A stretch of DNA of 54,327 nucleotides from IMG/VR virus record IMGVR_UViG_3300032246_002540, positions 1-54,327 of that record; one strand, 5' to 3'. The stretch comes from a virus. Below the pieces are notes generated by a model. The model saw nothing but the letters and a program-made list of their open reading frames with translations, searched no databases and had not been told where the DNA came from. Every line of letters begins with the position of its first letter. The stretch's first letter is position 1. The position numbers were made by a program, and so were the translations under genes. This document shows positions 1 to 54,327 of this stretch, in pieces.

Positions 1-141
1 CTGGATCGCAGCGACTGGATAACCACACAGGGCTTCAATGATTGGAGCATAGCCAACAAATTCGAGAGCAGTCCCATGGGGCATCCTCCTGAAGAGGCTC
101 ACAGACAGTGGCTGGAAGAACATTATAAATATATCAACTAG
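1..141 (+). CDS. C-terminal end of a protein cut by the window edge, possibly SGNH-hydrolase-like
   Basis: An open frame runs from base 1 to a TAG stop at 139-141, giving 46 residues. The end reads SPMGHPPEEAHRQWLEEHYK. A His-Pro followed by an acidic helix and a late Trp is how the last block of SGNH/GDSL hydrolases often looks, and a clear SGNH-like protein of this phage at 42144 ends in a comparable H-P-G stretch. That is a weak inference from a short tail; the nucleophile block would lie outside the window. The Dps gene starts 8 bases after the stop, so the two are probably co-transcribed. Confidence 0.6.
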   Translation: MDRSDWITTQGFNDWSIANKFESSPMGHPPEEAHRQWLEEHYKYIN

Positions 142-149
142 GACATACC

Positions 150-587
150 ATGACAGATCAGATCACAGCAGCCAATCACGCTTTCGCAGACACATTCAAA
201 TTTTATCTGCTGGCACACAACTACCACTGGAATGTAGAAGGGATGTTTTTCGCCAGCCTGCACGAGCTGTTTGGTAACATCTATGAAGAAGTCTTTTCGG
301 CTGTGGATCCACTGGCAGAGCATATCAGAGCAATGGGGGCTTATGCTCCCGGCACGCTCAACCTGGTACAAGAGTACAGCAGTCTACCCGACAGAGACAG
401 CGAACTGCCAGATGCCCAGGGCATGATAGCAGACCTGTTGGCGCAGAATGATATAGTACTTGAGACGCTGCACAAGACAATGATGTATGCGGACGAAGCT
501 GACAATCCCGGATTCAGCAACTTCCTACAAGAGCGTATGGCGCAACACAAGAAACACGCCTGGATGCTCAGAGCCAGCCTAAAATAA
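150..587 (+). CDS. dps: Dps-like ferritin-family DNA-protection protein
   Basis: Dps proteins form 12-subunit shells that oxidise and store iron with peroxide and so shield DNA. This 145-residue protein has the Dps ferroxidase ligands at the family spacing: H26 (in LAHNYHWNV), H38, D53 and E57 match the H-x11-H-x14-D-x3-E pattern of E. coli Dps. The length is slightly short for the family because the basic N-terminal tail used for DNA binding in some Dps is missing (the ATG is at residue 1 of the ferritin helix region). It sits directly upstream of a tRNA pair with its own promoter. In a phage it could protect phage DNA, or sequester iron, during infection. Family assignment is firm; role is inferred. 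Confidence 0.92.
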   Translation: MTDQITAANHAFADTFKFYLLAHNYHWNVEGMFFASLHELFGNIYEEVFSAVDPLAEHIRAMGAYAPGTLNLVQEYSSLPDRDSELPDAQGMIADLLAQNDIVLETLHKTMMYADEADNPGFSNFLQERMAQHKKHAWMLRASLK

Positions 588-590
588 TTA

Positions 591-618
591 TTGACATATC
601 CGTATAATCATATATACT
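591..618 (+). promoter_or_regulatory. sigma70-type promoter upstream of the tRNA pair
   Basis: TTGACA at 591-596 and TATACT at 613-618 are separated by 16 bases. The predicted start (about 625) lies just before the tRNA-Val 5' end at 630, fitting a tRNA transcript. Confidence 0.65.
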
Positions 619-629
619 GATGAAACTTA

Positions 630-705
630 GGGTGATTAGCTCAGTTGGTAGAGCCCTGCTTTTACACAGCAGTTGTCGGCGGTTCGAGTCCGTCATTACC
701 CACCA
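630..705 (+). tRNA. tRNA-Val (anticodon TAC)
   Basis: A complete cloverleaf of 76 bases. The acceptor stem GGGTGAT pairs with ATTACCC, the D stem is GCTC/GAGC, the anticodon stem CTGCT/AGCAG encloses the loop TTTACAC with anticodon TAC, and the T arm GGCGG-TTCGAGT-CCGTC is standard. CCA is encoded. It reads GTA and, by wobble, other Val codons. It is 2 bases from the next tRNA. Confidence 0.95.
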
Positions 706-707
706 AT

Positions 708-799
708 GGTGAGGTGCCTGAGTGGCCGAAAGGGGCGCACTGCTAATGCGTTGTAGGTGGCGACACCTACCCAGGGTTCGAATCCCTGTCTCACCGCCA
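708..799 (+). tRNA. tRNA-Ser (anticodon GCT)
   Basis: A 92-base class II tRNA with a long variable arm (GTAGGTGGCGACACCTAC). The acceptor GGTGAGG pairs with TCTCACC (last pair near the elbow is G-T), and CCA is encoded. The anticodon loop CTGCTAA gives GCT, which reads AGC and AGT. These are the preferred serine codons of the phage genes in this window, so the tRNA matches phage demand. Confidence 0.95.
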
Positions 800-819
800 A
801 TTTTTTTTAGGGTCGATCA

Positions 820-1293
820 ATGAAAATTCTCATAATGGGATTGCCCGGAAGTGGTAAAACTACCTTGGCTCGCGCACTGGCACCCAAGTTAAAAGCTGTA
901 CACTGGAACGCTGATGCGGTGCGAGCCAATCTCAATACTCATTTAGGATTTAGCGAAGCAGACCGCATCGAACAAGCTCGCAGGATGGGCTGGCTTTGTG
1001 ATCGTGTCACTGAAGCTGGTCAGATAGCAATCGCTGAATTTGTATGCCCAACACCTGCTACACGTGCAGCATTCGGCAAGGCTGATTGTACCATCTGGAT
1101 GGATACTATCAACAAAGGTAGATACGAAGATACCAACAAGATGTTTGTTGCCCCTGAAATCTCAGGCGGTGATTATCGAGTAGACACACAGGACGCAGAG
1201 TTTTGGAGCAAGGTTATCTATGAAGACCTAGATTATCGCCTGCGCCCTTCTTGGGTCAAAGCACTATGGTTGGGTTTCAGGAGCGAACATTGA
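820..1293 (+). CDS. CysC-like adenylylsulfate kinase family P-loop kinase
   Basis: APS kinase phosphorylates adenylylsulfate at the 3' OH to make PAPS, the universal sulfate donor. The 157-residue protein has Walker A GLPGSGKT at 7-14, a DAVRANLNTHLGFSEADR block at 32-49 matching the CysC D-x-V-R-x-x-L-x-x-x-L-G-F-S-x-x-D-R signature, and AEFVCPTPATR (71-81) matching the family's F-x-x-P-x-x-x-x-R. It overlaps the next gene (a nucleotidyltransferase), which in turn overlaps a sulfotransferase-like gene, which supports a sulfation route. An alternative is the phosphoramidate pathway of Campylobacter capsules, where a CysC homologue acts on CDP-linked phosphoramidate next to a cytidylyltransferase. 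The family is clear, the substrate is not proven. Confidence 0.85.
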   Translation: MKILIMGLPGSGKTTLARALAPKLKAVHWNADAVRANLNTHLGFSEADRIEQARRMGWLCDRVTEAGQIAIAEFVCPTPATRAAFGKADCTIWMDTINKGRYEDTNKMFVAPEISGGDYRVDTQDAEFWSKVIYEDLDYRLRPSWVKALWLGFRSEH

Positions 1294-1652
1294 CATACGT
1301 TTGGGACAATAAAGCACCAACAGTGCAGATGCTGGGTCGTTGGCAACCCTGGCACGACGGGCATCAGGCACTGTTCGAACGCCTGTTGGCTAAGACCGGA
1401 CAAGTGTGCATAATGATACGTGATACCAGCGGCACAGAAGGCAATCCTTTCAATGCGGAACACGTGCAAGGACTCATTCACAATGCTCTGTCAGAGAAAT
1501 ATGATGGAAGATATAAGATCTTGATAGTGCCTAACATTGTACACATCGGATGGGGTAGAGGAGTAGGATACACTGCTGGGGAGGAGACTTTCGACGAGAG
1601 CATCACTAGCATCAGTGCAACCAATATCCGTAAACAGATGGGTATCACGTGA
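1290..1652 (+). CDS. HxGH-type nucleotidyltransferase (cytidylyl/adenylyltransferase-like)
   Basis: A Rossmann-fold nucleotidyltransferase joins NTP to a phosphorylated partner with pyrophosphate release. The signature is visible at both ends: LGRWQPWHDGH near the N-terminus (the R-W-Q-P-x-H-x-G-H motif) and SITSISATNIRK near the C-terminus (the I-S-x-T-x-I-R motif). I chose the TTG at 1290 because AGGAG at 1279-1283 sits six bases upstream and the TTG overlaps the stop of the kinase gene (TTGA); in-frame ATGs at 1251 and 1266 have no such site and would only lengthen the N-terminus. Its partner genes are a CysC-like kinase and a sulfotransferase-like protein, all translationally coupled. It is about 120 residues, a minimal catalytic domain. 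It lacks the extra domains of true ATP sulfurylase, so the acceptor is unknown. Confidence 0.85.
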   Translation: MTYVWDNKAPTVQMLGRWQPWHDGHQALFERLLAKTGQVCIMIRDTSGTEGNPFNAEHVQGLIHNALSEKYDGRYKILIVPNIVHIGWGRGVGYTAGEETFDESITSISATNIRKQMGIT

Positions 1653-2269
1653 TAGACTATGTGATCTGGTGTCCCATAAGATGTGGAAGCATACTTGCGA
1701 GTAAAATATTACTGGCAGCGTTGTATGATCACCAGCACCATTTATTATACCATAATCACGAAAATACAACATATGAAGGTGACGCCAAGCTGGTTCATAG
1801 CCACAGTCCTGAATTTTTCATTAACAGCAGCGTTAAAATCAAAAAGATAGCTTTAACTAGAAACATATTTGACAGCGCAGTCAGTCAAGAAATCATGCTG
1901 CAAACTGGCATAGGCAATCTGGTAAATGATCAACAAGTTGAGGAATACCGTAACACATTTGCTGATAGCAAATTAACAGTGGATACTCAACGTTTTGTAA
2001 ACAGGCTGCATCAGATAGATGATAAATTCTCCCAGGTGTTTGATAGCACCGCATCATATGTAAGCATCAGTTATGAACAAATCAAAGATAACCCGTTGAA
2101 TGTCTTAAAATTGATAGGCGTAAACAAAAAACTAATCAATATTAAAAATGTTACAAAACCTATAACTAGTCGCAAGATTCCATTGGAAAAGTCACATATT
2201 GTCAGCAATTACACTGAATTACAGATGATATATGCTAATACCCGTCTTAAAAACAAGAGTTTAATATGA
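1649..2269 (+). CDS. sulfotransferase-like protein
   Basis: PAPS-dependent sulfotransferases carry a 5'-phosphosulfate loop near the N-terminus and a 3'-phosphate-binding R...S about 60 residues later. Here WCPIRCGSILASKILLAALY (7-26) resembles the first and ALTRNIFDSAVSQ (68-80, R71 and S79) the second; the segment SYEQIKDNPLNVLKLIGV resembles the later Y-E-x-L...P...L block. The GTG start at 1649 overlaps the upstream stop as GTGA. With the preceding CysC-like kinase this suggests PAPS is made and used locally, for instance to sulfate a glycan, lipid or small molecule. Low similarity to textbook members makes this a fold-level call. Confidence 0.65.
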   Translation: MIDYVIWCPIRCGSILASKILLAALYDHQHHLLYHNHENTTYEGDAKLVHSHSPEFFINSSVKIKKIALTRNIFDSAVSQEIMLQTGIGNLVNDQQVEEYRNTFADSKLTVDTQRFVNRLHQIDDKFSQVFDSTASYVSISYEQIKDNPLNVLKLIGVNKKLINIKNVTKPITSRKIPLEKSHIVSNYTELQMIYANTRLKNKSLI

Positions 2270-2742
2270 AGAAGATTTATAAGAGTTGGCAAGAGGTAGA
2301 TGCTGATTGTATGCAGTTAGCATTGAATATTTTCAAGACAGACTGGCGTCCAGATTACATCGTGGGACTCACACGTGGTGGGTTAACCCCTGCTGTGCTG
2401 CTGAGCCATAAGTTGGCTGTGCCTATGCACACATTGAAGGTGCAACTTCGTGATGATGAACAAGATTGCGAGATGAACTGCTGGATGCCTGAGGATGTTG
2501 TGGACGGTAAGAACATCCTGATCGTAGACGACATCAACGACACAGGTGAGACACTAGCCTGGATCAGATCAGACTGGAGCAAGAGCGTGTTCCAGGGTGA
2601 TATTGCTTATCACTGGCACAAACGCATCAAGATAGCAGTGTTGGTAAATAACCTGGCCAGCAAAGAGTCAGTGGACTTCCATATCGATGAAGTCAACAAA
2701 GCCGAAGATCCTTGCTGGATCGTGTTTCCCTGGGAAAAATAA
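2266..2742 (+). CDS. phosphoribosyltransferase (purine PRTase-like)
   Basis: Type I phosphoribosyltransferases move a base onto PRPP. The PRPP-binding signature NILIVDDINDTGET is at 83-96, and the upstream IVGLTRGGLTPAVLLSHKL stretch (32-50) is the family's G-x-x-R-G-G-x-x-x-A block. Total length of 158 residues is that of a bacterial Gpt/hypoxanthine-type enzyme. It begins with an ATGA overlap to the sulfotransferase-like gene and is followed by another overlapping gene, so it is in the same operon. A role in purine salvage during infection is likely; the specific base cannot be read from the sequence. Confidence 0.85.
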   Translation: MKKIYKSWQEVDADCMQLALNIFKTDWRPDYIVGLTRGGLTPAVLLSHKLAVPMHTLKVQLRDDEQDCEMNCWMPEDVVDGKNILIVDDINDTGETLAWIRSDWSKSVFQGDIAYHWHKRIKIAVLVNNLASKESVDFHIDEVNKAEDPCWIVFPWEK

Positions 2743-3122
2743 TGAAACTTTTGTTTTTGGCCGAAAATCCGGAAAAGATAGCAGACAATATTCGCAATAG
2801 CACAGATGCGAAAGTCATTAGCGAACAAGACGTGATAAACGATACATTTTGGCGAGACAAAAAAGAAAGTCCCTTGTACAGCGAGTGGCTTGTTGAAAGG
2901 GTCAAGGGTCTCAGCCAAGTTTATACCTATAAACGACCTGTAGTGTTTGTGCTGGATCAGAAACACCAGACAGCAGTGGCGAAAATACCTCACGATGCCA
3001 GCATAAGAGTGCATACCGATGCTCAGCCCAAACGCCTGAGCCAAGCAGTCAGTTATGATTCCGATCTGGAGATAACTGAAGACCAGATCAACCCAGATTT
3101 TTATCAACAATTTTTTAGTTGA
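2742..3122 (+). CDS. unknown protein, 126 residues
   Basis: I do not recognise this protein. The ATG at 2742 overlaps the previous stop (TAATG) and an in-frame upstream ATG at 2712 lies deep within the PRTase gene, so 2742 is the better start. It opens with MKLLFLAENPEKIADNI and has no signal peptide or membrane segment. It is the last gene of the 820-3122 operon; a promoter for the following tRNA-Arg begins inside its stop region. Confidence 0.7.
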   Translation: MKLLFLAENPEKIADNIRNSTDAKVISEQDVINDTFWRDKKESPLYSEWLVERVKGLSQVYTYKRPVVFVLDQKHQTAVAKIPHDASIRVHTDAQPKRLSQAVSYDSDLEITEDQINPDFYQQFFS

Positions 3123-3146
3123 CATTCCTGTGTAAACTGCTATCAT
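3119..3146 (+). promoter_or_regulatory. sigma70-type promoter upstream of tRNA-Arg
   Basis: TTGACA at 3119-3124 and TATCAT at 3141-3146 with a 16-base spacer. The predicted start is about 3153, two bases before the tRNA. Confidence 0.6.
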
Positions 3147-3154
3147 ACAAATAA

Positions 3155-3231
3155 GGCCCCTTAGCTCAGCAGGATAGAGCAACAGCCTTCTAAGCTGTGG
3201 GTCGGACGTTCGAGTCGTCCAGGGGTCGCCA
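3155..3231 (+). tRNA. tRNA-Arg (anticodon TCT)
   Basis: A complete 77-base cloverleaf. Acceptor GGCCCCT pairs with AGGGGTC (one G-T pair), the anticodon stem ACAGC/GCTGT holds the loop CTTCTAA with anticodon TCT, and the T arm is GGACG-TTCGAGT-CGTCC. CCA is encoded. It reads AGA and AGG. Confidence 0.95.
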
Positions 3232-3253
3232 ACTACCACAGAAAGGTAATACA

Positions 3254-3448
3254 ATGGCTAATATCGCAGACAAACTGACCAAAGTGAATGAATCGTATAC
3301 CATCAATATGTACGATAACGGATATATGGTGGAAGTGGGCGGACGTGACGAAGAAGATGATTGGAAGACCGCCAAGATCATCTGCAACACGCTGAAAGAA
3401 GTGATCGACATTGTGCATCAAATTGACGCAATGCCACGCAACGATTAA
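3254..3448 (+). CDS. small conserved T4-like phage protein, 64 residues
   Basis: The start at 3254 has AAAGG 9 bases upstream; the longer frame opens inside the tRNA and is not credible. The sequence begins MANIADKLTKVNESYTINMY and contains a YMVEVGGRDEEDDWKTAK segment. It resembles a small protein common in aquatic T4-like phages, of unknown function; no motif or membrane segment is seen. It is probably co-transcribed with the tRNA-Arg upstream. Confidence 0.8.
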   Translation: MANIADKLTKVNESYTINMYDNGYMVEVGGRDEEDDWKTAKIICNTLKEVIDIVHQIDAMPRND

Positions 3449-3455
3449 ATATCGG

Positions 3456-4073
3456 ATGACAGACATCTGGTACTATCGAGAATTGGATTATCCTCAGATG
3501 CCAGAGCAGTTGATAACCGCTGCTCTGGATCTCCTGCCGGATCTTGAAGTGGAATCTAAAAGTTATGGACATTTGTCCAATATAAACAAGCTACAAAATT
3601 TCAATAAAAATTTCCAGCATATGAGTTTAAAACGTCATATGAATATCGACGGCAAAAAAATTCTACACGCTCCTAATTTAGGTGTAGACTTAAATGCTGA
3701 AACAGAAAATTGGGCCAGAGCAAATATTGCAGAAGAATTTTTGCACATACAGATAAGCTGGACTCCTAAAAATCGCAAGATGAGCGGCGCACACAGCGAT
3801 GCTACCCGTAACTACACTATGTTATATCTGTTGGACACTGGCGGAGACGATGTTATAACCAGTTTTTATCAGGAAAAAAACCAGCCTGTACAGAGACTCA
3901 ATAAAACTTTTGTAGATGATTATGACAATCTTATCAAGCTGGCAGAGATCAAGGTAAAGCCTCGTACCTGGACAATATTGAACAGCACCATATTGCACGG
4001 AGTGGAAAACATACAGCATCCCCGTGTGGCCATACAGATAGGTTTCGATAAATTTAATCAAAAAATAAATTGA
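3456..4073 (+). CDS. 2-oxoglutarate/Fe(II) oxygenase-like protein
   Basis: These double-stranded beta-helix enzymes hydroxylate protein, nucleic acid or small-molecule substrates using iron bound by H-x-D...H and 2-oxoglutarate bound by a distal Arg. In this 205-residue protein H113 and D115 (in SGAHSDATRNYTMLYLL), H181 (in NSTILHGVENI) and R190 (PRVAIQIGF) sit in exactly that order and spacing. Such oxygenases are numerous in aquatic T4-like phages. The ATG at 3456 has no Shine-Dalgarno, and a late-type motif ATTAAATA at 3444-3451 puts the predicted transcript start at about the ATG. Substrate unknown. Confidence 0.75.
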   Translation: MTDIWYYRELDYPQMPEQLITAALDLLPDLEVESKSYGHLSNINKLQNFNKNFQHMSLKRHMNIDGKKILHAPNLGVDLNAETENWARANIAEEFLHIQISWTPKNRKMSGAHSDATRNYTMLYLLDTGGDDVITSFYQEKNQPVQRLNKTFVDDYDNLIKLAEIKVKPRTWTILNSTILHGVENIQHPRVAIQIGFDKFNQKIN

Positions 4074-4098
4074 CTGCTGTTATTATTTTTGTTATATT
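4070..4098 (+). promoter_or_regulatory. strong sigma70-type promoter for the HTH gene
   Basis: TTGACT at 4070-4075 and TATATT at 4093-4098 with a 17-base, T-rich spacer. Start is predicted near 4105, leaving a leader of about 38 bases with a GGAA-containing ribosome site before the ATG at 4143. Confidence 0.75.
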
Positions 4099-4142
4099 AC
4101 AATGGTACTGTTGAAAAAACAGAGAAAAAGGAAAAAAACAAA

Positions 4143-4427
4143 ATGAAGATGAACAAGACACAGGTAGTCACCAAGCAGGACAAGTTGCTGAATGCTTTCA
4201 AAGCTGGTGAACAGTTGACAGCCGCACAGATCACTCATCGTTTCGGTGTTGCCAATCCACGTGCAACGGTAAGCGCATTGCGTTTCAAGGGTTATGCCAT
4301 CTATGCTAACCTGCACAAGGACAGCAAGGGTCGTGAAACCACCAAGTATCGCATTGGCAATCCACGTCGCGCAGTCGTAGCAGCTGGCTATCGTGCTCTG
4401 GCTGATGCAGGAATCAGCCTGGACTGA
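4143..4427 (+). CDS. small helix-turn-helix protein
   Basis: The start at 4143 follows an AAAAAGGAAAA ribosome site; an upstream in-frame ATG-like start at 4089 overlaps the promoter and is rejected. Residues 12-62 read as a winged helix: QDKLLNAFKAGEQLTAAQIT, then RFGVANPRATVSALRFKGYA, then a YANLHKDSKGRETTKYRI wing. This layout is widespread as a small DNA-binding protein in aquatic T4-like phages. It has its own good promoter and is followed by a 12-pair hairpin, so it may be expressed independently. A regulator of the adjoining non-coding region, which contains three AACTAGC repeats, is a guess. Confidence 0.8.
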   Translation: MKMNKTQVVTKQDKLLNAFKAGEQLTAAQITHRFGVANPRATVSALRFKGYAIYANLHKDSKGRETTKYRIGNPRRAVVAAGYRALADAGISLD

Positions 4428-4434
4428 TTGTCGT

Positions 4435-4442
4435 CATAAATA
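4435..4442 (+). promoter_or_regulatory. late-type promoter motif CATAAATA upstream of the RNA candidate
   Basis: An eight-base match to the T4 late consensus TATAAATA apart from the first base. It lies in the non-coding gap, with a predicted start of about 4448 inside the first hairpin, so it may be only a sequence match. Confidence 0.35.
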
Positions 4443-4492
4443 ACTGGTCAGCACAGCGATGTGTTGGCCAGTGTAGCTTTTGAACGGCACAC

Positions 4493-4607
4493 AACTAGCA
4501 TATGATAAATGTATTAGGCTAAACACCAAAATTTGGCCAACTAAATTAAGAACTTCACAAATTGAATAACTAGCAAATCATAAAAGAAAACTAAACCTTT
4601 AACTAGC
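4493..4607 (+). repeat. three AACTAGC direct repeats
   Basis: AACTAGCA at 4493-4500 and 4568-4575, and AACTAGC at 4601-4607. The first two are followed by TATGATAAA and AATCATAAA. The irregular spacing (75 and 33 bases) does not suggest an array; they could be protein-binding sites. Confidence 0.45.
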
Positions 4608-4640
4608 GGAACCCATGAAAAACGGGGTGATTAGACGGAG

Positions 4641-4675
4641 ACACCGGTAAGCAATTACCGGTGTTCTTCTTATTT
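4641..4675 (+). terminator. intrinsic terminator
   Basis: ACACCGGTAA (4641-4650), loop GCAA, TTACCGGTGT (4655-4664), then a T-rich tail TCTTCTTATTT. Ten perfect pairs. It overlaps the 3' end of the minus-strand gene that begins at 5101, so it stops + strand transcription before that gene is invaded. Confidence 0.85.
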
Positions 4676-5101
4676 GGGCTGCCAGCCGTTACAGCAACCA
4701 CGTGCTTCAACTGTTTCATTCAATCGGAAAACATCAGGCATTTTTTCATTTAGTGATTCAAATAAACCGCATTTATTAGGTTTGTTAAACCAACTGCAAT
4801 TTTCGCAACGAACTTTATGTTCCACATAACCAGCTTCCTTGGGAGTGACTGCCTCACGTATTACCTGGTCGTCATAGGGTTTGCCATACACATATAACCC
4901 GCAACTGGCATCAGCAATGACCTTGTCGTTCTTGCCAAATATGCTGCAACGCTGTTTTTCAGGCATGAACATGAAACAACTGCCACATTGAGCAAAGTCT
5001 TTTATGTCAGGATCAGGATCCAGATAAAGGAACGCACTGCGATCTGTTTTGGCAGATTCGGTTTTGCCTTCCATGATGTCTAATAGTCGCTTCATTTCCA
5101 T
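4670..5101 (-). CDS. Cys-rich protein with a duplicated four-Cys module
   Basis: One of only two minus-strand genes. The 143 residues contain two similar modules: C39-x2-C42-x9-C52-x14-C67 and C99-x2-C102-x8-C111-x24-C136 (with C137). Four Cys per module suggest two bound metals or iron-sulfur clusters; I cannot choose. Both halves share a C-x-x-C-x-x-F start. The N-terminus MEMKRLLDIMEGK ends a short basic helix in I-M-E, similar to the putative capsid-targeting peptides of the 31-43 kb proteins. A GATAAATA motif on the same strand (5114-5107) lies 13 bases from the ATG, and there is no Shine-Dalgarno. Function unknown. Confidence 0.75.
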   Translation of the reverse strand: MEMKRLLDIMEGKTESAKTDRSAFLYLDPDPDIKDFAQCGSCFMFMPEKQRCSIFGKNDKVIADASCGLYVYGKPYDDQVIREAVTPKEAGYVEHKVRCENCSWFNKPNKCGLFESLNEKMPDVFRLNETVEARGCCNGWQPK

Positions 5102-5106
5102 GCAAT

Positions 5107-5114
5107 TATTTATC
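5107..5114 (-). promoter_or_regulatory. late-type promoter motif GATAAATA for the minus-strand gene
   Basis: On the minus strand GATAAATA occupies 5114-5107. A T4-style late start 13 bases from the motif start is 5101, the A of the ATG, so the message would be leaderless. Confidence 0.6.
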
Positions 5115-5122
5115 TATAAATA
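5115..5122 (+). promoter_or_regulatory. late-type promoter motif TATAAATA
   Basis: An exact match to the T4 late consensus. Predicted start near 5128, 24 bases before the nuclease ATG at 5152, with AAAGGATCC in the leader. It lies back to back with the minus-strand motif at 5107-5114. Confidence 0.65.
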
Positions 5123-5151
5123 GGCTGGGCTAACCCAAAGGATCCTAATCA

Positions 5152-5955
5152 ATGAGAATTATTTTATCACTAATAGCTTTGGCTATAAGCACCTGCTACA
5201 GCCTAGCTGCCGAGCAACGTGCACCACTACCTGCCGCTCAATGCGCCCAACACGTGCCATATGGCCAGCCTGTGGTGACTAAACCTGACGCTGCACTGAT
5301 CTGTCGCCGGGGTTATTTCCTCTATCACGACAATGCTGCTAAAATCCCTGCTTGGGTCGCCTGGAACATCACTCCAGAGCACGTGAACGGTTGTATCGCA
5401 CGTACAGATGCTTTCGCCACTGATCAAAGCATTCCTGGTAAATCAGCTACTCCAGCCGATTATGCTGGTTCAGGTTACGACAAAGGACATCTGGCCAACG
5501 ATGCACACCAGAGCTGGGACCTGGCTGTGGAGAAGGAAAGCTTCTTGATGACCAACATGAGCCCACAACTGCCTGGTCTCAACCGTGGTATCTGGAAGCT
5601 GCTGGAAACTGCAACAGGTGCTTGGACATTCAGTCGTCAGCACACATTGATCATCTATGCTGGTAACATCTATGACACAGCCAGTGCCAAGAAGATAGGC
5701 AATGGTGTAGTGGTGCCAATGGCACTGTACAAGATCGTTATCGACAAGAACACCGGCGAAACACTGGCGTTCCTGTTCCCTCACAAGGAGAACCAGGGCA
5801 ATGATCTCACTGTAGTACAGACCACAGTGGCTGATATCGAATCACAATCAGGTATCACTTTCCCAGTACCTGGCGATAAGAAAACAAAAATAGCACTATG
5901 GCCCATAGATTTCAAAGCAGTAGCTGACAATAAAAAAGCCATCTGCAAAGGATAA
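5152..5955 (+). CDS. exported DNA/RNA non-specific endonuclease (Serratia nuclease family)
   Basis: A beta-beta-alpha metal endonuclease that degrades DNA and RNA. Residues 1-19 are a signal peptide (MRIILSLIALAISTCYSLAA) with an A-x-A-like end, so the product goes to the periplasm or outside. The catalytic core is visible: YDKGHLANDAHQS at about 109-121 carries the D-x-G-H motif with the general-base His, and TNMSPQLPGLNRGIW at about 133-147 gives the metal-binding Asn and the N-x-G-x-W block. Paired Cys residues (31, 51, 83, 265) could form disulfides. It has its own late-type promoter. In a phage it might degrade DNA of competing phages at the cell surface or recycle nucleotides; that is inference. 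Confidence 0.9.
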   Translation: MRIILSLIALAISTCYSLAAEQRAPLPAAQCAQHVPYGQPVVTKPDAALICRRGYFLYHDNAAKIPAWVAWNITPEHVNGCIARTDAFATDQSIPGKSATPADYAGSGYDKGHLANDAHQSWDLAVEKESFLMTNMSPQLPGLNRGIWKLLETATGAWTFSRQHTLIIYAGNIYDTASAKKIGNGVVVPMALYKIVIDKNTGETLAFLFPHKENQGNDLTVVQTTVADIESQSGITFPVPGDKKTKIALWPIDFKAVADNKKAICKG

Positions 5956-5958
5956 TAG

Positions 5959-5986
5959 TTGACTCTGACTACAGCTCGTGTATAAT
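5959..5986 (+). promoter_or_regulatory. sigma70-type promoter
   Basis: TTGACT at 5959-5964 and a perfect TATAAT at 5981-5986 with 16 bases between. Predicted start about 5993; AGGAG precedes the ATG at 6013. Confidence 0.75.
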
Positions 5987-6012
5987 GGGCTGTAGTTAAT
6001 TCAGGAGTTGTA

Positions 6013-6279
6013 ATGAAACGTTTACTTGCGCTGGCGATCATCAGTGTGTTGGGTTTGGCAAGTTTGCCAGCAATGGCTAAAGAAACTAACCCAGCAGTAC
6101 TAGCAGATTATCACAAACACAAACAAAAAAACAACAAGAAAACAACCAAGCATCAGAAGAAAAAAGCAAACAAAGTCGAGCGTGTACCCATGGCGAAATT
6201 ACGCAACTGCGAAATGAAACGAAAATGGGTACCCCCTCAGCGTATCAAAGAAGTAAAAATCTGTGAGGTAACACCATGA
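6013..6279 (+). CDS. small secreted Lys-rich protein
   Basis: 88 residues with a clear signal peptide (MKRLLALAIISVLGLASLPAMA, cut after A-M-A), followed by a strongly basic segment with many K, N, Q and H residues (35-60) and two Cys near the end (62 and 84). No known family. The last bases overlap the start of the next small exported gene (ATGA). Its own promoter and the terminator after the next gene make a two-gene unit for the cell envelope. A role in the periplasm, for example during lysis or superinfection exclusion, is possible but unproved. Confidence 0.75.
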   Translation: MKRLLALAIISVLGLASLPAMAKETNPAVLADYHKHKQKNNKKTTKHQKKKANKVERVPMAKLRNCEMKRKWVPPQRIKEVKICEVTP

Positions 6280-6500
6280 AATATGTAATTTTAGCACTTG
6301 TAGCCAGTACGCTGGCAGGCTGTGTCAGCGTGTCAGATCGCCGGGACACAGTGGGATATTATCAGCCTAGCCCTGAATATACCAGGGTTTATGTGGCTCC
6401 CAGGCCCCATCCTGCTGCCCAGAAAGTATGCGTCTGGGAAGATTATTACAATCATCGGATTAGACGTTGGGTGCGTGAAGAACGCTGCCATTGGCGCTAA
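6276..6500 (+). CDS. small lipoprotein
   Basis: 74 residues beginning MKYVILALVASTLAGCVSVS, a typical lipobox (L-A-G-C, C16). The mature part is rich in Tyr, Arg and Pro and ends in VCVWEDYYNHRIRRWVREER with two more Cys. It would be anchored in a membrane of a Gram-negative envelope. ATGA overlap with the upstream secreted protein; an intrinsic terminator follows directly. Function unknown. Confidence 0.75.
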   Translation: MKYVILALVASTLAGCVSVSDRRDTVGYYQPSPEYTRVYVAPRPHPAAQKVCVWEDYYNHRIRRWVREERCHWR

Positions 6501-6503
6501 TTT

Positions 6504-6527
6504 AAGGGGCTCTTGCCCCTTTTTTTA
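6504..6527 (+). terminator. intrinsic terminator
   Basis: AAGGGGC (6504-6510), TCTT loop, GCCCCTT followed by a run of T. It closes the 6013-6500 unit. Confidence 0.9.
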
Positions 6528-6557
6528 TGCTTGACAAGACAATAAAAGGAGTGTAAT

Positions 6558-6749
6558 ATGAATAAACTGGACCATTTGGCAATGAAGCACAAGCTATTGG
6601 ATGACCAAATTGATGAACTGGAACAGAAATCCCAGCACCCATTGCCTCAAGAAATAAAGATGATAGCTGATCTCAAGAAAGAACGATTGAAAGTTAGAGA
6701 TATGATGGAACAGGTGAGAAAACAATTAGAGGCAATGGATGGACAGTAG
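6558..6749 (+). CDS. small coiled-coil protein of the YdcH/DUF465 type
   Basis: 63 residues forming a helical hairpin: HLAMKHKLLDDQIDELEQ, a short break at HPLPQ, then EIKMIADLKKERLKVRDMME. The L-x-x-x-H-x-x-L-D-x-x-I-x-x-L-E start and the I-x-x-L-K-K-x-x-L-x-x-x-D second helix fit the DUF465 family. AAAAGGAG lies before the ATG. Role unknown. It overlaps the next gene by 11 bases. Confidence 0.75.
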   Translation: MNKLDHLAMKHKLLDDQIDELEQKSQHPLPQEIKMIADLKKERLKVRDMMEQVRKQLEAMDGQ

Positions 6750-6996
6750 GGTATTACGTCGCTTTTTGCGACACTTGGCTGTAGTGATAGCCTGGGCTGT
6801 GCTGAGCATAGGCAGCATAGCCGGTATCATGTTTGTCAGCGTCAACGTCACAGGCGATCTGCGTCTGGTTCCCATCATCGTGGGCATCCTGTTTATGGCT
6901 ATCTTAGGTTGCTACATCCTGTGGCATTATAGCCATCAAGAAGTACGGCACGAAGATCTACACAACGCAGAACGCGACAAGCGGATTAGGAAATAA
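6739..6996 (+). CDS. small two-helix membrane protein
   Basis: 85 residues with two hydrophobic segments, about 12-35 (LAVVIAWAVLSIGSIAGIMF) and 43-63 (LVPIIVGILFMAILGCYIL), and a charged C-terminal tail (HQEVRHEDLHNAERDKRIRK). The topology is right for a holin or antiholin, but so are many small phage membrane proteins; a better holin candidate is at 25157. Confidence 0.65.
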   Translation: MDSRVLRRFLRHLAVVIAWAVLSIGSIAGIMFVSVNVTGDLRLVPIIVGILFMAILGCYILWHYSHQEVRHEDLHNAERDKRIRK

Positions 6997-7010
6997 CGAA
7001 AGGCAATCAT

Positions 7011-7421
7011 ATGACAATGCATCTGGTAGGTCCTTATCTGACCACGACCAAATACAACAGCAAGAGCAAGAAGTCAAAAAGTGCTCGTGCTGTTGCAGCC
7101 GCAGCTAAACACGATGAGTGGTTGCGAGCACGCGGATTGCATCCCGAGCAACGCAACCTGCAACGAGCTTTCCGAGGCAAATATCAGAATGACATACCAG
7201 ATTATACTGTCAATCGTCATAGTGCTGAACTTAGCAATGGCATTGGCAACGGTTTTAAGAAAGGTATAATGGCCAATCTGCACAAGGAATCGCCTGAAGT
7301 GCAACAAGCTATTATGGACAAAGCATCACGCTGTCTGCCCCTGTACAACAAGGGCGGCTATCAATACGCAACGCCAGATACCGACATGACAATGACCGGT
7401 AGCAAAAGCCGCAGAGGATAA
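7011..7421 (+). CDS. unknown basic protein, 136 residues
   Basis: Begins [20 protein letters not shown], with a Lys/Ala-rich section and later [20 protein letters not shown]. It resembles an uncharacterised protein found in aquatic T4-like phages. GAAAGG precedes the start. It lies 4 bases before clpP. Confidence 0.7.
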
Positions 7422-7425
7422 TAAA

Positions 7426-8034
7426 ATGCCGCATCTAGTTCCAATGGTAGTAGAAACTACTACTAAAGGCGAACGTGCCTTTGATATCTATAGCCGCCTG
7501 CTCAAAGAGCGAGTGGTAATGCTGGACACTGCTGTGGAAGATCACAGCGCAAGTCTGATCGTGGCACAGCTCTTGTATCTGGAGAGCGAAAATCCCGAAA
7601 AGGACATCTATTTCTACATCAACAGCCCAGGTGGTGTCATCACTGCCGGAATGAGTATCTATGATACTATGCAGTTCATCCGTCCAGACGTCAGCACAAT
7701 CGTGATGGGGCAGGCGTGCAGTATGGGATCGTTCCTGGCACAAGCAGGTGCACCTGGCAAGAGGTTGATGCTACCACACGCCAGACATATGATCCATCAA
7801 CCCAGCGGCGGCACACGTGGTATGCAGAGCGACATCGAGATCCAATACCAAGAGATAACCAAGATGAAGACAATGTTGACAGAACTTTATGTGCAGCACA
7901 ACACTGCGGGCAAGACCTACGCAGATTTCGAACGTGATATGGATCGCGACACGTTTATGAGTGCTAGTGAAGCTTTAGCATATGGACTGGTTGATCGTAT
8001 CATCAGCAAGCGCGAGATCACTCCTGACCGATGA
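7426..8034 (+). CDS. clpP: ClpP serine protease subunit
   Basis: ClpP forms a two-ring chamber that degrades proteins fed by a Clp ATPase. All three catalytic residues are present: S99 in [10 protein letters not shown]124 in HMIHQPSGG and D175 in DRDTFMSA. The handle region [13 protein letters not shown] and the YGLVDRII end match bacterial ClpP, and 202 residues is the normal length. There is no long propeptide. The phage also encodes a ClpA-like ATPase at 26610 with the IGF docking tripeptide, so a complete phage ClpAP is plausible; alternatively ClpP processes virion proteins. Its neighbours (an unknown basic protein and a radical SAM gene) overlap or nearly abut it. Confidence 0.95.
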
Positions 8035-9503
8035 AATATGATATAATCTTATTCACAGATCTCAGCACAAGAGTTTGGCAAAACAAACCACTGGGATCGT
8101 ACAGATTAGCCTGTAGCCTGCGAGATGCAGGCTATTCTGTTAAAGTCATAGATTACTTCAGTAGCCTTTGCGAAGATAACACTACCTTTTTTAGTATATT
8201 AGACCTTTGTGTGGGTGACAACACCCTGTGGATAGGCTTCAGCAGTGTGTTTTATAGCAAAGCCAACAACATACAGATCACCGACTGGAAAGATTTTTAT
8301 AGTGCATCGCTGAATAAGTGGCCTTGTGATGATCGTAAAATAAAAGTAATATTGCGTGAAATTAAAAGTCGTTATCCTGCTGTCAAATTGGTGTATGGTG
8401 GTAAAAATTATCAATTGAAACAGGACACAGACCTGATCGATCATTATGTGCTGGGGCTAGCAGATGCCACAGCAGTGTCTCTCACTAAAAACATAAAAGG
8501 CGATCTACCCAGGATTTTAGATTATGATCCCAATGGTGCCAAATTTGATTTCCCCAACAGCGAGATGAAGTATCAAATACAGGATCATCTGTATCCTGGC
8601 GAAGTATTAGCGATGGAAACCAGTCGAGGTTGCCTGTTCAAATGCAGCTTTTGTAGCTATCCTCTCATCGGTAGGAAAAAATCCGACCCTGAATATCACA
8701 AACACACCCAGATAATCGCTAGGGAGTTTCTCAACAATAAACGATATGGTATCAGCAAATATATGTTTGTGGATGATACTTTTAATGAAACCACATCCAA
8801 GATAAGCAGCATCTTGGATGCTAAAAGAGCTGCTGACATAGATCTGGAGTTCAGTGCCTATCTCAGGGTGGATTTGCTTGCTAGATATCCAGAACAGATC
8901 AAATTGCTGCGTGATGCTGGTATTCGCAGTGCATTTGTAGGCATAGAAACACTGAACCTGGCCAGCGGCAAAGCCATTGGAAAAAACACCGATCCTGATC
9001 GTATTAAAGATACCTTGTATGAAATGAAGCACCAGTGGGGATCGGATGTGAGCATATTCGGCAGCTTCATATTGGGCCTGCCCTACGACACGCCAGATAA
9101 TATCCAATGGACAGAGTGGGTAATAGATAAAGATACGCCTTTGGACAGCTTCGTATTCAACGTGTTGGGAATAGAAAATCAAAATGGCAGCAGCGATATA
9201 GGCCGCAATCCTGAAAAATATGGTTATACATTCGACGACAAGAACAACTGGATAAGTCGAGGTTGGCAACAGACAGACGCAGAGCAGGTACAAGAACAGT
9301 TGATGTCGGAAAGCTGGCACAGCGGCAGATTAAAGTTAGCCGGCTGGGATTATATGGGCTTGCACAATATGGGTTATTCTCACGAAGAATTAATAAACAA
9401 ATCCATAAAAGACCTGGACTTTGCAGAAATCCGTGCTAAAAAACAAAAATTATATAGCAATTATATCCAGACTTTGTTACAGTATGAAAAAGGTTTAGTA
9501 TGA
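8031..9503 (+). CDS. B12-binding-type radical SAM enzyme
   Basis: Radical SAM enzymes cleave S-adenosylmethionine at a [4Fe-4S] cluster held by C-x3-C-x2-C. Here the motif is [10 protein letters not shown] with C201, C205 and C208. An N-terminal domain (about 1-150: [20 protein letters not shown], then LWIGFSS, then VKLVYGGKN) has the layout of the cobalamin-binding-like domain of this family, and the TIM-barrel part contains FVGIETLN and [10 protein letters not shown], typical downstream blocks. 490 residues is the usual size. ATGA overlap with clpP and with the gene after it. The product, such as a methylation or thiolation of RNA, protein or a natural product, is not predictable. Confidence 0.85.
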
Positions 9504-9826
9504 CACAGGAACAAAAACAATTGATCCAAGAATTACAAATCATGATGGGTTTTGATAAGATAGGTGGCGAAACATGGGTGTTGGAAAGTCCTGATGGTGG
9601 CAAGACAGTGACCAAACGTAAGCCTGGTACCACTTCAGAAAAATTCATGTTGGAAAACATCAGCGGTCGTTGGCATAGTATGGATGAACTAAGAGTGCAG
9701 GCCAGACGAAATGACAGAGAGCAGGACCTGCGCCAGCAATTTCCTGCTTTGCAAGAGGCGTATGATGTCTATCAGAGCCTGTTACTACTGGCAGATCCTA
9801 ATATCGACAACAAACAAGAAAAGTGA
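9500..9826 (+). CDS. unknown phage protein with a PALxEAYxxY tail
   Basis: 108 residues, acidic and helical. The end, QFPALQEAYDVYQSLLLLAD, resembles the C-terminus of the protein at 43447 (KYPALKEAYEHYKVLEAMMA), a module that recurs in small proteins of aquatic T4-like phages. The ATG overlaps the radical SAM stop (ATGA). Function unknown. Confidence 0.65.
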   Translation: MTQEQKQLIQELQIMMGFDKIGGETWVLESPDGGKTVTKRKPGTTSEKFMLENISGRWHSMDELRVQARRNDREQDLRQQFPALQEAYDVYQSLLLLADPNIDNKQEK

Positions 9827-9832
9827 TATAAT
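9824..9832 (+). promoter_or_regulatory. extended -10 promoter candidate
   Basis: TGATATAAT: a TG one base before a perfect TATAAT (9827-9832). The predicted start, 12 bases from the first T, is 9839, exactly the ATG of the next gene. No good -35 is seen. Confidence 0.45.
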
Positions 9833-9838
9833 TACCAT

Positions 9839-10402
9839 ATGCAACTCATTTATGAAAATTTGACAGAAAATCTCACAGATAATCCGCAAATGTTGGCGCT
9901 GTACAAATACTGTGCCAAGAGCGATCATGTCACCATCGTGGGATTCGGAACAGGTCTCAGCACTTTGACAGCTATGGCCACCAAACCCAAGAAAGTAACC
10001 ATCTACGATCATATCTTGTATGACATCAGTGATTACCAGGAAATCGCCGATAGTGAAGGTATCCAACTGGAATACCATAATGTGCAATGCCTGGATGGCA
10101 TCCAGCCTTGTGATCTGTTCTATATCGATAGCTTTGCAGAAGGCAATTATGTGTACAGTGCCTGCTTGCGTAATCACGAAGTAGTAAGTCGTTATATTTT
10201 GGTCAATAACACTGTTAAATTCGCACACAATCCCGATCCGACGGTTAATTTGGGCAACCAACAACAGGGGGTGGGAGTGATCTTCGGCATCAACGGATTC
10301 ATTACCAACAATGACTCCTGGCACATCGCGGAAAACTATTATTGGGACCCAGGAATGACAGTGCTTTACAAGCGTAGGAATTTGACAGACAATGGTAGAT
10401 GA
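9839..10402 (+). CDS. SAM-dependent methyltransferase-like protein
   Basis: 187 residues with a Rossmann-type start: HVTIVGFGTGLSTLTAMAT (about 30-48) is a good glycine-rich motif I, KKVTIYDH (51-58) gives the acidic end of strand 2, and CDLFYIDSFAEGNYVYSACL (96-115) matches motif IV of small class I methyltransferases. Substrate unknown. No Shine-Dalgarno precedes the ATG, and the -10-like TATAAT puts the predicted transcript start on the ATG. Confidence 0.7.
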   Translation: MQLIYENLTENLTDNPQMLALYKYCAKSDHVTIVGFGTGLSTLTAMATKPKKVTIYDHILYDISDYQEIADSEGIQLEYHNVQCLDGIQPCDLFYIDSFAEGNYVYSACLRNHEVVSRYILVNNTVKFAHNPDPTVNLGNQQQGVGVIFGINGFITNNDSWHIAENYYWDPGMTVLYKRRNLTDNGR

Positions 10403-10754
10403 TCTGGAATTATTAATGAAACTGGACCGATTGATCACAAGCGACGACCCAACGGTAATGGATGCACTAAAGTCGGCCCTGGTCTTGGTGGAAGTCGCTG
10501 ATGAAGTCAAAGACAACGATGGCCCTTTCATGCGTATGTACAGCAAGATAGCTGATTTGCAATATCAGATAGATTTTCTTAATGGCAAGATAGCTGGTAT
10601 GAGTGAAAGCAATCCCTATCAGAACGTGACCTGGACCAATACCAACACTACTGCTGGGGGTCCTTATTGGAACGATCCTACTAGAAACTATCCTCCTGGA
10701 TATGTTTGGAATCCGTTGTTGGGAAAAGTCACCAGCGCAGATGGCACTAAATAA
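10392..10754 (+). CDS. unknown protein, 120 residues
   Basis: An N-terminal helical part (1-70) is followed by a Trp/Tyr/Asn/Pro-rich tail with WTNTNTTAGGPYWNDPTRNY. It overlaps the methyltransferase-like gene by 11 bases and is 6 bases from the IF-1 gene. No family recognised. Confidence 0.65.
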   Translation: MVDDLELLMKLDRLITSDDPTVMDALKSALVLVEVADEVKDNDGPFMRMYSKIADLQYQIDFLNGKIAGMSESNPYQNVTWTNTNTTAGGPYWNDPTRNYPPGYVWNPLLGKVTSADGTK

Positions 10755-10760
10755 CTGCTC

Positions 10761-10976
10761 ATGGCAAAAGAAGATCTGGTAAGAATGGACGGACAAGTAG
10801 TTGAAGTACTACCTGGTGGTATGTTCAAAGTAAATATTAATGAACACATATTGTTGGCTTATACCAGTGGCAATATGAAAAAAAACAAAATAAAAATAAT
10901 TCAAGATGACAGAGTGAGTGTGGAAATGAGCCCATACGATCTGGATCGTGGTAGGATAGTGTTTAGGTATAGATGA
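10761..10976 (+). CDS. infA: translation initiation factor IF-1
   Basis: IF-1 is an OB-fold protein that binds the A site of the 30S subunit. The 71-residue product starts MAKEDLVRMDGQVVEVLPGG and ends in VSVEMSPYDLDRGRIVFRYR, which lines up over the full length with bacterial IF-1 (MAKEDN..M.G.V.E.LP..MF.V, G.M.KN.I.I..GD.V.VE..PYDL..GRIVFR). The central SGNMKKNKIKI block carries the conserved basic residues. It lies between an unknown gene and an A-type iron-sulfur carrier whose ATG overlaps its stop. A phage-encoded IF-1 is rare; it could steer initiation toward phage messages, for example those lacking leaders. Confidence 0.93.
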   Translation: MAKEDLVRMDGQVVEVLPGGMFKVNINEHILLAYTSGNMKKNKIKIIQDDRVSVEMSPYDLDRGRIVFRYR

Positions 10977-11326
10977 TGACACAAGCAGTAACATTGACCG
11001 AAGCAGCACGTAGCCATATCCGCCGTGTGTTGAAAGATATGGACAAGCCCTACCTGGTTTTTGGACTCAAGGGCGGCGGGTGTGCAGGATTCGAGTATTT
11101 CTGGGAACCTGCAGATGAAGAATTGTATGCACGGAACGGTGATCCTAAACTGGACGAATTCATCGATCTGGGCGATGACAAGCAACTGGTAGTGGACCAT
11201 ACGGGCCTGGTATATCTGCTGGGTAGCGAGATCGATTACAAGACTGACTTTGTCAGCAGCCAATTGGTGGTCAATAACCCCATGGCCAAGTCTTCTTGCG
11301 GGTGTGGCACCAGTATAGCTGTGTAA
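10973..11326 (+). CDS. A-type iron-sulfur carrier (HesB/IscA/ErpA family)
   Basis: These proteins pass Fe-S clusters to apo-enzymes. The three conserved Cys are here: C37 in LKGGGCAGFEYFW and C109/C111 in SSCGCGTSI. 117 residues is family length. Start ATG overlaps the IF-1 stop (ATGA). HesB-like genes occur in other aquatic T4-like phages. In this phage it could serve the radical SAM enzyme 1.5 kb upstream or host Fe-S enzymes. Confidence 0.92.
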   Translation: MMTQAVTLTEAARSHIRRVLKDMDKPYLVFGLKGGGCAGFEYFWEPADEELYARNGDPKLDEFIDLGDDKQLVVDHTGLVYLLGSEIDYKTDFVSSQLVVNNPMAKSSCGCGTSIAV

Positions 11327-11340
11327 CTATTGCTCCAGCA

Positions 11341-11348
11341 GATAAATA
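11341..11348 (+). promoter_or_regulatory. late-type promoter motif GATAAATA
   Basis: Eight-base late motif, predicted start about 11354, then GGGAGA as ribosome site before the ATG at 11367. It opens the structural gene block. Confidence 0.7.
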
Positions 11349-11366
11349 ATCTGCGGGAGATTTTTA

Positions 11367-13013
11367 ATGGTACAGGCGAATATTAACATTGGTACAGCAC
11401 CTAATGACAGCACAGGTGATCCTTTAAGAACGGCATTTGCCAAGATCAATGCCAATTTTACAGATTTATACGGCAATTTGAACACTGGTGTTGTGCAACT
11501 CGTGGGCAACAGTGTGATCACTGTCAGTACCAATACCAATTTGAATCTGGTTCCCAACGGCACAGGCGACGTGGTAGTAGGCGCTAGCAACCAATTACTA
11601 GTGGTAAATCCCCAGACAACAAGCAGCCCCAGCACTGGTGCATTAGTGGTCACTGGCGGCGCAGGTTTTGGCAGCAACGTAAACATAGCCAGTTATGTCA
11701 ACAGCCAAGGAGCCAGCCTGGGCTTTTTGGAAAATACTGTAATAGGTGGCAATGTCAGAGCAGCTGGTACATTCAGCCAGCTTAATGCCAGCAATTTCAC
11801 CAGCACGAATTACACCAACACCAATATCCTATCGGCAACTTATGCCAGTATCGGCATCCTGATCAGCAACAATGCCACACTGGACAGCCCCACCATCACC
11901 AATGCTGCCATCAGCCTGGGCAGCTTGACAGTTCCCAGCATCAATGCCACTCCCATCGGTAATGCCAATCCCAGCAGCGGCGCTTTCAGTACATTGCTGG
12001 CAGGTACACAAGCCAACCTATTGGCAGGCACACCGCTGGCAGGCAATATCGTATATGTGGTAGGCAATGCCAACAGCTACAGCCAGATCAGCATCCAGAA
12101 TCTCAGCAGCAGCAGTTATGCCAGCAGTGACTTCATCGTCACAGCAGACAACGGCACAGACAGCACAAACTATATGGATCTGGGCTTGAACAACAGCGGT
12201 TACAACAATCCTGCCTACAACATCACTTATGCAGGCGATGGGTATCTGTACACCAGCAACGGAAACATCGCCATCGGTACTGCATTTAGCACAGCAAACG
12301 TGGTGTTCCACGCTGGTGGTACCACACAAGCAAACAAGATGTTCGCAGTCAATGCCAACGGCAGTGTCATTGCATACGCTCCATTCTATGCAGCAACACA
12401 CGCAGGCAATGTGACATTCACTGGCAACATCATCGCCAGCAACTACACCATCACAGGTAATATTTCAGGGTCGGCAGCAAGTGCCACCACCGCTACTGTG
12501 GCCACAAGTGCCAGCACAGCCAGTTTAGCCACCAATGCCACCAACGTCGTTGGCGCGACACAGAGCAATATCACTGCGGTGGGAACACTGACAGGATTGA
12601 CCATCAACGGCAACTTGACTGTTCTAGGCAGTGGTAACCTGTTCACCCTATATGGAAACGCAGCACTGGGTGGCAACACCAACATCAGTGGCGGCATTCA
12701 GTACAGCAACTATGTGGTGAACTTGAGCGTGAGTACCACACAGACCCTGGCAGCAAACGTGCCGGTTTGGGTTGTGGACAGCACAGCAGGTGCAACTATT
12801 GCCAGTGCCACTCTCACATTCCCAGCCAATGCAAGTGTCATAGATGGTAGCCAAGTGCAACTTGTCAGCAACATCACTGTCACATCATTGACTTGCACAG
12901 CTGGTTCAGGTACAACTATCAATGGTGCTCCCACAACATTAAGCAACACCACACCATATACATTCTATCTGTGGAAAGGTGCGCCTGGTGGAGCACGTTG
13001 GTTGAGAGCATAA
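11367..13013 (+). CDS. large virion structural protein, fibre-like
   Basis: 548 residues, very rich in Ser, Thr, Asn, Gly and Ala and nearly free of Lys. The start VQANINIGTAPNDSTGDPLR TAFAKINANF is a signature found at the N-terminus of structural and fibre proteins of aquatic T4-like phages, probably the virion attachment end. The middle is a low-complexity beta-type repeat region (many TNATNVVGATQSN, SGGIQYSNY-like stretches) and the end forms a small domain finishing in YLWKGAPGGARWLRA. It has a late-type promoter and is followed by two more structural genes. Most likely a tail fibre or baseplate-associated protein. Confidence 0.8.
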   Translation: MVQANINIGTAPNDSTGDPLRTAFAKINANFTDLYGNLNTGVVQLVGNSVITVSTNTNLNLVPNGTGDVVVGASNQLLVVNPQTTSSPSTGALVVTGGAGFGSNVNIASYVNSQGASLGFLENTVIGGNVRAAGTFSQLNASNFTSTNYTNTNILSATYASIGILISNNATLDSPTITNAAISLGSLTVPSINATPIGNANPSSGAFSTLLAGTQANLLAGTPLAGNIVYVVGNANSYSQISIQNLSSSSYASSDFIVTADNGTDSTNYMDLGLNNSGYNNPAYNITYAGDGYLYTSNGNIAIGTAFSTANVVFHAGGTTQANKMFAVNANGSVIAYAPFYAATHAGNVTFTGNIIASNYTITGNISGSAASATTATVATSASTASLATNATNVVGATQSNITAVGTLTGLTINGNLTVLGSGNLFTLYGNAALGGNTNISGGIQYSNYVVNLSVSTTQTLAANVPVWVVDSTAGATIASATLTFPANASVIDGSQVQLVSNITVTSLTCTAGSGTTINGAPTTLSNTTPYTFYLWKGAPGGARWLRA

Positions 13014-13018
13014 CCTGC

Positions 13019-13026
13019 AATAAATA
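13019..13026 (+). promoter_or_regulatory. late-type promoter motif AATAAATA
   Basis: Seven of eight bases match the late consensus. Predicted start about 13032; AGGAG follows, then ATG at 13046. Confidence 0.6.
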
Positions 13027-13045
13027 CCAGCAGGAGCAGATTTAG

Positions 13046-16000
13046 ATGGTAAGTTACAGCAGCAGTGCTACCAATGCACAACTCGGAGGTGAAAGACCTG
13101 ATCAGGCTGTAACTTGGAACATCAGCGAAACGACCATCAATCTTATCGCCCCTGGTTTACCTTATCACAGCTATGGCGGCGAGAATATAGTCAATGCCAC
13201 TCGTCAATACTACGATCTGACCTGGACAAATAATGGTGGCAAAAACATCTCCAGTTCCATAAGCATCCCCTTGCCTTTTGGCGCGATAGGATATGCTCTC
13301 AACGGCGTGGCCATACATAATCCCAAAGCTGGTCAAAAAGGTTATGACGGTAAAGTCAGTTCCTATTATCCAGAATGGAATTACAACAGCAGCACCCAAT
13401 CTGGAAAGACATTGGGTTATACATTCGGAGATGATCTAGCCGGCGGCCAGGTCACGCTCAATGGCCAATACCATTATAACGATTTCTCATTCAAAAGTTC
13501 CTGGCAGACTGGCGTGGGCCACAAGGCCGGCAGCACTATAACCACGGGCGTATCCGATGCCAGCATCGTTGGTTATCTTAACAACAGCCTGACCCACAGC
13601 GATGGCCACAGCAAGATACTGGGTTGGAGCATAGACGGTTATCCCATATATGGACCGTATGGATATAATCGTCCTTTGGATGCCACCAGCAGTGTTCGCA
13701 AGATGTTGTCCGGCTATGTTTTAAACAGCACCCGCATACCCATAGCAGACAAATTGCCTCCTGTGAGCATTTACCCGTTGGGCACATTCATAGAAGATTT
13801 CTCCTTCATAAACGTGGGCGATCTGGATATCCACAACGGCAGATATTGTGTCACACCTGATTTTCCCAACGGCACCTACGCCTATTTCCTGACAGTGAAT
13901 GCTCTAGATCAACCGGTATATCCTTATGTGATAGGCACCACATTCTATGGCACACCCAATCTCACAGCCAACACAGGCAACACTATCACTACCAGCGGCA
14001 GTTACCCTGTGTGGATTACCCCAGTGGGTGATCTGGGCAAGATACAGGCCCTGCAATTCGTAGAATTGGGATTATTAGCCATAGATCCACTGGGAGATCC
14101 CACTGGTGCTGACATAACTTTCGAAGTCATCGCAGGTAAGATGCCACCGGGCTTGCAACTGGATAGCAGCGGACAGGTCACCGGCAATCCCCAAGAAAAA
14201 TACAGCCTGGACGGGGTTCCTTTCGCTGTGAACCAAGATCGTGTCAGTAACTTCACTGTGCGATCGAAAAACAGGAGTGGCAAGATCACTGACAGGAATT
14301 TCAGTATCACTGTCACAGGCAACTATCCTCCTGAATTGTTGACTAGCAATTTCACACCGCTGGGATATTTCCTGGATGGTATAGAAGTCAATACCGATCC
14401 CGCCAACCTGAACTATCCTGCCCTGCAACTATCTGCCATCGATCTCAATTACGATGACACCATCGTCTTCAAGATAAGAGATGGAGCGTTGCCTCCTGGT
14501 CTGACACTGAGCGATACAGGACTGATCAGTGGTACAGTTATTCCCAATGTCAGTAATAATTTGAATCTGCTACCAGGCTGGGATGACAGCGGATGGCAGG
14601 CAGCTGGTTGGCAGTTCGTGACCCAGAGCGGTAATTTCATATACCAATTCACTGTGGAAATCACTGATGGCAAGACTACTACCAACAAAAATTATCAGAT
14701 AATCGTTTATGCCCACAATGACATCAGGGCAGATAACAATGCTATCCTTGCTGACAGCACCAAAGTAACAAGCGACACATTCGATAAAAGGCAGCCCATA
14801 CTGTTGACAAAAACAATGGGAGATCACAGTGTTTTCCGCAGCGGCAATTTCTTCACATTCAAATTCGATGGCATAGACTACGACAGTGTGCCAGTGAAAT
14901 ACAATATCGTGGGCGGTGCTGGTACTGGATGGGACAACGACGTTTTGGGTTGGGATGTGGGCGTGTTCGATGTGAGCGAATTCAGCTTGCCACCTGGTCT
15001 GACTTTGGACGCAAACACCGGCTGGTTGACAGGTCATGTGCCGGAATTTCCAGGCGCAGCATATGGTAGTTTGACCAGCTATAACTATGTGGCTTCAGGC
15101 GGTGATTATCAGTTGGATCCCATAACTGGCACCTACTACAGCGTGAGCCCTGGTACTGGTAACTACACCAGCGACACCAACAATTACAGCAAACAATACA
15201 CGTTCGGTATCCAAGTAGAAAACTTTTTCGATAACACCCTAGTGAGTCCCATTAGGCAGTTCTATATCACAATCCTGGGTGCCATCGATCTGCAGGTGAA
15301 TTGGGTAACCGGTACTGATTTGGGTCTGATAGACGCTGGCAGTGTCAGTCAATTGAAAATAGAAGCTACCGCTCCCAGCGGCCGAGAGTTATATTACAGC
15401 CTGAAATTGGGCAGTAAGATCCCCCAGGGCCTGGCACTGTTGAACGACGGTACCATCAGTGGCAGATGCAGTTTCCAGACTTTCAATCTCACAGATGTGG
15501 ATCAGTATGGCAACAGGGTGGTCACCACATTCGACCAGGATAACAAAGCCAAAGGCTATTATTCTGCTGGTACCACATTCGACCAAACATACAGCTTCAC
15601 TGTTATAGCACAGGACTACAGTGCTAAAGTGGTGGGCGAGAAAACTTTCAACCTGACAGTCAATGTCATAACTTATGAACCATACAACGATCTGTATATA
15701 CTGTGCAGGCCAGAATTGCCCAAACGCGAAATCATCAACCAGATCCTGGGCAACACCGATTACTTCCCCTTGGACGATGTATATCGCTATGGCGACCCTT
15801 GGTGGGGTGTCCAGAAGGATATAAAGTTACTCGTGGGTTACGGGTTGACCAGCAGCCAGAGCAGCAGTTATGTTAATGCTATGCAAAAGAGGCATTACAA
15901 TAAAAAACTGTATTTTGGAGATTTCCATTTAGCCCAGGCCAAGGACTATCTGGGCATTGTGCTGTACGAGGTCATCTATGTGGACATCTTGGAGGACACC

Positions 16001-17245
16001 AAGACCTATACTACCAAGAATGGCAGATTGTATAAAAACATACCACGCAGTGAATTCAATATGAATAACATAGTGAGCGACTGGAAGAATCCACACGCTC
16101 AAAGTTTGAGTTTGAATCAATTATATGCAGACATCAGCACCATCACTGCGGATGTGCTGTATATCAAAACCAATGACACCTGGGGTCCTATAATCCCGCT
16201 GAATGAAATATATCCAAATGATCTGGATTTGATGTTGAGCGATATAGTGATAGCTATCGGCAACGTCAATACCAACACGTTGCCACAGTGGCAAACCAGT
16301 GTGCAGAGCGATGGGAAAATATTGGGCTTTCAAACCAGTGCTGTGCTGGCATATATGAAACCAGGCACTGGCGCACGTTCATTGTTCAACCTCAAGAAAA
16401 AAATACCCTACGACATCAAGGATATTCCCTTCGATGTTGATAGATATGTGTTGGACAACAACCAGGATGCCAACTTCGATCTGGTGAACCGCAAATGGTA
16501 TACCAAGGAATATACCACGTTCGATGTCAGTGCAAAGCCACCCATCGCACCCAGTGAAACAGTGGATTTTGCAGTGGATACTCCCTTCAGTATCATCGAC
16601 GGCAGCACCATTTTACCACTGGGCCAACTGGAAGGTTGGGACAACAACGGTTGGGATTATGGGGACACCAGCAATAATGGCTGGGATGGTGTTAACATCA
16701 GCAGCGCAGAATATTTCGCCAATCTGAATCTGGTGAGAATAAATGAGATCGGTGGTCTGGATGGTACCATCACTGATTATGATAATAAGACCATAGTGTT
16801 CAGCACACAAGAAAACTTTCCCAGTTACTTGGGTCTGCCACAGGATGGCTGGATACAAGACAACAGCACCATACCTGGTTACACAGAAAAACAAAATGGC
16901 ACTAGCACGATAAATTATCGCGGCGGTGTATGGCGAATCAATGTAGTGAACAACTTCTTGAGATTGACATTTGTCAAAGAAATAAACGTTAACCAAGTGG
17001 TTAGTGTGAGATTCGGCACCAAAGGCGGCAAAAATTACCAGTACAGCGGCACCCACATAGGTTTGGTTGCCCAAACTGTGCCAAAATATGAGTATCTGCC
17101 CGTTTCCTACATAACTATAGGACAAGCAACAACTTTTGATAGATCGAGTACACTGTTCATCAATAACGAAGATCAGTATACCACACCGATGACAAACGAT
17201 AAATATCTAAAGTTCCCAAAGATTGGAGTATTTAATAATGTCTAA
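13046..17245 (+). CDS. giant structural/adhesin protein with YHYH domain and Ig-like repeats
   Basis: 1399 residues. The N-terminal third contains a YHYH-type domain: GQYHYNDFSF near 150 and ILGWSIDGYPIYGPYGY near 195 are its landmarks. It is followed by at least four cadherin/Ig-like (He-PIG type) repeats, each marked by a P-P-G-L-x-L-x-x-x-x-G-x-x-x-G phrase, near residues 370, 485, 650 and 795 (LPPGLTLSDTGLISGT is one). The C-terminal half has no recognised domain but many Trp/Tyr/Asp residues. Such proteins form long fibres or whiskers that bind cell surfaces. It has its own late-type promoter and overlaps the next structural gene by 8 bases. Confidence 0.85.
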   Translation: MVSYSSSATNAQLGGERPDQAVTWNISETTINLIAPGLPYHSYGGENIVNATRQYYDLTWTNNGGKNISSSISIPLPFGAIGYALNGVAIHNPKAGQKGYDGKVSSYYPEWNYNSSTQSGKTLGYTFGDDLAGGQVTLNGQYHYNDFSFKSSWQTGVGHKAGSTITTGVSDASIVGYLNNSLTHSDGHSKILGWSIDGYPIYGPYGYNRPLDATSSVRKMLSGYVLNSTRIPIADKLPPVSIYPLGTFIEDFSFINVGDLDIHNGRYCVTPDFPNGTYAYFLTVNALDQPVYPYVIGTTFYGTPNLTANTGNTITTSGSYPVWITPVGDLGKIQALQFVELGLLAIDPLGDPTGADITFEVIAGKMPPGLQLDSSGQVTGNPQEKYSLDGVPFAVNQDRVSNFTVRSKNRSGKITDRNFSITVTGNYPPELLTSNFTPLGYFLDGIEVNTDPANLNYPALQLSAIDLNYDDTIVFKIRDGALPPGLTLSDTGLISGTVIPNVSNNLNLLPGWDDSGWQAAGWQFVTQSGNFIYQFTVEITDGKTTTNKNYQIIVYAHNDIRADNNAILADSTKVTSDTFDKRQPILLTKTMGDHSVFRSGNFFTFKFDGIDYDSVPVKYNIVGGAGTGWDNDVLGWDVGVFDVSEFSLPPGLTLDANTGWLTGHVPEFPGAAYGSLTSYNYVASGGDYQLDPITGTYYSVSPGTGNYTSDTNNYSKQYTFGIQVENFFDNTLVSPIRQFYITILGAIDLQVNWVTGTDLGLIDAGSVSQLKIEATAPSGRELYYSLKLGSKIPQGLALLNDGTISGRCSFQTFNLTDVDQYGNRVVTTFDQDNKAKGYYSAGTTFDQTYSFTVIAQDYSAKVVGEKTFNLTVNVITYEPYNDLYILCRPELPKREIINQILGNTDYFPLDDVYRYGDPWWGVQKDIKLLVGYGLTSSQSSSYVNAMQKRHYNKKLYFGDFHLAQAKDYLGIVLYEVIYVDILEDTKTYTTKNGRLYKNIPRSEFNMNNIVSDWKNPHAQSLSLNQLYADISTITADVLYIKTNDTWGPIIPLNEIYPNDLDLMLSDIVIAIGNVNTNTLPQWQTSVQSDGKILGFQTSAVLAYMKPGTGARSLFNLKKKIPYDIKDIPFDVDRYVLDNNQDANFDLVNRKWYTKEYTTFDVSAKPPIAPSETVDFAVDTPFSIIDGSTILPLGQLEGWDNNGWDYGDTSNNGWDGVNISSAEYFANLNLVRINEIGGLDGTITDYDNKTIVFSTQENFPSYLGLPQDGWIQDNSTIPGYTEKQNGTSTINYRGGVWRINVVNNFLRLTFVKEINVNQVVSVRFGTKGGKNYQYSGTHIGLVAQTVPKYEYLPVSYITIGQATTFDRSSTLFINNEDQYTTPMTNDKYLKFPKIGVFNNV

Positions 17246-18164
17246 TATCAACCCTAATAACATCAACGGTGCCTATCCGGTAGCAGGCGTTGATAACGAT
17301 AGCCAGGGCTTTAGAGACAATTTCACTAACATCAAGAATAACTTTACCTATGCTCAGGCCGAAATCAACGACCTGCAGAGCAAAGCTATCTTGAAAAGTG
17401 CATTGACTGGATCTACCCTGGATAACAACATGACAGGTGCTGTGCTCAGCAGCGCATCTATCAGAGATTTCCGTGAAATCCGCCAAGATAATGGTATCGT
17501 GGCCACTACAGTCACACTGGACCACAGCGTGGCGCACTATCAGACCGTGCAGACCAACGGCAGTGTCACACTGGCTTTCAGTAATCTGCCCACAGCTGGT
17601 TATATCGGCCGTATCCGTTTGAAACTGGTGGTAACAAACAGCAGCCACCGTTTGATCCTGCCCACGTTGAGTAACAGCAGTTACACCAGTAATGGTTGGG
17701 TAGGTACTCCTTATATCCTGGAATATGACAGCAGCACCAACAGCATCGGATTCACCCAAGCTGGAACAGGCACATACCATTTCGAATTCATCACCGATGA
17801 TGGTGGCAATACATTCATGATCCGTGATCTGACCCGCAATGGTCTGGCCAGCGATTACAAATATGCCAACATCAGTGCCAACAATTATAGCACGACAGTA
17901 CAAAATAAACTAATCCTGGATACCACTTTAGCTGGTTTAAGTAATATCTATGTTTACTTGCCCAACGTCCCAGTGGATGGACAGTTTGTCAGTATCAGTA
18001 CTATGCAGACAATCTACAGCAACCTGTATTTGATAGCCAACAGTTCAGCTGGTACTGTCATCCGCGGTAACGTCACTAGTTTGAACGGTAACAGCCACTT
18101 GGGTTACACCTACATTGGTAACAGCACTGCCACTGTCAACAAGTGGTTCCGTACCCAAGATTGA
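17238..18164 (+). CDS. virion structural protein
   Basis: 308 residues. The opening SNINPNNINGAYPVAGVDND and the following SQGFRDNFTNIKNNF are characteristic of structural proteins of aquatic T4-like phages. The start at 17238 has GGAG nine bases upstream; an earlier in-frame ATG at 17223 is deeper in the previous gene. Last of the three-gene structural run; a sigma70-type promoter begins just after its stop. Exact location in the particle unknown. Confidence 0.8.
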   Translation: MSNINPNNINGAYPVAGVDNDSQGFRDNFTNIKNNFTYAQAEINDLQSKAILKSALTGSTLDNNMTGAVLSSASIRDFREIRQDNGIVATTVTLDHSVAHYQTVQTNGSVTLAFSNLPTAGYIGRIRLKLVVTNSSHRLILPTLSNSSYTSNGWVGTPYILEYDSSTNSIGFTQAGTGTYHFEFITDDGGNTFMIRDLTRNGLASDYKYANISANNYSTTVQNKLILDTTLAGLSNIYVYLPNVPVDGQFVSISTMQTIYSNLYLIANSSAGTVIRGNVTSLNGNSHLGYTYIGNSTATVNKWFRTQD

Positions 18165-18168
18165 TTTA

Positions 18169-18197
18169 TTGACTCCTGGTACTTTTATTGTTATATT
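18169..18197 (+). promoter_or_regulatory. sigma70-type promoter for the mazG operon
   Basis: TTGACT at 18169-18174 and TATATT at 18192-18197 with 17 bases between. Start about 18204; AGGAG precedes the ATG at 18216. Confidence 0.75.
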
Positions 18198-18215
18198 GGT
18201 ATCAGGAGTATTTTT

Positions 18216-18635
18216 ATGAACATCGACCTCAAGAAATATCAAGATTTCGTTCTCACCGTCACTAGCGATGAAAGCAAACACGCTTATGCTTTCCAGGAGC
18301 GATTCGAAGAACTATGTCAATACCAGACTGATCAGACCAAGATAAATCCCCCTCTCTTGCTTACCGCAGGCATCGGCTTAGTCAGCGAAACTGGCGAATT
18401 CAACGAGATCATCAAGAAGATGCTGTTCCAGGGCAAACCCTTGAACAAAGAAAACCTGTTCCATATGAAGAGGGAATTGGGCGACATCATGTGGTATTGG
18501 ATGAATGCCTGTACTGCTCTGGGTCTGGATCCCAACGAAGTCATAGATGAGAATGTCAGAAAGCTGGAAGCCAGATATCCAGGCGGTGTATTCGATGCAC
18601 ACTATAGTGAAAACCGCAAAGAAGGTGATTTGTAA
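18216..18635 (+). CDS. mazG: MazG-like nucleotide pyrophosphohydrolase
   Basis: MazG-type enzymes hydrolyse NTPs or alarmone-like nucleotides to monophosphates. The metal-binding E-x-x-E-x(n)-E-x-x-D arrangement is visible: SETGEFNEIIKKMLF (E69, E72) and later HMKRELGDIMWYWM (E89, D92), with DENVRKLEARYPGG as the C-terminal helix typical of phage MazG. 139 residues is normal. First gene of an operon that runs into unknown proteins by 1-base overlaps. Confidence 0.9.
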   Translation: MNIDLKKYQDFVLTVTSDESKHAYAFQERFEELCQYQTDQTKINPPLLLTAGIGLVSETGEFNEIIKKMLFQGKPLNKENLFHMKRELGDIMWYWMNACTALGLDPNEVIDENVRKLEARYPGGVFDAHYSENRKEGDL

Positions 18636-18868
18636 TGCATCCATTGTTAGCTGATCTCAGTGGCAAAACCACGGACGAAATAGTCAAAACAATGAATGAC
18701 ATCTATAAGCGTATGGCGTTTGCCAGCAGGACTGGCAACCAAAATATGATGAGCCAGCTGCAAAACATCTTGGCCAGTTACAAAGAAGAGTTTGGTAAAC
18801 GGCAACAGGCCGAAGTGAAGGCAGCAGAAGAAAACCCCATCTTTAAAGACAGTTTGGACATAGGCTAA
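18635..18868 (+). CDS. small unknown phage protein
   Basis: 77 residues, all helical, with a KTTDEIVKTMNDIYKRMAFA start and NPIFKDSLDIG end. It overlaps genes on both sides by one base (TAATG), so it is translationally coupled to mazG. It resembles small proteins found in other T4-like phages; function not known. Confidence 0.7.
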   Translation: MHPLLADLSGKTTDEIVKTMNDIYKRMAFASRTGNQNMMSQLQNILASYKEEFGKRQQAEVKAAEENPIFKDSLDIG

Positions 18869-19524
18869 TGACAGATATGAGTTGGAGCAGCACCTGGAGT
18901 TGCTGTAGTGTTATCGACGACTACATCGGACCCTGCTATTATGATGTGAACATCAGTTTCGAGATGTTAACAACAGATAACTGGGAACAAACTGTGGTGT
19001 TTGGACGTATTCGTAGTTTGATCAAAGATCTGTATCAGGATGGATTGTTCATCAGTCTGGATAATCCCTTGCTGCCTATCTTGAAGGAAAAAACCAAACA
19101 GTTGACAGTGACTTTTCCCACGGTGCCCAACGATCTGATGATCAGTCTGGCCACTTGGAAAAAGATAGACAGCATCTGTGAAGGCCGTGCCAGGGTTAAC
19201 AATGTCATGATCAGTTGTGATCAGAGCGACAATCTAACAGTGCATTACGATGAAGATTTCGCTCACAGCCAAGAAACCATCACAGAGTTCAATCTGATGC
19301 CCTGGCCCGAACAGGCTGCTTGGTGGTATCGTGCAGATTCAGGCGTAAGCGACTGGATGGAAACTGCCAAAGACAAAAACAAATTGCACGTGGAAGTCAC
19401 AGATTGGCAACCACTGCTACAGTGGGATTACAAGCTGGATAAAACCAAAAAGAAAAACACAGACAATGTGGTGCCCCTCAAAAAAACCTGGAAACCAGAG
19501 GTCATAAGCGGTGATAAAACTTAG
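18868..19524 (+). CDS. unknown phage protein, 218 residues
   Basis: Begins MTDMSWSSTWSCCSVIDDYI and is rich in Trp (10 residues) and acidic residues. No signal peptide or motif recognised. It is coupled to the preceding gene by a 1-base overlap and overlaps the next by 14 bases. A Trp-rich, acidic protein beside fragment-like PolIII-alpha and MazG genes gives no safe hint of function. Confidence 0.65.
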   Translation: MTDMSWSSTWSCCSVIDDYIGPCYYDVNISFEMLTTDNWEQTVVFGRIRSLIKDLYQDGLFISLDNPLLPILKEKTKQLTVTFPTVPNDLMISLATWKKIDSICEGRARVNNVMISCDQSDNLTVHYDEDFAHSQETITEFNLMPWPEQAAWWYRADSGVSDWMETAKDKNKLHVEVTDWQPLLQWDYKLDKTKKKNTDNVVPLKKTWKPEVISGDKT

Positions 19525-20032
19525 CACTGATCGATGCCATAGGACGGTGGCCACCGACTCGGAATTGGCCCAGCTGTTATACGAACATCCAAACATTAAC
19601 CTGCAAGCCATCAATGTGGCAGATCCAGAAAAATATAACGGTGCGATCGCTGGTTTGTATCTGGACTGGCCGCTATTGAAAAAAGCTGAGTTCTTGACAG
19701 ATAATCCACAGACATTCCATTCAGCCAATCAGCAGATGTGGCTGATGCCTGCGGAATATCAGGATCTGGACATCGCACAATTTGTACTGAAACAGTGTGC
19801 GGATCAAAATGAACTACAACGTGCAGGACAAGAGCTGTTGGAATATCAGAATCGTGATCTTTTCGGTATGTTGTGTTATCTGAAATATCTGGTAGATGTG
19901 GCAAAGGAAAACGATGTTGTCTTGGGAGTCGGCCGCGGTTCGAGTGTTGCAAGTTTTGTATTATACCTATTGGGGGTGCATCGTATTCATAGCTTGCGCC
20001 ATAATCTGGACTTTGCGGAATTTATGCGTTAA
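19511..20032 (+). CDS. protein with a DNA polymerase III alpha (DnaE) fragment at its C-terminus
   Basis: 173 residues with a GTG start. The last 70 residues align with the palm of bacterial DnaE: DLFGMLCYLKYLVDVAKEND, then VLGVGRGSSVASFVLYLLGV, then a HNLDFAEFMR end corresponding to the L-x-F-E-R-F-L-N-P block. DnaE's catalytic D-x-D motif would follow directly, but the protein stops before it, so it cannot be a polymerase. The N-terminal 100 residues are not recognised. This phage has its own family B polymerase, so the fragment may be a decoy, regulator or partner. Not a broken gene: no downstream remainder is visible and the next gene has a good ribosome site. Confidence 0.75.
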   Translation: MIKLSTDRCHRTVATDSELAQLLYEHPNINLQAINVADPEKYNGAIAGLYLDWPLLKKAEFLTDNPQTFHSANQQMWLMPAEYQDLDIAQFVLKQCADQNELQRAGQELLEYQNRDLFGMLCYLKYLVDVAKENDVVLGVGRGSSVASFVLYLLGVHRIHSLRHNLDFAEFMR

Positions 20033-20035
20033 ATA
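20028..20035 (+). promoter_or_regulatory. late-type promoter variant GTTAAATA
   Basis: Matches the late motif except the third-from-left A. Predicted start about 20041, then AAGAGGA and ATG at 20054. Confidence 0.4.
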
Positions 20036-20053
20036 TACGAAAGAGGATGAGAA

Positions 20054-20476
20054 ATGAGCATACACAGAACAGCCACCGGCAAGTTTATCGATATAAACGC
20101 TTTGAAAATACAACAGGAACATACCATTGCCGTGGGTAACGCTCGCACCAATGCCAGGGGAGATCTGTTGGGACCTGGTGGCCAGATCGTCAAGACACGT
20201 GATCAGATAATGACGGAATTCTACCAGGGCCAAGTGGGTAGACCCGCTACAAGCAGCCCAATCAGTCACAGCACAGAGCAGGCTCAAAGTCAGGCTGTGG
20301 CAGATATCTTCGCGGATCCAACGGAATCAGGTATGGATTTGATCAACAACAGTGCAGAAGTTCCCAATGAAGTGATCAGTCCTACCAATAATGCCACACC
20401 GTCAGGTGTGGCCGATGCCATCGCAAAAAGCGCAGAACTGGCTGCACGACTCAAAACATCGAGAAATCGCATATGA
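20054..20476 (+). CDS. conserved T4-like phage protein of unknown function
   Basis: 140 residues. The first half (MSIHRTATGKFIDINALKIQ, then VGNARTNARGDLLGPGGQIV) is a recurring N-terminal theme of an uncharacterised protein of aquatic T4-like phages; the second half is Ala/Ser/Asn-rich and probably disordered. It has a late-type promoter variant, suggesting late expression, and an ATGA overlap with the co-chaperonin gene. Confidence 0.75.
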   Translation: MSIHRTATGKFIDINALKIQQEHTIAVGNARTNARGDLLGPGGQIVKTRDQIMTEFYQGQVGRPATSSPISHSTEQAQSQAVADIFADPTESGMDLINNSAEVPNEVISPTNNATPSGVADAIAKSAELAARLKTSRNRI

Positions 20477-20865
20477 CACAAATCGAATTAATGAAGCAAC
20501 GCAGTAGTCTGTTGCATTATGAAACAGACTATCGCAAGATCACTCCCACCAAGGACAACATCCTGGTAGCTGATATGGACTTTGGTGAGCGTATCAGCAA
20601 GGGCGGTATCCTGATGATCGACGATGATAAAAAATCCCACGGCATCCGCCCCCGTTGGTGCCGCGTCATCGCCGTGGGTTACAAACAGGAAGATGTAAAA
20701 CCTGGAGAATGGTTATTGGTAGCACACGGACGCTGGACCCGTGGCCTGGATATGACCGACGAAAATGGTGAAACTGTGACAGTGCGCCTGGTAGATCCCA
20801 AAGAAATCCTGATGGCAAGCGACGAGATGCCCACAGATGATACTATTGCAAATACAATTAGCTAA
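20473..20865 (+). CDS. GroES/gp31-like co-chaperonin
   Basis: Co-chaperonins cap GroEL; T4 uses gp31 to fold its capsid protein. The 130-residue protein follows the Cpn10 plan: PTKDNILVADMDFGERISKG (25-44), a mobile-loop segment GGILMIDDDKKSHGIRPRW, then CRVIAVGYKQEDVKPGEWLL and a roof-type VAHGRWTRGLDM, ending in a VRLVDPKEILM strand as in GroES (...ESDILAI). The N- and C-terminal extensions are longer than GroES, as in phage versions. Coupled to the upstream gene by ATGA. Confidence 0.82.
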   Translation: MTQIELMKQRSSLLHYETDYRKITPTKDNILVADMDFGERISKGGILMIDDDKKSHGIRPRWCRVIAVGYKQEDVKPGEWLLVAHGRWTRGLDMTDENGETVTVRLVDPKEILMASDEMPTDDTIANTIS

Positions 20866-20893
20866 ATCAGCAGAAATGTGTTAGTATAAACTT

Positions 20894-21820
20894 ATGAAAA
20901 ATTATCTTTGGACTGAACGATATCGCCCACAGACTGTGGCAGAATATGTATGGCGTGATTCCGAACAAGAGAAACAAGTTCTCAACTGGATCACAGATAA
21001 AAATATCCCCCACTTGTTGTTTAGTGGGGGCCCTGGCACAGGCAAAACCACACTTGCCAAAGTGCTACTGAAAGAACTGGATGTGCAATCTTATGATGTA
21101 CTGCTGGTAAACGCCAGCCGTGACAACAATGTGGATTTCATTCGCGACAAGATCGAACGCTTTGTCAGCACTATGCCATTTGGATCATACAAAGTGGTGT
21201 TGTTGGACGAAGCTGACTATCTCAGTCCCAATGCACAGGCCGTGTTGCGTGGTCTCATGGAGACTTACAGTCTCAGCGCAAGGTTCATCTTGACTTGCAA
21301 CTATCCCAACAAGATCATTCCAGCATTGCACAGCAGATGCCAAGGGTTCCACATCGAGAAGCTGGATAAAACAGAATTCACAGCCAGGGTGGCAACAGTC
21401 CTGGTGACAGAGGGCGTGGAGTTCGATCTGGAAGTGTTGGACAGTTATGTAACTGCCAGCTATCCTGATCTGAGAAAATGTATCAACAGCATCCAGGCAG
21501 CTAGTCTAGATGGTGTGCTGGCATCGGTCACCAGCGATAGTGGCACCACCGCAGACTACAGATTGGCAGCAGTGGATATGTTCAAGGCCGGGCGCATAAG
21601 AGAAGCGCGAAAACTGCTTTGCAGCCAGGTACGTCCTGATGAAATGGAAGATATCTTCCGTTGGATGTATGACAACCTGGACTTGTGGGCACAGGATGAA
21701 ATGTTGCAGGACAAAGCCATCGTGATCATACGCAATGGGCTTGTTAACCATAGCATGGTGGCAGACACAGAGATCAATCTCAGTGCCACACTATGCGAAC
21801 TTGCAGAACTGGAAAGATGA
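20894..21820 (+). CDS. 44: clamp loader ATPase, gp44-type
   Basis: Loads the gp45 clamp onto primed DNA for the phage polymerase. The 308-residue AAA+ protein has Walker A FSGGPGTGKTTLAK (about 43-56), Walker B VVLLDEADYLSP (about 99-110), a sensor 1 FILTCNYPNKII and the S-R-C clamp-loader arginine-finger motif in LHSRCQGFH. The C-terminal collar helices fit RFC small-subunit-type proteins. It is not next to gp45 as in T4; gp43 and gp45 lie 24-27 kb downstream. A second, smaller loader subunit of T4 (gp62) is not evident next to it. Confidence 0.93.
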   Translation: MKNYLWTERYRPQTVAEYVWRDSEQEKQVLNWITDKNIPHLLFSGGPGTGKTTLAKVLLKELDVQSYDVLLVNASRDNNVDFIRDKIERFVSTMPFGSYKVVLLDEADYLSPNAQAVLRGLMETYSLSARFILTCNYPNKIIPALHSRCQGFHIEKLDKTEFTARVATVLVTEGVEFDLEVLDSYVTASYPDLRKCINSIQAASLDGVLASVTSDSGTTADYRLAAVDMFKAGRIREARKLLCSQVRPDEMEDIFRWMYDNLDLWAQDEMLQDKAIVIIRNGLVNHSMVADTEINLSATLCELAELER

Positions 21821-22104
21821 TGGTCAAGAGTAATTTTTATATCGTAGCAACGTATCTGAGTGTGCCCAGGAAGGGCATCAAGACCGGCAAGCCCGAAATG
21901 CAGACCAACGAAGCCATCAGATGCACCAAGAACCTCAAGCGCAAAGACCAGACCGACAGCAGCGTGATACTGGACGTGGCTAATCAGCGTGTGATCAAGA
22001 ACCGATTCAGCGATACCCAGACTTTCGAAGAGTTATACCAGTATTACATCACCAATTTTGGCGACTACATCAATGAATGGCTAAAGCTACAGCTGGTAAG
22101 ATGA
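21817..22104 (+). CDS. conserved phage protein following the clamp loader
   Basis: 95 residues with an ATGA overlap to gp44. It opens MMVKSNFYIVATYLSVPRKG and is a conserved small protein of aquatic T4-like phages. It occupies the place of gp62 relative to gp44 in T4, but it is about half that size and I see no similarity, so no loader role is claimed. Confidence 0.75.
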   Translation: MMVKSNFYIVATYLSVPRKGIKTGKPEMQTNEAIRCTKNLKRKDQTDSSVILDVANQRVIKNRFSDTQTFEELYQYYITNFGDYINEWLKLQLVR

Positions 22105-22427
22105 ACAGTATACTGAACGTTATACACAGTCAGTATAAAAGAACACGTAAACGCAAGTTTACTGACAGAGAAAAAGTATTACTAAGACCCCTGGCAGAAG
22201 TGGTGGCCATACTGGATGGCAATGCTTTCTGGGGGTTGACTATAGACGATGATGGCAATGATACCTGGTGGGAACAATACTTGCCAGAAGCCTGGATGAT
22301 ATATCGCAATAATCCAGCTGTGCTAGAAGGCACCAGTTGGTACAAAGATCATACACCGGAAAACGATACGGTTAAAGATGCTTATGACAACTGGCGCCTG
22401 TTAAAGATATTATCTAGAAAAAGTTAA
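22101..22427 (+). CDS. conserved phage protein, 108 residues
   Basis: The ATG at 22101 overlaps the preceding stop as ATGA; an in-frame ATG at 22077 would only add eight residues. It contains HSQYKRTRKRKFTDREKVLL, RPLAEVVAILDGNAFWGLTI and WWEQYLPEAWMIYR, a pattern typical of a small conserved protein in T4-like phages near replication genes. Function unknown. It converges with phoH, the two stops overlapping by 4 bases. Confidence 0.75.
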   Translation: MNSILNVIHSQYKRTRKRKFTDREKVLLRPLAEVVAILDGNAFWGLTIDDDGNDTWWEQYLPEAWMIYRNNPAVLEGTSWYKDHTPENDTVKDAYDNWRLLKILSRKS

Positions 22428-23164
22428 ATGTCTCCATAAATTCGCAGCACTTCTTCAACGGCAGGATGTCTTTCGATATCTTTGCCTGTAAATTCTATGC
22501 ACCTGACGTATTCGCTGTCAGCGAAGTCTTCCATCAATTTGCTGAAATCTAGCAGTCCATTCTCGCCTTCCTTGCGATCGGTCTGCCTCACATCCCCCGT
22601 AACCAGTATGCGACTGCCATCACCTATGCGTGTGAGCAGCATCTTCATCTGATTGGGAGTGGCATTCTGCATCTCGTCTGCTATGATCAGACTGTTCTTG
22701 AACGTACGGCCACGCATGAAAGCCAGTGGGCATATTTCAATTATCTCATTTTCCAGCATTGTTGCCGACTCACGGGGAGTGTAATATTCGTGCAGCACGT
22801 CAAACAGGGGTTTTGTCCAAGGTTCCATCTTCTGTGTGAGATTACCTGGTAAAAAGCCGTGTTTCTCGTTTTCCACACCCACCGCTGGTCTGGTTACAAC
22901 AATCTTATCGATTTCTTTATTTTTCAGTGCTCTGATTGCTGCCTGCATCGCTAGCAGTGTCTTGCCTGTTCCGGCTGGGCCAGTGGCGATGATAACGCTG
23001 ATGCTGTTATCTAAAAGTAATTCCAAATATCGTTCTTGATTTAAATTCCTGGGGATTATCTCTACTTTTCGTTTCTTTTCTGGATATTTTAGAAAAGGTT
23101 CTATGTTAGTCACGTTGTTTTGAAATGAGTGGTTATTACTACGGTGCTTCCGCTTGTGCTGCAT
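22424..23164 (-). CDS. phoH: PhoH-like ATPase
   Basis: PhoH is a P-loop ATPase common in aquatic phages. In 246 residues there is Walker A ATGPAGTGKT (about 60-69), the PhoH block VVTRPAVGVENEKHGFLPG, Walker B SLIIADEMQN (about 158-167) and SRILVTGDVRQTD. The helicase-like order fits the family. The N-terminal 30 residues are basic and low-complexity. It is on the minus strand, converging with the 22101 gene and diverging from the 23270 gene. No role can be proven; it is often called phosphate-stress related. Confidence 0.95.
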   Translation of the reverse strand: MQHKRKHRSNNHSFQNNVTNIEPFLKYPEKKRKVEIIPRNLNQERYLELLLDNSISVIIATGPAGTGKTLLAMQAAIRALKNKEIDKIVVTRPAVGVENEKHGFLPGNLTQKMEPWTKPLFDVLHEYYTPRESATMLENEIIEICPLAFMRGRTFKNSLIIADEMQNATPNQMKMLLTRIGDGSRILVTGDVRQTDRKEGENGLLDFSKLMEDFADSEYVRCIEFTGKDIERHPAVEEVLRIYGDI

Positions 23165-23269
23165 TTGATTTTTTCTTCAGGCTGGTTGTAGCCCAAAGTA
23201 TTTAAGATAGTGACCAGCAAGTTCTATATACAGACGTGACAGTGTCTGATCTGGCTAAATATCCTTACG

Positions 23270-23872
23270 ATGAGTGATATTAAACGTAACTTAGAAAGCA
23301 TCAAAAAGATTTTCATGTCCGACGCAAGTCTGGATATGTTATGTGATTTTGAGCGTGTGTTGGACAATATGGACTTCTATGCGTTTCCCAACTGGCGTTT
23401 GGGAGAACTGGTGGAAGGTCCCAAGGTAAGCAAGTATTGGGTACAATGCACATTCATGTGGCCCAAGGATCGTATGCCAGATCCTGCTGCGGCCAAACGT
23501 CTGTTGCCCTACGGCGCCAGGATCACATATGAAAAGAAAAAAATCAAAGTACCAGTAAAGATCGAATCACCAGCTGATTATCGTCCTGGCAGCAAGAAAG
23601 GCAAGCTAGTGGATTTTCCAGTCTGGTATGTGGAAATGATGCTTCCTAAAAAATTGATGAGTGATATCAAACAGGGCAGTGTGGATATCGCCGGCGAAGA
23701 AGTGGATCTCAGCGATCTGCAAAACAGTATGGAAAAAGGCCTCACAGACCAGAGTGCTACCACTCAGCAACAGGGCCAGCCTCAACCCAATACTCCACAA
23801 CAACCACAAGTACCAGTACAAGGAGGCGGTCCAAATGCAGCACAAGCCGGCGCACCACCACCAACTTTCTGA
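23270..23872 (+). CDS. conserved T4-like phage protein with Pro/Gln-rich tail
   Basis: 200 residues. The first 150 contain a long conserved-looking domain (LDMLCDFERVLDNMDFYAFP, then NWRLGELVEGPKVSKYWV, then TFMWPKDRMPDPAAAKRLL), followed by a disordered tail rich in Q, P, G and A. A degenerate late-type motif GCTAAATA at 23254-23261 lies just upstream, and no Shine-Dalgarno is seen. Function unknown; similar proteins occur in other aquatic T4-like phages. Confidence 0.8.
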   Translation: MSDIKRNLESIKKIFMSDASLDMLCDFERVLDNMDFYAFPNWRLGELVEGPKVSKYWVQCTFMWPKDRMPDPAAAKRLLPYGARITYEKKKIKVPVKIESPADYRPGSKKGKLVDFPVWYVEMMLPKKLMSDIKQGSVDIAGEEVDLSDLQNSMEKGLTDQSATTQQQGQPQPNTPQQPQVPVQGGGPNAAQAGAPPPTF

Positions 23873-24374
23873 GGGTCTACAACAGGGTGATTTAAAATAC
23901 CTGGTTGACGACAGACTACATTTTGACGAATACAACAGCAAGATGGGACAACCCGCAGATGTGGTGACCATGAGCTTCAAAGTCCGCGACCTAATGCCAG
24001 CACAAGACCTGGTCAGTTTCCTGGAAAATGGTTATGATTGGGTGCTGGACGCAGACGTCAGCACAGGTGAAGTATCGGACAATAACCGTCTGGTATTCGT
24101 GGAAGCAGAACGCACCAGCGGCTTATACAAGCAGATACAAGAGATGCTTCAGGATTTGGATCATTTGACAGGTATCAAACCTGACAAATGGCGTTTCCGT
24201 TGGTTCAAGCAACGTAATTACGAACCCATGAACGAAGAAAATTTCAAAAAAAGCATACCCAGTACTCCAGAAAAATATATCGAGAGCGTCGACCACTTTG
24301 GTATAGTGGAAAAAAACAACAAACAGATCAGCGACGATCTTGATAGGATTAAAAAACTCAGTGGATTGATTTAA
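23835..24374 (+). CDS. conserved T4-like phage protein
   Basis: The ATG at 23835 has AGGAGG nine bases upstream, inside the end of the previous gene; the longer frame opens within that gene and is rejected. The 179 residues include YLVDDRLHFDEYNSKMGQPA and VSFLENGYDWVLDADVSTGE, then KPDKWRFRWFKQRNYEPM. Function unknown. Its stop is followed immediately by the spanin-like gene. Confidence 0.75.
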   Translation: MQHKPAHHHQLSEGLQQGDLKYLVDDRLHFDEYNSKMGQPADVVTMSFKVRDLMPAQDLVSFLENGYDWVLDADVSTGEVSDNNRLVFVEAERTSGLYKQIQEMLQDLDHLTGIKPDKWRFRWFKQRNYEPMNEENFKKSIPSTPEKYIESVDHFGIVEKNNKQISDDLDRIKKLSGLI

Positions 24375-24773
24375 ATGTTCGGATTAAACTTTACCAATAT
24401 CATAGTGATAGGATTAGTGATCGCAGGTGCATTTGGTTATATGGTTTATAGCCAGAAAGAACGGGACGAACTCAATCAACAACTGGCGGCCAATAAATTC
24501 GCACTGGAACAAAGCCAAGCTACCATTGCCAAACAAAAAGCAGACCTGGAACAGGCTGCTAAGGTACTAGAATTAACCAACAAACAGATGCAGGAAGCCC
24601 GCAACCAGGTGGACAAACTGCACGACAAATTCAGCAAACAGGGCCGTGATTTTGGCAAGTTTGTGGACAGTCAGCCCGACAAAGCAGAAGATAAAATCAA
24701 TGCCGCCAGTAAAAAGAGCTGGCGCTGCATAGAGGAAACCATCAATAAAGGCGAGCACAATGGGGATTGTTAA
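24375..24773 (+). CDS. inner-membrane spanin-like protein (Rz-type)
   Basis: 132 residues: a single N-terminal membrane segment (IIVIGLVIAGAFGYMVY, about 9-25) followed by a long coiled coil (ERDELNQQLAANKFALEQSQ to NKQMQEARNQVDKLHDKFSK, about 29-95), exported topology as in Rz. The end of the gene overlaps the start of a lipoprotein gene by 14 bases, the hallmark order of Rz/Rz1 pairs, and a holin-type gene follows. Together these suggest the i-spanin that helps disrupt the outer membrane at lysis. Sequence similarity to known Rz was not assessed; the call rests on topology and context. Confidence 0.65.
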   Translation: MFGLNFTNIIVIGLVIAGAFGYMVYSQKERDELNQQLAANKFALEQSQATIAKQKADLEQAAKVLELTNKQMQEARNQVDKLHDKFSKQGRDFGKFVDSQPDKAEDKINAASKKSWRCIEETINKGEHNGDC

Positions 24774-25173
24774 GTATATCGTATTAGCAAGTGTAGCTGT
24801 TGCTGTTGCAGGATGTCAAACAAACAGAGAACCAGCTACAGCAATAGTACAGGTGGAAAAGCCTGCTATCATGGTGCCAGCTGTGGACAATATCAAAATA
24901 CAGGATGCAGAATGGTATGTCGTTAAAAAGACTACGAGTCCTGATCAGGCAGGAAGTGCGGAAAAAGCATTTAGAGAAAGCAATAGCGATAGCTTGCTGG
25001 CAGTTACTCCCGATGGTTATGAATCCCTGGCTACAAACCAAGCTAACCTGGTTAAAATCATTCGTCAATATCAGGCCCAAGTCGCTGCCTACAGAGATTA
25101 CTACATCAAATCCACCACAGATGGTGGAACCAATACCCCAGCCAAGGATGCAAAAGATGGCAAATCCAAGTGA
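24760..25173 (+). CDS. outer-membrane spanin-like lipoprotein (Rz1-type)
   Basis: 137 residues beginning MGIVKYIVLASVAVAVAGCQ, a lipobox (V-A-G-C, C19). The mature part is mixed and ends in a Lys/Asp/Gly-rich tail. It overlaps the Rz-like gene at its start and the holin-like gene at its end. It is longer than classic Rz1 (about 60 residues), so an unrelated lipoprotein is the main alternative. Confidence 0.6.
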   Translation: MGIVKYIVLASVAVAVAGCQTNREPATAIVQVEKPAIMVPAVDNIKIQDAEWYVVKKTTSPDQAGSAEKAFRESNSDSLLAVTPDGYESLATNQANLVKIIRQYQAQVAAYRDYYIKSTTDGGTNTPAKDAKDGKSK

Positions 25174-25717
25174 TGATGACGATGAGCCAACCGGCCCTGC
25201 TCGCATACTAGACGACGAGCGTGACGATTATGTGCCTCCAGCAGCCAAAGTAATCTCAGCATCTGGCAGCGATAGCGTGGAATTACGCAAGCTGGCACTG
25301 GAAGAAATGCGATTTCACCTGGAAGAACGCAAAGAGCTCCACAAGATGGAGATTGAAATGCGTAAAGTGGAACAAGAAGAAAGAGACAAAGAGCGTGAAC
25401 AATCACGCAAAGACAAAGAACAGGAAGCCAAAGAAGAAAAAGGCAATGAACATTGGGCTAAAAGTTTTTGGCGTCCTGCAATGGGCTGGCTGTATATGAT
25501 AATTTGCTTCATGGACTTTGTGGGTTTTCCAGTATTAACTATCTTTTTGCCTATTATATTCAAACCATTTGGTTTAACAATGCCTTACACTGCCTGGAAG
25601 AGCCTGACCTTGGACAACGGTGGATTGATCCACATCGCATTCGGTGCCATCCTGGGAGTGAGCGCATTTGCTCGCGGTCAAGATAAAGCGGCAGCGGGCA
25701 AATCTGTAACTAACTAA
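25157..25717 (+). CDS. holin (three-helix, gene-transfer-agent-type)
   Basis: Holins time lysis by making inner-membrane holes. Residues 1-105 are a charged, Glu/Arg/Lys-rich coiled coil and the last 85 residues match the 3-TM holin family: RPAMGWLYMIICFMDFVGFP, then LTIFLPIIFKPFG, then LTLDNGGLIHIAFGAILGVS followed by AFARGQDK. That R-P-x-x-G-x-x-Y, D-F, L-T-L and G-A-I-L-G-V-S-x-x-x-R-G-x-x-K pattern is distinctive. The ATG at 25157 is 17 bases inside the spanin-like gene. The soluble N-terminal coiled coil is an unusual extension. No endolysin gene was recognised next to it. Confidence 0.8.
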   Translation: MANPSDDDDEPTGPARILDDERDDYVPPAAKVISASGSDSVELRKLALEEMRFHLEERKELHKMEIEMRKVEQEERDKEREQSRKDKEQEAKEEKGNEHWAKSFWRPAMGWLYMIICFMDFVGFPVLTIFLPIIFKPFGLTMPYTAWKSLTLDNGGLIHIAFGAILGVSAFARGQDKAAAGKSVTN

Positions 25718-25721
25718 TGTT

Positions 25722-26579
25722 ATGACACATTACGACACTCTGGGTGTGGCCGAATCTGCCACACCCGAAGAACTCAAATCAGCATTCCGTAAATTGGCCA
25801 AGACGCATCATCCTGATCTGGGCGGCGACATACAAAAATTCCAACAGATCAACGAAGCCTATGAAACACTTAGCGATCCCGACAAACGGGCTCATTATAA
25901 CCATCAGCTGCGTAATCCACATCAAGGAAATCCCTTCGCTCACACCCATCATCACGGACATCCTTTCGAGTTTAATTTCGGTTTCGGACCAGGTCAGGAT
26001 CAGTTGAATGACATTTTCAGCCAGTTCGGATTCAATGTCAGACAACCTGCACGTAATAAAAACATACGCATACAGATAGAGTTGAGTTTTTTAGATACAC
26101 TGCAAAAACAAAACAAAGTCATAGAATATAAGACCACGAATGGCACTGAAAAATTACAACTGGATCTGCCGGCGGGCATAACAGACAACAGCAACTTCAA
26201 TATCCAAGGCCGCGGAGATGATGCCAACACTGCCATACCCCGTGGCAACCTGGAGATCGTGGTAAGGGTAGCCGGACATCCCAGGTTCCACAGGAATGGC
26301 GATAATATCATAGAAGATATAACCATAGACTGTTTCCAAGCCATCACCGGTTGTGTATTGAAATTAAATTTGCCCAGCGGTAAACAGATAGAATTAACTA
26401 TTCCGCCTGGCACCCAACACCAGAGCCAATTCGGCATCACGGATGAAGGTTTCCCCAGGAATAATGGCACCACAGGCAAGTACGTGGCCAGGATCAATGT
26501 GCTGATACCCACTGCGCTTACCCAAGACCAGCTGGATTTAGTAGCACAAATACAAAAAATCAAGCCAGTAAATACTTGA
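25722..26579 (+). CDS. DnaJ/CbpA-like J-domain co-chaperone
   Basis: J proteins stimulate Hsp70 ATPase. Residues 3-65 are a full J domain with H30-P31-D32 (HHPDLGGD) and the FQQINEAYETLSDPDKRAHY helix. A Gly/Phe/His-rich linker (70-105) and two C-terminal substrate-binding-type domains (LDLPAGITDNSNFNIQGRGD, LNLPSGKQIELTIPPGTQ) follow, ending near 285 residues. There is no zinc-finger, so it is a type II (CbpA-like) protein. The start ATG is 4 bases after the holin-like stop. It immediately precedes the ClpA-like gene. Confidence 0.93.
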   Translation: MTHYDTLGVAESATPEELKSAFRKLAKTHHPDLGGDIQKFQQINEAYETLSDPDKRAHYNHQLRNPHQGNPFAHTHHHGHPFEFNFGFGPGQDQLNDIFSQFGFNVRQPARNKNIRIQIELSFLDTLQKQNKVIEYKTTNGTEKLQLDLPAGITDNSNFNIQGRGDDANTAIPRGNLEIVVRVAGHPRFHRNGDNIIEDITIDCFQAITGCVLKLNLPSGKQIELTIPPGTQHQSQFGITDEGFPRNNGTTGKYVARINVLIPTALTQDQLDLVAQIQKIKPVNT

Positions 26580-26603
26580 CAGACTTGATATATCTGTTAT
26601 ATT
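26576..26603 (+). promoter_or_regulatory. sigma70-type promoter for the ClpA-like gene
   Basis: TTGACA at 26576-26581 and TATATT at 26598-26603 with 16 bases between. The predicted start is 26610, the A of the ATG, so the message would have no leader. Confidence 0.7.
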
Positions 26604-26609
26604 GGTAAT

Positions 26610-28826
26610 ATGACAACATTTAGTAGCAACGGCGACATCGAAAAAGTAGTGCGTTTTGCCAAGCAATTCGCTAATGAAAACTATCACGAATACTTCACCG
26701 TGGAACATCTATTGTTGAGTATGCTCCACGAGAAAAACTTTCTCAAGACCCTGGAAACGATGGGTATCAGCACTGATGAGTTGGTTTTAGAAGTAGAAGA
26801 TTATGTGCTGAACAACACTCCCATCAGGAAAATAGACCGCGAACCCCGCAAGACACAAAGCCTGGAGCGGGTATTCAATCGTGCCTTTACCCAAGTGATC
26901 CTACTGGGTCGTAACGTGATAACCATAAGTGATCTGTATCACAGCATCACCAAAGAACAACAGAGCCACGCTGCGTATTTCCTCAAGAAGTATGGTGTGG
27001 AACCAGATCTACTGGTCAAGACACTGGACAAAAACAAGAACAAAAAGGCTGGTGGATATGCAACCAAGGTCCTGGAAGAATACTGTGTTAATCTCAATGA
27101 CCAAGCTGCTGAAGGAAAGATCGATCCAGTCATTGGTCGCGAAACTGAGCTTGCTGATCTGGCGCAAATCCTGGCTCGTAAGAACAAGTGTAACGTGCTA
27201 TTGGTTGGTGATGCTGGTGTGGGCAAGACAGCGATTGCCGAAGGACTTGCACTAAATATCGTCAACGGTGACGTTCCTAAATTCCTCAAAGATAGTGAAG
27301 TTTACAGCCTGAACGTGGGACAACTGTTGGCTGGCACCAAATATCGCGGCGAATTCGAAGAACGTTTACAAGAGATCATCCAGGCAGTGACAGAACTTGG
27401 TAATGTGATCTTGTTCATCGACGAAGCACATCAGATGCGTGGTGCTGGTGGCGGTGGGCAGAGTCCAGTGGACCTGAGCAATATGCTCAAACCCAGTCTT
27501 GCTCGTGGTGCATTTAAAGTCATCGCCAGCACCACCTGGGAAGAATACACACAACATTTCGAAAAAGATCGCGCACTGATGCGTCGATTCAACCGTTTGA
27601 GCGTGGGAGAACCCACACCTGAAGTGGCAAAAGAAATCCTCCAGGGCCTTAAAATGGTCTATGAAACTTTCCACAATGTGAAAATCACAGACACAGCACT
27701 AACGGATGCGGTGGATCTCAGTGTCAGATTCCAGTCTGATAAACGACTGCCTGACAAAGCATTGGATCTGATAGACAGTGCCTGTGCTTTGCGTCGCACA
27801 CAGGCTCGCGGAAGCCGTACTATCGACAGTGCCCATATCAGACGAGAACTCAGCCGTATGACAGGCATCCCCGAAAGCCAGTTCAGCACTGATAAAAAAG
27901 AAACTATGTTGCCCACGATGGCATCAGATATCAAAGCCAAAGTTTACAACCAAGACACTGCTGTGGAGCAAGTGCTGGACCGTGTGTATGTGAGCCAGGC
28001 AGGGCTCAAAGCAGATGATAAACTAGTGGGCAGTTTCCTGTTCCTGGGCCCCACGGGTACAGGCAAGACCGAATTGGCTAAACAACTCAGTGACAAACTG
28101 GGTATGAAATTGTTGCGTTTCGATATGAGCGAGTATCAGGAAAAACACAGCATCGCCAGGCTGATCGGGGCTCCTCCTGGTTATGTGGGCTATGAAGATG
28201 CCAACCTGGCAGGTGGAATGTTGATCAGCGAAGTCAGCAAGAATCCACATTGTATCATCCTGTTCGATGAGATCGAGAAAGCACATCCTGACGTGGCACA
28301 AGTGTTGTTGCAGGTTATGGATGAAGGTTTCATCACTGGCAGCAATGGCAAGCGGGCAGATTGCCGCCAGAGCATCCTGATAATGACCAGCAACCTGGGT
28401 GCTGCTGATTCGGAAAAACTCAACATCGGATTCGGTGGCGGGCAAAAAACCGATGCTGTGGATGCAGCAGTAAAGGAGTTCTTCCGTCCAGAATTCCGCA
28501 ACCGTGTGGATGCTATCGTCACCTTCAACAAACTGGATCAGTCCACTATCCGTCAGATCGCCGAGAAGTTCATCGCGGATCTGAATACTCAGCTGGCACA
28601 ACAGAATGCTAGTGTCTCCCTGAGCGATGCTGCGATGGATTGGTTGGTCAAGAAGGGTTACAATCCTGCGATGGGTGCTCGTCCCATGTCTCGTTGTATC
28701 CACGAAAACATCAAAGTGCCGTTGGCCAAGAAACTATTGTTTGACAAAAACAGCAGCCATGCTAATATAATTGTAGATGTATCTGACGATAAACTTGAAC
28801 TTATCAGCAACTCAACCAAACACTAA
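26610..28826 (+). CDS. clpA: ClpA-like AAA+ unfoldase
   Basis: ClpA unfolds proteins and threads them into ClpP. The 738-residue protein has the Clp N-domain (ENYHEYFTVEHLLLSMLHEK near 20), AAA1 with Walker A GDAGVGKT (about 199-206) and LFIDEAHQM, and AAA2 with Walker A GPTGTGKT (about 481-488), DEIEKAHPD and the RPEFRNRVD sensor region. The loop before that carries IGF at 606-608 (LNIGFGGG), at the place of the ClpA IGL/IGF tripeptide that docks to ClpP; ClpB/Hsp104 lack this. No ClpB-type middle coiled coil is evident. Its partner would be the phage ClpP at 7426. A GATAAATA or Shine-Dalgarno is absent; the sigma70-type promoter predicts a leaderless transcript. Confidence 0.93.
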   Translation: MTTFSSNGDIEKVVRFAKQFANENYHEYFTVEHLLLSMLHEKNFLKTLETMGISTDELVLEVEDYVLNNTPIRKIDREPRKTQSLERVFNRAFTQVILLGRNVITISDLYHSITKEQQSHAAYFLKKYGVEPDLLVKTLDKNKNKKAGGYATKVLEEYCVNLNDQAAEGKIDPVIGRETELADLAQILARKNKCNVLLVGDAGVGKTAIAEGLALNIVNGDVPKFLKDSEVYSLNVGQLLAGTKYRGEFEERLQEIIQAVTELGNVILFIDEAHQMRGAGGGGQSPVDLSNMLKPSLARGAFKVIASTTWEEYTQHFEKDRALMRRFNRLSVGEPTPEVAKEILQGLKMVYETFHNVKITDTALTDAVDLSVRFQSDKRLPDKALDLIDSACALRRTQARGSRTIDSAHIRRELSRMTGIPESQFSTDKKETMLPTMASDIKAKVYNQDTAVEQVLDRVYVSQAGLKADDKLVGSFLFLGPTGTGKTELAKQLSDKLGMKLLRFDMSEYQEKHSIARLIGAPPGYVGYEDANLAGGMLISEVSKNPHCIILFDEIEKAHPDVAQVLLQVMDEGFITGSNGKRADCRQSILIMTSNLGAADSEKLNIGFGGGQKTDAVDAAVKEFFRPEFRNRVDAIVTFNKLDQSTIRQIAEKFIADLNTQLAQQNASVSLSDAAMDWLVKKGYNPAMGARPMSRCIHENIKVPLAKKLLFDKNSSHANIIVDVSDDKLELISNSTKH

Positions 28827-28854
28827 CATCTAGACTATCAAAAAGGGTTCAAAA

Positions 28855-29205
28855 ATGAAAACTAGTCTTGCTCAAGCACTTATTGATCGCGGTATTATCA
28901 ATAGCACTACACGTATCATTGCCAAGTGTCCCATATTCGCGATGGGCAATGCGCCAGCAGAACAGACACTGCCACTGACAGTGAACCGCGTCATCTATGA
29001 AGCAGACGAGATCAAGTTTATCAGCACCACACGCACAGGCAAGAAATACAGCGTACCCAGCAGCAAAGTGGAGATGATCGACGGTATGCATCCTGTGAGA
29101 TTGGCAGCAGCTTATGACATCAAGCCAGATGGGCTTAAACGGGCACCAGGTAAGAAGCGTGGCAGAAAGCCCAGGATAAATACACAGGAGCAATTAAATG
29201 GCTAA
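28855..29205 (+). CDS. conserved phage protein with AT-hook-like tail
   Basis: 116 residues. The body (LAQALIDRGIINSTTRIIAK, CPIFAMGNAPAEQTLPLTVN, SSKVEMIDGMHPVRLAAAYD) is typical of an uncharacterised small protein of aquatic T4-like phages. The C-terminus KKRGRKPRIN is an AT-hook-like R-G-R-K-P motif, so it may bind AT-rich DNA minor grooves. A ribosome site AAAAAGGG precedes the ATG. Confidence 0.75.
   Translation: MKTSLAQALIDRGIINSTTRIIAKCPIFAMGNAPAEQTLPLTVNRVIYEADEIKFISTTRTGKKYSVPSSKVEMIDGMHPVRLAAAYDIKPDGLKRAPGKKRGRKPRINTQEQLNG
29175..29182 (+). promoter_or_regulatory. late-type promoter motif GATAAATA
   Basis: Inside the end of the preceding gene. Predicted start about 29188, then AGGAG and ATG at 29198. 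Confidence 0.6.
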
Positions 29206-29368
29206 ACTTAATCAAGATAAAATTACCATCACCATCAGTGAAATGGTTCGAAACGAAGAGCCCACCGCAGTTATACTGGATGCGGAAGTTTTAGAACAAC
29301 TTCTCACAGTGATCCAGGAACTAGTGGGTCAAAAAAGATTAGTAGAAGTGAGTTTTGAATCAGAATGA
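29198..29368 (+). CDS. small protein, 56 residues
   Basis: A short gene with an AGGAG site 9 bases before the ATG and an ATGA overlap to the next gene. It overlaps the end of the 28855 gene by 8 bases. The product starts MAKLNQDKITITISEMVRNE and continues with EEPTAVILDAEVLEQLLTVI; acidic, probably a mixed alpha/beta fold. Coupling and ribosome site support it strongly. Function unknown. Confidence 0.75.
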   Translation: MAKLNQDKITITISEMVRNEEPTAVILDAEVLEQLLTVIQELVGQKRLVEVSFESE

Positions 29369-29736
29369 GTGGTACCCCCCAGATAGTATTAAGTGCAACC
29401 AGTTATGGTAACAGTTATCCTCCCTATGATGGGAGCAGTCCTGCCTTCAGCAGTGATAAGGTCAAAGGCAACGGATACTATGGGTACACAGACGGTTTGC
29501 ACACTGTCAGCTACAAGACAACTGGTTTCAAAGGCGTATTGAAATTCCAAGGCAGCCTAGCGACCAGTCCCAGTGAAGCTGATTGGTTTGATATTGCCAA
29601 TACCAGTATCGGCGACGGCACCACAGCCGTCACTGGCACTACTTTTTTCAATTTTACCGGCAACTTTGTCTGGTGCAGAGCGCACGTAACCAATTTCAAT
29701 GCTGGCACTATTGACAAAGTACTATATAATACATAA
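29365..29736 (+). CDS. small virion structural protein
   Basis: 123 residues, rich in Gly, Ser, Thr, Tyr and Phe, no long helices. The segment GFKGVLKFQGSLATSPSEAD followed by WFDI is a recurring beta-type module in structural proteins of aquatic T4-like phages. It begins within the preceding stop (ATGA). Late promoter upstream. Probably a decoration or fibre-associated protein; the position is not known. Confidence 0.7.
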   Translation: MSGTPQIVLSATSYGNSYPPYDGSSPAFSSDKVKGNGYYGYTDGLHTVSYKTTGFKGVLKFQGSLATSPSEADWFDIANTSIGDGTTAVTGTTFFNFTGNFVWCRAHVTNFNAGTIDKVLYNT

Positions 29737-29761
29737 TAATCAAGAAAGAGTAAATTTATCA

Positions 29762-30637
29762 ATGACAACACCTGGACCAGCACTAGAAACTGGTGGATTA
29801 CCACCTGAAGCACTCGAATTCCTCCGTAAACAACATATACACTTTTGCTTGCCCATGTATGGCGGTAATTGTAACGAAGCTACCTTTATCGCGATGATCA
29901 AGTTCGGTATCATCGCTGGCAAGTTGGGCATCAATTACAGCATCGATACCATGGTAAACGAAAGTTTGATCACACGTGGCCGCAATAATTTGGTGGCCAA
30001 GATGCTACACAACCAAGCTGCCACCCACCTGATGTTTATCGACGTGGATCTGGGTTTCGATCCTGAAGCTATCATCCGTCTGATCCTGGCCAACCAGGAC
30101 GTGGTGGGCGGTGTATATCCAATGAAACGCATCCCCATCCGATATGTGATCAACACTGTTCCCAATCCTGTGGTGATGGGCGATCTAGTAGAAGTCAGCA
30201 CACTGGGCACAGGCTTCATGATGGTAAAACGCCAGGTCTTGGAAAAGATGATCAGCCTGCATCCAGAGCTCAAGTACCGCGATAATATCGGTATCGGTCC
30301 GCAATATGAGCCGCTGATGTATGGCCTGTTCGACACCATGATCGACAAGGACGACAATTATCTTAGTGAAGATTGGACGTTCTGTTACCTGTGGCGCCTG
30401 GCAGGAGGCAAAGTGTTTGCTGACACTGGCATCAAACTGGATCACACTGGCTATCACAAGTATGAAGGCAGTGTTGAAGAACTTAAAAAAGTTTTGACCA
30501 ATCAAGTGAGCAACGGCGGACCACATCATCTGGATCCACAGAATCAAGTGGTAGCCAGCAAGCCAGCAATCAAACTCAAATTGAAGGATAAAAAAACAGC
30601 AGAGGCTCCCAAGCTGAAGTTGAAAGTCAAAGGATAA
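29762..30637 (+). CDS. family 2-like glycosyltransferase
   Basis: A GT-A-type glycosyltransferase. Key features in 291 residues are LITRGRNNLVAKML near the nucleotide-binding loop, HLMFIDVDLGFDPEAIIRL (the D-x-D metal site in FIDVD), then DVVGGVYPMKR and LSEDWTFCYLW for the acceptor and catalytic side. The start at 29762 has no obvious site but the upstream in-frame ATG at 29699 is inside the preceding gene. The C-terminal 30 residues are Lys-rich repeats (LKLKLKD, KLKLKVKG). Substrate could be virion protein, DNA base or cell envelope. Confidence 0.85.
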   Translation: MTTPGPALETGGLPPEALEFLRKQHIHFCLPMYGGNCNEATFIAMIKFGIIAGKLGINYSIDTMVNESLITRGRNNLVAKMLHNQAATHLMFIDVDLGFDPEAIIRLILANQDVVGGVYPMKRIPIRYVINTVPNPVVMGDLVEVSTLGTGFMMVKRQVLEKMISLHPELKYRDNIGIGPQYEPLMYGLFDTMIDKDDNYLSEDWTFCYLWRLAGGKVFADTGIKLDHTGYHKYEGSVEELKKVLTNQVSNGGPHHLDPQNQVVASKPAIKLKLKDKKTAEAPKLKLKVKG

Positions 30638-30640
30638 ATC

Positions 30641-31117
30641 ATGAGCGATCTTGAACCAGTGGAATTTAAAATTTATCTTACTAGCCTATACTACAACGAC
30701 CCTCCTAAATTTGAAGTTCTACTGGACAATGAAGTTATAGAATATGGCGAGGTCACCGAACATCAGGACAGTGACCAGCAACGCATCATCAGTTTCACAA
30801 GAGAACTGGATGAAGGTGATCATACCATCAGTGTGCGGTTGCTGGGCAAAAAACCCAAACACACTCAACAAGATGAAAATGGAAATATCATCGAAGATCA
30901 GTTGTTGAATCTGATGGAAGTTGAGATAGATGAAATCGAATTGGGCAATCTGTTCTACGATCAAGGTTGTTTTTATAAACAAACAGGAGTGATCAAGGGA
31001 CAACCAGAGTTTGCAGCCGAACCAGAACCGCTCAAATACAGCAACTTTGGCTGGAATGGCGAATGGCGATTGAGATTCAGTGTGCCCACCTATATGTGGT
31101 TTTTAGAAAACCTGTAA
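30641..31117 (+). CDS. unknown protein, 158 residues, beta-rich
   Basis: Acidic, with repeated beta-strand-like segments such as VEFKIYLTSLYYNDPPKFEV and DEGDHTISVRLLGKKPK, ending NGEWRLRFSVPTYMWFLEN. This looks like a carbohydrate-binding-like beta sandwich, but no family is recognised. GATAAATC lies in its start region (imperfect late motif). It sits between the glycosyltransferase and the ligase-like gene. Confidence 0.65.
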   Translation: MSDLEPVEFKIYLTSLYYNDPPKFEVLLDNEVIEYGEVTEHQDSDQQRIISFTRELDEGDHTISVRLLGKKPKHTQQDENGNIIEDQLLNLMEVEIDEIELGNLFYDQGCFYKQTGVIKGQPEFAAEPEPLKYSNFGWNGEWRLRFSVPTYMWFLENL

Positions 31118-31120
31118 CCA

Positions 31121-31128
31121 GATAAATA
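31121..31128 (+). promoter_or_regulatory. late-type promoter motif GATAAATA
   Basis: ATG at 31133 is 12 bases from the motif start; a T4-style start would be 31134. There is no Shine-Dalgarno. Confidence 0.6.
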
Positions 31129-31132
31129 TCTG

Positions 31133-32233
31133 ATGCGTATAAGAGAAATTATCACAGAGGCAGAAGCAGTAGATATTACTGGGCGAACTCCTCATCCTGA
31201 AGATGCCATCTTCGACGGCAGCAGCCACGCCGCACGTATGATACAGGCTCTCAGCAGTGTGATTAAAAATCCCGGCAGTCTCACAATCAAATGGGATGGC
31301 TTTCCCGCACTTATTTTCGGCAGATTGCCTGACGGTCAATTTACCGTTATGGACAAATATATGTACGACAATCCCCAGGGTCGTATCACTAGTGCCCAGG
31401 GTTGGGTAGACTATGACAACGCACGTGGAAAACCACGTCCTGACCTGTACCCTAAAATTGCCAACATCTGGGCAGGTTTGGAACAGGCTGTGGGAACCAG
31501 TCCTGGTTTTTACTGGGGCGATTTGCTGTGGAGCGATCCGCTCGCACCTGCACAAGGCAAATTTGTATTCCGTCCCAATCCCTGGGGCGTTACCTACAGC
31601 ATCGATGTCAACAGCGATCTGGGCAAACAGATCACCGGCAGACAGGGTGGCATTGTGGTACACACATTCATACCCAGCGATGGCGCACAACCGCAGCCTT
31701 GGAACGGTCAAGGCCTTAATATGAACACGCCAGTTGCAGTGTTGACGCCCAGTGCTAACATCGCTTTCACATTGAAAGATCCTGTGAAACTACGCAACAC
31801 TGCATCAGCAGTGCTGCAAAAAAATGGTGCTCTGGCAGATCAGTTCATGGCAGGACTGGACGACAAAGGTCGTATGGCTGTAAAGCAGTATGCCAACAAA
31901 TTGATCACCAAGCAAACAAACGACAGTATGGACAAATGGATAGTTAATGCCAACTTTAGCCAGAAACTAAAAAAGTTCTTGTTGGGTGAAAACAAAGATG
32001 GTTATCTGTATCAGAACAGCAAAGGCCTGGATGCCATATTCGCCATCTGGAATGCCATATACGCATTCAAGATAAACGTGACGGAACAGTTGGAAAAGCA
32101 GGTCAAAGGCATAGATCAGAGCATCAATGGGCAACCGGCTGGGGAAGGATTTGTTTTCAGCACACCGCAAGGACCAGTCAAGCTGGTAAATCGTGGCGTG
32201 TTCAGTGCGGCATTGTTTGCCAGAGGCGGTTGA
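31133..32233 (+). CDS. ligase-like nucleotidyltransferase with capsid-targeting-like N-terminus
   Basis: 366 residues. The core resembles covalent nucleotidyltransferases (DNA/RNA ligases): motif I TIKWDGFPALIFGR with K53-x-D55-G56, motif III-like YWGDLLW (127-133), motif IV-like GEGFVFS (E338-G339) and motif V-like VKLVNR (K350). The K-x-D-G lysine would carry the AMP. The N-terminus MRIREIITEAEAV is a short basic peptide ending I-T-E, similar to others in this block and to the T4 capsid-targeting sequence. A late motif precedes it. This protein belongs to an uncharacterised family present in T4-like aquatic phages. If cut after E9 and packaged, it could act on injected DNA. The assignment is by motifs only. 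Confidence 0.6.
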   Translation: MRIREIITEAEAVDITGRTPHPEDAIFDGSSHAARMIQALSSVIKNPGSLTIKWDGFPALIFGRLPDGQFTVMDKYMYDNPQGRITSAQGWVDYDNARGKPRPDLYPKIANIWAGLEQAVGTSPGFYWGDLLWSDPLAPAQGKFVFRPNPWGVTYSIDVNSDLGKQITGRQGGIVVHTFIPSDGAQPQPWNGQGLNMNTPVAVLTPSANIAFTLKDPVKLRNTASAVLQKNGALADQFMAGLDDKGRMAVKQYANKLITKQTNDSMDKWIVNANFSQKLKKFLLGENKDGYLYQNSKGLDAIFAIWNAIYAFKINVTEQLEKQVKGIDQSINGQPAGEGFVFSTPQGPVKLVNRGVFSAALFARGG

Positions 32234-32234
32234 T

Positions 32235-34313
32235 ATGAAAGCCAAACAGATATTCGAAGATGCACATCACACAATTTGCATTTATCCAGGCAGATTCCAA
32301 CCTCCCCACCGCGGACACGCAGCCACATATCGTTTGCTTGAAAAGAAATACGGACAGGAAAACACGTTCATAGCTACCAGCAATAAAACTGATGGCGACA
32401 AGAGTCCCTTCGATTTTGCAGAAAAGAAAGCACTGCTGATTGCTGCTGGCGTACCAGCTGAGCGCATAGTACAAGTGGTAAACACATACAATGCAACAGA
32501 AATAACCAGCCAATATGATCTGTCACACACTGTTGTGTTGTATGCAGTGGGGGAAAAGGATATGGGCACTGATCCCAGATTCAGCAACTTTGTTAAAAAA
32601 GACGGCACTCCCACTTATCTGCAACCTATGATTCCTGAGCCCGAAACTGCTGACAATCACGCCTATCTTATCATCGCTCCCACAGTTGAATTCAAGATGA
32701 ACGGCAAGCCCATCACTAGTGCTAGCGAGATAAGGCAGATGTTCAAGGACGCCGATCCCGCAGAACGTGCAGACATAGTGCATCAGTTGTATGGCATGGA
32801 CACAGCCAGCGTGTTGAAGATCTTCGAGAAAAAGCTGATGCCAGAGCATCCTGTGCAGGACTATATCAATACTAAAAATCCTGTCAAACCTGCTAAAAAG
32901 AAAAACAAGAAACAAGAACTGGAACTTCCTGAAAACTACACTATGGAGCAGTTCGATCGCATACTGAACAATATCATTCTTGAAGCATACAGCAAAGCGG
33001 AACCAGAAAAAGAACCTGTACATCCTGGTTCTAAGATAGATCCTGATACACTGATAGATCCTGATCTAGGAGCAGTACCTGCTCGCAAACCTGTTAGCAA
33101 ACAAAGCAACAGCAATGATGAATTAGAAAAAGAACTACAAAAGCGCATAGGCGAAAACTTCAAGGACGGCCGTCATCCCGAACACAAGGGTGACAGCCAG
33201 CGCCACGGTATCCCCAAGGGTGCTACTATGGCACAGGATAAAAGACTTAGTATTCCGGAAGTTGACCTTCATTATGATCCTAAATTCAAACTATCCACAC
33301 ATATGTATGACAAGGGATATGGCGTTACACCTCCTACTCAGTGGTCTGACGTCGGCAAAGATATGGTTATAAATCCAGATAAACCTACCATTATTGTTCC
33401 AGGCGGGAAGAAACAAATAGCGCCTGGCATCAAAGGCATGTTGAAGCAGCAGGGACGACAGCAATACGATCCAGGTACATATAAAGATTATCATCGCACT
33501 GCTTATAGTCAGGAAGATCCGGATGACATCGATACAGATGATACAGAGATGATCCAGGAACCTGTAGACGAGAACTTTGCAGATGGCAAGGGACCAGGTC
33601 GTCCGGGAGACAGCCAGCGCCACGGCATACCCAAACACGCCAGCGTCAGCACATTACGCAAGATAGCTAAACAAGGCGGCCGCAAAGGCCAGTTGGCTCA
33701 CTGGCAGGCTAATATGAAAGCCGGCAAGAAAAAAGCCAACGAAGAAACCATTTACAACTGGGCGGCAGTGCCCAATAAGCCTGTTCCAGCAGCACCGGTG
33801 GATATGCGTGGTGTTAAAATCCAATCTGTGTTAAAAAAATTACATGAAACCGATCAGCAGCTGATGGACGAAGGCATATTCGATGCCATAGGTAGAGGTT
33901 TATATGGAGCCGGCGCAGTAGACAGCGGTGCCGAAGCCTTGGACGCTATCAAACAGGGCGATTGGCAGACAGCACTAGGTGCTGGTTTGGAAGCTGGTGG
34001 TAGTGCGTTGGGTATGTTACCCAAATTCAGTCTGCCCACCGCTCTAGGTGGTGTGGCATTGAGTGCATTGGGATCAGCTATAAAACCTGCCCCCAAATAT
34101 CAGAATGGTTTACCTGTCCCAGATCATACACAAGCTGGAACAAAAACAGCAGGCAGGGCACCTGTGGATGTACCCAATCCTCCTATCATCAGGGATCCCG
34201 GAGCAGGCAGTGCTGCACCGAACACCACACCTGATAGCAGCACCAGCCCCAATCTAAGCACCAATAAACCCAAACCCGCTGTGAAAAAACCTCGTGCTCC
34301 AATAGCTAGTTAG
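32235..34313 (+). CDS. HxGH nucleotidyltransferase with repeat linker and Gly/Ala-rich tail
   Basis: 692 residues. N-terminal ~190: adenylyl/cytidylyltransferase with YPGRFQPPHRGH (H25, H28) and SASEIRQMF (I-x-S-A-S-x-I-R). Middle: two copies of a G-D-S-Q-R-H-G-I-P-K module near residues 310 and 450, each preceded by E-N-F-x-D-G, then GGRKGQLAHWQANMKAGKKK. C-terminus (from about 530): a hydrophobic Gly/Ala-rich domain (ALGAGLEAGGSALGMLPKFS) and a Pro-rich tail. The start MKAKQIFEDA has I-F-E, fitting the capsid-targeting pattern. The ATG lies one base after the preceding stop. No late motif is between the genes, so it is co-transcribed with the ligase-like gene. Nucleotidyltransferase identity is firm; substrate unknown. 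Confidence 0.75.
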   Translation: MKAKQIFEDAHHTICIYPGRFQPPHRGHAATYRLLEKKYGQENTFIATSNKTDGDKSPFDFAEKKALLIAAGVPAERIVQVVNTYNATEITSQYDLSHTVVLYAVGEKDMGTDPRFSNFVKKDGTPTYLQPMIPEPETADNHAYLIIAPTVEFKMNGKPITSASEIRQMFKDADPAERADIVHQLYGMDTASVLKIFEKKLMPEHPVQDYINTKNPVKPAKKKNKKQELELPENYTMEQFDRILNNIILEAYSKAEPEKEPVHPGSKIDPDTLIDPDLGAVPARKPVSKQSNSNDELEKELQKRIGENFKDGRHPEHKGDSQRHGIPKGATMAQDKRLSIPEVDLHYDPKFKLSTHMYDKGYGVTPPTQWSDVGKDMVINPDKPTIIVPGGKKQIAPGIKGMLKQQGRQQYDPGTYKDYHRTAYSQEDPDDIDTDDTEMIQEPVDENFADGKGPGRPGDSQRHGIPKHASVSTLRKIAKQGGRKGQLAHWQANMKAGKKKANEETIYNWAAVPNKPVPAAPVDMRGVKIQSVLKKLHETDQQLMDEGIFDAIGRGLYGAGAVDSGAEALDAIKQGDWQTALGAGLEAGGSALGMLPKFSLPTALGGVALSALGSAIKPAPKYQNGLPVPDHTQAGTKTAGRAPVDVPNPPIIRDPGAGSAAPNTTPDSSTSPNLSTNKPKPAVKKPRAPIAS

Positions 34314-34326
34314 TACTGCTCTGCTA

Positions 34327-34334
34327 GATAAATA
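34327..34334 (+). promoter_or_regulatory. late-type promoter motif GATAAATA
   Basis: Predicted start 34340 is exactly the A of the ATG of the next gene; there is no Shine-Dalgarno. Confidence 0.65.
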
Positions 34335-34339
34335 ATTCT

Positions 34340-37300
34340 ATGAGCACCATATTTGACAAGTATAATCTTCATCGCCACATAATCGCAGAAGAACAGGATC
34401 TTTTGGAAGTCAACATGAGCCCAGGTGCTCTCAACGACTTCGCCAAGAGCGAATCAGCACAAGGTATGACCATCGGTTTCGAGATGGAACTAGTGATGAA
34501 TGATTTGCCTGACGAAGGGGGTTATAGTGGTGAGTCAGAAACTGAAGCTGACATGGAATATAACGATGACTTTCCCACTGGTTCAGGTTGGCGCAATGAT
34601 GTCATATCCTGGTTGGAAGGGGGCGATAATCCCAACGGTGATCGTGATGTTGAACGGACAATGGAATGGTTTGACGAACAGTTCTTTGAATATGCAGACG
34701 AGATGTTTGCTAATGCGTTAGATGAAGATGAGGATCTCCAAGAAGAAGTAAGAAAGGAGATTCATGATATCCTTGCACTTCAAGATAAACCAAGCGATAC
34801 AGATGCAATAGCTGCTGAATATGATGAACAGACTGACATTTATACTGACGCAGTTGATAGAGTCAAAGAAGGTTGGCAAGAAAACGAAATAGATAATGCG
34901 TTTGATGATTTCCGCAGACAATATCGCATCAGGGACATGGAAGATTTCCTCAATTATGTAAACCGTAACCATCCCCGCATCAGTCTAAACTGGCCTTACA
35001 TCACTTATTCTGGGGGCAATGGAGAAGGTGGCGATCTGGGAGATTATCTGCAAGATGTAGCTAATGAACTGGAAGTTAAATTAAAGAGAGTCAATAGTGC
35101 TTTCTATGTGGTGGTTAGCCAAGACTATCATGATGAAAGCAGAGAAGAAAACAAATTCATCATAGAGCCAGACGGCAGCATCAGTCCTCAGGGCAGAGAG
35201 TTCATTAGTCCAGCTATGCCGTTTGCAGATGGCATCGCAGCTATGCAAGTGATGTTCCAGTGGGCTCAGAACCAAGGTTATAAAACCAACCATAGCACTG
35301 GTTTCCATATGGGTATCAGCTTGCCCAATCACGAAACACAGAACATCGACCATATGAAATTCGTGCTGATGCTGGGGGATAATTATGTGCTGGAAAAATT
35401 CAATCGTGCCAAAGCACACTATGCAGTCAGCACCGCTGCCACTATGCGCGACACACTCAAAAGGAACAGCCAGGTCACAAAAGAACAGGTTGCTCAATAC
35501 CTGAGACAGATGGCAGATGGTGTACAGGATCTGGCTACGGCCGAACTGAACAAGCTGCTGGTACCTAGAGGCGAGCATCGCCAGAGCGTGAACATCAAGA
35601 AAAACTATATGGAGATCCGTTCAGCTGGCGACAACTATCTGCCCAGATTCGACGAGATCCGCCTCACACTGTTACGCTATCTCAAGACACTGGAAATCAG
35701 TGCAGACGATCAGGCATATCGCAAAGAATATGCCAAGAAGCTGAGCAAATTCCTGACCAATACCAATATGATCCGCACAGTGGATCCCATCACTGGTCGC
35801 AAGAGCGTGGCTGCTAAAGAAAGCCTGGATGCCACGGTACAACGGGCTTTCGAAGAATACTTTTCAGCACTCCAGCGCGGTGAATCGGGCGATGAAGCTA
35901 TCCAGAAACTCACAGAAAAATTAAATTCCTACAAAGGCGATAAGGTAGGCCAACTTAAACAACAACTGCGTAGCAAACGAGCTAATAATGATCCCAGTGC
36001 TACCAAGCTGAAATATCAGGGCAGCGACCGTGTGGAATTTTCAGCCACGGGCAGTGCTTATGATGTGCTCAACAGTTTCATCGAACAGCTGAGAGATGCT
36101 GGTATGGGTGTACAGCACGAAAAAGCCATGTATATAGAGGCTCCCAAAGGTCAGATATTATACAACGTGGAATTCCGATATCGTGCATCCACTCGCGAAT
36201 TTAGTTATTGGTGCTTTGCCACTGATAAACGCGGAGCGATGGAACAAGCCAAGAAAGCCTGGAACACTGGTGCAGATCAACCTGGCGACAGTTGGTTAGC
36301 ATACGAGCAGACAGGAGATAACCAGAGCCTTTACTATATCCTGAGGCACTACTTGGACAGCAACAAGACACCTCCGGCTTTACCAGTTGATCGCACTACA
36401 GGTAGTCCCGCACAGGCAGAACAGCCTGAGGAAAGGCCCATTACATACAGCTTGCGCGGTCTTGATGATCGTGGTATCGTTACTTTTACCACCACTAACG
36501 ATCAATCTGCCCTAGATGCTGCTAATCGGTTCATAAGCCAACATAGCCAGTATAACTATAACAACGTAGAGTTGTTTCGTTATGCGAATGATGGCGTGAG
36601 CAGACAACCTGTCAATCTATTCAATCATACATCTCTTGGTAATGCACAAGAGCAACCAGCACAAGCTAACATACCCGCTTGGTCGCCCAACGCACGAGTC
36701 GCATACCAGCTGGTAGACAGGAATGGCAGTCCTATAACAGCCTTCACAGATGGCGCCCGCATACCTACTAACAGCCTCTTCTACGCTGCTGATAGCTTAG
36801 AAGCAGTTCGTCGTGCTGCAGATCTGGATAGGATCCATGGCCTACCGCAAGGATATCGGGTTAGACCGTTCGGTGGACCTGGCAGTGGCAGTGGTGGCCA
36901 GTCCCAGGCCAATACAGCAGGTACAAGTGAAACCTACATCATCACCTATCGTGATCCACAAGGCCATGCACATCAGACTGCTTATGATGCTAACAGCGAT
37001 AGAGAAGCAGAAGCATTGTTCATGCGACAGCATCCTGCCGGCTATTGGATAGAAGCGATTGTCACTCAACAGCAACATTCAATCGAGGGCACTCCAGGTA
37101 CGTTTATCGTGACTTATCTTAGCCCTCAAGGTAATGAGCAGCAAACCACATATAATGCCAATAGTGCTACCGAGGCTGCATCCTTGTTCCGTATTCACCA
37201 CCCGGCCAGCTATCGCTTACACCAGATAGAAAGAGTGCGAGAGAGCGTAGGTGAAAGCGCAGAAGTCACAGAAACTCTGAAGAAAGTCAAAGGAAAATGG

Positions 37301-38275
37301 GCTCTGGTCAGTAGACAGAATCCAGAAAAAGTGCTACAATACTATCATGGATCAGGTCACCCCAGCAAAGAATGGGTAAGCAAGGTGGAACGCAGAGTAC
37401 ACAGTTTCGAAAGCACTCTAAACGAATATGATGTCCGCGGTTACACGCTGAAAAGTGTATTTCCAGACGGTGACATACAGGTTAGCGGTCACGTGTTGGA
37501 TCGTGCAGATGAGTATCACGTCAGCAAGCGTGAGATAGACACCTGCTTGCATCTGGCTGGACAAAAATATCAGAGACGTTTGTTCGATCTGGAAAATGTA
37601 AACTTTGTCGTCCGCAGCCATGGCGTGGGAATAAGCCTGGCTGTGAGCAAAGTGGAAGGAATAAACGGATACTACTATAAAGTCCGCACACTGCACAGAC
37701 AGCTGAGAACAGGTGTGGGCCAGGACGTATTGATGGTGGAAGACAGTTTCCCCGCCCACCAACCTTTCCGTGTGTATCTGGATATGGACGGCGTGCTGGC
37801 TGATTTCTTCGGCGAATGGAGCAGATTGTCTGGTGTCAATCACTACAAAGACATAGCAGATGTGGGTGCAAAGCTACAGATGGTCAGAGAACATCCCACA
37901 TTCTGGACCAACCTGCCAGTGCTACCACACGCCAAGACACTGGTACGTGCTGTGATAGATATGTTCGGTGAATATTACATTTGCAGCAAGCCGCTGGAAG
38001 GCGATCCTCGCAGCGCACCAGGCAAACGTGCCTGGATACAGCGTAACCTGTCGGAAATGCCACCAGCTGACATCGTGCTTACCAGCAACAAGGCGGAGTT
38101 TGCTACCACTGAGACTGGCCCAGCCATATTGATAGATGATTATGGCATCAATGTGAATCAGTGGCAGATGGCTGGTGGTATCGGTCTTAAATACGAAGAC
38201 ACTCCCGCAGGCACCAACTTGTCACACGTACTCAAAGTGTTGCAAACGTTCGCCAAAGCAGGAAGCCAACTATGA
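34340..38275 (+). CDS. giant amidoligase-like / HAD phosphatase fusion
   Basis: 1311 residues. Residues 42-460 look like a carboxylate-amine (amidoligase, GCS-like) domain: GMTIGFEMELVM (E-M-E at 48-50), EPDGSISPQGREFISPAMPF near 275-295 and NHSTGFHMGISL near 316. A strongly acidic insert (60-200) lies inside it. Then come at least two tandem repeats near 870 and 920 (TYIITYRDPQGHAHQTAYDA; TFIVTYLSPQGNEQQTTYNA). A KGKWALVSRQNPEKVLQYYH segment near 985 recurs in phage proteins. The C-terminus is a HAD hydrolase: YLDMDGVLADFFGEW (D1148, D1150), then ILIDDYGINVNQWQ, like 5'(3')-deoxyribonucleotidases. The N-terminus HRHIIAEEQD contains I-A-E. Late motif, leaderless start. Confidence 0.75.
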   Translation: MSTIFDKYNLHRHIIAEEQDLLEVNMSPGALNDFAKSESAQGMTIGFEMELVMNDLPDEGGYSGESETEADMEYNDDFPTGSGWRNDVISWLEGGDNPNGDRDVERTMEWFDEQFFEYADEMFANALDEDEDLQEEVRKEIHDILALQDKPSDTDAIAAEYDEQTDIYTDAVDRVKEGWQENEIDNAFDDFRRQYRIRDMEDFLNYVNRNHPRISLNWPYITYSGGNGEGGDLGDYLQDVANELEVKLKRVNSAFYVVVSQDYHDESREENKFIIEPDGSISPQGREFISPAMPFADGIAAMQVMFQWAQNQGYKTNHSTGFHMGISLPNHETQNIDHMKFVLMLGDNYVLEKFNRAKAHYAVSTAATMRDTLKRNSQVTKEQVAQYLRQMADGVQDLATAELNKLLVPRGEHRQSVNIKKNYMEIRSAGDNYLPRFDEIRLTLLRYLKTLEISADDQAYRKEYAKKLSKFLTNTNMIRTVDPITGRKSVAAKESLDATVQRAFEEYFSALQRGESGDEAIQKLTEKLNSYKGDKVGQLKQQLRSKRANNDPSATKLKYQGSDRVEFSATGSAYDVLNSFIEQLRDAGMGVQHEKAMYIEAPKGQILYNVEFRYRASTREFSYWCFATDKRGAMEQAKKAWNTGADQPGDSWLAYEQTGDNQSLYYILRHYLDSNKTPPALPVDRTTGSPAQAEQPEERPITYSLRGLDDRGIVTFTTTNDQSALDAANRFISQHSQYNYNNVELFRYANDGVSRQPVNLFNHTSLGNAQEQPAQANIPAWSPNARVAYQLVDRNGSPITAFTDGARIPTNSLFYAADSLEAVRRAADLDRIHGLPQGYRVRPFGGPGSGSGGQSQANTAGTSETYIITYRDPQGHAHQTAYDANSDREAEALFMRQHPAGYWIEAIVTQQQHSIEGTPGTFIVTYLSPQGNEQQTTYNANSATEAASLFRIHHPASYRLHQIERVRESVGESAEVTETLKKVKGKWALVSRQNPEKVLQYYHGSGHPSKEWVSKVERRVHSFESTLNEYDVRGYTLKSVFPDGDIQVSGHVLDRADEYHVSKREIDTCLHLAGQKYQRRLFDLENVNFVVRSHGVGISLAVSKVEGINGYYYKVRTLHRQLRTGVGQDVLMVEDSFPAHQPFRVYLDMDGVLADFFGEWSRLSGVNHYKDIADVGAKLQMVREHPTFWTNLPVLPHAKTLVRAVIDMFGEYYICSKPLEGDPRSAPGKRAWIQRNLSEMPPADIVLTSNKAEFATTETGPAILIDDYGINVNQWQMAGGIGLKYEDTPAGTNLSHVLKVLQTFAKAGSQL

Positions 38276-38285
38276 GGGCTAATAA

Positions 38286-38546
38286 ATGTACAGCGACCAT
38301 CATGTCTGGGATCAAATATACAACATTTGTTTAACTTATACCGATACAACGCCTGCAATAAAAACTACAGATATCAAGAAAAAAGCTGCTAGATATCTGG
38401 CTATGGATCAGAAATCCAAGATAACCAAAAGCGATCAGAGACGCATCTGTGCCAAAGCAAAAAAAATCAAAAAACACAGTGAAAAGATGCTGAAACTACA
38501 GGAACAACTGATGGCTAAAAAAGTCATACAGGTTTATAATGGATGA
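38286..38546 (+). CDS. small basic unknown protein
   Basis: 86 residues, Lys-rich (nearly a quarter), with TTDIKKKAARYLAMDQKSKI and KKIKKHSEKMLKLQEQLMAK. Likely helical and perhaps nucleic-acid binding. No clear ribosome site; a degenerate AATAAATG is next to the ATG. It overlaps the next gene by 8 bases. Confidence 0.6.
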   Translation: MYSDHHVWDQIYNICLTYTDTTPAIKTTDIKKKAARYLAMDQKSKITKSDQRRICAKAKKIKKHSEKMLKLQEQLMAKKVIQVYNG

Positions 38547-38880
38547 TTTTGATTTTTACGTTATCCTGAGACCAGTTGATAAAATTAAAACAAAATTTTA
38601 TAGAGTGTATGCTTTTGTAAAAAAAGACAATCATGCTCATAGACAATTATTGGTAGAGCGAGATTGTACTGGATTAAAAGACAATCAGTGGATCATAGAG
38701 AGATTTACCTTGCGCCTAGATAAAACCAATGCCAAAGTAAATCTGGTATGCGAAGCAAATGATGGATCTTTGGAAATCTATGAAGTTGCCTATAATGGTG
38801 GCAAATTTTTTAATATTTTAAACACTAATCTCTACTCCTTTAACGCTTATCAGATTGATTTCAATTTAACATGTTCATAA
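38539..38880 (+). CDS. unknown protein, 113 residues
   Basis: Starts within the previous gene. Mixed alpha/beta, with DDFDFYVILRPVDKIKTKFY and DLKNQW-like strands, no motif found. AT-rich coding style unlike its neighbours (few AGC codons), which may mark a late acquisition. Confidence 0.6.
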   Translation: MDDFDFYVILRPVDKIKTKFYRVYAFVKKDNHAHRQLLVERDCTGLKDNQWIIERFTLRLDKTNAKVNLVCEANDGSLEIYEVAYNGGKFFNILNTNLYSFNAYQIDFNLTCS

Positions 38881-38886
38881 TAAATA
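38879..38886 (+). promoter_or_regulatory. late-type promoter motif AATAAATA
   Basis: Predicted start about 38892, followed by AAGAGGA and ATG at 38907. Confidence 0.6.
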
Positions 38887-38906
38887 TGCTAAGAGGAAAA
38901 TAACCT

Positions 38907-40211
38907 ATGGCATACACTATCAAAGACAATCCAATTCATGGTAAACTGCTAGCAGATAGCAAAAATAAGATAGTTGTCACAGACTATAAAAAAGCTGTGC
39001 AACTGGCAGAAAATTACAGCGGTATCAATGTATTGAAAGCAAGTCCTGGCCGATTCATGGTACAGTTACCTGAACACGTCAACAGCATAGAAGAATGTGA
39101 TTGCCAGAACAACGATATCAGCTATTCCAGTGGTATGCCTAATCCTGCTAGTTACAACCAATATCCTGATCACGAAGTACAGATGGCCAGACAGGAATTG
39201 TATCGCACAGCCAAGCTGGCCATGATGACACACGAATTGCTCAAGCACGTGGGCGAGCGCCAGGGCCTGGAAGGCTGGGTGCAGAGCAAACTGACTCGCG
39301 CAGCGGATTACATCGAGACAGTATATGGCTACTTGGATTACGAGATGCGCTATCCCAGCGAAATGTACGAATCAGCGCCAGTAAAAAAAAACAAAGGCAG
39401 AATAAAAGAAGCGATTAAACCCATAACACCATTACCCAGACTGGGCCCAGCCCCACGAGGTATGGAAGGCAGTCCCATCACACTCAGTACAGAAGATCCA
39501 CAGAATCCCGGTCGTCCTCCCATCAGGGCGGAAAAGGTGCCAGGAATGGTCAAGATGGTACCAGTGGATGACAACGGTCAAGCAGAAGGTCCGCCCATCG
39601 ATGTTCCTGGTTTCGAAGTGGCACTGAAGCAGAAAGCCGGATACAAAGTGATCGGTGAGATGGCCAGTGCCGGTGCAAGCAGTGCCGGTGGTATGGCTGG
39701 CAGCCCAGCAGCTGGTGCAGGCAGTTTGTTTGGAGGTAATTTCCAACAACGTGGCAATCCTTTCCGTAAAAAGAAGAAAAAAGTGCGTGAAGTTATAATG
39801 AAACCAGAAGATATGTCTGATGAAAAACAAGACAGGATCAATAACAATAGACCGGAAGACACCACTGATATAATCAACAGGATGAAAACTAACCGTGCTA
39901 TGGATACGTTTCAATCTGGAATGCCCGACATCCTAAAACAAGTGAAAAAAGTCCGGGAAACAGATGATGATCCATTGGTGAAAAATCTGCCACCCATCAA
40001 CACCACAGGTGACAATAGCCGTACTGCCAAATTGGCCGCTGCTGCCACAGGTAGCACAGCGGCAACCCCTGCCGCTACAAACAGCCGTAAAAGCGCACAA
40101 GATTTCATGAAGATGGATACAAAAGAAAGCAGCACTGGTCCCAAATTCACTGGCTATTGGAAAGGCAAAGACAAGGGCAAGCCCGGCAACAAGATGGTAG
40201 GAAGCAACTGA
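38907..40211 (+). CDS. structural or packaged protein with helical domain and disordered tail
   Basis: 434 residues. Residues 80-150 hold a helical segment (QMARQELYRTAKLAMMTHEL, then LKHVGERQGLEGWVQSKLTR, then AADYIETVYGYLDYEM) that recurs in T4-like aquatic phage proteins. The remaining 280 residues are largely disordered, Pro/Gly/Ala/Lys-rich. There is no I-x-E N-terminus, but I-K-E occurs near residue 168. Late-type promoter. A scaffold, core or packaged protein fits, but this is inference. Confidence 0.7.
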   Translation: MAYTIKDNPIHGKLLADSKNKIVVTDYKKAVQLAENYSGINVLKASPGRFMVQLPEHVNSIEECDCQNNDISYSSGMPNPASYNQYPDHEVQMARQELYRTAKLAMMTHELLKHVGERQGLEGWVQSKLTRAADYIETVYGYLDYEMRYPSEMYESAPVKKNKGRIKEAIKPITPLPRLGPAPRGMEGSPITLSTEDPQNPGRPPIRAEKVPGMVKMVPVDDNGQAEGPPIDVPGFEVALKQKAGYKVIGEMASAGASSAGGMAGSPAAGAGSLFGGNFQQRGNPFRKKKKKVREVIMKPEDMSDEKQDRINNNRPEDTTDIINRMKTNRAMDTFQSGMPDILKQVKKVRETDDDPLVKNLPPINTTGDNSRTAKLAAAATGSTAATPAATNSRKSAQDFMKMDTKESSTGPKFTGYWKGKDKGKPGNKMVGSN

Positions 40212-40212
40212 T

Positions 40213-41013
40213 ATGAGAGCATATGAAATTATCACAGAAAATTTTGACAAAAGCCATGGCAGTGCCTATGATTGCGGCGGTGCAGACAGCTGGTATGGCC
40301 GCAGATTTGCTCCACACAAATATGTTGAAATGCCAAATGGCAACCGCCAACGTGTGGAATTGACAGATCCCGAAGAGATAGCTGCATACAAGGCAGGCTA
40401 TGAGGCTGAAGGCGGTCAGGGTAAAAATTATGGCGAAAGCGTAACAGAAGCGGCTAACGCTGCACAACAGGCCGCTATCGCAATCAGCATGAAGAAAGCT
40501 GGCAAGAAACCCAAACGCAAGATGAAAGAGGATGAAGAGCAAAGCTCATATCCCACTGATGCTCCCATCGGCACCAAATACGGCAGTTTCAGGACACCAG
40601 GTGGTGTCAAGATGAACAAGTTCACAGGACCTGAAATGGTACCTGATATCAGACCTGCCAGGTTAGGCGCCCCCAAGGCACGTTTTCCAGTCGATGCACC
40701 AGTAGGCACCAAATATGGCAGCTTCACTGATAAGGATACTGGTGAACAGATGGACAAGTATGTGGGCCATGAGCTGACACCACACTTCCAGCCTCGTAGC
40801 AAGGGTCCTTGGATACCCAAACCCGACGATACGGCAGCACAAGGTACACCAGCGCACGACGAAGCCACTTTTAAAACCACAGAGAGCGCAAAAAAAGGCC
40901 TGTATTATAATGTAAATAAACGTAAGGAAAAAGGCACCAGTCGCAGCAAGAACGATCCTGGAGCACCCAGCGAACAGGATTGGAAAAACGCCGCAAAGAC
41001 TGCTAAAAAATAA
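40213..41013 (+). CDS. putatively packaged protein with capsid-targeting-like N-terminus
   Basis: 266 residues. Begins MRAYEIITENFDKSHGSAYD; I-T-E at 7-9 followed by a HGSAYDCGGADSWYGRRFAP block found in other aquatic T4-like phage proteins. Two internal near-repeats (YPTDAPIGTKYGSFRTPGG and FPVDAPVGTKYGSFTDKDTG) lie near 115 and 155. The end (KKGLYYNVNKRKEKGTSRSK) is another recurring phage tail. ATG one base after the previous stop. Likely cut by the prohead protease and packaged; no enzyme motif. Confidence 0.65.
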   Translation: MRAYEIITENFDKSHGSAYDCGGADSWYGRRFAPHKYVEMPNGNRQRVELTDPEEIAAYKAGYEAEGGQGKNYGESVTEAANAAQQAAIAISMKKAGKKPKRKMKEDEEQSSYPTDAPIGTKYGSFRTPGGVKMNKFTGPEMVPDIRPARLGAPKARFPVDAPVGTKYGSFTDKDTGEQMDKYVGHELTPHFQPRSKGPWIPKPDDTAAQGTPAHDEATFKTTESAKKGLYYNVNKRKEKGTSRSKNDPGAPSEQDWKNAAKTAKK

Positions 41014-41024
41014 GGAATAGTAAT

Positions 41025-41171
41025 ATGGCCAAAGCACCCAAGCAAACTGTAATACAAAAAAGAATAAGTGTTAATAAGAAAACAAGTCAGGGTTTGGGTA
41101 ATATCAAGATGGCCAGTATGAACAAAAAAACCAAAGCCAGCTTTAAAAAGTACAGAGGACAAGGCAAATGA
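41025..41171 (+). CDS. very small basic protein, 48 residues
   Basis: Lys-rich: starts MAKAPKQTVIQKRISVNKKT and ends FKKYRGQGK. The KKYRGQG end is a signature of a small basic protein in T4-like phages. AAGGAATAG lies before the ATG and the stop overlaps the next gene as ATGA. It may bind DNA in the head. Function unknown. Confidence 0.75.
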   Translation: MAKAPKQTVIQKRISVNKKTSQGLGNIKMASMNKKTKASFKKYRGQGK

Positions 41172-41608
41172 GTGATATGCGTGAATTGATCGACAGATTG
41201 ACTGCAATCAGTGAAGATCGTCCTGCCAAAGGTGATGGTATCTATCTGGAGTTTGGCAACACTCTCTGTGTGGAATCAGAAATCATCGATATCACAGAAT
41301 CAGGTGATTTTATCATCAGTGGGGATGACAGATTCATGCGTGTTGTGGAAAGCCTGGAACTCATGGAAGCTGAGTATCATGGTCGCAAAGTGCCTCTGAA
41401 CAAGCCTATGCGCGGCGATGTTAAGAAAAGCAAAGTATACGTCAAGGATCCCAAGACAGGTAACATCAAGAAAGTCAACTTCGGCGATAAAAAGATGCGT
41501 ATCAAGAAAAGCATCCCTGGTCGTCGCAAAAATTTCCGTGCCAGACATCATTGTGAAAATCCCGGACCCAAGACCAAAGCCAGATATTGGAGTTGCAGGG
41601 CCTGGTAA
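41168..41608 (+). CDS. conserved T4-like basic protein, capsid-targeting-like N-terminus
   Basis: 146 residues. The start MSDMRELIDRLTAISED contains I-S-E; a second possible cut, L-M-E, lies before residue 75. The C-terminal half (HGRKVPLNKPMRGDVKKSKV, then FGDKKMRIKKSIPGRRKNFR, then ARHHCENPGPKTKARYWSCR) is a very conserved phage domain with two Cys near the end, strongly basic. It probably contacts DNA or the capsid interior. ATGA overlap upstream, TAATG downstream. Confidence 0.7.
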   Translation: MSDMRELIDRLTAISEDRPAKGDGIYLEFGNTLCVESEIIDITESGDFIISGDDRFMRVVESLELMEAEYHGRKVPLNKPMRGDVKKSKVYVKDPKTGNIKKVNFGDKKMRIKKSIPGRRKNFRARHHCENPGPKTKARYWSCRAW

Positions 41609-42147
41609 TGAGAGCAACAGAATTCATCACAGAAGCAGATGCTGTTGCTAAAAAACCTGCTGCTCCGGCTGCAGAAGTTAACCCTGAAAGCAATTTTGGT
41701 ACCGCTGTACAAAATGCCATAGGCAGTGCCATCAAGAACAGCCCTATAGGCAGTGCTATCGATACGGTAGACGCCATCCGCAAAGGCGATGTGGGCGGCG
41801 CTGTGGGGTCTGCTGTTGGTGGCGTAGGTAGGACCGCAGGCTATGCTTTGGGTGGCCTTCCTGGATTGGCTGTTGGTTCAGCATTAGATGCTGCTGGCAA
41901 CGCTATCAAAAACACTACTACTGGAGGGGCTGCACAGGTCAATCCCAATAAGCCAACAAAACCCAAGAAGATAGCCGAAGCCAGCGGTCACATTCCCAAG
42001 GACGAAGAAGAAGCAAAAGATCCCCGCTACAGCAATGCACTGACTGTGGACATACATCCTGGCGAAGATGCCAAACAAGCAGCCAAATTAGGGTTCCAAT
42101 TAGACAACGGTCGCCCACCACTTCTAAGCACGTCAGGCAAACGATGA
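41608..42147 (+). CDS. putatively packaged Gly/Ala-rich protein
   Basis: 179 residues. Start ATG overlaps the previous stop (TAATG). MRATEFITEADAV is a clear capsid-targeting-like peptide (I-T-E at 7-9). Next comes a Pro/Ala linker and a hydrophobic Gly/Ala-rich part (IGSAIDTVDAIRKGDVGGAV, ALGGLPGLAVGSALDAAGNA) similar in style to the C-terminal domain of the 32235 protein (ALGAGLEAGGSALGMLPKFS). It could insert into membranes at DNA entry, but this is speculative. Confidence 0.65.
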   Translation: MRATEFITEADAVAKKPAAPAAEVNPESNFGTAVQNAIGSAIKNSPIGSAIDTVDAIRKGDVGGAVGSAVGGVGRTAGYALGGLPGLAVGSALDAAGNAIKNTTTGGAAQVNPNKPTKPKKIAEASGHIPKDEEEAKDPRYSNALTVDIHPGEDAKQAAKLGFQLDNGRPPLLSTSGKR

Positions 42148-42932
42148 GTGTCCTGGAATACAATCGTAGCATCAACCCCCTGAGAGAATCCAAACATACA
42201 GATTATCACGGTCCCAGTGACAGTGCAGAAAACCGTCGTGCCAACTATACCGGCCCAGAATACACATACAGATTCAATGATCAGGGATTTAGATCTCCCG
42301 AACTAACACCCAATGATCCCTGTATAGTCAGTTTTGGATGCAGTATCACTATGGGTCAAGGCGTACCAGAAGAAAAAAGATTTGCCAATTTGTTAGCAGA
42401 AAGATATGATCTGAACCATTACTGCTTTGCAGCTGGCGGCAGTGACAACTTGTGCATTTTTAAAAATTTCACAAGTTTTTTCAAAAATAATCTGGAAGGT
42501 TTGGATACCAAGTTAGTGGTAATATTGTGGAGTTTTCCCAGTAGAGTAAGCATTTGCAAATTAGATGCAAAAGGTTTACCTTGGGAACGTACTTTAGTAA
42601 ATGACGAATCATATCCTGACGATGATGAGCTTGCTGATTTTCACCTTGGTTGGATCAATCATAGTGCCGATCTTTATACACTGCAATTTATCAAAGCAGC
42701 AGATATCATTGCTAAACTAGCAGGTATAAAATTGGTGCAGCTTTGTATCGAAGATATTAAAACCCCCTATCTGCCTATAGACAGTTTCCATAGTAAACCC
42801 GATTGGTACAAGCATCCTTCCTTGTTAGGTATCGTGGATCTGGGCAGAGATATACATCCAGGTATGGCTAGCCATCAAAATATTGCAGATATAATTATAG
42901 ATATTTGCGATATGCAACAGTGGCGATTTTGA
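42144..42932 (+). CDS. SGNH/GDSL-like hydrolase
   Basis: 262 residues. SGNH hydrolases deacylate esters such as O-acetyl groups on glycans. Block I is PCIVSFGCSITMGQGVPEEK, with Ser67 as nucleophile; the last block has GRDIHPGMASH with D236 and H238. The middle contains AAGGSDNLC and VVILWSFPSR in the positions of blocks II and III. ATGA overlap with the previous gene. It could act on the host surface polysaccharide or virion glycan. Compare the tail of the first (cut) gene in the window. Confidence 0.75.
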   Translation: MSVLEYNRSINPLRESKHTDYHGPSDSAENRRANYTGPEYTYRFNDQGFRSPELTPNDPCIVSFGCSITMGQGVPEEKRFANLLAERYDLNHYCFAAGGSDNLCIFKNFTSFFKNNLEGLDTKLVVILWSFPSRVSICKLDAKGLPWERTLVNDESYPDDDELADFHLGWINHSADLYTLQFIKAADIIAKLAGIKLVQLCIEDIKTPYLPIDSFHSKPDWYKHPSLLGIVDLGRDIHPGMASHQNIADIIIDICDMQQWRF

Positions 42933-42938
42933 TAAATA
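42931..42938 (+). promoter_or_regulatory. late-type promoter motif GATAAATA
   Basis: Predicted start 42944, one base into the ATG at 42943; no Shine-Dalgarno. Confidence 0.6.
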
Positions 42939-42942
42939 AAAT

Positions 42943-43296
42943 ATGCGTGTAAGAGAAATAACAGAAGCTGTGATGAGTGTGGGCATACAAGGTCGTAGCC
43001 CAGTGAGTCCAGGCGCACGTGGTTTGATGGCCAGTCGTTGGAAGTACAAGACTGTCACAGATGCAGCAGAACCTGTGAATATGAAAAATGCTGTAGCTAG
43101 GCTAGCTGCCAAATTGGATGACGTGGAAAAGATCGATTACGACAGCATAAATGATCTGATGCAACAGATTTGTATGACACAGGCCATAGACCCCAAAGAT
43201 CTACATAAAGAATTTGTCAAAAAATATAATTTGACTCCTGATCGTTATGCTGTTAAATTAAAGCATGATAGAAAAAACAGACCCCGTAGCGTTTAA
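42943..43296 (+). CDS. putatively packaged small protein
   Basis: 117 residues. Starts MRVREITEAVMSVGIQ; the first seven bases of its N-terminal codons and its peptide (M-R-x-R-E-I) closely match the ligase-like protein at 31133, and I-T-E ends at residue 8. The rest is helical and basic (AVARLAAKLDDVEKIDYDSI, NLTPDRYAVKLKHDRKNRPR). A late motif with a leaderless arrangement precedes it. Function unknown. Confidence 0.7.
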   Translation: MRVREITEAVMSVGIQGRSPVSPGARGLMASRWKYKTVTDAAEPVNMKNAVARLAAKLDDVEKIDYDSINDLMQQICMTQAIDPKDLHKEFVKKYNLTPDRYAVKLKHDRKNRPRSV

Positions 43297-43450
43297 AACG
43301 CCAGATCCCAGACTACACTTATACATCAGCCTCGTCAAAAGCGGTTTAAGGTTAGGTGCAGGCACCGCACTTATCTTCAATGATCCTGTGCTTGCAGGTG
43401 CTCTACTGATAGCAGCAGAACTCCTAGGTATTGCTGAGGAGCTGGTATGA
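43265..43450 (+). CDS. small membrane-type protein, 61 residues
   Basis: Begins inside the end of the preceding gene and ends with an ATGA overlap to the next. Contains a hydrophobic stretch (about 26-58: LRLGAGTALIFNDPVLAGAL onward). The coupled start to the next gene supports it as real; no family recognised. Confidence 0.6.
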   Translation: MIEKTDPVAFKTPDPRLHLYISLVKSGLRLGAGTALIFNDPVLAGALLIAAELLGIAEELV

Positions 43451-43890
43451 GCACCACAGCCTACGACGATCAATTTGTAACAATAAACACTCACGGCAGT
43501 GGAAGCGGTGCTGGAACAACCTATACCGGATATGGTGCTGTTCCACCATTAGGTGCCGGCGCTGTTGGTGCCACTGGTAGTTTTTCAATTCCAAGTGGAA
43601 CATTAAGTATTGGTAGTAATAGTCCACAGTGGAGCAGTATAGGTTCAGGATCAACATCAATGACCACAAGTATCTTAAGTATAATGGCTGAGGGCGATGG
43701 TGACGCTATGATCAAAACCAAGAAGAATACCATCAACCTGGACCAGATGGCCACTATGATGGAAACCGTTAAAGAACGATTGCTGATCTTGGCACCAAAT
43801 TTCGAATTACATGAAAAATATCCAGCACTTAAAGAAGCCTATGAACACTACAAAGTGTTGGAAGCAATGATGGCGGCCGACGATAAATAA
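43447..43890 (+). CDS. phage protein with Gly/Ser-rich start and PALxEAYxxY tail
   Basis: 147 residues. The first 75 are Gly/Ser/Thr-rich and probably disordered; then KKNTINLDQMATMMETVKER and the tail HEKYPALKEAYEHYKVLEAM, the same module as the end of the protein at 9500. Such proteins occur in T4-like aquatic phages next to packaged-protein genes. Function unknown. Confidence 0.7.
   Translation: MSTTAYDDQFVTINTHGSGSGAGTTYTGYGAVPPLGAGAVGATGSFSIPSGTLSIGSNSPQWSSIGSGSTSMTTSILSIMAEGDGDAMIKTKKNTINLDQMATMMETVKERLLILAPNFELHEKYPALKEAYEHYKVLEAMMAADDK
43882..43889 (+). promoter_or_regulatory. late-type promoter motif GATAAATA
   Basis: It overlaps the last codons of the previous gene. Predicted start 43895, one base into the next ATG. 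Confidence 0.5.
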
Positions 43891-43893
43891 TCG

Positions 43894-44184
43894 ATGCTGC
43901 CAGTAACACTTAATGAATATGCACTAGATAATCTGAGTTTGAGCCATTGCCTGCGTCGTACTCGCACCAGTCCCAGGTACAACGTGCAATTAGTGGAATC
44001 AGGTATCCGTATCACAGATAATGAACACTTCGACATCTGTCTCACAAGCGATTTCCAATATGTAGAGGGCGCACCTGTATTCGTGTACAAAACTCTCAGC
44101 GAAAGCTGTGCATACAGCAAACGCCAGGAAATCACGGACTGGCTGGAAAGAGCTAAGATTAAATTTGAATCCGGCTACATTTAG
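43894..44184 (+). CDS. unknown protein, 96 residues
   Basis: Starts MLPVTLNEYALDNLSLSHCL; mixed alpha/beta, neutral. No Shine-Dalgarno; preceded by a GATAAATA motif. No family recognised. A sigma70-type promoter for the following gene begins inside it. Confidence 0.65.
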   Translation: MLPVTLNEYALDNLSLSHCLRRTRTSPRYNVQLVESGIRITDNEHFDICLTSDFQYVEGAPVFVYKTLSESCAYSKRQEITDWLERAKIKFESGYI

Positions 44185-44193
44185 TAGTATAAT
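44165..44193 (+). promoter_or_regulatory. sigma70-type promoter for the DsbA-like gene
   Basis: TTGAAT at 44165-44170 and a perfect TATAAT at 44188-44193 with 17 bases between. Start about 44200, followed by TGGAG and the ATG at 44214. Confidence 0.7.
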
Positions 44194-44213
44194 ATCAATC
44201 AATGGAGTGATCA

Positions 44214-44486
44214 ATGAGTACCAGAAACTTTAACCCGGAAGAACGGGCGAAACTTAAATCCCTTATGACCGAAAGCATGGGTGTTATGACAGAGATCGAA
44301 GTGCTGTCAGGCGGGCTGAACGATACAATCAGCGCCATCGCAGAAGAAATGCAGATTAAACCCAGTGTATTAAAGCGGGCAATCAAGATGGCACAGAAAC
44401 GCGACTTCGATCGTGTGCGCGATGACCTGGATCTGATCGAAAGCATCCTCAATAGTACAGATAAATTGCAGAATCCCGAAGACTAA
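44214..44486 (+). CDS. DsbA-like double-stranded DNA-binding protein
   Basis: 90 residues. T4 DsbA is a small helical dsDNA-binding protein acting in late transcription. The segment AKLKSLMTESMGVMTEIEVL, then SGGLNDTISAIAEEMQIKPS and VLKRAIKMAQKRDF has the layout of that family in T4-like phages: an L-x-x-L-x-x-E-G/S helix, an E-I-x-x-L-x-x-G-L-x-D-T-I turn and an I-K-P-x-x-L-x-R-A-I-x-x-A helix. It has its own sigma70-type promoter and lies next to the polymerase gene. Confidence 0.65.
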   Translation: MSTRNFNPEERAKLKSLMTESMGVMTEIEVLSGGLNDTISAIAEEMQIKPSVLKRAIKMAQKRDFDRVRDDLDLIESILNSTDKLQNPED

Positions 44487-44494
44487 ATTATAAT
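44466..44494 (+). promoter_or_regulatory. sigma70-type promoter for the DNA polymerase gene
   Basis: TTGCAG at 44466-44471 and TATAAT at 44489-44494, 17 bases apart. Start about 44501, leader of about 50 bases with AGGAG before the ATG at 44552. Confidence 0.65.
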
Positions 44495-44551
44495 AAGCCG
44501 TAGCGATACGATGCAGTATGGTAGGCCAACCACAACAGGCCAGGAGTATAA

Positions 44552-47209
44552 ATGAGTTATGTAGATGCTCTGCTGGATAGGCAGAAAGAAAGAATCCACG
44601 TGGTTGAACGTGTGGATGGTAAAAGAGTATACAAAGAGTTTCCAGTTGTTTATACTTTTTATTATGCAGATGCCAGAGGAAAATGGCAGAGCATCTACGG
44701 CACACCTGTTAGCCGTGTAAGCACACGCAGCAGCAAAGAGTTTCGCAAGGAACTGGCTGTACATTCAGGCAAAGAGATTTTTGAGAGCGACATCAATCCC
44801 ATCTTCCGCTGCCTAGCAGACAACTATCTGGAAAAAGATGCTCCGGAATTGAACATAGCGTTCCTGGATATCGAGACCGACTTCGATAGCAAGCGTGGCT
44901 ACAGCACGCCGGCTGATCCCTTCACTAAGATCACTGCGGTAACTGTATATCTCAACTGGATGGACCAGCTGATAACGCTGGCTATACCGCCAGCTGCGAT
45001 GACATTAGAGGAAGCCAATCAGATCGCTGCCAAATTCGACAACACGTTCATGTTCCAATCCGAAGCAGAGATGATATTGACGCTGCTGGATCTGATCGAG
45101 GATGCGGATATCCTGTCAGGTTGGAACTCAGGTGGATTTGATATTCCCTATCTGGTCAATCGCACTGCAAGGGTATTGAGTAAAGATGATACTCGTCGTT
45201 ATTGTCTGTGGAATCAGTTTCCCAAGGAGCGTGTGTTTGAAAAATATGGCGCGGATCAACTTACTTTTGACCTGGTTGGCCGGGTTCACATGGATTATAT
45301 GGAACTGTATCGTAAGTATACTTACGAAGAGCGCCACAGTTACAGCCTTGATGCTATCGGCGAGTATGAACTGAACGAACGCAAGACAGCATACGAAGGC
45401 AGCCTGGACCAGTTGTACAACCAGGACTTCGAAACATTCATCACATATTCCAGACAGGATGTGGCACTGCTGGACAAGCTGGACAAGAAGCTCAGGTTCA
45501 TCGATCTGGCCAACGAACTGGCACACGCCAACACCGTGCTGCTACAGACTACCATGGGCGCAGTGGCCGTGACCGAGCAGGCTATCATCAACGAAGCACA
45601 TCGTCGCGGTATGGTGGTACCCAATCGCAAGCAAAAGACAGACACTAGCGAAACACAAGTGGCTGGTGCTTATGTGGCTTATCCTAAAAAAGGCTTGCAC
45701 GAATGGATCGGTGCTATCGACATCAACAGCCTGTATCCGTCAGCCATTCGTAGCCTGAATATGGGGCCAGAGACCGTGATAGGCCAACTGCGGCCCATCA
45801 TGACAGACGCTTACATCAGTGCCAAATTAGCTGAAGGCAAGAGCTTTGCCTCAGCTTGGGAGGGACTGTTCGGCAGCCTGGAATATGAAGCAGTGATGCG
45901 ACAGGATCCAGCCACAGAGATCACTGTGGATTGGGAAAATGGCGAATCGGAAGTGTACAGTGCCAAGCAGTTGTACAATGTTATATTCAATACAAACAAA
46001 CCCTGGTGTGTCAGTGCCAATGGCACACTGTTCAATCTGGAAAAACAGGGCGTGATTCCCGGCTTGTTGGAACGCTGGTATGCCGAGCGTAAAGAACTGC
46101 AAGCCAAGATGAAAAGCAGTAACGATCCCAAGACCCGTGCGTTCTGGGACAAACGTCAGCTTGTGAAAAAGATTAACTTGAACAGCCTATATGGTGCTAT
46201 CCTCAACGGCGGATGCAGGTTCTTCGATCAACGCATCGGACAGAGCACTACACTGTGCGGCCGTGCCATCGCCAAGCATATGGATGCTACAGTGAATCAG
46301 ATGATCACTGGCGATTATGATCACGTGGGCAAGGCCATCATCTATGGTGATACCGATTCGGTGTATTTCTCGGCCTGGCCCACCATACAAGCCGATGTGT
46401 CCAGAGGACAGATGGAATGGGACAAGGACATCTGTGTGCAACTGTATGATCAGATAGCCGAACAGGTAAATGCCACATTCCCTGACTTCATGCATCAGGC
46501 GTTCCACACCACACCAGAGCTGGGTAGCATAATCAAAGGTGGTCGTGAACTGGTGGCCAACAGTGGATTGTTCATCACAAAGAAACGCTATGCTGTGCAG
46601 ATCTATGATCTGGAAGGCAAGCGCCTGGATACAGAAGGCAAGACAGGCAAAGTAAAAGCAATGGGCCTGGATCTCAAGAGATCAGATACTCCCAAGGTAG
46701 TACAGGACTTCCTAAGCGATATCTTGCAACAGGTGCTTAACGGTGCCAGCAAAGACCAGATCATCACTGCAATCAGACAGTTTAAGACCGAGTTTACCAG
46801 CAAGCCAGCTTGGGAGAAAGGAACACCCAAGCGTGTGAACAAGCTCACATACTACGGCGACCTAGAGAAGAAGCAGGGCAAAGCAAATATGCCCGGACAC
46901 GTTCGTGCAGCTATCAATTGGAATCATCTGAGACGATTGCACAGCGACAAGCACAGTATCGAGATAGTGGATGGTATGAAAACCATTGTTTGCAAATTGC
47001 GTAACAATCCACTGGGATTGACCAGCATCGGATATCCCACGGATGAAAGCCGTATTCCCAACTGGTTTAAAGAATTGCCGTTTGACGATGCTGATATGGA
47101 AGCATCAATCATTGACCAAAAGGTGGAAAATCTTTTGGATGTGCTGGAATGGAACATCAGCCAGAGCACAAATATCCGCAGTAACTTCAACAAATTGTTC
47201 AGTATGTGA
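44552..47209 (+). CDS. 43: family B DNA polymerase (gp43-type)
   Basis: The replicative polymerase, 885 residues, near the length of T4 gp43. The proofreading exonuclease motifs are present: Exo I FLDIETD (D106, E108), Exo II LSGWNSGGFDIPYLV (about 190) and Exo III TYSRQDVALLD (about 300). The polymerase motifs are A DINSLYPSAIRS (about 391), B KKINLNSLYGAIL (about 540) and C IYGDTDSVYFS (about 598). The C-terminus ends with a likely clamp-interacting segment (IRSNFNKLFSM). Followed by a coupled methyltransferase-like gene and then the clamp. Confidence 0.97.
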   Translation: MSYVDALLDRQKERIHVVERVDGKRVYKEFPVVYTFYYADARGKWQSIYGTPVSRVSTRSSKEFRKELAVHSGKEIFESDINPIFRCLADNYLEKDAPELNIAFLDIETDFDSKRGYSTPADPFTKITAVTVYLNWMDQLITLAIPPAAMTLEEANQIAAKFDNTFMFQSEAEMILTLLDLIEDADILSGWNSGGFDIPYLVNRTARVLSKDDTRRYCLWNQFPKERVFEKYGADQLTFDLVGRVHMDYMELYRKYTYEERHSYSLDAIGEYELNERKTAYEGSLDQLYNQDFETFITYSRQDVALLDKLDKKLRFIDLANELAHANTVLLQTTMGAVAVTEQAIINEAHRRGMVVPNRKQKTDTSETQVAGAYVAYPKKGLHEWIGAIDINSLYPSAIRSLNMGPETVIGQLRPIMTDAYISAKLAEGKSFASAWEGLFGSLEYEAVMRQDPATEITVDWENGESEVYSAKQLYNVIFNTNKPWCVSANGTLFNLEKQGVIPGLLERWYAERKELQAKMKSSNDPKTRAFWDKRQLVKKINLNSLYGAILNGGCRFFDQRIGQSTTLCGRAIAKHMDATVNQMITGDYDHVGKAIIYGDTDSVYFSAWPTIQADVSRGQMEWDKDICVQLYDQIAEQVNATFPDFMHQAFHTTPELGSIIKGGRELVANSGLFITKKRYAVQIYDLEGKRLDTEGKTGKVKAMGLDLKRSDTPKVVQDFLSDILQQVLNGASKDQIITAIRQFKTEFTSKPAWEKGTPKRVNKLTYYGDLEKKQGKANMPGHVRAAINWNHLRRLHSDKHSIEIVDGMKTIVCKLRNNPLGLTSIGYPTDESRIPNWFKELPFDDADMEASIIDQKVENLLDVLEWNISQSTNIRSNFNKLFSM

Positions 47210-48057
47210 TGCTAATACAACAGGCCCAGCACAATTATAACCAGGTTAAACAGGCCGCTGAATTCTATATCACTTACGGCCAAGCTCACAGAAATTATCA
47301 GGAAACCTGTGATTGTTTTATAAAGTTGATGGATCAGTTGGAAAAAAGTCTGGAATATGGCAAAACACAATTATTGTTGAACAGCAACAATCTATGTACC
47401 ACACTACAAAATAAAGATGTGCAACAACGTCTGGATTTCGTAGAGATCAATCGTTTCAATGACCTAGAAGTAAATGCACTCGTACACTTGATATTTCAAA
47501 ACAGTGCAAATAATATTCCTGGAATGGAATTGTTCCCTGGTACTGGTCAGTTTTTACCTCACGCTGTGGCAATGGAGCCGTTGTATGTGGCTGACAAATA
47601 TCCAGAAATCCTGGAAAACGCAGTAAAAGTATTTAATAATGAGTTTTATGCTGATCGTAGAGTACGCAAAGTCCTAGTCATACCTGAAGACATCAGCAGT
47701 ATACCAGTGGGTGCTTTGGGGTTGGTCTATTGTTTCAATGAATTTTTTATGGCCAACACGGATTATATCCTAGCTTGGGCAAAGCAAGTGCTCATCATGT
47801 TGTACACAGGGGGAAAATTTGTTTTCAATTTTCTACCTGACGATCAAATTTGGGCTCAAGACCAGTGCCTGGCTCACAATTTTAGTGTGGTGAATGTAAA
47901 CAGACTTTGCACAGAATTGGAAATTATGGGCTATGACATAGAAAGATGCGTTATAAAGGAACTGAGATGCAGCCATATCGTAGCGGTCAAACGTCTGGGT
48001 CATTCCATACCCAGATTAAAAGTTGGTCCCAGTGTTGCAGAAATTATTGAACTATGA
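47209..48057 (+). CDS. methyltransferase-fold-like protein after the polymerase
   Basis: 282 residues. The ATG at 47209 overlaps the polymerase stop (TGATG). MLIQQAQHNYNQVKQAAEFY starts a helical N-terminal region (1-85); the second part has ELFPGTGQFLPHAVAMEPLY, then a VLVIPEDISSIPVGALGLVY block and later ILMLYTGGKFVFNFLPD, resembling degenerate SAM methyltransferase strands. The glycine-rich SAM loop is poor, so activity is uncertain. This gene is between gp43 and gp45, a place where T4 has regA and the loader genes. Confidence 0.6.
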   Translation: MLIQQAQHNYNQVKQAAEFYITYGQAHRNYQETCDCFIKLMDQLEKSLEYGKTQLLLNSNNLCTTLQNKDVQQRLDFVEINRFNDLEVNALVHLIFQNSANNIPGMELFPGTGQFLPHAVAMEPLYVADKYPEILENAVKVFNNEFYADRRVRKVLVIPEDISSIPVGALGLVYCFNEFFMANTDYILAWAKQVLIMLYTGGKFVFNFLPDDQIWAQDQCLAHNFSVVNVNRLCTELEIMGYDIERCVIKELRCSHIVAVKRLGHSIPRLKVGPSVAEIIEL

Positions 48058-48075
48058 TACAAAAACCTATATACT
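48047..48075 (+). promoter_or_regulatory. sigma70-type promoter for the clamp gene
   Basis: TTGAAC at 48047-48052 and TATACT at 48070-48075, 17 bases apart. Start about 48082; AAAAGGAAAAG precedes the ATG at 48095. Confidence 0.6.
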
Positions 48076-48094
48076 ATAAGAAAAGGAAAAGAGT

Positions 48095-48826
48095 ATGAGA
48101 GATTATCTATTAGACATTGTGGAACACGTACTGCCCACTGGTGTATTGAGTCTGGTCAAAGTCACTGGCACCGATAAGACAACAACCTTGGCATCAGCTG
48201 ACACCAGCAACGTGCTGTTGCTCAACGCCACGTTCCACGAACCACATCCTGATTTTGAAGGTGTGTTTGGTTTGCCCAATCTGCCCAATTTGAACACCAT
48301 CCTTAATATTCCTGAATACAGGGAAAATGCAACCATTTCCATCGTGAGAGAAAATGTGGATGGCGAACAAAAGCCACGCAGCATCCAATTTAAAAATGCC
48401 AATGGTGATTTCAACAACAACTTCCGTTTGATGTTGGACTACTTGGTTAAAGATAAAATCAAAGACATCAAATTCAATGGTACTAATTGGAACATCACAC
48501 TGGAACCCACTGTGGCTAGCATCAGCAGATTGAAATACCAGTCGCAGGCTCACAGTGAATATGAAAATTTCACTATCAAAACTGATGGCAGCGATTTGAA
48601 ATTTTTCTTTGGTGATCCCAGTGGACACGCTGGTAATTTCACATTCCAGAGCGGTGTGGCAGGAAAAATTACCAATAGCTGGGAATACCGTGTGACACTA
48701 TTCCAGTCTATCTTGAATCTGTCGGGCGATAAAGTGGTACAGTTCAGTGATGATGGTGTGATCCTTATCACTGTAGACAGCGGCTTGATCAAATACGAAT
48801 ACTACCTGCCAGCATTGACAAAATAA
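48095..48826 (+). CDS. 45: DNA polymerase sliding clamp (gp45-type)
   Basis: 243 residues, the length of gp45-type clamps. Clamp-like points are the LASADTSNVLLLNATF strand, GLPNLPNLNTILNIPEYREN connecting loop, PRSIQFKNANGDFNNNFRLM, and the terminal DSGLIKYEYYLPAL that matches the final strand of phage clamps. It keeps the polymerase on DNA and in T4 also activates late transcription. Own sigma70-type promoter. The loader ATPase gp44 is 27 kb away. Confidence 0.82.
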   Translation: MRDYLLDIVEHVLPTGVLSLVKVTGTDKTTTLASADTSNVLLLNATFHEPHPDFEGVFGLPNLPNLNTILNIPEYRENATISIVRENVDGEQKPRSIQFKNANGDFNNNFRLMLDYLVKDKIKDIKFNGTNWNITLEPTVASISRLKYQSQAHSEYENFTIKTDGSDLKFFFGDPSGHAGNFTFQSGVAGKITNSWEYRVTLFQSILNLSGDKVVQFSDDGVILITVDSGLIKYEYYLPALTK

Positions 48827-50370
48827 TGACAAATAGAGTAGATCTTAAAACCAATCAGGAAGACTATGCACTGTTCCTGCCAGCGTTAAGTGGATTCTAT
48901 TCCACTTACATTGGCAAGCAACGGTTTGCTGAGTATGTGGATCCGGCTCGCATACCCGCCGGGCTAGGTGGTATGGAAGGACTTAATTTTCTCAACAGCA
49001 AAGAAGGTCTTTTCCACTATCCCTGGTGCTTGTATTCAGCGGGCCACGCCAATCTGGAAATCGGTGTCGATCCCAAAGAAGATATGGTCAGGAACCGTGA
49101 AGAAGGCAGCTTCATCCTGGGCGACTCAGGCGGTTTCCAGATAGCCAAAGGCGTCTGGGAAGGAGACTGGCGAGCCAACAGTGGTTGCGATAAAGCACAA
49201 AAGAAACGTGTGCAGGTGCTGAACTGGATGGAAGAATATATGGACTATGGTATGGGTCTGGATATTCCTGGTTGGGTAGGTCGCACTCCACGTGGGCGCG
49301 AAGCTACTAAGATCAGCACATATGGCGAAGCTGTGGAAGCATCCAAGTATAACTTTGAATACTGGATGCGCCACAGGCAGCACAAGTGCAAATTCCTCAC
49401 AGTTTTGCAGGGTGATAACCACAAGCAGGCCGATGAGTGGTATGATGAGATGAAGAAGTATAGTGATCCCAAACAGTTTCCTGTGGATCATTTCAACGGT
49501 TGGGCTATGGGTTCGCAAAACAAATGTGATCCACATCTGGTGCTGAAACGTCTGGTGTCACTGATCTATGATGGCTTGCTGGAGTCAGGTGTGCAAGACT
49601 GGATCCATTACTTGGGTACCAGCAAACTGGAATGGGCAATGATGTTCACAGACATCCAACGTGCCATCCGCAAGTATCATAACCCCACGCTCAGCATCAG
49701 TTTCGACTGTGCTAGCCCATTCCTAGCCACAGCTAACGGGCAAGTATACCACGAAAACCGTCTGGCAGATCGTGGCAAGTGGATGTACAAGATGAGCAAG
49801 TGTGTGGACGACAAGAAGTATGCCACAGACCCCAGACTATTCCGCGATGCTGTGATGCAGGACGGATTGTTCACAGACTTTATCAAGAGTCCTATCATCG
49901 ATGCTTGCGGTATCAGCGACATCTGCCACTACAAACCCGGCGATCTCAACAAGATCGGCAAGGAAGGCCGTACCAGCTGGGACAGCTTCAGCTATGCACT
50001 ACTGATGGGGCATAATATCTTTGCACACTTGCGAGCAGTGCAAGATGGCAATGCCAGATATGACATCGGAATTGTGCCAGCAAGCCTGGTGCAAGAGAAG
50101 TTTGATCGTATCTTCTTCCGTGATGTGGTGGACCGCATCTTTGGTGCAAAAAGTCGTGCAGAAGCTGATCGTTACGTGGAAGAACACAATCGCTGGTATA
50201 TGGACATCGTGGGCAGCAGTGCCAATGGATTCTTGGGTAAGAAAGCTGTTAACAGTACCACGGCTTACGGCACGTTGTTTCAGGAAGTGGAGTATGAACC
50301 TACGACAGCCAGAGACGACAGTGGTCTAGATGAGAAGAAACTGGATAAACTGGAACAACAAATTGATTGA
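48826..50370 (+). CDS. DpdA/TGT-like 7-deazaguanine transglycosylase
   Basis: tRNA-guanine transglycosylases and their phage DpdA relatives swap guanine for a 7-deazaguanine by a covalent Asp intermediate. The 514-residue protein has ILGDSGGFQIAKG (D100-S-G-G-F-Q), VLQGDNHKQADEWYDEMKKY (Q195-G196-D197), DHFNGWAMGSQNKCDP (G-W-A-M-G at 225-229) and SISFDCASPFLAT (F293-D294-C295), the position of the catalytic F-D-C nucleophile in TGTs. Its neighbours (a QueD-like candidate and FolE) supply the precursor pathway. The genomic position in a phage suggests DNA, not tRNA, as substrate. It starts 1 base inside the clamp gene. Confidence 0.85.
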   Translation: MTNRVDLKTNQEDYALFLPALSGFYSTYIGKQRFAEYVDPARIPAGLGGMEGLNFLNSKEGLFHYPWCLYSAGHANLEIGVDPKEDMVRNREEGSFILGDSGGFQIAKGVWEGDWRANSGCDKAQKKRVQVLNWMEEYMDYGMGLDIPGWVGRTPRGREATKISTYGEAVEASKYNFEYWMRHRQHKCKFLTVLQGDNHKQADEWYDEMKKYSDPKQFPVDHFNGWAMGSQNKCDPHLVLKRLVSLIYDGLLESGVQDWIHYLGTSKLEWAMMFTDIQRAIRKYHNPTLSISFDCASPFLATANGQVYHENRLADRGKWMYKMSKCVDDKKYATDPRLFRDAVMQDGLFTDFIKSPIIDACGISDICHYKPGDLNKIGKEGRTSWDSFSYALLMGHNIFAHLRAVQDGNARYDIGIVPASLVQEKFDRIFFRDVVDRIFGAKSRAEADRYVEEHNRWYMDIVGSSANGFLGKKAVNSTTAYGTLFQEVEYEPTTARDDSGLDEKKLDKLEQQID

Positions 50371-50395
50371 CTTCTATACTAAGCTAGTGTAAAGT
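50367..50395 (+). promoter_or_regulatory. sigma70-type promoter
   Basis: TTGACT at 50367-50372 and TAAAGT at 50390-50395 with 17 bases between; start about 50402, before the ATG at 50423. Confidence 0.5.
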
Positions 50396-50422
50396 ATTAT
50401 CATAACAATTACAGGAACAGTT

Positions 50423-50764
50423 ATGACAGACGATAACGCAGATCTCAGCAAGCGGATCTATCTGGAATGTGAATGTACCGATTTCGACCACACTGTGAGA
50501 GTCAGCCTGTGGGATTGGAACAACTATACCGATACCAGCAAAAGCCAACCACCGGAAATGATTGTGGAATATCATCTAAATAACCACGAAAACTGGTATC
50601 AGCGTGTATGGTCTGCTATCAAGTATGTGTTCAATCGTGAAAGCATCGTGTATCACGATGTCATGGTTGATCACAAAGGCGTGGAAAGATTGGAAAAGTT
50701 GTGCCAGGATTATCGTCTGGCACGTGAAGTATACAAATTAGGAACATCAACAGATGGCAAATAA
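50423..50764 (+). CDS. conserved phage protein, 113 residues
   Basis: Starts MTDDNADLSKRIYLECECTD and carries RVSLWDWNNYTDTSKSQPPE, then HENWYQRVWSAIKYVFNRES, a form common in small conserved proteins of T4-like aquatic phages. ACAGGAACAG before the ATG. It overlaps the QueD-like gene by 11 bases. Function unknown. Confidence 0.7.
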   Translation: MTDDNADLSKRIYLECECTDFDHTVRVSLWDWNNYTDTSKSQPPEMIVEYHLNNHENWYQRVWSAIKYVFNRESIVYHDVMVDHKGVERLEKLCQDYRLAREVYKLGTSTDGK

Positions 50765-51281
50765 CGACTTATATGTAACCAGTGCGCTGGTAAACAAATT
50801 GACAGAGGCAGCACAGACACCTATTCCTGATGCTATCATCGATCCCAAAGATTTAATCACCGAGCCCTTTATCAAACGACCTTATGGCGATCATACGGAA
50901 CGCTACTGCGAGATCTGGGTCAAGTTCCAGCTGGAAGGCATCCACAAATATCCAGCAGCACTGAATGATCCCAGCCTGGCCGATGTGCAGTTTTTAGGTT
51001 ACCCACATCGTCATATGTTCCATTTCCGTGTGGGCATCGAAGTCTTCCACGACGATCGTGACATCGAATTCATCCAGTTCAAACGCTGGCTGATCAGCTT
51101 GTATGGCGGCAGCAACGAGCCTGTCATCCAGCTGGACTACAAGAGCTGCGAGATGATCGCAGACGAACTTTATGAACAGATCAATACCAAATACCCTGGC
51201 AGAAACGTAACAATAGAAGTAAGCGAAGATAATGAAAATGGCTGTTATGTCACATACAAAAAGGCAGAATACAATGATTAA
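50754..51281 (+). CDS. QueD/PTPS-like T-fold candidate
   Basis: QueD makes 6-carboxytetrahydropterin from the FolE product. In 175 residues I see the three zinc-type His: H64 in QLEGIHKYPAAL, and H85/H87 in GYPHRHMFHF (the H-x-H of QueD's H-G-H). An IEFIQFKRWL stretch follows, like QueD's D-F-x-x-L-K, then SCEMIADELYEQINTKYPGR for the T/S-x-E-x-x-A helix and NVTIEVSEDNENGCYVTY for the closing strand. The catalytic Cys and loops are not clear, so it may be a divergent or inactive relative. Its position between DpdA-like and FolE genes is the main support. Confidence 0.5.
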   Translation: MANNDLYVTSALVNKLTEAAQTPIPDAIIDPKDLITEPFIKRPYGDHTERYCEIWVKFQLEGIHKYPAALNDPSLADVQFLGYPHRHMFHFRVGIEVFHDDRDIEFIQFKRWLISLYGGSNEPVIQLDYKSCEMIADELYEQINTKYPGRNVTIEVSEDNENGCYVTYKKAEYND

Positions 51282-51489
51282 GAATCGTACAGTGAATCGT
51301 GTTTTTGAAGATCTGGAAGCCTATCAGGCTTTTTGTGTAGAGTATGGTTTCCGCTTCGACGAAGCAGATCTATACAAGCGCAACACACCATATGGCCAAT
51401 TCGAGAGGGCCAAACGAGGTGATCCCGTGCGTAACAACTGGCAGATCGACGGCGCACAATTTGCAGACGCTGAAACCCGTATGCACTGA
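51274..51489 (+). CDS. small unknown phage protein
   Basis: 71 residues, starting MIKNRTVNRVFEDLEAYQAF. The ATG at 51274 overlaps the previous stop region; an earlier in-frame start at 51232 lies inside the QueD-like gene. Aromatic- and charge-rich (LYKRNTPYGQFERAKRGDPV). Similar small proteins occur in T4-like phages; no function known. Confidence 0.65.
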   Translation: MIKNRTVNRVFEDLEAYQAFCVEYGFRFDEADLYKRNTPYGQFERAKRGDPVRNNWQIDGAQFADAETRMH

Positions 51490-51503
51490 AAAGGCACTGC
51501 CAG

Positions 51504-51767
51504 GTGTTCTTGCCCTACATACATAAACCCATAATCTATACACAATTCGACGATAACAATATCGTCGAATTTCCTGTCGATGGCAATGTATTCACACGCC
51601 AAAACATAATGTATTCTGTCAAACGCTGGTGTACTGAACAGGGTCTGCGAAACGGCACAGATTACTTGTTTATGAAAATGCAAGCTGACAACAAACATAT
51701 ACCCGTATGGTTCAAAGAACAGTGTTACGCCAGTATGCTTGCCATGGTCTTATATGCAAAAGACTGA
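51504..51767 (+). CDS. unknown protein, 87 residues, paralogue of its neighbour
   Basis: Probably uses GTG (51504) or TTG (51510); no strong ribosome site. The half IMYSVKRWCTEQGLRNGTDY resembles ALIIANRLGQQGYQYHTDYT of the next protein, suggesting a tandem pair. Function unknown. Confidence 0.5.
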   Translation: MFLPYIHKPIIYTQFDDNNIVEFPVDGNVFTRQNIMYSVKRWCTEQGLRNGTDYLFMKMQADNKHIPVWFKEQCYASMLAMVLYAKD

Positions 51768-52050
51768 TGAAAACATAACTTTCGACAGCAAGAAAATCAC
51801 GAACAGACCTGTGAACAATGGATATTGGATAGGTCCCGGAGATGGTTACGAAGGCGCCCTTAACGCAAATTATCAGGATGTGGAAGCAGCACTGATAATC
51901 GCCAACAGATTGGGCCAACAGGGATACCAATATCATACAGACTACACATTTGTCACCTGCGGTTTAGACGGTGTGACACTATATTTTTATAATAAAGAAG
52001 CTGCAACATTTGCGATATTGCAGTGGGATATATTGACTAGACAGTGGTAA
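51754..52050 (+). CDS. unknown protein, 98 residues, paralogue of its neighbour
   Basis: The start could be ATG 51754 or ATG 51739, both inside the previous gene. The central helix and GYQYHTDYTFVTC strand match the preceding small protein, pointing to duplication. Function unknown. Confidence 0.55.
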   Translation: MQKTDENITFDSKKITNRPVNNGYWIGPGDGYEGALNANYQDVEAALIIANRLGQQGYQYHTDYTFVTCGLDGVTLYFYNKEAATFAILQWDILTRQW

Positions 52051-52068
52051 AGGTAGTAGAGTATAAAC

Positions 52069-52848
52069 ATGAGCAAAAAACAAAACAAAAGAGTAGTACT
52101 AGTAACAGGTGGTTTCGATCCACTGCACAGCGGACATATCAAATATATCACAGAAGCAGCAAAGCTGGGCGATATGCTGGTAGTGGGCGTCAACAGCGAC
52201 GCCTGGTTGACCAGGAAGAAGGGCAGGCCTTTCATGCCCTGGCTGGAACGTGCATCGGTGATCGATGCGCTTAAACCAGTTGACGTGGTCATCGACTTCA
52301 ATGATGACAACAACAGCGGCGCACACGCTATCCAGCAAGTGCTGGATATGTATCCAGATGCCACGATCGTATACGCCAACGGCGGTGATCGTGGACAAGG
52401 CAATATTCCCGAACAGGATCTGATCGATGATCCCAGGCTGGAATATGTTTTTGGTGTGGGTGGCGATGACAAAGCCAACAGCAGCAGTTGGATCCTGCGT
52501 AATTGGCAAGCACCGCGTACCGAACGCATCTGGGGCCACTATGATGTGCTGACAGAATATCCGGATGTCAAACTGAAAGAACTGGTAGTGGAACCTGGCA
52601 GATGCCTCAGTTATCAGCGACATTTCAAACGCAGTGAAGTGTGGTTTGTTCGCTCTGGCGTGGCACGTATCATCTATAATTTCGATCAGACCGAATACAC
52701 AGAGCTGATCGACACTCACGGAGTGTTCGTGATCCCACAAGGCGGCTGGCATCAGCTGATCAATCCTGGTAAGGATCCACTGCACATCATCGAGATCCAA
52801 TATGGTGAAGCCTGCCTGGAAGAAGATATCGAGAGAGTGAATCAGTGA
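52069..52848 (+). CDS. nucleotidyltransferase-cupin fusion
   Basis: 259 residues in two parts. Residues 8-150: RfaE/TagD-like nucleotidyltransferase, LVTGGFDPLHSGHIKYI (the H-S-G-H motif) and SSSWILRNW as its closing motif. Residues 165-255: a cupin like the mannose-6-phosphate isomerase type II domain (VKLKELVVEPGRCLSYQRHF, then RSEVWFVRSGVARIIYN, then FVIPQGGWHQLINPG) with metal-type His and Glu. A sugar-nucleotide-making bifunctional enzyme is likely. GTGA overlap with the glycosyltransferase downstream. Confidence 0.85.
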   Translation: MSKKQNKRVVLVTGGFDPLHSGHIKYITEAAKLGDMLVVGVNSDAWLTRKKGRPFMPWLERASVIDALKPVDVVIDFNDDNNSGAHAIQQVLDMYPDATIVYANGGDRGQGNIPEQDLIDDPRLEYVFGVGGDDKANSSSWILRNWQAPRTERIWGHYDVLTEYPDVKLKELVVEPGRCLSYQRHFKRSEVWFVRSGVARIIYNFDQTEYTELIDTHGVFVIPQGGWHQLINPGKDPLHIIEIQYGEACLEEDIERVNQ

Positions 52849-53918
52849 TAAACAACATCTATATCGTACCCATAGAACCCATCGACCAGCGTTATACACG
52901 CCAGTGGTATGACAACATCCCTGCCATCCTCGATGACATCATCGAGCGGTGGGAGGTGGACTACCAAGTCACGACCATAGATGGGGAGCAGCCCAAGACC
53001 GGCACCACAGCTGGTGCCTTCCTGGACTTTGCTGTGACCAATCAGTACAAAGCCAGCCAGACACAACGCATCGCAGAATTGTTCACAGCTGGTAAAGTTT
53101 TGCCAGGCGACAAGTTTCTTATCACGGATGCCTGGAACTTCGCCATAACTGCCATCAGATACATGAGCGACCTGCTGGACATTCCCGTGGAGATACACGG
53201 TATCTGGCACGCCGGTGCCTATGATCCCACGGACATCCTGGGTATGAAGATGCAGAAGCCCTGGCCCTGGCGCCAGGAGGCTGCCTGGTTCTATGCCTGC
53301 GACTACAACTATTATGCAACTGAATTCCACAAGAAATTGTTCTTGACAAATCTGGGTATCGATCCCAGTGCCTGGCACAAGGCTATTCGTTCGGGTCAGC
53401 CGCACGAATTGATCGTCAACGAAGTGCGAGCACATCGTCAGAGCAAGCGTGAAAAAACCGTGATGTGGCCACACAGGCTCAATGCTGACAAGCAACCAGA
53501 GATCATGCGTGATATATCCAAACATATGACAGTTGTTGTCACACAGGAACAAAACTGGAGCAAGCAGGAATACTATCAGCAGTTGGGCAAGACCAGCGTG
53601 GTGTTTAGTTGCAGCCTGCACGAAAATCTGGGCATCAGCCAGATGGAAGGTGTGTTAGCTGGTGCTATCCCAGTAGTGCCGGATCGTGCCAGCTACAGCG
53701 AAATGTATCCTGACATCTTTAAATATCCCACCGAGTGGACCAACAGTGTGGACAACTATTACAAACACAAGGATCGTATGATCGGTTTAATTGCGGATCG
53801 TATGGAAAACTATCAGTATTACGCCGATGCTCTGGCTGAATGTGAAAACAATTTGATTGCCAACTATTTAAATGCTAGTATAATGATAGGTAAACTCATA
53901 GGAAAAAACAGTGACTGA
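52845..53918 (+). CDS. GT-B-type glycosyltransferase-like protein
   Basis: 357 residues with a GTG start overlapping the previous stop. The C-terminal half has the GT-B donor-binding signature SCSLHENLGISQMEGVLAGA followed by IPVVPDRASYSEMY. The N-terminal half contains DAWNFAITAIRYMSDLLDIP and GIWHAGAYDPTDILGM. Next to the nucleotidyltransferase-cupin fusion it suggests a short glycosylation pathway for a phage or host glycan. Acceptor unknown. Confidence 0.75.
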   Translation: MINNIYIVPIEPIDQRYTRQWYDNIPAILDDIIERWEVDYQVTTIDGEQPKTGTTAGAFLDFAVTNQYKASQTQRIAELFTAGKVLPGDKFLITDAWNFAITAIRYMSDLLDIPVEIHGIWHAGAYDPTDILGMKMQKPWPWRQEAAWFYACDYNYYATEFHKKLFLTNLGIDPSAWHKAIRSGQPHELIVNEVRAHRQSKREKTVMWPHRLNADKQPEIMRDISKHMTVVVTQEQNWSKQEYYQQLGKTSVVFSCSLHENLGISQMEGVLAGAIPVVPDRASYSEMYPDIFKYPTEWTNSVDNYYKHKDRMIGLIADRMENYQYYADALAECENNLIANYLNASIMIGKLIGKNSD

Positions 53919-54327
53919 AATAAGCAAAATTATTAAACAGCGTTTGGATGAAGATGGCAAGCGTTATTGGGCTGGTGATAACATCAGCGAATATATCGGG
54001 CCAGGCGAGCGAGACAAGCTGATCGACGAATTGAATGCCAAGTTCGATGCGGTACTGGATAGCCTAGTGATCGATCGTGCGAACGATCCTAACAGTCGCG
54101 ACACGGGCAAGAGGCTTGCCAAGATGTACGTGAACGAGCTGATGCGAGGTCGCTACTATCCAGCACCGGATGCAACTAGTTTTCCAAATGAGATGGAGGA
54201 TCGCTATGAAGGAATGTTGGTGGTCAGGAGCGAATTGCGTAGTGTTTGTAGCCACCATCATCAACCTGTCAGTGGTGTTGCTTACATCGGTATTATTGCT
54301 GCCGATCGCCTTATTGGTCTCAGCAAG
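53911..54327 (+). CDS. folE: GTP cyclohydrolase I, 3' part cut by window end
   Basis: FolE converts GTP to dihydroneopterin triphosphate, the first step to folate and to 7-deazaguanines. From the GTG at 53911 (overlapping the previous gene by 8 bases) 139 residues are open to the window edge: DTGKRLAKMYVNELMRGRYY, then FPNEMEDRYEGMLVVRSEL, then SVCSHHHQPVSGVAYIGIIA with DRLIGLSK. The C-x-H-H zinc region and V-I-G-L-S-K-like end are typical of the enzyme. With DpdA-like (48826) and QueD-like (50754) genes it fits a preQ0-type pathway; QueE and QueC would be expected outside the window. Confidence 0.93.
   Translation, partial: MTEISKIIKQRLDEDGKRYWAGDNISEYIGPGERDKLIDELNAKFDAVLDSLVIDRANDPNSRDTGKRLAKMYVNELMRGRYYPAPDATSFPNEMEDRYEGMLVVRSELRSVCSHHHQPVSGVAYIGIIAADRLIGLSK

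Follow-up and report, generated by a model that had tools for sequence, protein, structure and literature searches.

The virus of bacteria from which this 54,327-nucleotide stretch of DNA (the window) derives is related to T4, and it probably delivers preformed enzymes to the cell along with its DNA. Eight unrelated proteins, seven of them encoded within 31133-43296 (the block), open with an N-terminal tag, namely a short peptide ending in (I/L)-x-E. Very probably, these peptides are capsid-targeting leaders of the T4 kind that a gp21-type protease removes and that load a cargo set containing enzymes into the head. We infer cleavage, packaging and injection in the present phage, as well as the role of the cargo. 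Window features are as follows:

31121..31128, plus strand: late-promoter-like octamer GATAAATA, 4 nt before the 31133 start
31133..31159, plus strand: leader MRIREIITE, predicted cut before AEAVD (sequence; disorder in the model; kept in relatives)
31133..32233, plus strand: DUF6267 (PF19782) protein, 366 aa, candidate ligase-like nucleotidyltransferase (Pfam, alignment, model)
32235..32258, plus strand: leader MKAKQIFE, then DAHHT
32235..34313, plus strand: HxGH nucleotidyltransferase (CTP_transf_like, phrog_395), 692 aa (Pfam; phrog_395)
34327..34334, plus strand: GATAAATA, 5 nt before the 34340 start
34340..34390, plus strand: possible leader MSTIFDKYNLHRHIIAE, then EQD; weaker, residue 2 not basic
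34340..38275, plus strand: 1311-aa protein with a sub-threshold amidoligase-like region and a C-terminal NT5C/HAD domain
40213..40239, plus strand: leader MRAYEIITE, then NFD
40213..41013, plus strand: 266-aa protein, C-terminal 48 aa conserved (10 relatives of the C-terminus)
41168..41215, plus strand: possible leader MSDMRELIDRLTAISE, then DRP
41360..41371, plus strand: internal site LME|A ahead of the phrog_7595 domain (66 distinct homologous junctions)
41369..41608, plus strand: very basic C-terminal domain of ~79 aa (phrog_7595), predicted mature internal head protein
41608..41634, plus strand: leader MRATEFITE, predicted cut before ADAVA
41608..42147, plus strand: 179-aa protein, no function assigned
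42931..42938, plus strand: GATAAATA, 4 nt before the 42943 start
42943..42966, plus strand: leader MRVREITE, then AVM
42943..43296, plus strand: 117-aa protein, phrog_10346-like
43882..43889, plus strand: GATAAATA, 4 nt before the 43894 start
43894..43917, plus strand: possible further leader MLPVTLNE
5069..5101, minus strand: leader MEMKRLLDIME, then GKT (GATAAATA at 5107-5114, minus strand)
4670..5101, minus strand: cysteine-rich protein of 143 aa, an outlier of the set (CxxCxxCC below cut-off)

All N-termini listed in an earlier note are present in the sequence at the starts given; 34340 and 41168 start without the basic M[KR]. A strict form of the tag, M[KR]...[LI]-x-E with the E at residue 7-13, was found in 8 of the 71 curated window genes; shuffling the same N-termini gives 0.47 on average (0.74 when residue 2 is kept in place), with no count as high as 8 in 20,000 shuffles. 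Within the block, 5 of 11 genes carry the strict form, versus 3 of 60 outside it (Fisher p=0.0016). The latter are 4670 (minus strand), 2742 and 48095, and the matches at 2742 and 48095, which come without other support, may be due to chance. Taken alone, 34340 and 41168 are weaker members of the tagged set; membership of 41168 is backed by its conserved internal site, and the one backing for 34340 is its late-promoter octamer. Among 235 T4 ORFs, the strict pattern picked IPII, IPIII and three others. Since L-x-E is frequent in phage N-termini, a reader might have selected a run of chance matches, and a loose form of the pattern is indeed frequent, occurring in 23 of 167 S-CREM2 genes whose products were undetected in virions. 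However, the shuffle test, the clustering, the retention of the tag in orthologs and the absence of the strict pattern from lambda (0/76) and P-SSP7 (0/57) all speak against this explanation, to which we give a negligible probability; chance clustering was rejected by the shuffle and cluster tests and by leader retention in relatives. The loose pattern was not enriched in the related contigs G001 and G002 and, given these and the S-CREM2 results, was rejected as a genome-wide predictor for being too unspecific.

The product of 31133 matches the DUF6267 (PF19782) profile with 102.3 bits, against a cut-off of 27. It had been labeled ligase-like, and motifs of the ligase superfamily are present: I (KxDG) as KWDG, IV (EGxxF) as EGFVF and V (xVKLV) as VKLV, with K53, D55, G56, E338, G339 and K350 invariant across 23 aligned DUF6267 sequences. 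An ATP/NAD-dependent ligase fold is at most suggested: a fold search with the predicted model (pLDDT 88) gave nothing significant, the top four PDB matches being RNA ligases with E of at least 0.1 and TM of about 0.18. In this model, residues 1-17, at the leader end, are the sole disordered stretch. All 44 distinct DUF6267 relatives, including two-domain fusions (for example, ILSE|AAPSPR), have [LIVMF]-x-E at most 22 residues before the conserved HPED, versus a mean of 24.6 and a maximum of 35 in shuffles. Cyanophage DUF6267 proteins begin without a leader, and DUF6267 is therefore not obligate head cargo. In related contigs, relatives of the remaining tagged window proteins are almost never found adjoining DUF6267; the leader thus travels apart from the genes, and a common gene neighbourhood was rejected as the cause of the like N-termini.

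A second site, [LIVM]-x-E|A, lies inside the 41168 product, ahead of its C-terminal phrog_7595 domain, which is found at no fewer than 599 loci in viral contigs. In 66 distinct junctions of this domain, P1 is E (59) or D (7), P3 is L, I, V or M (56) and P1' is always A (66), while P2 and P4 are variable. At one locus (L217), a leader is fused directly to the phrog_7595 domain (MLRFKQFSE|AEYQG). Judged by sequence, the leader peptide behaves as a detachable tag, because the site is kept before the DUF6267 body and a second one precedes the phrog_7595 domain. Could the leader instead be an uncut, conserved amphipathic helix, serving in scaffold or membrane binding or in translation start? The leaders are short and compatible with a basic amphipathic stretch, some of the start codons directly follow GATAAATA, and cleavage is here a prediction from sequence. 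However, the P1 Glu and the hydrophobic P3 are conserved where flanking residues vary, and the same site recurs within proteins where domains meet, at a distance from any start, so that we hold such a helix to be very unlikely.

In T4, the cut in gp23 falls at FLTE|A. In relatives, gp22 and gp23 are rich in L-x-E, with candidate gp23 sites LLKE|STAGTT (G004) and LLAE|SSAGTT (G005). An S77 (gp21-type) protease occurs in 6 of 14 and gp23 in 8 of 14 relatives' contigs. On the 54 kb fragment, gp21, gp23 and terminase were not found; the head genes gp21 and gp23 were also not found in three long related contigs (G001-G003). Related contigs contain runs of tagged genes, for example MKIKELLE and MKMKELLE beside MKIQELLKE, and G004 encodes a tagged GNAT acetyltransferase. 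Megablast for close published phages by DNA gave no match.

Published mass spectrometry places tagged cytidylyltransferases in the virions of S-SM1 (MKKFSAFLNE|A), S-SCSM1 (MKSFLQFLKE|A), S-SZBM1 (MRFRQFIIE|A) and S-CREM2 (MKNFSSFLTE|A), that is, in 4 of 4 cyanophages with this counterpart detected in virions. Of the 219 S-CREM2 genes, the strict pattern selects 6, every one of them virion-detected (p=1.4e-4), in a test that was not blind, several detected N-termini being known before the pattern was fixed; it picks none of the 167 undetected proteins. Two of the matches, gp17 and gp156, look like chance. S-SCSM1 is weak as a second clean replicate, the virion label being given to just 1 of 5 annotated genes with the strict pattern, and the small tagged protein SSCSM1_30 / SSZBM1_191 is absent from both reported virion sets. 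The proteomics authors allow for carry-over of abundant proteins in virions, from which they could not tell metabolic enzymes; the leader offers a mechanism for the presence of the latter. The earlier note, which knew of no description of such a set, is partly right: the leader is indeed unnamed in the cyanophage reports compared, and a cytidylyltransferase, a kinase and a SAM hydrolase had already been reported in virions. Together, tag retention, site conservation, the S77 protease and gp23 of relatives, the octamers and the virion proteomics give the proposed head targeting by a gp21-type leader good comparative support.

The capsid targeting sequence of T4 IPI, IPII and IPIII, MKTYQEFIAE, is processed by gp21, and the window leaders match its IPII/IPIII form, MKTYQEFIAE|A. 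In both systems, a basic short leader ending in hydrophobic-x-Glu is portable among unrelated proteins, and a gp21-type protease exists in the lineage. The IPs of T4 are small and act against restriction (PMC12373910), whereas the cargo here includes large enzyme-domain proteins, and some proteins have additional sites where domains meet. T4 Alt, an injected ADP-ribosyltransferase that is packaged and cut by gp21 (PMC9026906), is likewise an enzyme as leader-bearing cargo, as predicted here, but it is a single enzyme of another family, and its leader, MELITELFDE, does not fit the M[KR]..[FI]I-x-E type. The T4-GC190 cytidylyltransferase / NMNAT of the four cyanophage virions belongs to phrog_395 like 32235, has a leader of the same type and often adjoins DUF6267, as 32235 does; unlike in the window, this DUF6267 neighbour lacks a leader. 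P1 DarB is a large protein that is packaged through a signal at its N-terminus and, once delivered, protects DNA (PMC9024508); unlike the window set, Dar proteins share no signal by BLAST, and the DarB sequence differs.

Different Pfam and PHROG families stand behind the similar leaders. The HxGH nucleotidyltransferase label given to 32235 holds, CTP_transf_like (PF01467) scoring 23.4 bits over a cut-off of 21; phrog_395 matches with E 1.6e-8, and the motif reads GRFQPPHRGH. As for the amidoligase-HAD fusion claimed at 34340, the HAD half stands (NT5C, PF06941, 28 bits versus a cut-off of 24.8), but Amidoligase_2 (PF12224) falls under its curated cut-off (19.4 versus 22 bits, E 0.001). No relatives able to test the leaders of 34340 and 42943 were found. 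Leaders might target the capsid while their proteins help to assemble the head or to condense the DNA within it, with no injection: some cargo is small or basic (the 40213 product and the 41168 C-terminal domain), and T4 IPIII shows an assembly phenotype (PMC9026906). Nevertheless, the HxGH transferase, the HAD protein and the tagged GNAT have no obvious assembly role, and T4 IPs and Alt, with leaders of such kind, are injected (PMC9026906; PMC12373910), which makes a pure assembly function rather unlikely.

If the leaders deliver injected cargo, as we prefer, tagged genes would be transcribed late, and each leader would dock its protein on the scaffold core as the prohead grows. The gp21-type S77 protease would cut after (L/I)-x-E, releasing the mature protein within the head, much as gp23 is trimmed; in some relatives, a single reading frame encodes two cargo domains separated by such a site. 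Together with the DNA, the cargo (DUF6267 ligase-like enzyme, HxGH nucleotidyltransferase, HAD-domain protein and small basic proteins) would reach the cell and act ahead of phage gene expression, its most likely role being, we infer, early host takeover or counter-defence via nucleotide, NAD or RNA-end chemistry. This would take the T4 internal-protein system beyond small anti-restriction proteins, to sets of enzymes; the sequence rule may predict head-loaded phage proteins, and many candidates for early counter-defence and protein delivery are indicated. A more speculative idea, which we put forward tentatively, is that a portable head-entry tag and interdomain cut sites let T4-like phages of many hosts exchange enzymes or domains in an injection kit loaded beforehand. 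In this phage, the kit would be a linked set of nucleotidyltransferases (ligase-like DUF6267, HxGH transferase and HAD phosphatase, with nucleotidyltransferase-like fusions in relatives) that might repair RNA ends or rebuild NAD during the first minutes, ahead of host defences; head cargo would then be predictable from sequence alone.

The octamer GATAAATA is late-promoter-like, and four tagged genes start 4-5 nt behind a copy. A copy within 12 nt of the start is found for 4 of 8 tagged genes versus 1 of 63 others (p=3.4e-4), in line with the late transcription proposed for them; for cyanophages, NATAAATA has been published as the late promoter (PMC2984593). An extra candidate, absent from the earlier note, starts at 43894 (MLPVTLNE|YALD), with equal octamer spacing.

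The short N-terminal leaders ending in (I/L)-x-E are best read, from sequence comparison, as T4-type capsid-targeting sequences (PMC9026906) on a cargo set that includes enzymes. All the N-termini listed in the earlier note are present in the sequence. Taking as the pattern an M[KR] start and then an (L/I)-x-E whose Glu falls at residue 7-13, we found it in 8 of the 71 curated window genes; residue shuffles of the N-termini gave means of 0.47 and 0.74 matches, and 0 of 20,000 reached 8. The block 31133-43296 is enriched (5 of 11 genes, versus 3 of 60 elsewhere, p=0.0016), and two of the three outside matches (genes 2742 and 48095, named by start coordinate) are without other support. The peptides had been described as basic: the M[KR] form is present in those five block genes, but in 34340 and 41168 the second residue is not basic. 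By contrast, two cytidyltransferase-type proteins of the window besides 32235, namely 1266 and 52069, have no leader.

Cut sites in T4 are FLTE/A in the major capsid protein gp23 and FIAE/A in IPII and IPIII (elsewhere, slashes mark predicted cuts), and the window's EFITE/A and EIITE/A are close to these. For calibration, and for phage S-CREM2, a strict pattern was used, M[KR].{1,7}[FILVMY][LIMV].E. It picks IPII, IPIII and three others in T4 (150 kb, 235 called ORFs), 0 of 76 in lambda and 0 of 57 in P-SSP7. A capsid-targeting-like leader, MKTFKEFIKE/DM, starts the hypothetical T4 gp61.1 (54 aa; L257:18966-19130, minus strand).

The 31133 protein belongs to PF19782 (DUF6267), and a scan for relatives gave 76 loci. 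The region before their invariant HPED varies in length and content; [LIVMF]-x-E at most 22 residues before HPED is kept in 44 of 44 distinct junctions (shuffles: average 24.6, maximum 35), for example MELNFINEVLLE/VKAAP, MKLDFINSILME/ARTG, MLEFISTLFE/AAASP and MKFSFINMLTE/AADP. The structure predicted for the 31133 protein from 23 sequences (mean pLDDT 88.3) is confident apart from disordered residues 1-17. The leader is a conserved and putatively detachable module. In fused relatives, the preceding domain has GSTGRK...GDLDLAV and an ILSE/AAP-type site lies at the border, as if two mature proteins came out of one ORF. A nucleotidyltransferase-like domain (for example, GSTGRK...GDLDLAV) before DUF6267, with h-x-E at the border, was seen at L028, L029, L035, L039, L042, L059 and L073.

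At its C-terminus the 41168 protein has a strongly basic domain, phrog_7595, relatives of which occur at at least 599 viral loci behind very diverse upstream parts. Among 66 distinct junctions, the residue before the cut (P1) is Glu in 59 and Asp in 7, P3 is L/I/V/M in 56, P1' is Ala in all 66, and P2 and P4-P9 vary. The columns that carry information are P1 and P3; the constancy of the Ala and Tyr may be due in part to the domain itself. At L217 (start not proven) a leader is fused straight onto the domain, MLRFKQFSE/AEYQGRKV. The 41168 relative of phage C48C1 has a leader, MKKFKQYIDE, plus an internal LTE/AEYQGKKV, and the DUF6267 protein of this phage is tagged as well (MMLDFKNFITE/Q).

The octamer GATAAATA has 8 copies in the window, versus 1.8 expected, five of them 4-5 nt before a start:

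5107-5114, minus strand, before gene 4670 (minus strand)
31121-31128, before gene 31133
34327-34334, before gene 34340
42931-42938, before gene 42943
43882-43889, before gene 43894

This placement concerns 4 of 8 tagged genes versus 1 of 63 others (p=3.4e-4). Cyanophage S-PM2 has NATAAATA as its late promoter (PMC2984593); in the window this sequence precedes genes 150, 11367, 13046 and 38907 with a gap to the start of 18-20 nt, versus 4-5 nt for GATAAATA. Since the latter spacing is so short, the genes preceded by GATAAATA could possibly be expressed from leaderless late mRNAs. Among 18 DUF6267 relatives examined, only L002 has the octamer at the same place.

As to cargo identities, the HxGH nucleotidyltransferase proposed for 32235 is borne out by a score above the CTP_transf_like cut-off. 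The proposed amidoligase-HAD fusion, 34340, stands on its HAD side, above the NT5C cut-off, but falls below that of Amidoligase_2. For 31133, claimed to be ligase-like, the invariant residues K53, D55, G56, E338, G339 and K350 of DUF6267 (in KWDG, EGFVF and VKLV) have the ligase-superfamily layout of motifs I, IV and V, but the best four PDB matches, all RNA ligases, have E values no better than 0.1 and a TM of about 0.18, so that the ligase reading stays a suggestion. The family phrog_455 spans both DUF6267 (22-340) and cytidyltransferase (375-722), which suggests fused forms and a common pathway.

Virions of cyanophage S-SM1 contain the cytidylyltransferase T4-GC190 (Sullivan et al. 2010, PMC3037559), whose N-terminus is MKKFSAFLNE/A. 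The enzyme is also in the virion data of S-SZBM1 (PMC9146016), S-SCSM1 (PMC9602691) and S-CREM2 (PMC10665884), with leaders MRFRQFIIE/A, MKSFLQFLKE/A and MKNFSSFLTE/A, respectively; these three belong to phrog_395, as does window 32235. The authors concerned allow for carry-over of abundant proteins. The S-SZBM1 DUF6267 protein, SSZBM1_141, which adjoins the cytidylyltransferase, has no leader and is not among the virion table entries that were read. In S-CREM2, the strict pattern occurs in 6 of 219 genes, all 6 among the 52 virion proteins and none among the 167 undetected (p=1.4e-4), in a test that was not blind because several N-termini were known before the pattern was fixed. These virion proteins include a SAM hydrolase, a kinase and the cytidylyltransferase; the matches of gp17 and gp156 are probably due to chance. 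The S-SCSM1 replicate was weak (1 of 5). The S-CREM2 virion protein gp12 (L239:7704-10313, minus strand), which is Cas9-like, has a leader-like FASFMAE/AA at residues 19-27, and may be packaged in the phage head. A small cyanophage protein with a clear leader, MKTFKQFMSE/SVNISGDFNG (L247:44215-44535) or MKSFKSFLSE/SVNISGDFNG (L241:27312-27629, minus strand), is reported in neither of the two virion proteomes concerned, those of S-SCSM1 and S-SZBM1.

The T4 system, the packaged enzyme T4 Alt, the P1 DarB packaging signal and the cytidylyltransferase of cyanophage virions are already known. This last, being published, narrows the earlier statement that no description of such a set was known, but in the open-licence literature we found no report linking such leaders to those enzymes, nor of domain-border sites. 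Virion presence, cleavage and injection in the window phage are predictions.

The window is a linear IMG/VR virus record of 54,327 bases with T4-like genes:

44552, gp43-type DNA polymerase
20894, gp44-type clamp loader
22424, minus strand, PhoH
11367 and 13046, baseplate wedge matches

The block has no megablast match in published phage DNA. No match to gp23, gp21 or terminase was found anywhere on the 54,327 bases, and the record is therefore a fragment. An S77 prohead protease, the gp21 type that the earlier note wished to see searched for, is present in 6 of 14 long relatives' contigs, and gp23 in 8, a count that includes some short-fragment matches. Relatives G004 and G005 have a head module with the gene order core protein, gp21, gp22, gp23; gp22 has many L-x-E sites, and LLKE/STAG or LLAE/SSAG (exact cut putative) lies close to the gp23 start. 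G005 has further tagged genes (MRATDFITE, MRAKEFLTE, MRAGEFITE, MRAKEFIIE and MRAKEFVTE), and G004 has four adjoining ones, DUF6267 being the last. A GNAT acetyltransferase in G004 (L097:1189-2586, minus strand), with leader MKILDILSE, is a candidate for another packaged enzyme.
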